A stretch of DNA of 11,121 nucleotides from Candidatus Woesearchaeota archaeon (lineage in GTDB: Archaea > Nanobdellota > Nanobdellia > Woesearchaeales > UBA525). A program made the translations under genes and the position numbers. The stretch is from the NCBI GenBank assembly GCA_013331575.1, contig DUGD01000035.1:2788-13908 (forward strand). The letters are read 5' to 3'. Positions 1 through 11,121 of this stretch are shown here, piece by piece. The notes under the pieces were generated by a model, which worked only from the letters and a program-made list of their open reading frames with translations, had not been told where the DNA came from and did not search any database. Positions within the stretch are counted from its first letter, which is position 1. The number at the start of each line of letters is the position of its first letter.

Positions 1-2460
1 TTTCTTCACCGCTGTCTTCTTCGCAGGGGCTTTCGCCGTCTTCGCCACGGGCTTCGCCGTCGTCTTCTTGTCGTTGGGCACGTAGACCAGCACGTGGTCT
101 TTCGTCAGGTCCTGGCGGCGCTCCTTTATCGTGAGCACTATCAGGAAGAGCACGAGCAGTATGGCCACCACGATGACGACCACGATGTAATGGCACCATG
201 CGTGCAACCAATCGAGGAATCCCATAGTCTTCATCGGGATGACACGCAGGACGAACACTGGTGAATCGGTGACGCCGCCTTTGCTGTCGCTTGCGGTGAT
301 GACCATGGTGTTCTCGCCCGCGAAGTTGTGGTCGGGGGTGAGCGTGAGCTCGCTACCGTCCATGTTCAGCTTGATGTCGCGCGGCTGCGTCACAGTGTAA
401 CGCAAGTAGTCCAGGTCGGGATCGTCGAAGTATTGGTCCATATCGATAGTCTTCTGCGTGTTCTGGTACCACTCTATCACGGTCGAATCGGTCGTGTCGG
501 CAACGCGCTCGTAGAGCACTGTGTCGCTTGGGGGCTGCAAGAACGCGATGAACACCAAGAAGAGCACGATGCATAGCACCAGTATCGTCTTGATGACGGT
601 CAATGCGAAGCGGCTCATGCTCGGGAGGCTGATGATGCCTAGCCAGATGAGGATGAGCAGCACTGCGAAGACCAACAACGCGATACCGAGCAGGATGATG
701 ACCCAGCCGCACAGTCCAAGGCCGCCCCATGGCAGGCCGAAGAACCAGTCAGCGAGGCGCTGGAAGAATCCTTTCTCCTCCAGACGCACGCCGACGTGCT
801 CGCGATAGTCGATGTTCAAGTCGGGATCGACCAGGTTGAACACCGGTTGCACGATGTAGCGCCCGCGCTCCTGGGCGGTCAGGTTGATGCCGTCCTTCAC
901 GATCATGTGGATCGCTCGCTGGTCGCCGGGGAAGAGCTGGATATCCTCTTCCTGCACGGTGAAGAGCGTACTGTTCGTAGTTATCTCGTACAACCCGCCT
1001 TCGGTGCCGGTATGCTTGACGATCACGGGAAGGACAGTCATGTCGTCCTTCACACGCAGCTCGTCATCGTCGATCTGCACCATGTGGCATGTGCGCAGCG
1101 TCTGGCTGTCAATGACGATAGTCGCGCTGTCATTCACGTGCTGCGCGTTCGTCGGCCAGACCGAGACCTCGGCCTCGTAGCGCGCATCGTTGCACGGCAT
1201 GTTCGCGCGCAGCGGGACGTTCATGTTCTGTCCCGGCGCGATGCGGACCGTCGTCTCATCGAGCTCGAAGAAGCTCGGGCCGTCCACTGCGAGGTTGAAG
1301 AGCTGTTCGCGATCACCATCGTTGCGGACGTTGACATAGTAGGTCTTGAGTCCGCAGCAGGTGACGAGCGGCCCTTCGATCGCGTGCTCCGGCGTGTCGC
1401 GCAATTCGACCTTCGGGTCGTAGCAGTCCGCGAGCGTCACGGTGATGTCGCGCGTCTTCTGCTTCTGGCCGTAGCGATCGATCGCTTCGATGGTTATCGT
1501 GTGTTCGCCTTCGGCTCCTTCCGGCGCCGCTATGGAGAGCTGGACGGTCTTGTCTTCGCGGCTGTCGAGTTCGACAAGCTGCTCGGAGAGCGTCGCGAAG
1601 GACGGTCCTACGACGCGCAGCGACACTTCGTCATCCACGCGTGCGTCATTGCTTACCTCGATCGGCACGGTGGTTGTGGTCTGTGTGCAGACATTCACCG
1701 ATGCGGGCAAGTCGATGCTGTACGAGTAATCGTTGGTTATCTCCATCTCGCGTTGCGCGTCCGCGCCGAATCCGTTCTTGCCTGTGAAGACGACGAAGGG
1801 GATGATCTTCGTCCCGTATTCGGTGCAGGGGAATGTGAACCCGACATCCTGGCTGTATGATTGCCCCGGCTTGAGGTACAAATCCTTCATCTCGGCATCG
1901 GCGATGCCGTTGTACGGTCCGAAATCGAGGCTGAAGCTATCGGCGAATGTACCAACGTTGGTGACGGTGACGTTGAACGTTCCCTCTTCGCAAAGGCCCA
2001 CGGTGACCTTGGCAGGAGTTACGTCCAGGAGTGCAGTCTGACACATATCGACGCGGATGGTGCGGGAGAGCGTCTGGATACGGCCGTAGCTGTTGGTGAC
2101 GGTGACGTCGTAGGGGAACGTCCCTTGCACGCCGCAGCTATCCTCGATATAGACGAGGACTTCCTTGAAGTGCTTGGGCGCGAGCTGGAAGCTCGATTCC
2201 GGCACCTTGATGCTGTTCGGGTACGCACTCTGGATGCGCACATCGAAATCGGCGATGAAGTCGCCTGTGTTCTCTATGATGATGCGATCGACTTTCGTCT
2301 CGCATGCGCAGAGTTTCAGCTGCTCGTTGTAGGGCGAGCTCGCGGCGAACTCGTTCGTGTACTTGTTCACGACGAGGACTGCCGACGCGGATTGCGCGAA
2401 GATGCTCGTAAGCACCAGTATCGTTAGCAAAAGGAAAACCGTGGTTTTGTGTTGGTTCAT
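1..2460 (-). CDS. Large secreted multi-Ig-domain membrane protein, C-terminus cut by window edge
   Basis: An open frame runs without a stop from ATG at 2460 to base 1 (820 residues seen). Residues 1-27 form a signal peptide ending in an ASA cleavage motif. Residues 28 to about 560 look like a chain of beta-rich Ig-like domains (CARDB / COG1470-like), with alternating V-x-V strands, repeated 'N-x-G' turns and regularly placed Cys pairs that suggest one disulfide per domain. Two hydrophobic helices follow (about 582-610 and 619-641) with a very short loop between them. Next comes an external cadherin-like (CADG-type) domain at about 671-742, starting DMDQYFDDPDLDYL and ending in the usual ITASDSKGG motif. 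A third helix spans 758-778. The cytoplasmic tail (779-820 and onward) is rich in Lys, Ala and Pro (KAPAKKTAVKK), like histone H1 tails. The likely role is a cell-surface structural or adhesion protein. The domain assignments are by eye, and the exact function is unknown. The start fits the signal peptide, and a GGTG lies 7 bases upstream. Confidence 0.85.
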   Translation of the reverse strand, partial: MNQHKTTVFLLLTILVLTSIFAQSASAVLVVNKYTNEFAASSPYNEQLKLCACETKVDRIIIENTGDFIADFDVRIQSAYPNSIKVPESSFQLAPKHFKEVLVYIEDSCGVQGTFPYDVTVTNSYGRIQTLSRTIRVDMCQTALLDVTPAKVTVGLCEEGTFNVTVTNVGTFADSFSLDFGPYNGIADAEMKDLYLKPGQSYSQDVGFTFPCTEYGTKIIPFVVFTGKNGFGADAQREMEITNDYSYSIDLPASVNVCTQTTTTVPIEVSNDARVDDEVSLRVVGPSFATLSEQLVELDSREDKTVQLSIAAPEGAEGEHTITIEAIDRYGQKQKTRDITVTLADCYDPKVELRDTPEHAIEGPLVTCCGLKTYYVNVRNDGDREQLFNLAVDGPSFFELDETTVRIAPGQNMNVPLRANMPCNDARYEAEVSVWPTNAQHVNDSATIVIDSQTLRTCHMVQIDDDELRVKDDMTVLPVIVKHTGTEGGLYEITTNSTLFTVQEEDIQLFPGDQRAIHMIVKDGINLTAQERGRYIVQPVFNLVDPDLNIDYREHVGVRLEEKGFFQRLADWFFGLPWGGLGLCGWVIILLGIALLVFAVLLILIWLGIISLPSMSRFALTVIKTILVLCIVLFLVFIAFLQPPSDTVLYERVADTTDSTVIEWYQNTQKTIDMDQYFDDPDLDYLRYTVTQPRDIKLNMDGSELTLTPDHNFAGENTMVITASDSKGGVTDSPVFVLRVIPMKTMGFLDWLHAWCHYIVVVIVVAILLVLFLIVLTIKERRQDLTKDHVLVYVPNDKKTTAKPVAKTAKAPAKKTAVKK

Positions 2461-2477
2461 TGTTGCACCGTTGGATT

Positions 2478-2533
2478 GTGATGGAATGTTGTTATCGTGA
2501 TGGTTACTATAGCGATGGTTGCGATTGTGATGG
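2478..2533. repeat. Four short iterated GYGATGG repeats before the large surface-protein gene
   Basis: Copies of GTGATGG or GCGATGG begin at 2478, 2497, 2512 and 2527. The last three are exactly 15 bases apart. Two of them lie in a 12-base direct repeat, GTGATGGTTACT, at 2497-2508 and 2527-2538. The block fills the 77-base gap between the stop of the last small membrane protein and the start of the large surface protein, so on the transcribed strand it is a CCATCAC-type leader. It could be a regulator binding site, a leader element or simple slippage. No clear TATA box is visible in the gap, which suggests read-through transcription from upstream. Confidence 0.5.
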
Positions 2534-2537
2534 TTAC

Positions 2538-2861
2538 TCAGCCGTCCTGCGGATTCTGCGGCTGTCGTCTCTTGCGGACTGGCGGGATGAGCCGTTGCTT
2601 CTCGAGCGCGAAATACTGGGACTGCGACGCTAAACTGACAGCGACGATTGCGGATGCCAAAGCTTTACCATACTGCGGAGGGTTTCGAGGATAGAGGTTG
2701 AGCACCGCAGCAGAGGCGCCTACAACTGCAAACCCAATGCACGCGTACTGTCCGAACGCGAGCACGCGGTACTTTCCTGCGTGTTCGGGCAGCGGACGCC
2801 TAGGTGACGTACTCACGCTTAATGTCTTCTCCGTCCGTTGCTCGAGTGAGTCATTTTCCAT
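2538..2861 (-). CDS. Small two-helix membrane protein E (107 aa), fifth of a tandem set
   Basis: The 107-residue product is not one I recognise. It has a polar N-terminal segment (1-30), a hydrophobic helix at about 35-56, a short loop with NLYPRNPPQYG, a second helix at about 64-81, and a short strongly basic tail (PPVRKRRQPQNPQDG). The layout of two membrane helices with cytosolic ends matches the four genes upstream, but it lacks their long C-terminal helix, so it may be a shortened member. The start ATG lies 8 bases after the stop of the preceding gene (2870), which implies co-transcription. The ribosome binding site is weak (TAGGT overlapping that stop), consistent with translational coupling. 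Function is unknown. Confidence 0.65.
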   Translation of the reverse strand: MENDSLEQRTEKTLSVSTSPRRPLPEHAGKYRVLAFGQYACIGFAVVGASAAVLNLYPRNPPQYGKALASAIVAVSLASQSQYFALEKQRLIPPVRKRRQPQNPQDG

Positions 2862-2869
2862 GGCGAAAC

Positions 2870-3331
2870 CTATTGCTTGAGTGCATTGCCTTTTGCGACG
2901 TAAAAGTTATTCTCGTCGCGTTCGTTACGAAGATTGGCGAGTCTAGTGTGACAGAAGCGGACTTCTTCCGAAGCACGCTTGCACATGTCATGCTGTAGTT
3001 CATATAGGTCGTATGTGAGTTCTAAAGTCCTGGCCTTTGAAACGCCAGCAACGACGGTGCCTGCTACAATCATGCTACCGGCAATAAATGCAGGATTGCG
3101 ATTCATTGGAACGGTAAACGAGTATCCAATAACACCAACCCCAAACAATAAAGAGTAGAGGTGTGGTTTGAAAGAGTATGCTTTCTTACGTAGCGCTCTA
3201 TATGTCGCACTGCTTTCATCAGAAATTTTCTGCTGGGCAAGTAGTTGCTCTTCAGCGTTAACGATGCGTTCGTCCAGACTCTGCTCTGGTTGCCCGACGG
3301 GCCCTTTCCCTGTTCCAATCTTGTAAACCAT
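2870..3331 (-). CDS. Small two-helix membrane protein D with coiled-coil flanks (153 aa)
   Basis: An upstream start at 3397 would overlap the preceding gene by 56 bases. The ATG at 3331 sits 10 bases after that gene's stop and has GTGAG a few bases ahead, so I chose it (153 residues). Residues 18-50 are charged and helical (EERIV/AEEQLLAQQK type). The helices are at about 56-74 and 80-98, separated by PMNRNP. Residues 99-140 form a second long charged helix. The overall plan of N-helix, two-helix hairpin and C-helix is that of genes A-C, and resembles SLATT / DUF4231-type 2TM proteins in outline only. Its DNA looks richer in A+T than the surface-protein genes on either side, so it may have a different origin. 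Function is unknown. Confidence 0.7.
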   Translation of the reverse strand: MVYKIGTGKGPVGQPEQSLDERIVNAEEQLLAQQKISDESSATYRALRKKAYSFKPHLYSLLFGVGVIGYSFTVPMNRNPAFIAGSMIVAGTVVAGVSKARTLELTYDLYELQHDMCKRASEEVRFCHTRLANLRNERDENNFYVAKGNALKQ

Positions 3332-3341
3332 GATACTCACT

Positions 3342-3818
3342 TTATCCGTCGTATGTCCCGCCGATCGTGCCGGGGTATGTCGCGCTGATATCGCCATCGG
3401 TGACGATCACTGATGCAGGACCGCCAGGAGTGCCGACGGAACGCTCAAGCAGCGACGCGTTGTCTGTATCCGCGATTTTCTGTGCGAGCCTATCCGATAT
3501 CTTCGTGAGACTCGTATGATAGAGGCCCATCTTGCGGCGATACGTGGCGGCATCGGCCGATCCTGCGATAGCGAGGGCGACACCCGCTGCGCCAGTCACA
3601 GGTCCCGCCATGCTATCCGGCATGTGGAATGAAACGATGAGCATGGCGCCTCCTGCGATGGCAGTGGCGACCGATGATCTGAACTCCCTCCGTCGCGCCT
3701 TATACGAGCAATACGTCTTTTCAACCTCTTCGATGCCGTCGAAGTCGCTGAAGCGCGGGATGATACGTCCTCGCATCGTCGTGGTCATCGTCTGGTAGAG
3801 TCGATCGGTGTTGTCCAT
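3342..3818 (-). CDS. Small two-helix membrane protein C (158 aa)
   Basis: The 158-residue product is of unknown function. A polar N-terminal part (1-46) ends in a very basic stretch, YKARRREFR, just before the first helix (about 48-65). A short loop, HMPDSMAGP, leads to the second helix (about 71-90, Ala/Gly-rich). A charged helix follows (TSLTKISDRLAQKIAD, about 102-117), and then a Gly/Thr/Pro-rich tail that looks disordered. The basic box before helix 1 and the helix after helix 2 sit where they do in genes A and B, which supports distant paralogy. The Gly/Ala bias of the second helix would suit close helix packing or oligomer formation (inference). The start is fixed by a full AGGAGG six bases upstream, the strongest ribosome binding site in the cluster. 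Confidence 0.75.
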   Translation of the reverse strand: MDNTDRLYQTMTTTMRGRIIPRFSDFDGIEEVEKTYCSYKARRREFRSSVATAIAGGAMLIVSFHMPDSMAGPVTGAAGVALAIAGSADAATYRRKMGLYHTSLTKISDRLAQKIADTDNASLLERSVGTPGGPASVIVTDGDISATYPGTIGGTYDG

Positions 3819-3824
3819 AGTAAT

Positions 3825-3830
3825 CCTCCT
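3825..3830 (-). promoter_or_regulatory. Strong ribosome binding site for gene C
   Basis: On the minus strand AGGAGG lies six bases before the ATG at 3818. It sits in the 35-base gap after gene B. No TATA box is visible in that gap, so gene C is probably translated from the common transcript with its own strong initiation signal. Confidence 0.75.
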
Positions 3831-3853
3831 GGAATTAAGGTGTCAGTGTCAAT

Positions 3854-4291
3854 CTACGAGTATTTCGTCACTGTCGCATTGAGCGTCATCCCGGCAGGGA
3901 TAGTCGTCGGTATCGACGGATCAGACGCTTGGAAACCCTCGCGCTCTTTGTTTGTCAGTTCGTTCGCGATCGATTCGATCTCTGAACGGGCGCGAAGATG
4001 TAATTTGCGCGTACGTGCAAAAAGGACTCCGGAACCTGTAGCCACCAGGGCCGAACCAACGATACCGCCCAGTCTATAAGCCTGCGACAAGTTCGGGTTG
4101 TATATTGCCGCGCCAACTGCCAGCATAGAACCGAAGAACGCTGCAGCGATCCCCCTATACTGTTGACGGGCACAACTGTACTCGATGACGGCACGATCGA
4201 GCGTTATCGTCTTCACAGACGCAGATACGCTTGTATAGCGATCGAGCAGTTCTGTGGCCGCAATATATTGTTTAATAGTAGTATCAGTCAT
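3854..4291 (-). CDS. Small two-helix membrane protein B (145 aa), paralogue of A
   Basis: The 145-residue product has a polar N-terminal domain (1-45), a helix at about 47-65, the loop NPNLSQAYR, a second helix at about 74-92, then a basic turn (RTRKLHLR) and the helix ARSEIESIANELTNK (about 101-115), followed by a Pro/Thr-rich tail. The last helix matches ARIEIESIAEELSRK of gene A at almost the same residue number. The DNA encoding it shares 17 identical bases with gene A (3966-3982 versus 4415-4431), so the two are recent or strongly constrained paralogues. Its ATG overlaps the stop of gene A as ATGA, with GAGGTGA four bases ahead, so translation is coupled. The function is unknown to me. 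Confidence 0.78.
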   Translation of the reverse strand: MTDTTIKQYIAATELLDRYTSVSASVKTITLDRAVIEYSCARQQYRGIAAAFFGSMLAVGAAIYNPNLSQAYRLGGIVGSALVATGSGVLFARTRKLHLRARSEIESIANELTNKEREGFQASDPSIPTTIPAGMTLNATVTKYS

Positions 4292-4737
4292 GATTTCACC
4301 TCGGGATTTCTCGTGTATGTGACGGCAGGATTGGATGTGTGCGCGACGGCCGGATTGCCATCGTACACAACGGGCGCATTCCCTGCCGAAGCGGCCTTGC
4401 GCGAGAGTTCCTCGGCGATCGATTCGATCTCGATGCGTGCCTCTTTCCTTCGACGGCGAGGTCCTTGCGCTGCGGCAACGTTTATCGCCACCGCTGCGAC
4501 GCCCGCGAAAGCGACGGGATACTTGATGAATGGTTGCCGGAAACTGACAAGTGACACTCCTACTACGTAGGCGCCTAACAGACTGCCTAACAGAGCACGA
4601 CGGCAGTAGAGCCCGTTCAAGCCGTATCGTCTATACGCGTCGTTGAGCACGACCGAAGTGTCATGCGCATCATGGTCTGTGCTGTAAGCGAGTTTTTCCA
4701 TCGCCGCCGCGTAAGTCTTATCGGTCCTTTCAAGCAT
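4288..4737 (-). CDS. Small two-helix membrane protein A (149 aa), first of the tandem set
   Basis: The longest frame starts at a GTG (4746), but an AGGTGA (4743-4748) lies over that GTG and five bases before the ATG at 4737, so I place the start at 4737. The product has an N-terminal polar helix (1-40), basic residues YCRR before helix 1 (about 47-66), a loop QPFIKYP, helix 2 (about 73-92), a basic run QGPRRRRKEAR that predicts a cytosolic face, the ARIEIESIAEELSRK helix shared with gene B, and a tail made of three octapeptides of the form xxxxNP[A/E]V (residues 124-147). No enzyme motif is visible. The gene opens the likely A-E operon and is preceded by a TATA box at 4819-4826. Function is unknown. 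Confidence 0.78.
   Translation of the reverse strand: MLERTDKTYAAAMEKLAYSTDHDAHDTSVVLNDAYRRYGLNGLYCRRALLGSLLGAYVVGVSLVSFRQPFIKYPVAFAGVAAVAINVAAAQGPRRRRKEARIEIESIAEELSRKAASAGNAPVVYDGNPAVAHTSNPAVTYTRNPEVKS
4297..4368 (-). repeat. Three-copy 24-base coding repeat in the tail of gene A
   Basis: The 72 bases encode three octapeptides ending NPAV, NPAV and NPEV (Asn at residues 128, 136 and 144). At the DNA level two of the units share GACGGMGGATTG with a 24-base period (4321 and 4345). The other residues of each octapeptide vary. The repeat makes a short, probably unstructured cytosolic tail and is not present in genes B-E. Confidence 0.7.
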
Positions 4738-4742
4738 GAGTG

Positions 4743-4748
4743 TCACCT
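4743..4748 (-). promoter_or_regulatory. Ribosome binding site that decides the start of gene A
   Basis: AGGTGA, matching the archaeal anti-Shine-Dalgarno sequence, lies five bases before the ATG at 4737. The in-frame GTG at 4746 is part of this site and so is unlikely to be the start. Gene B has the same arrangement (GAGGTGA at 4296-4302). Confidence 0.65.
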
Positions 4749-4789
4749 ATGGTTGTGGCGTATCGTGTCGCATACATGGTATCGTATGA

Positions 4790-4815
4790 TGAATCCTGAA
4801 CTGTGAATCCTGAAC
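4790..4815. repeat. Twelve-base direct repeat at the expected transcription start of the A-E operon
   Basis: TGAATCCTGAAC occurs at 4790-4801 and 4804-4815, a 14-base period. On the minus strand the pair lies just downstream of the putative TATA box at 4819-4826, where RNA polymerase would start. That position is typical for an archaeal repressor operator, but no regulator is known here. Confidence 0.45.
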
Positions 4816-4818
4816 CGG

Positions 4819-4826
4819 TATATTTT
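4819..4826 (-). promoter_or_regulatory. Putative TATA box for the small-membrane-protein operon
   Basis: Minus-strand AAAATATA, preceded by the purine-rich GAAA of a possible BRE. Transcription would begin about 25 bases on (near 4795), leaving a leader of roughly 55-60 bases before the ATG at 4737. It is the only convincing TATA-like element between 4888 and 2461, which supports one transcript for all five small genes. Confidence 0.45.
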
Positions 4827-4834
4827 CAGCGCCG

Positions 4835-4896
4835 CATAGTCATTCACAACAGCACATAGTCCCACATAGTCTCAGTAATACATACTCTCAGTAATA
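4835..4896. repeat. Short repeats downstream of the TSP3 surface-protein gene
   Basis: CATAGT appears at 4835, 4855 and 4865, and CTCAGTAATA at 4871-4880 and 4887-4896 (the second copy includes the stop codon of the upstream surface protein). The stretch is AT-rich and forms the 3' flank of that gene as well as the upstream side of the next promoter. No hairpin terminator with a T-run is evident. Confidence 0.4.
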
Positions 4897-6183
4897 TGTC
4901 TCCATATTCGGTTGCGCGCGTTCGATAGCGACGGTCTTCGCGCCAATCTTCCGCTTCGGAGATTGCGCCGGAATAGCCTCGATGCTGCCGATGGATTTCA
5001 CGTTCTTGCCGGTATCGACAACGGTGGATGAGGCGACGTTCGCAGTCCGGTCGTGGTGATCGTCGTAATACGGCTCGACCTTGTGGTCGCCCGCGTCATC
5101 GCCGCCGGCGTTTGCGCCATTGCGACCGTTACCGTTCTTTCTCGCCGATCGCACCGCGATGATGATAGCGATGACGATGAGGGCGAGGAGGAGCACGATG
5201 AGGATGAACTGGAACAGTATCGCGAACACGGGGAATCCAGCGGCGAATTGCGTTCCCCGGACGTAGACCTTGATCGGGATGACGGTCTTCTGCGTGCCCG
5301 ACGTCACGATAAGCTGCGCGGTATGCGTTCCGGGGCGTGTCCAGCTCTCAGTCTGGATGTAGAGGTATCTGGCATCATCATGTCCCGCTGCGATGATCAC
5401 GCGAGGATTCGAATCGATACGCCAGCTGCCCATGCTCTCGGCGCCTTCCACGCTAAGATCGTATGTCGTCTGCTCGTCTCCGAGGTTGACGATGGTGATG
5501 GGCAGAAGCGCGCTCTGTCCGCGATCGATATCGGTCTCGCCGAAGACTTTGATGATAGTGGTGTCGAGTGGTCCTGAAGCGGTACCGCAGAGACTGGGAT
5601 TGCTCTTCTCGACCGTTATCGACTGCCGCTGTATCTCCGTCGCGACATTGCCTGTGCGCGGGTCGTTGAACGCCGCGCTCACGGTGATAGGGTATTCCTG
5701 CGCCTTCGCGCATTTGGGGATGGAGACCCAGAAGTCCAGGACCGCCATCTCGCCGACGGGGATGAATGGCACGCGCTCTATCGCATCCACACCCAAGTCC
5801 TTGTTGCGTAGCGTGATGGCGACATCTCCTATCGCCGCATCACGGTTGTTGAGCACACGCACGGTGATGTGCGCCATCTCTCCTTGACGGATGTGGCTGT
5901 CGGGGCTGACGATTATCTCTTCGATGAGCGTGTCGCATGCGTCACCGACACCGTTGCGGTTCGTGTCCCACTGGTCGGGGTTGTTGACTGCAGCGCAGTT
6001 GTCGAGGCTATCGATGACGCCGTCGCAATCGCGGTCGGGGATGAGGCCTGCTGGCGTCGCTACTGCACAGCCCGCTGCGAATACAGCGGGTGAAGATACG
6101 CTGACTACTGAGAGCGCGAGAAGCGCGACGATGAGCATGACGATGAAAGGTGTAGCAATGGATGTGACGACGGATCGTGCCAT
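4888..6183 (-). CDS. Secreted membrane-anchored protein with TSP3 calcium repeat and two Ig-like domains
   Basis: The 431-residue product starts with a signal peptide (1 to about 37, long hydrophobic core VMLIVALLALSVVSV). Residues 50-84 are a thrombospondin type-3 repeat with both calcium loops intact (D50-x-D52-x-D54-G-x-x-D58 and D73-x-N75-x-N77-G-x-x-D81) and the usual NxxDQ spacer. Cys 39, 53, 63 and 83 probably pair. Two beta-rich CARDB/NEW3-like domains follow (about 86-194 and 205-310). One membrane helix (about 318-345) is followed by RSARK and an 85-residue polar cytosolic tail. The likely role is a calcium-stabilised surface protein; ligand or partner unknown. AAGC at 36-39 resembles a lipobox weakly, but -3 is Ala and the Cys has disulfide partners, so I do not call a lipoprotein. 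It lies upstream of the small-membrane-protein genes in the same direction. Confidence 0.88.
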   Translation of the reverse strand: MARSVVTSIATPFIVMLIVALLALSVVSVSSPAVFAAGCAVATPAGLIPDRDCDGVIDSLDNCAAVNNPDQWDTNRNGVGDACDTLIEEIIVSPDSHIRQGEMAHITVRVLNNRDAAIGDVAITLRNKDLGVDAIERVPFIPVGEMAVLDFWVSIPKCAKAQEYPITVSAAFNDPRTGNVATEIQRQSITVEKSNPSLCGTASGPLDTTIIKVFGETDIDRGQSALLPITIVNLGDEQTTYDLSVEGAESMGSWRIDSNPRVIIAAGHDDARYLYIQTESWTRPGTHTAQLIVTSGTQKTVIPIKVYVRGTQFAAGFPVFAILFQFILIVLLLALIVIAIIIAVRSARKNGNGRNGANAGGDDAGDHKVEPYYDDHHDRTANVASSTVVDTGKNVKSIGSIEAIPAQSPKRKIGAKTVAIERAQPNMETYY

Positions 6184-6230
6184 GATATGTTCCCCCGAAC
6201 GATTTCTATGACGGAGGGAGCACGGAGAGA

Positions 6231-6238
6231 TTTATAAA
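6231..6238 (-). promoter_or_regulatory. TATA box for the TSP3 surface-protein gene
   Basis: A perfect TTTATAAA lies about 48 bases upstream of the ATG at 6183, predicting a start near 6205 and a leader of about 20 bases that carries the GGGGGAA ribosome binding region. Immediately upstream (6242-6259) GACTATTTT is repeated head to tail, and on the minus strand these copies give a second TATA-like CTATAAAATAG near 6253-6263. The doubled element may be a BRE or activator region. Confidence 0.6.
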
Positions 6239-6263
6239 CATGACTATTTTGACTATTTTATAG

Positions 6264-6400
6264 TGGTTACTCAACTCGCTCGCTAGACGCTCTCGTGCAA
6301 GAGCAGGCAACGGACGCAGCAGGAGAAAAAAGACCTACACACAAGAGTCCTACAATCTACCCAACAGTCAAAGAACACCGCCACTACGAACGCCATCCAG
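6264..6400. other. Divergent intergenic stretch without a gene
   Basis: Central part of the 345-base region between two divergent genes. Short frames on either strand here look like chance: they carry no ribosome binding site and their translations are compositionally odd. No RNA gene or hairpin stands out. Confidence 0.5.
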
Positions 6401-6407
6401 AGCCAAG

Positions 6408-6415
6408 TATAAATA
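6408..6415 (+). promoter_or_regulatory. Putative TATA box for the AMMECR1-family gene
   Basis: TATAAATA on the plus strand. Start expected near 6435, which would give a leader of about 95 bases before the ATG at 6529. No better TATA-like element lies closer to the gene. Confidence 0.5.
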
Positions 6416-6419
6416 GAAG

Positions 6420-6460
6420 GCGAATAATAGGGGGCGAATAGATAGATGCTGCGAATAGAT
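6420..6460. repeat. Three GCGAATA repeats in the AMMECR1 promoter or leader
   Basis: GCGAATA begins at 6420, 6434 and 6451. The last two extend to GCGAATAGAT. They span the predicted transcription start just after the TATA box, so they could be operator sites or a leader element. No regulator is visible in the window. Confidence 0.4.
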
Positions 6461-6528
6461 AAGCAAGCACCCGACATACCGCATACGGCACATCAAATAC
6501 GAGAATCCGCGATAGGAAGGCACGCACA

Positions 6529-7095
6529 ATGCTGGATGAAGAACACAAGAGACTGCTTCTCAGGCTCGCGAAAAGCGCCATCATCGACGCAGTATCGAAA
6601 CGGGCGATAGAGGCACCGCGCGATGTACCGGGAGCGCTGCAGCAGATAGGAGCCTCATTCGTGACCATCACGAAGAACGGAGAGCTACGCGGCCACGCAG
6701 GCACGATATCGCCGCACAGAGCGCTATACCTCGACGTCATGGAGAATGCCCGCCGCGCGGCGTTCGACGACTGCGAATTCAAGCAGTTAAGCGCAAACGA
6801 ACTCCGCGAGATAACGATAGAGATATCGGTGCTATCGACCGCGCAGGAACGCCACGCGCGCAGCACCTACGATCTCCTCGACATGCTGCGCGCCGAAAGA
6901 CCCGGCGTCATCCTGAGGCACGGATACCACCAAGCGACACTCCTCCCCGCCGCGTGGAACGACACATCGGGGGCCGAAGGATTCCTCTCGCACCTCTGCG
7001 CCAAGGCAGGATTGCCCGCTCGCGCATGGGAAGACAAAACTATCGGGAAGAACATAACCTACTCTACGTACACCGTCGAGAGCATGAAAGAGTGA
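6529..7095 (+). CDS. AMMECR1-family protein
   Basis: The 188-residue product is a full-length single AMMECR1 domain. The N-terminal helix (DEEHKRLLLRLAKSAI) leads to FVTITKNGELRG (44-55), DVMENARRAAFDD (about 69-81), ELREITIEISVLS (about 91-103), GVILRHGYHQATLLPAAW and the C-terminal FLSHLCAKAGLPARAWED, all in family order. In archaea and bacteria this family often goes with Memo-like and radical SAM proteins (the AmmeMemoRadiSam group), and a cytosolic role in an unknown modification is supposed. Neither partner is seen here. The family signature LRGCIG reads LRGHAG (residues 53-58), so the usual Cys is His56. This is the only plus-strand gene in the window and has its own promoter. An AGGAAGG lies 8 bases before the ATG. 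Confidence 0.92.
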   Translation: MLDEEHKRLLLRLAKSAIIDAVSKRAIEAPRDVPGALQQIGASFVTITKNGELRGHAGTISPHRALYLDVMENARRAAFDDCEFKQLSANELREITIEISVLSTAQERHARSTYDLLDMLRAERPGVILRHGYHQATLLPAAWNDTSGAEGFLSHLCAKAGLPARAWEDKTIGKNITYSTYTVESMKE

Positions 7096-7133
7096 GCACC
7101 GTCCAGCATCCGATGGATAGCGTCAATAGCAAT

Positions 7134-7168
7134 CTATCGATTCGTACTACCGACTATACTATCGATTC
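7134..7168. repeat. Ten-base direct repeat between convergent genes
   Basis: CTATCGATTC is found at 7134-7143 and 7159-7168, 25 bases apart, in the 63-base gap between the ends of the AMMECR1 and transporter genes. The second copy contains the transporter stop codon. Each copy holds the palindrome ATCGAT. No T-run terminator is clear on either strand. Confidence 0.35.
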
Positions 7169-8091
7169 TTACGATGCCGCGTCCTACCAGAAAGATCACC
7201 GACAGGGGCATCGGTTCCGTCCAATGATTGCACCGCTATCCCCGCGACAATGAGCATGAGACCGACAAGCGACGATAGCAGTATCGCCTCGCCGAGCAAG
7301 AAATGGATGTAGACGAGCGACAAGAACGGCGTGAGGAAGACGATGTTCGCCATCTTCGCGGTATCGCCGTGCTTGAGCGCGAGGAACCACATGAGGAACG
7401 CGACACCGCAGGTGAGGACGCCGAGCCATGCGAGACCCGCCATCTGCAACGGACTAACTGCAGGGACCGACGAGAATAACAACACGGTGGGTATCGCGAA
7501 GAGAGTGCCGAACACATAGTATGACGCCATGGAGACGGTACTGTCGTATCTGAGCCGCACGCCGAGCACAGAGAAGAGGCCGTAGCACACCGCCCCCGCG
7601 AGCGCGAAGAGATCGCCAGTGACACTCGTGAACGACAACGCGAGCGTGCCCTTCGTCGCCACGACCACAACACCCAGGAAACTGAGCACGATGGCCGCAG
7701 CGCTCCGCCAGGTGAACCGCCGCTTGAGAAGCAGCACCGAGAATACGACCACCCACAACGGCCAGGTGTAATTGAGGATGAACGCCTCCTGCGCCGGAGC
7801 GTACGCGAGACCTCCGAGGAGGAACGCATGATATCCGAAGACGCCCAAGAATCCCATGCCTGCGAAGATTGCGACGTCACGGAAGGAATACCGCTTGAGG
7901 ACGGAACTCTTGCCTTGCGCGAGAGCGATGACGATGAGCGCGGCCGACGCGAAGAGCAGCATGAAGAGCAGCGCCTGGAGGCTATCGAGGTCCTCAAGGA
8001 GCAGCTTGCCCACCGCCGCCGTCGACGCCCAGAGGAGTATCGAGACCGAGACGAAGAGATACGCTCTGCGAGGATCTTGTTCAGGCACCAT
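7159..8091 (-). CDS. EamA/DMT-family ten-helix transporter
   Basis: The product is a 310-residue inner-membrane permease of the drug/metabolite transporter superfamily with two EamA repeats (about 9-138 and 146-290), each of about five helices. Typical family marks are WASTAAVGKLL in helix 1, the AFILNYTWPLW segment before helix 4 and its counterpart ANIVFLTPFLSLV in repeat 2, and the LLKRRFTWRS loop. The C-terminus is a basic cytosolic tail (SGRTRHRKNR). Family members export or import amino acids, sugars or metabolites; the substrate cannot be read from sequence. The frame opens at GTG 8100, with ATG at 8097 and 8091. I chose 8091 because GTGAT (8096-8100) stands four bases before it and the N-terminus then fits the family. 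It lies downstream of leuS but is separated by 447 bases and has its own TATA-like elements. Confidence 0.93.
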   Translation of the reverse strand: MVPEQDPRRAYLFVSVSILLWASTAAVGKLLLEDLDSLQALLFMLLFASAALIVIALAQGKSSVLKRYSFRDVAIFAGMGFLGVFGYHAFLLGGLAYAPAQEAFILNYTWPLWVVVFSVLLLKRRFTWRSAAAIVLSFLGVVVVATKGTLALSFTSVTGDLFALAGAVCYGLFSVLGVRLRYDSTVSMASYYVFGTLFAIPTVLLFSSVPAVSPLQMAGLAWLGVLTCGVAFLMWFLALKHGDTAKMANIVFLTPFLSLVYIHFLLGEAILLSSLVGLMLIVAGIAVQSLDGTDAPVGDLSGRTRHRKNR

Positions 8092-8095
8092 GGAC

Positions 8096-8100
8096 ATCAC
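8096..8100 (-). promoter_or_regulatory. Ribosome binding site that decides the transporter start
   Basis: Minus-strand GTGAT lies four bases before the ATG at 8091. It overlaps the alternative GTG (8100) and ATG (8097) starts, which have no binding site of their own. Confidence 0.5.
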
Positions 8101-8124
8101 GGGAAAACGTCATACAGTATTGTA

Positions 8125-8157
8125 GTTATACGGAAGTGTTCTGAGCATACGTTATAC
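8125..8157 (-). promoter_or_regulatory. Two TATA-like elements upstream of the transporter gene
   Basis: Minus-strand GTATAAC occurs at 8125-8131 and again at 8151-8157, 26 bases apart. Starts about 25 bases downstream would fall near 8101 (a leader of about 10 bases, just including the ribosome binding site) and near 8127. Either or both may be used. Confidence 0.4.
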
Positions 8158-8205
8158 GAAGTACGCTGCCTTGGCGTCTTGCCTGAGGATGGAGTATGGC
8201 GAGGC

Positions 8206-8283
8206 GAAGTTCGTGTTCGAAGAACAAGCGATTCGTGAATCGCAATTCCCGAATTCCTCGGAATTCTAGGGAAGACGAACTTC
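8206..8283. ncRNA. Compact branched inverted-repeat element, possible structured RNA or mobile-element remnant
   Basis: Seventy-eight bases are closed by a perfect 9-base inverted repeat (GAAGTTCGT at 8206-8214 with ACGAACTTC at 8275-8283). Inside lie three further hairpins: GTTC/GAAC with a 3-base loop (8215-8225), GCGATTC/GAATCGC with a 2-base loop (8228-8243), and a 12-pair stem TTCCCGAATTCC / GGAATTC-TA-GGGAA with a 2-base bulge (8246-8273). The pattern is a four-way cloverleaf, but arm lengths and loops do not fit a tRNA, and no T-loop or anticodon arrangement is seen. DNA palindromes would give the same pattern, so strand and nature are open. It stands between leuS and the transporter promoter. 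Confidence 0.35.
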
Positions 8284-8538
8284 CGAACGGAGTGAGCGAA
8301 TGCCGAGCCATCTTGCGACATCCGAAACAAACATGCGATAGCACGGATGCGCCGCAGCGAAAGAAGCAACTAGCAGAGGAGAAGAAGCTGACGAAGCATC
8401 TGACTACGAACGAGAAGAAGTAGTTGCCGACGAACGGAGATGCCCGGTCGATGAAGAACGAAGGAATAGAGAACGCGTGGCGGTCGACAAATGATGCGAT
8501 AGGTGCGCTGCCACATTGCGGACGCGAAGGCATGATAT

Positions 8539-11121
8539 TCACACCACGCTGATAGCAGGTTTCCCGGGCAGGCCGTTTTTCGCCCGCGAGTCGGACGATG
8601 ATGTCGCATCCACCGTGAGGATGACATCGCAACCGAACTCATCCTTGAGGCGGGCGATAACCTCGTGGAGGAGCGGCAGCTCATCGTCACGGGACATGTC
8701 GACCACCGGCAGGAGCTTCATGTTCTTGTAGACCGCGAACGTGAGCTGCGTGATGGCGGCAGGATCGGCAGACGCGACCTCCTTGACCAAGCGATCCGCT
8801 ATCTCCTTCGGGTTCTTGACGGTCGCGAAGAGACGCTTGAACGCCGGCACGAAATCGTACTTCCAAGATTCCGCCATGAAGAGCTCGATGCGATTCGGAG
8901 AATCGATCTTCTTCGCGGAGAGCGTCCGGCGCACGCCGCTGATAGTCTCCTCGACGAACTCCGCGGCCGCTTCCGCACGGGCATCCATACGCGATGCATC
9001 CGCGGCCGGCCACGCATCGAGCGAGAGGAACGTCTCGTTGCCCAGACGCGCCCACATCTCCTCAGCGATATGCGGAGTGAACGGCAAGAGCAAACGCGCG
9101 AGCGTGTCGAGGCAGGAACGGTATTGTCCCGGGGAAACGTCGTCCTGATACTTGATGATCGTGTTCGCGAACTCCATGACTGACATCACCGCTTTGTTGA
9201 GCCGGAACGTATCGAGATGCGCGGTAGTGTCGCGGATGCAGACGTTACGCTTGCTCTCGAGGAGCGCGTCACGGGAATCGCTTTTCGGCTGGCGCGTCTC
9301 GAGCGCCTCGACGAGACCATAGACCTTGTTGAGGAAGCGGTACGCGCACTGTATGCCTTCGTCGCTCCATTCGAGCTCGGACTCGGGCGAGCTCACGAAC
9401 ATGAGGAAGAGGCGCGCGGTATCGATGCCGTAGTTCTGCGCTATCTCGTCTTGCGCCACAACGTTGCCGTAGCTCTTCGACATCTTGTTGCCGTCCTTCG
9501 TGACCATGCCTTGGTTGAAGAGATGTGTGAACGGCTCCTTCACCTTGACGAGGCCCATGTCGTGGAGCACGCGCGTGAAGAACCGCGCGTACAGGAGGTG
9601 CATGACCGCGTGCTCGGCGCCGCCGATATACTGGTCGACGGGCAGCGCGCGGTTAACGATATCGGAGTCGAACGGTTCGCCCATCGTGTTAGGCGAAGGA
9701 TAGCGCAGGAAATACCATGAGCTGTCCATGAACGTGTCCATGGTGTCCGTCTCCCTGCGCGCAGGGGCTTTGCATTTCGGGCACTCCGTATTGACGAATG
9801 CTTCCGACGTCTTGAGCGGATTGCCTTCGCCCGTGAACTGGACGTCCTCAGGCAGCAGCACGGGAAGGTCGGCCTCGGGGACGGGCACGACGCCGCACGC
9901 GTCGCAGTAGACCATCGGGATGGGCGTGCCCCAGTATCGCTGGCGGCTGATGAGCCAATCGCGGATCTTGTAGTTGTACGTGCGCTTGCCGAGACCCTCT
10001 TTCTCCAGCCATTCAGCCATCAAGGGAAGCGCGTCGCGGTTGCTAATGCCGCTGAACGTTCCGGAACCAAAGAGGATGCCGTCGTCGGTGAGCGCATCGT
10101 GGTGATTCTTCGTGTCCGTCGGCTCGCCGGTCGGACTGATCACGAACTTGAGCGGAATATCGTATTTTCTCGCGAAGCGGAAATCGCGTTTGTCGTGCGC
10201 ATCGCACATGACGATGCCGCTGCCGTACATGACCGCGAAGTTCGCTATATAGATCGGGATGCGTTCGTTATTGACGGGGTTGATCGCGTGGCGCCCGGTG
10301 AAGAATCCCTCCTTCTCCTTCTCTTCATTCGTCCGGTCGATGATGGATTGCCGCTTCATGCGCGCGCAGAATTCTTTCGCGCCCTGCGCGTGTTCCGATC
10401 CCTTGACGAGCGTCTCGATAAGCGGGTGCTCGGGGGCTATCGCGAGGAATGTGACGCTGAAGATCGTATCGCAGCGCGTGGTGAACGCGGGCAGCACCAT
10501 GCCAGGTTTGCCGTGCTCTTCGAGCTTGAAATGGATGTCAACGCCTGTGCTCTTGCCGATCCAGTTTTCCTGCATGATGCGAATCTTCTCGGGCCAACCC
10601 TGCAGTTCGCTCAACCCCTCGAGGAGCACGTCGGCATACTCGGTGATTTTGAGGAACCATTGCTCGAGATTCTTCGGCTCGACGACCGAGTCGCAACGCC
10701 AGCACTTGCCGTCCTTGACCTGCTCGTTCGCGAGGACCGTCGCGCATTTCGGGCACCAGTTGATAGGCGCCTCCTTGCGGTATGCGAGACCTCGCTTGTA
10801 GAACTGGATGAAGAACCATTGGTTCCACTTGTAGTACTCCGGACGGCATGTGACGACCATGCGCTCCCAGTCGTAGCTGCTGCCGAGCTCGCGTTGCTGT
10901 TTGCTGATGCTCGCTATGGCGTTATCGGTGTATGTCTTCGGGTGCGTCTTGTTCTTGATAGCGGCGTTCTCAGCAGGAAGACCGAACGCGTCGTAGCCCA
11001 TCGGGTAGAGGACGTCGAATCCTTGCATGCGCTTGTAGCGCGCGATGACATCGCCCATCGTGTAGTTGCGGCTGTGGCCCATGTGCAGACCATAGGCGCT
11101 CGGGTACGGGAACATCTCGAG
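8539..11121 (-). CDS. leuS: Leucyl-tRNA synthetase, bacterial type, N-terminus beyond the window
   Basis: Class I enzyme charging tRNA-Leu with leucine in the cytosol. The frame is open to the right edge (860 residues seen). Residues LE precede MFPYPSAYGLHMGH, and bacterial LeuRS has some 35-45 residues before this point. HMGH (11074-11085) and KMSKS (9472-9486) form the ATP site. Zinc motifs CPKC...CWRC and YCDAC...CPKC are intact. The CP1 editing domain lies between them with TTRCDT (10465-10482) and YGSGIVMCDAHDKRD (10183-10227). The family usually has TTRPDT and YGTGAVMxVPAHDxRD, so Cys replaces Pro and the second motif is shorter, though the editing Asp of AHDxRD is kept. The anticodon-binding domain and the small C-terminal domain ending LPGKPAI are complete. 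Motif layout is bacterial rather than archaeal/eukaryotic. Promoter lies outside the window. Confidence 0.96.
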   Translation of the reverse strand, partial: LEMFPYPSAYGLHMGHSRNYTMGDVIARYKRMQGFDVLYPMGYDAFGLPAENAAIKNKTHPKTYTDNAIASISKQQRELGSSYDWERMVVTCRPEYYKWNQWFFIQFYKRGLAYRKEAPINWCPKCATVLANEQVKDGKCWRCDSVVEPKNLEQWFLKITEYADVLLEGLSELQGWPEKIRIMQENWIGKSTGVDIHFKLEEHGKPGMVLPAFTTRCDTIFSVTFLAIAPEHPLIETLVKGSEHAQGAKEFCARMKRQSIIDRTNEEKEKEGFFTGRHAINPVNNERIPIYIANFAVMYGSGIVMCDAHDKRDFRFARKYDIPLKFVISPTGEPTDTKNHHDALTDDGILFGSGTFSGISNRDALPLMAEWLEKEGLGKRTYNYKIRDWLISRQRYWGTPIPMVYCDACGVVPVPEADLPVLLPEDVQFTGEGNPLKTSEAFVNTECPKCKAPARRETDTMDTFMDSSWYFLRYPSPNTMGEPFDSDIVNRALPVDQYIGGAEHAVMHLLYARFFTRVLHDMGLVKVKEPFTHLFNQGMVTKDGNKMSKSYGNVVAQDEIAQNYGIDTARLFLMFVSSPESELEWSDEGIQCAYRFLNKVYGLVEALETRQPKSDSRDALLESKRNVCIRDTTAHLDTFRLNKAVMSVMEFANTIIKYQDDVSPGQYRSCLDTLARLLLPFTPHIAEEMWARLGNETFLSLDAWPAADASRMDARAEAAAEFVEETISGVRRTLSAKKIDSPNRIELFMAESWKYDFVPAFKRLFATVKNPKEIADRLVKEVASADPAAITQLTFAVYKNMKLLPVVDMSRDDELPLLHEVIARLKDEFGCDVILTVDATSSSDSRAKNGLPGKPAISVV

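Follow-up and report, generated by a model that had tools for sequence, protein, structure and literature searches.

A tandem run of five small two-helix membrane-protein genes between two predicted surface-protein genes of a woesearchaeal archaeon

Five small genes, A to E, each coding for a predicted two-helix membrane protein, lie in tandem between two conserved neighbours, NEW3 and CARDB, and we tentatively favour the interpretation that they represent an accessory membrane subunit of the NEW3–CARDB surface system, which would have been locally amplified and diversified to give a mixed assembly with probably exchangeable tails. The window, that is, the whole stretch of 11,121 nucleotides analysed here (G000:C15:2788-13908), derives from a 1.63-Mb draft genome that is 75% complete. 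NEW3 and CARDB are labels coined in this analysis for the two genes that flank the array: NEW3, upstream (4888..6183, minus strand), encodes a predicted surface protein of 431 amino acids with TSP3/NEW3-like stretches, a C-terminal membrane helix and the C-terminus ETYY, and CARDB, downstream (1..2460, minus strand), encodes a predicted surface protein with Ig-like stretches, of which the N-terminal 820 of 964 residues fall within the window. We infer the surface location of both.

The arrangement described in the sequence-only reading of this DNA is borne out: the five genes occupy positions 2538–4737 of the minus strand, specify products of 107–158 amino acids, and are tightly packed, with a 4-base overlap between A and B followed by gaps of 35, 10 and 8 bases. 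Gene A (4288..4737; 149 amino acids) is followed by its paralogue B (3854..4291; 145 amino acids), by C (3342..3818; 158 amino acids), a paralogue of both, by D (2870..3331; 153 amino acids), a probable paralogue, and by E (2538..2861; 107 amino acids), whose membership follows from its position and plan alone; all are on the minus strand. The start of A was set at the ATG at 4737, with a GTG at 4746 as the alternative, because the former is preceded by GGTGA and matches a database record of 149 residues (P0003); a record of 153 residues (P0005) likewise equals D in length. Codon scores rank the annotated frame best of the six for all five genes, with a narrow margin for D. Upstream of A, at approximately 4785–4830 of the window, the minus strand carries the AT-rich element GAAAATATACC, followed by two occurrences of GTTCAGGATTCA; GAAAATATACC resembles an archaeal TATA box, and the array may have its own promoter.

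The setting of the array was compared with the equivalent loci of 10 relatives. A NEW3 match was found in nine, and CARDB adjoins NEW3 on the same strand in seven (G001, G002, G003, G004, G006, G007 and G009); there was no CARDB match within the 12 kb read for G005, no NEW3 match in G008, and only weak NEW3 matches in G010. Three of these genomes, G001, G002 and G003, belong to the same genus as the window genome, G000. The slot between the two flanks in G002 holds a single two-helix gene (L035:8065-8376), the end of which shares 4 bases with the start of CARDB; its product, of 103 amino acids, has lower hydropathy peaks (1.23 and 1.40 over 19 residues). In G001, the slot contains an ORF of ~107 codons that shows no clear hairpin. 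The NEW3 and CARDB genes nearly touch in G003 and G004, and there appears to be no evident space for a gene between their aligned ends in G006, G007 and G009. When a profile of A–D was built without the G002 protein, the latter ranked first among 1,886 ORFs (1.4e-5; next other ORF, 0.0036), these ORFs being taken from overlapping loci of the relatives, such that the G002 slot protein is itself counted five times. The reverse search, with the G002 slot protein alone as the query, did not find A–E.

Several further features of this neighbourhood were noted. The NEW3 homologues terminate in ETYY in G000–G003 and in ESYY in G004 (window 4888-4902; L035:8384, L036:3156, L037:5880 and L040:8432), and this is the conserved, putatively cytoplasmic, C-terminus of NEW3. 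The CARDB homologues of G002 (L035:5228-8068) and G003 (L037:2900-5875) share a conserved cysteine-bearing end, GNTVHTPYC...CKxCRPF. The neighbours annotated by Pfam are NEW3, CARDB, AMMECR1, EamA and LeuRS, and five more ORFs downstream of CARDB gave no Pfam match. The type of LeuRS varies within the genus. The LeuRS near NEW3 in G000 (window 8539-11115) is bacterial-type, with the editing domain PF13603 (E 4e-55), and the LeuRS of G004–G007 is of the same type (51–52% identity). In G001–G003, a longer synthetase lies directly upstream of NEW3 (L035:10108-12948, L036:4371-7220 and L037:7755-10682); it is only 26–28% similar to the G000 LeuRS and is probably an archaeal-type LeuRS.

The array proteins have few relatives. 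A family profile comprising A–D, the database proteins P0002 and P0006, and the G002 protein matched two of the 352 genomes of the order, namely, G000 and G002, each of them a contributor to the profile, and E matched its own genome only; in the order as searched, the family was found in just one operon slot of one genus. A search of 5.8 billion proteins, which depends on shared 5-residue words, added three close variants: with B as the query, it returned B itself and P0002, the A–D profile contributed P0006 and P0007, and E retrieved only itself. No curated family matched any of A–E above its cut-off.

This narrow distribution, and the orphan character of the sequences, might suggest that the array is a cargo cassette of a virus or mobile element, which landed between NEW3 and CARDB and serves the element, or excludes its competitors, independently of the surface proteins. 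The GC3 of the array is below that of the flanks, which leaves room for a recent acquisition, and there are short tandem repeats at both edges: a 21-nucleotide repeat in three copies at 15-nucleotide spacing between E and CARDB (2488..2538), and two copies (94%) of a 16-nucleotide unit where NEW3 ends, upstream of A (4864..4895). Such repeats may have been left by duplication or insertion. However, the G001 and G002 genes that occupy the slot likewise have a GC3 below that of their flanks, suggesting that this is a property of the slot, and the related single gene of G002 has the same position and orientation. Moreover, six scans of viral contigs yielded no relative of the array proteins, a PHROG search gave no match above chance level, and neither an integrase nor a transposase was seen in the window. 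We consider this explanation unlikely.

P0002, a protein of 150 amino acids, combines an A-type body with a B-type tail. Its body is identical to A at 66 of 90 positions and to B at 29 of 87, whereas its tail matches A at only 5 of 27 positions and B at 22 of 30. Fisher tests give p values of 1e-7 and 5e-5, which are rough, as positions are non-independent and the regions were drawn by hand. The switch from A to B falls at the IESIA helix; the presence of this helix in both A and B, as originally proposed, is confirmed, and it is encoded by a 26-nucleotide direct repeat (4406..4431 in A and 3957..3982 in B; 88% identical and 449 bp apart). A deletion between the two repeats would produce a P0002-like gene, although an ancestral gene of the P0002 form would explain P0002 as well. 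Between C and P0006, identity is 34/46 in the N-terminus, 32/44 in the hairpin, 21/27 in the C-helix and 35/41 in the tail; the corresponding hairpin, C-helix and tail values are 25/32, 22/27 and 33/41 for C versus P0007, and 22/32, 22/27 and 38/42 for P0006 versus P0007. Thus, C-type tails are conserved at least as much as the hairpins. P0007 itself (101 amino acids, from a contig of 19 kb) is C-like and starts inside the first membrane helix, so that either the gene is truncated or its start was wrongly called. A bolder, and doubtful, proposal would be that the slot is a diversification cassette, in which small membrane hairpins act as exchangeable supports for conserved cytoplasmic tail peptides, the copies multiply in tandem, and recombination at the shared IESIA helix moves tails from one body to another.

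An alternative is that the copies are decoys or receptors diversifying under selection by viruses or partner cells; indeed, neighbouring copies have strongly diverged, and the slot content differs among genomes of the same genus. Nevertheless, the C-type tails are 80–90% identical between strains, which implies constraint at least there, the loop predicted to face outward has only 3–10 residues, and the search for defence families gave no match above chance level, so we regard such an arms race as distinctly unlikely. The sequence-only reading had offered hetero-oligomer subunits and an arms-race role side by side; we prefer the former as the better idea, because two conserved genes for predicted surface proteins enclose the array, and the slot of a congeneric genome, G002, contains one two-helix gene.

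The same reading had proposed serial duplication with rapid divergence. This holds for A, B and C, for which the similarity exceeds that of shuffles that preserve the hydropathy plan, the homology of A and B being clear and that of A and C well supported by sequence comparison; it is weak for D, which has little similarity to the other members beyond the plan, and is not demonstrated for E, for which sequence comparison detected no similarity to A–D beyond the hydropathy plan. It is likely that three or four of the five genes are copies of one another, with D a probable member of the A–D paralogous family. That the five are unrelated orphans with only a hydropathy plan in common would accommodate D and E, but it is very unlikely given the result of the shuffles for A, B and C, the bridging of A and B by P0002, and the profile match to the slot gene of G002.

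Hydropathy indicates a hydrophobic hairpin in all five proteins, formed by two segments separated by the short loop. There are 3–6 basic residues within 20 residues on both sides of the hairpin and 0–2 in the loop, from which both ends of the protein are predicted to be cytoplasmic, although the shortness of the loops weakens the prediction; the membrane helices are predicted to continue into cytoplasmic helices. Of the two members modelled, A gave a mean pLDDT of 71.7, with blocks of 80–87 over residues 11–110, and has helices at 7–20, 27–68 and 72–120 and a tail predicted to be disordered; D (pLDDT 53.5; helices at 19–52, 55–71 and 80–150) has a similar plan, at low confidence. A fold search gave no significant match. 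The top Foldseek rows for the A model were ExbB/TolQ, which share membrane helices running on into the cytoplasm, but the E values were 0.16 or worse with TM-scores of ~0.2–0.4, and a sequence comparison with the PDB at E up to 10 gave five matches, none of them to ExbB/TolQ.

Passages of PMC7159879 characterize SLATT as a 2TM domain, and the array proteins are also small, with a two-helix membrane hairpin that bears helical extensions in the model of A. The suggested resemblance to SLATT/DUF4231 proteins is, however, unsupported: with E values up to 10 admitted, neither A–E nor P0002, P0006 or the G002 protein had a Pfam model of this kind among the matches listed, although HMMER filters discard most matches above ~0.1, and a very distant relation could escape. 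Genome searches with DUF4231 and SLATT_5 gave no match in 19 genomes, nor in any control, and therefore carry no weight. As had been noted from the sequence, the Pfam-annotated neighbours include no nucleotide-signal enzyme or other defence or conflict gene; they are surface-like proteins, AMMECR1, EamA and LeuRS, and it is extremely improbable that the array encodes pore-forming effectors of a conflict system.

Returning to the accessory-subunit interpretation, we propose that one small two-helix gene between NEW3 and CARDB was amplified in place, and that the products of A–E would assemble together in the membrane, as a mixed complex underlying the predicted surface proteins NEW3 and CARDB. 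This would entail hetero-oligomerization of the products and contact with both NEW3 and CARDB; the cytoplasmic tails could then act as binding peptides, and may be exchanged between copies through recombination at the shared IESIA helix. Counting against this interpretation, most relatives with the NEW3–CARDB pair lack the subunit, and D and E are unproven as members.

Arrays in which genes for small membrane proteins have been duplicated in tandem are of a known kind, with head-to-tail, same-strand and strongly diverged copies. What distinguishes A–E, and is new here, is the finding of the family, within the order searched, in one slot of one genus only and the mixing of body and tail in P0002, which makes these two parts testable as separate modules. 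DPANN archaea probably rely on contact with other cells, and many of their surface proteins have no known partner. One slot gene in one species versus five in another provides a natural series for the gain of subunits in an archaeal surface system and, if the slot were indeed a diversification cassette, the archaeon would be able to retune the intracellular coupling of its surface proteins.
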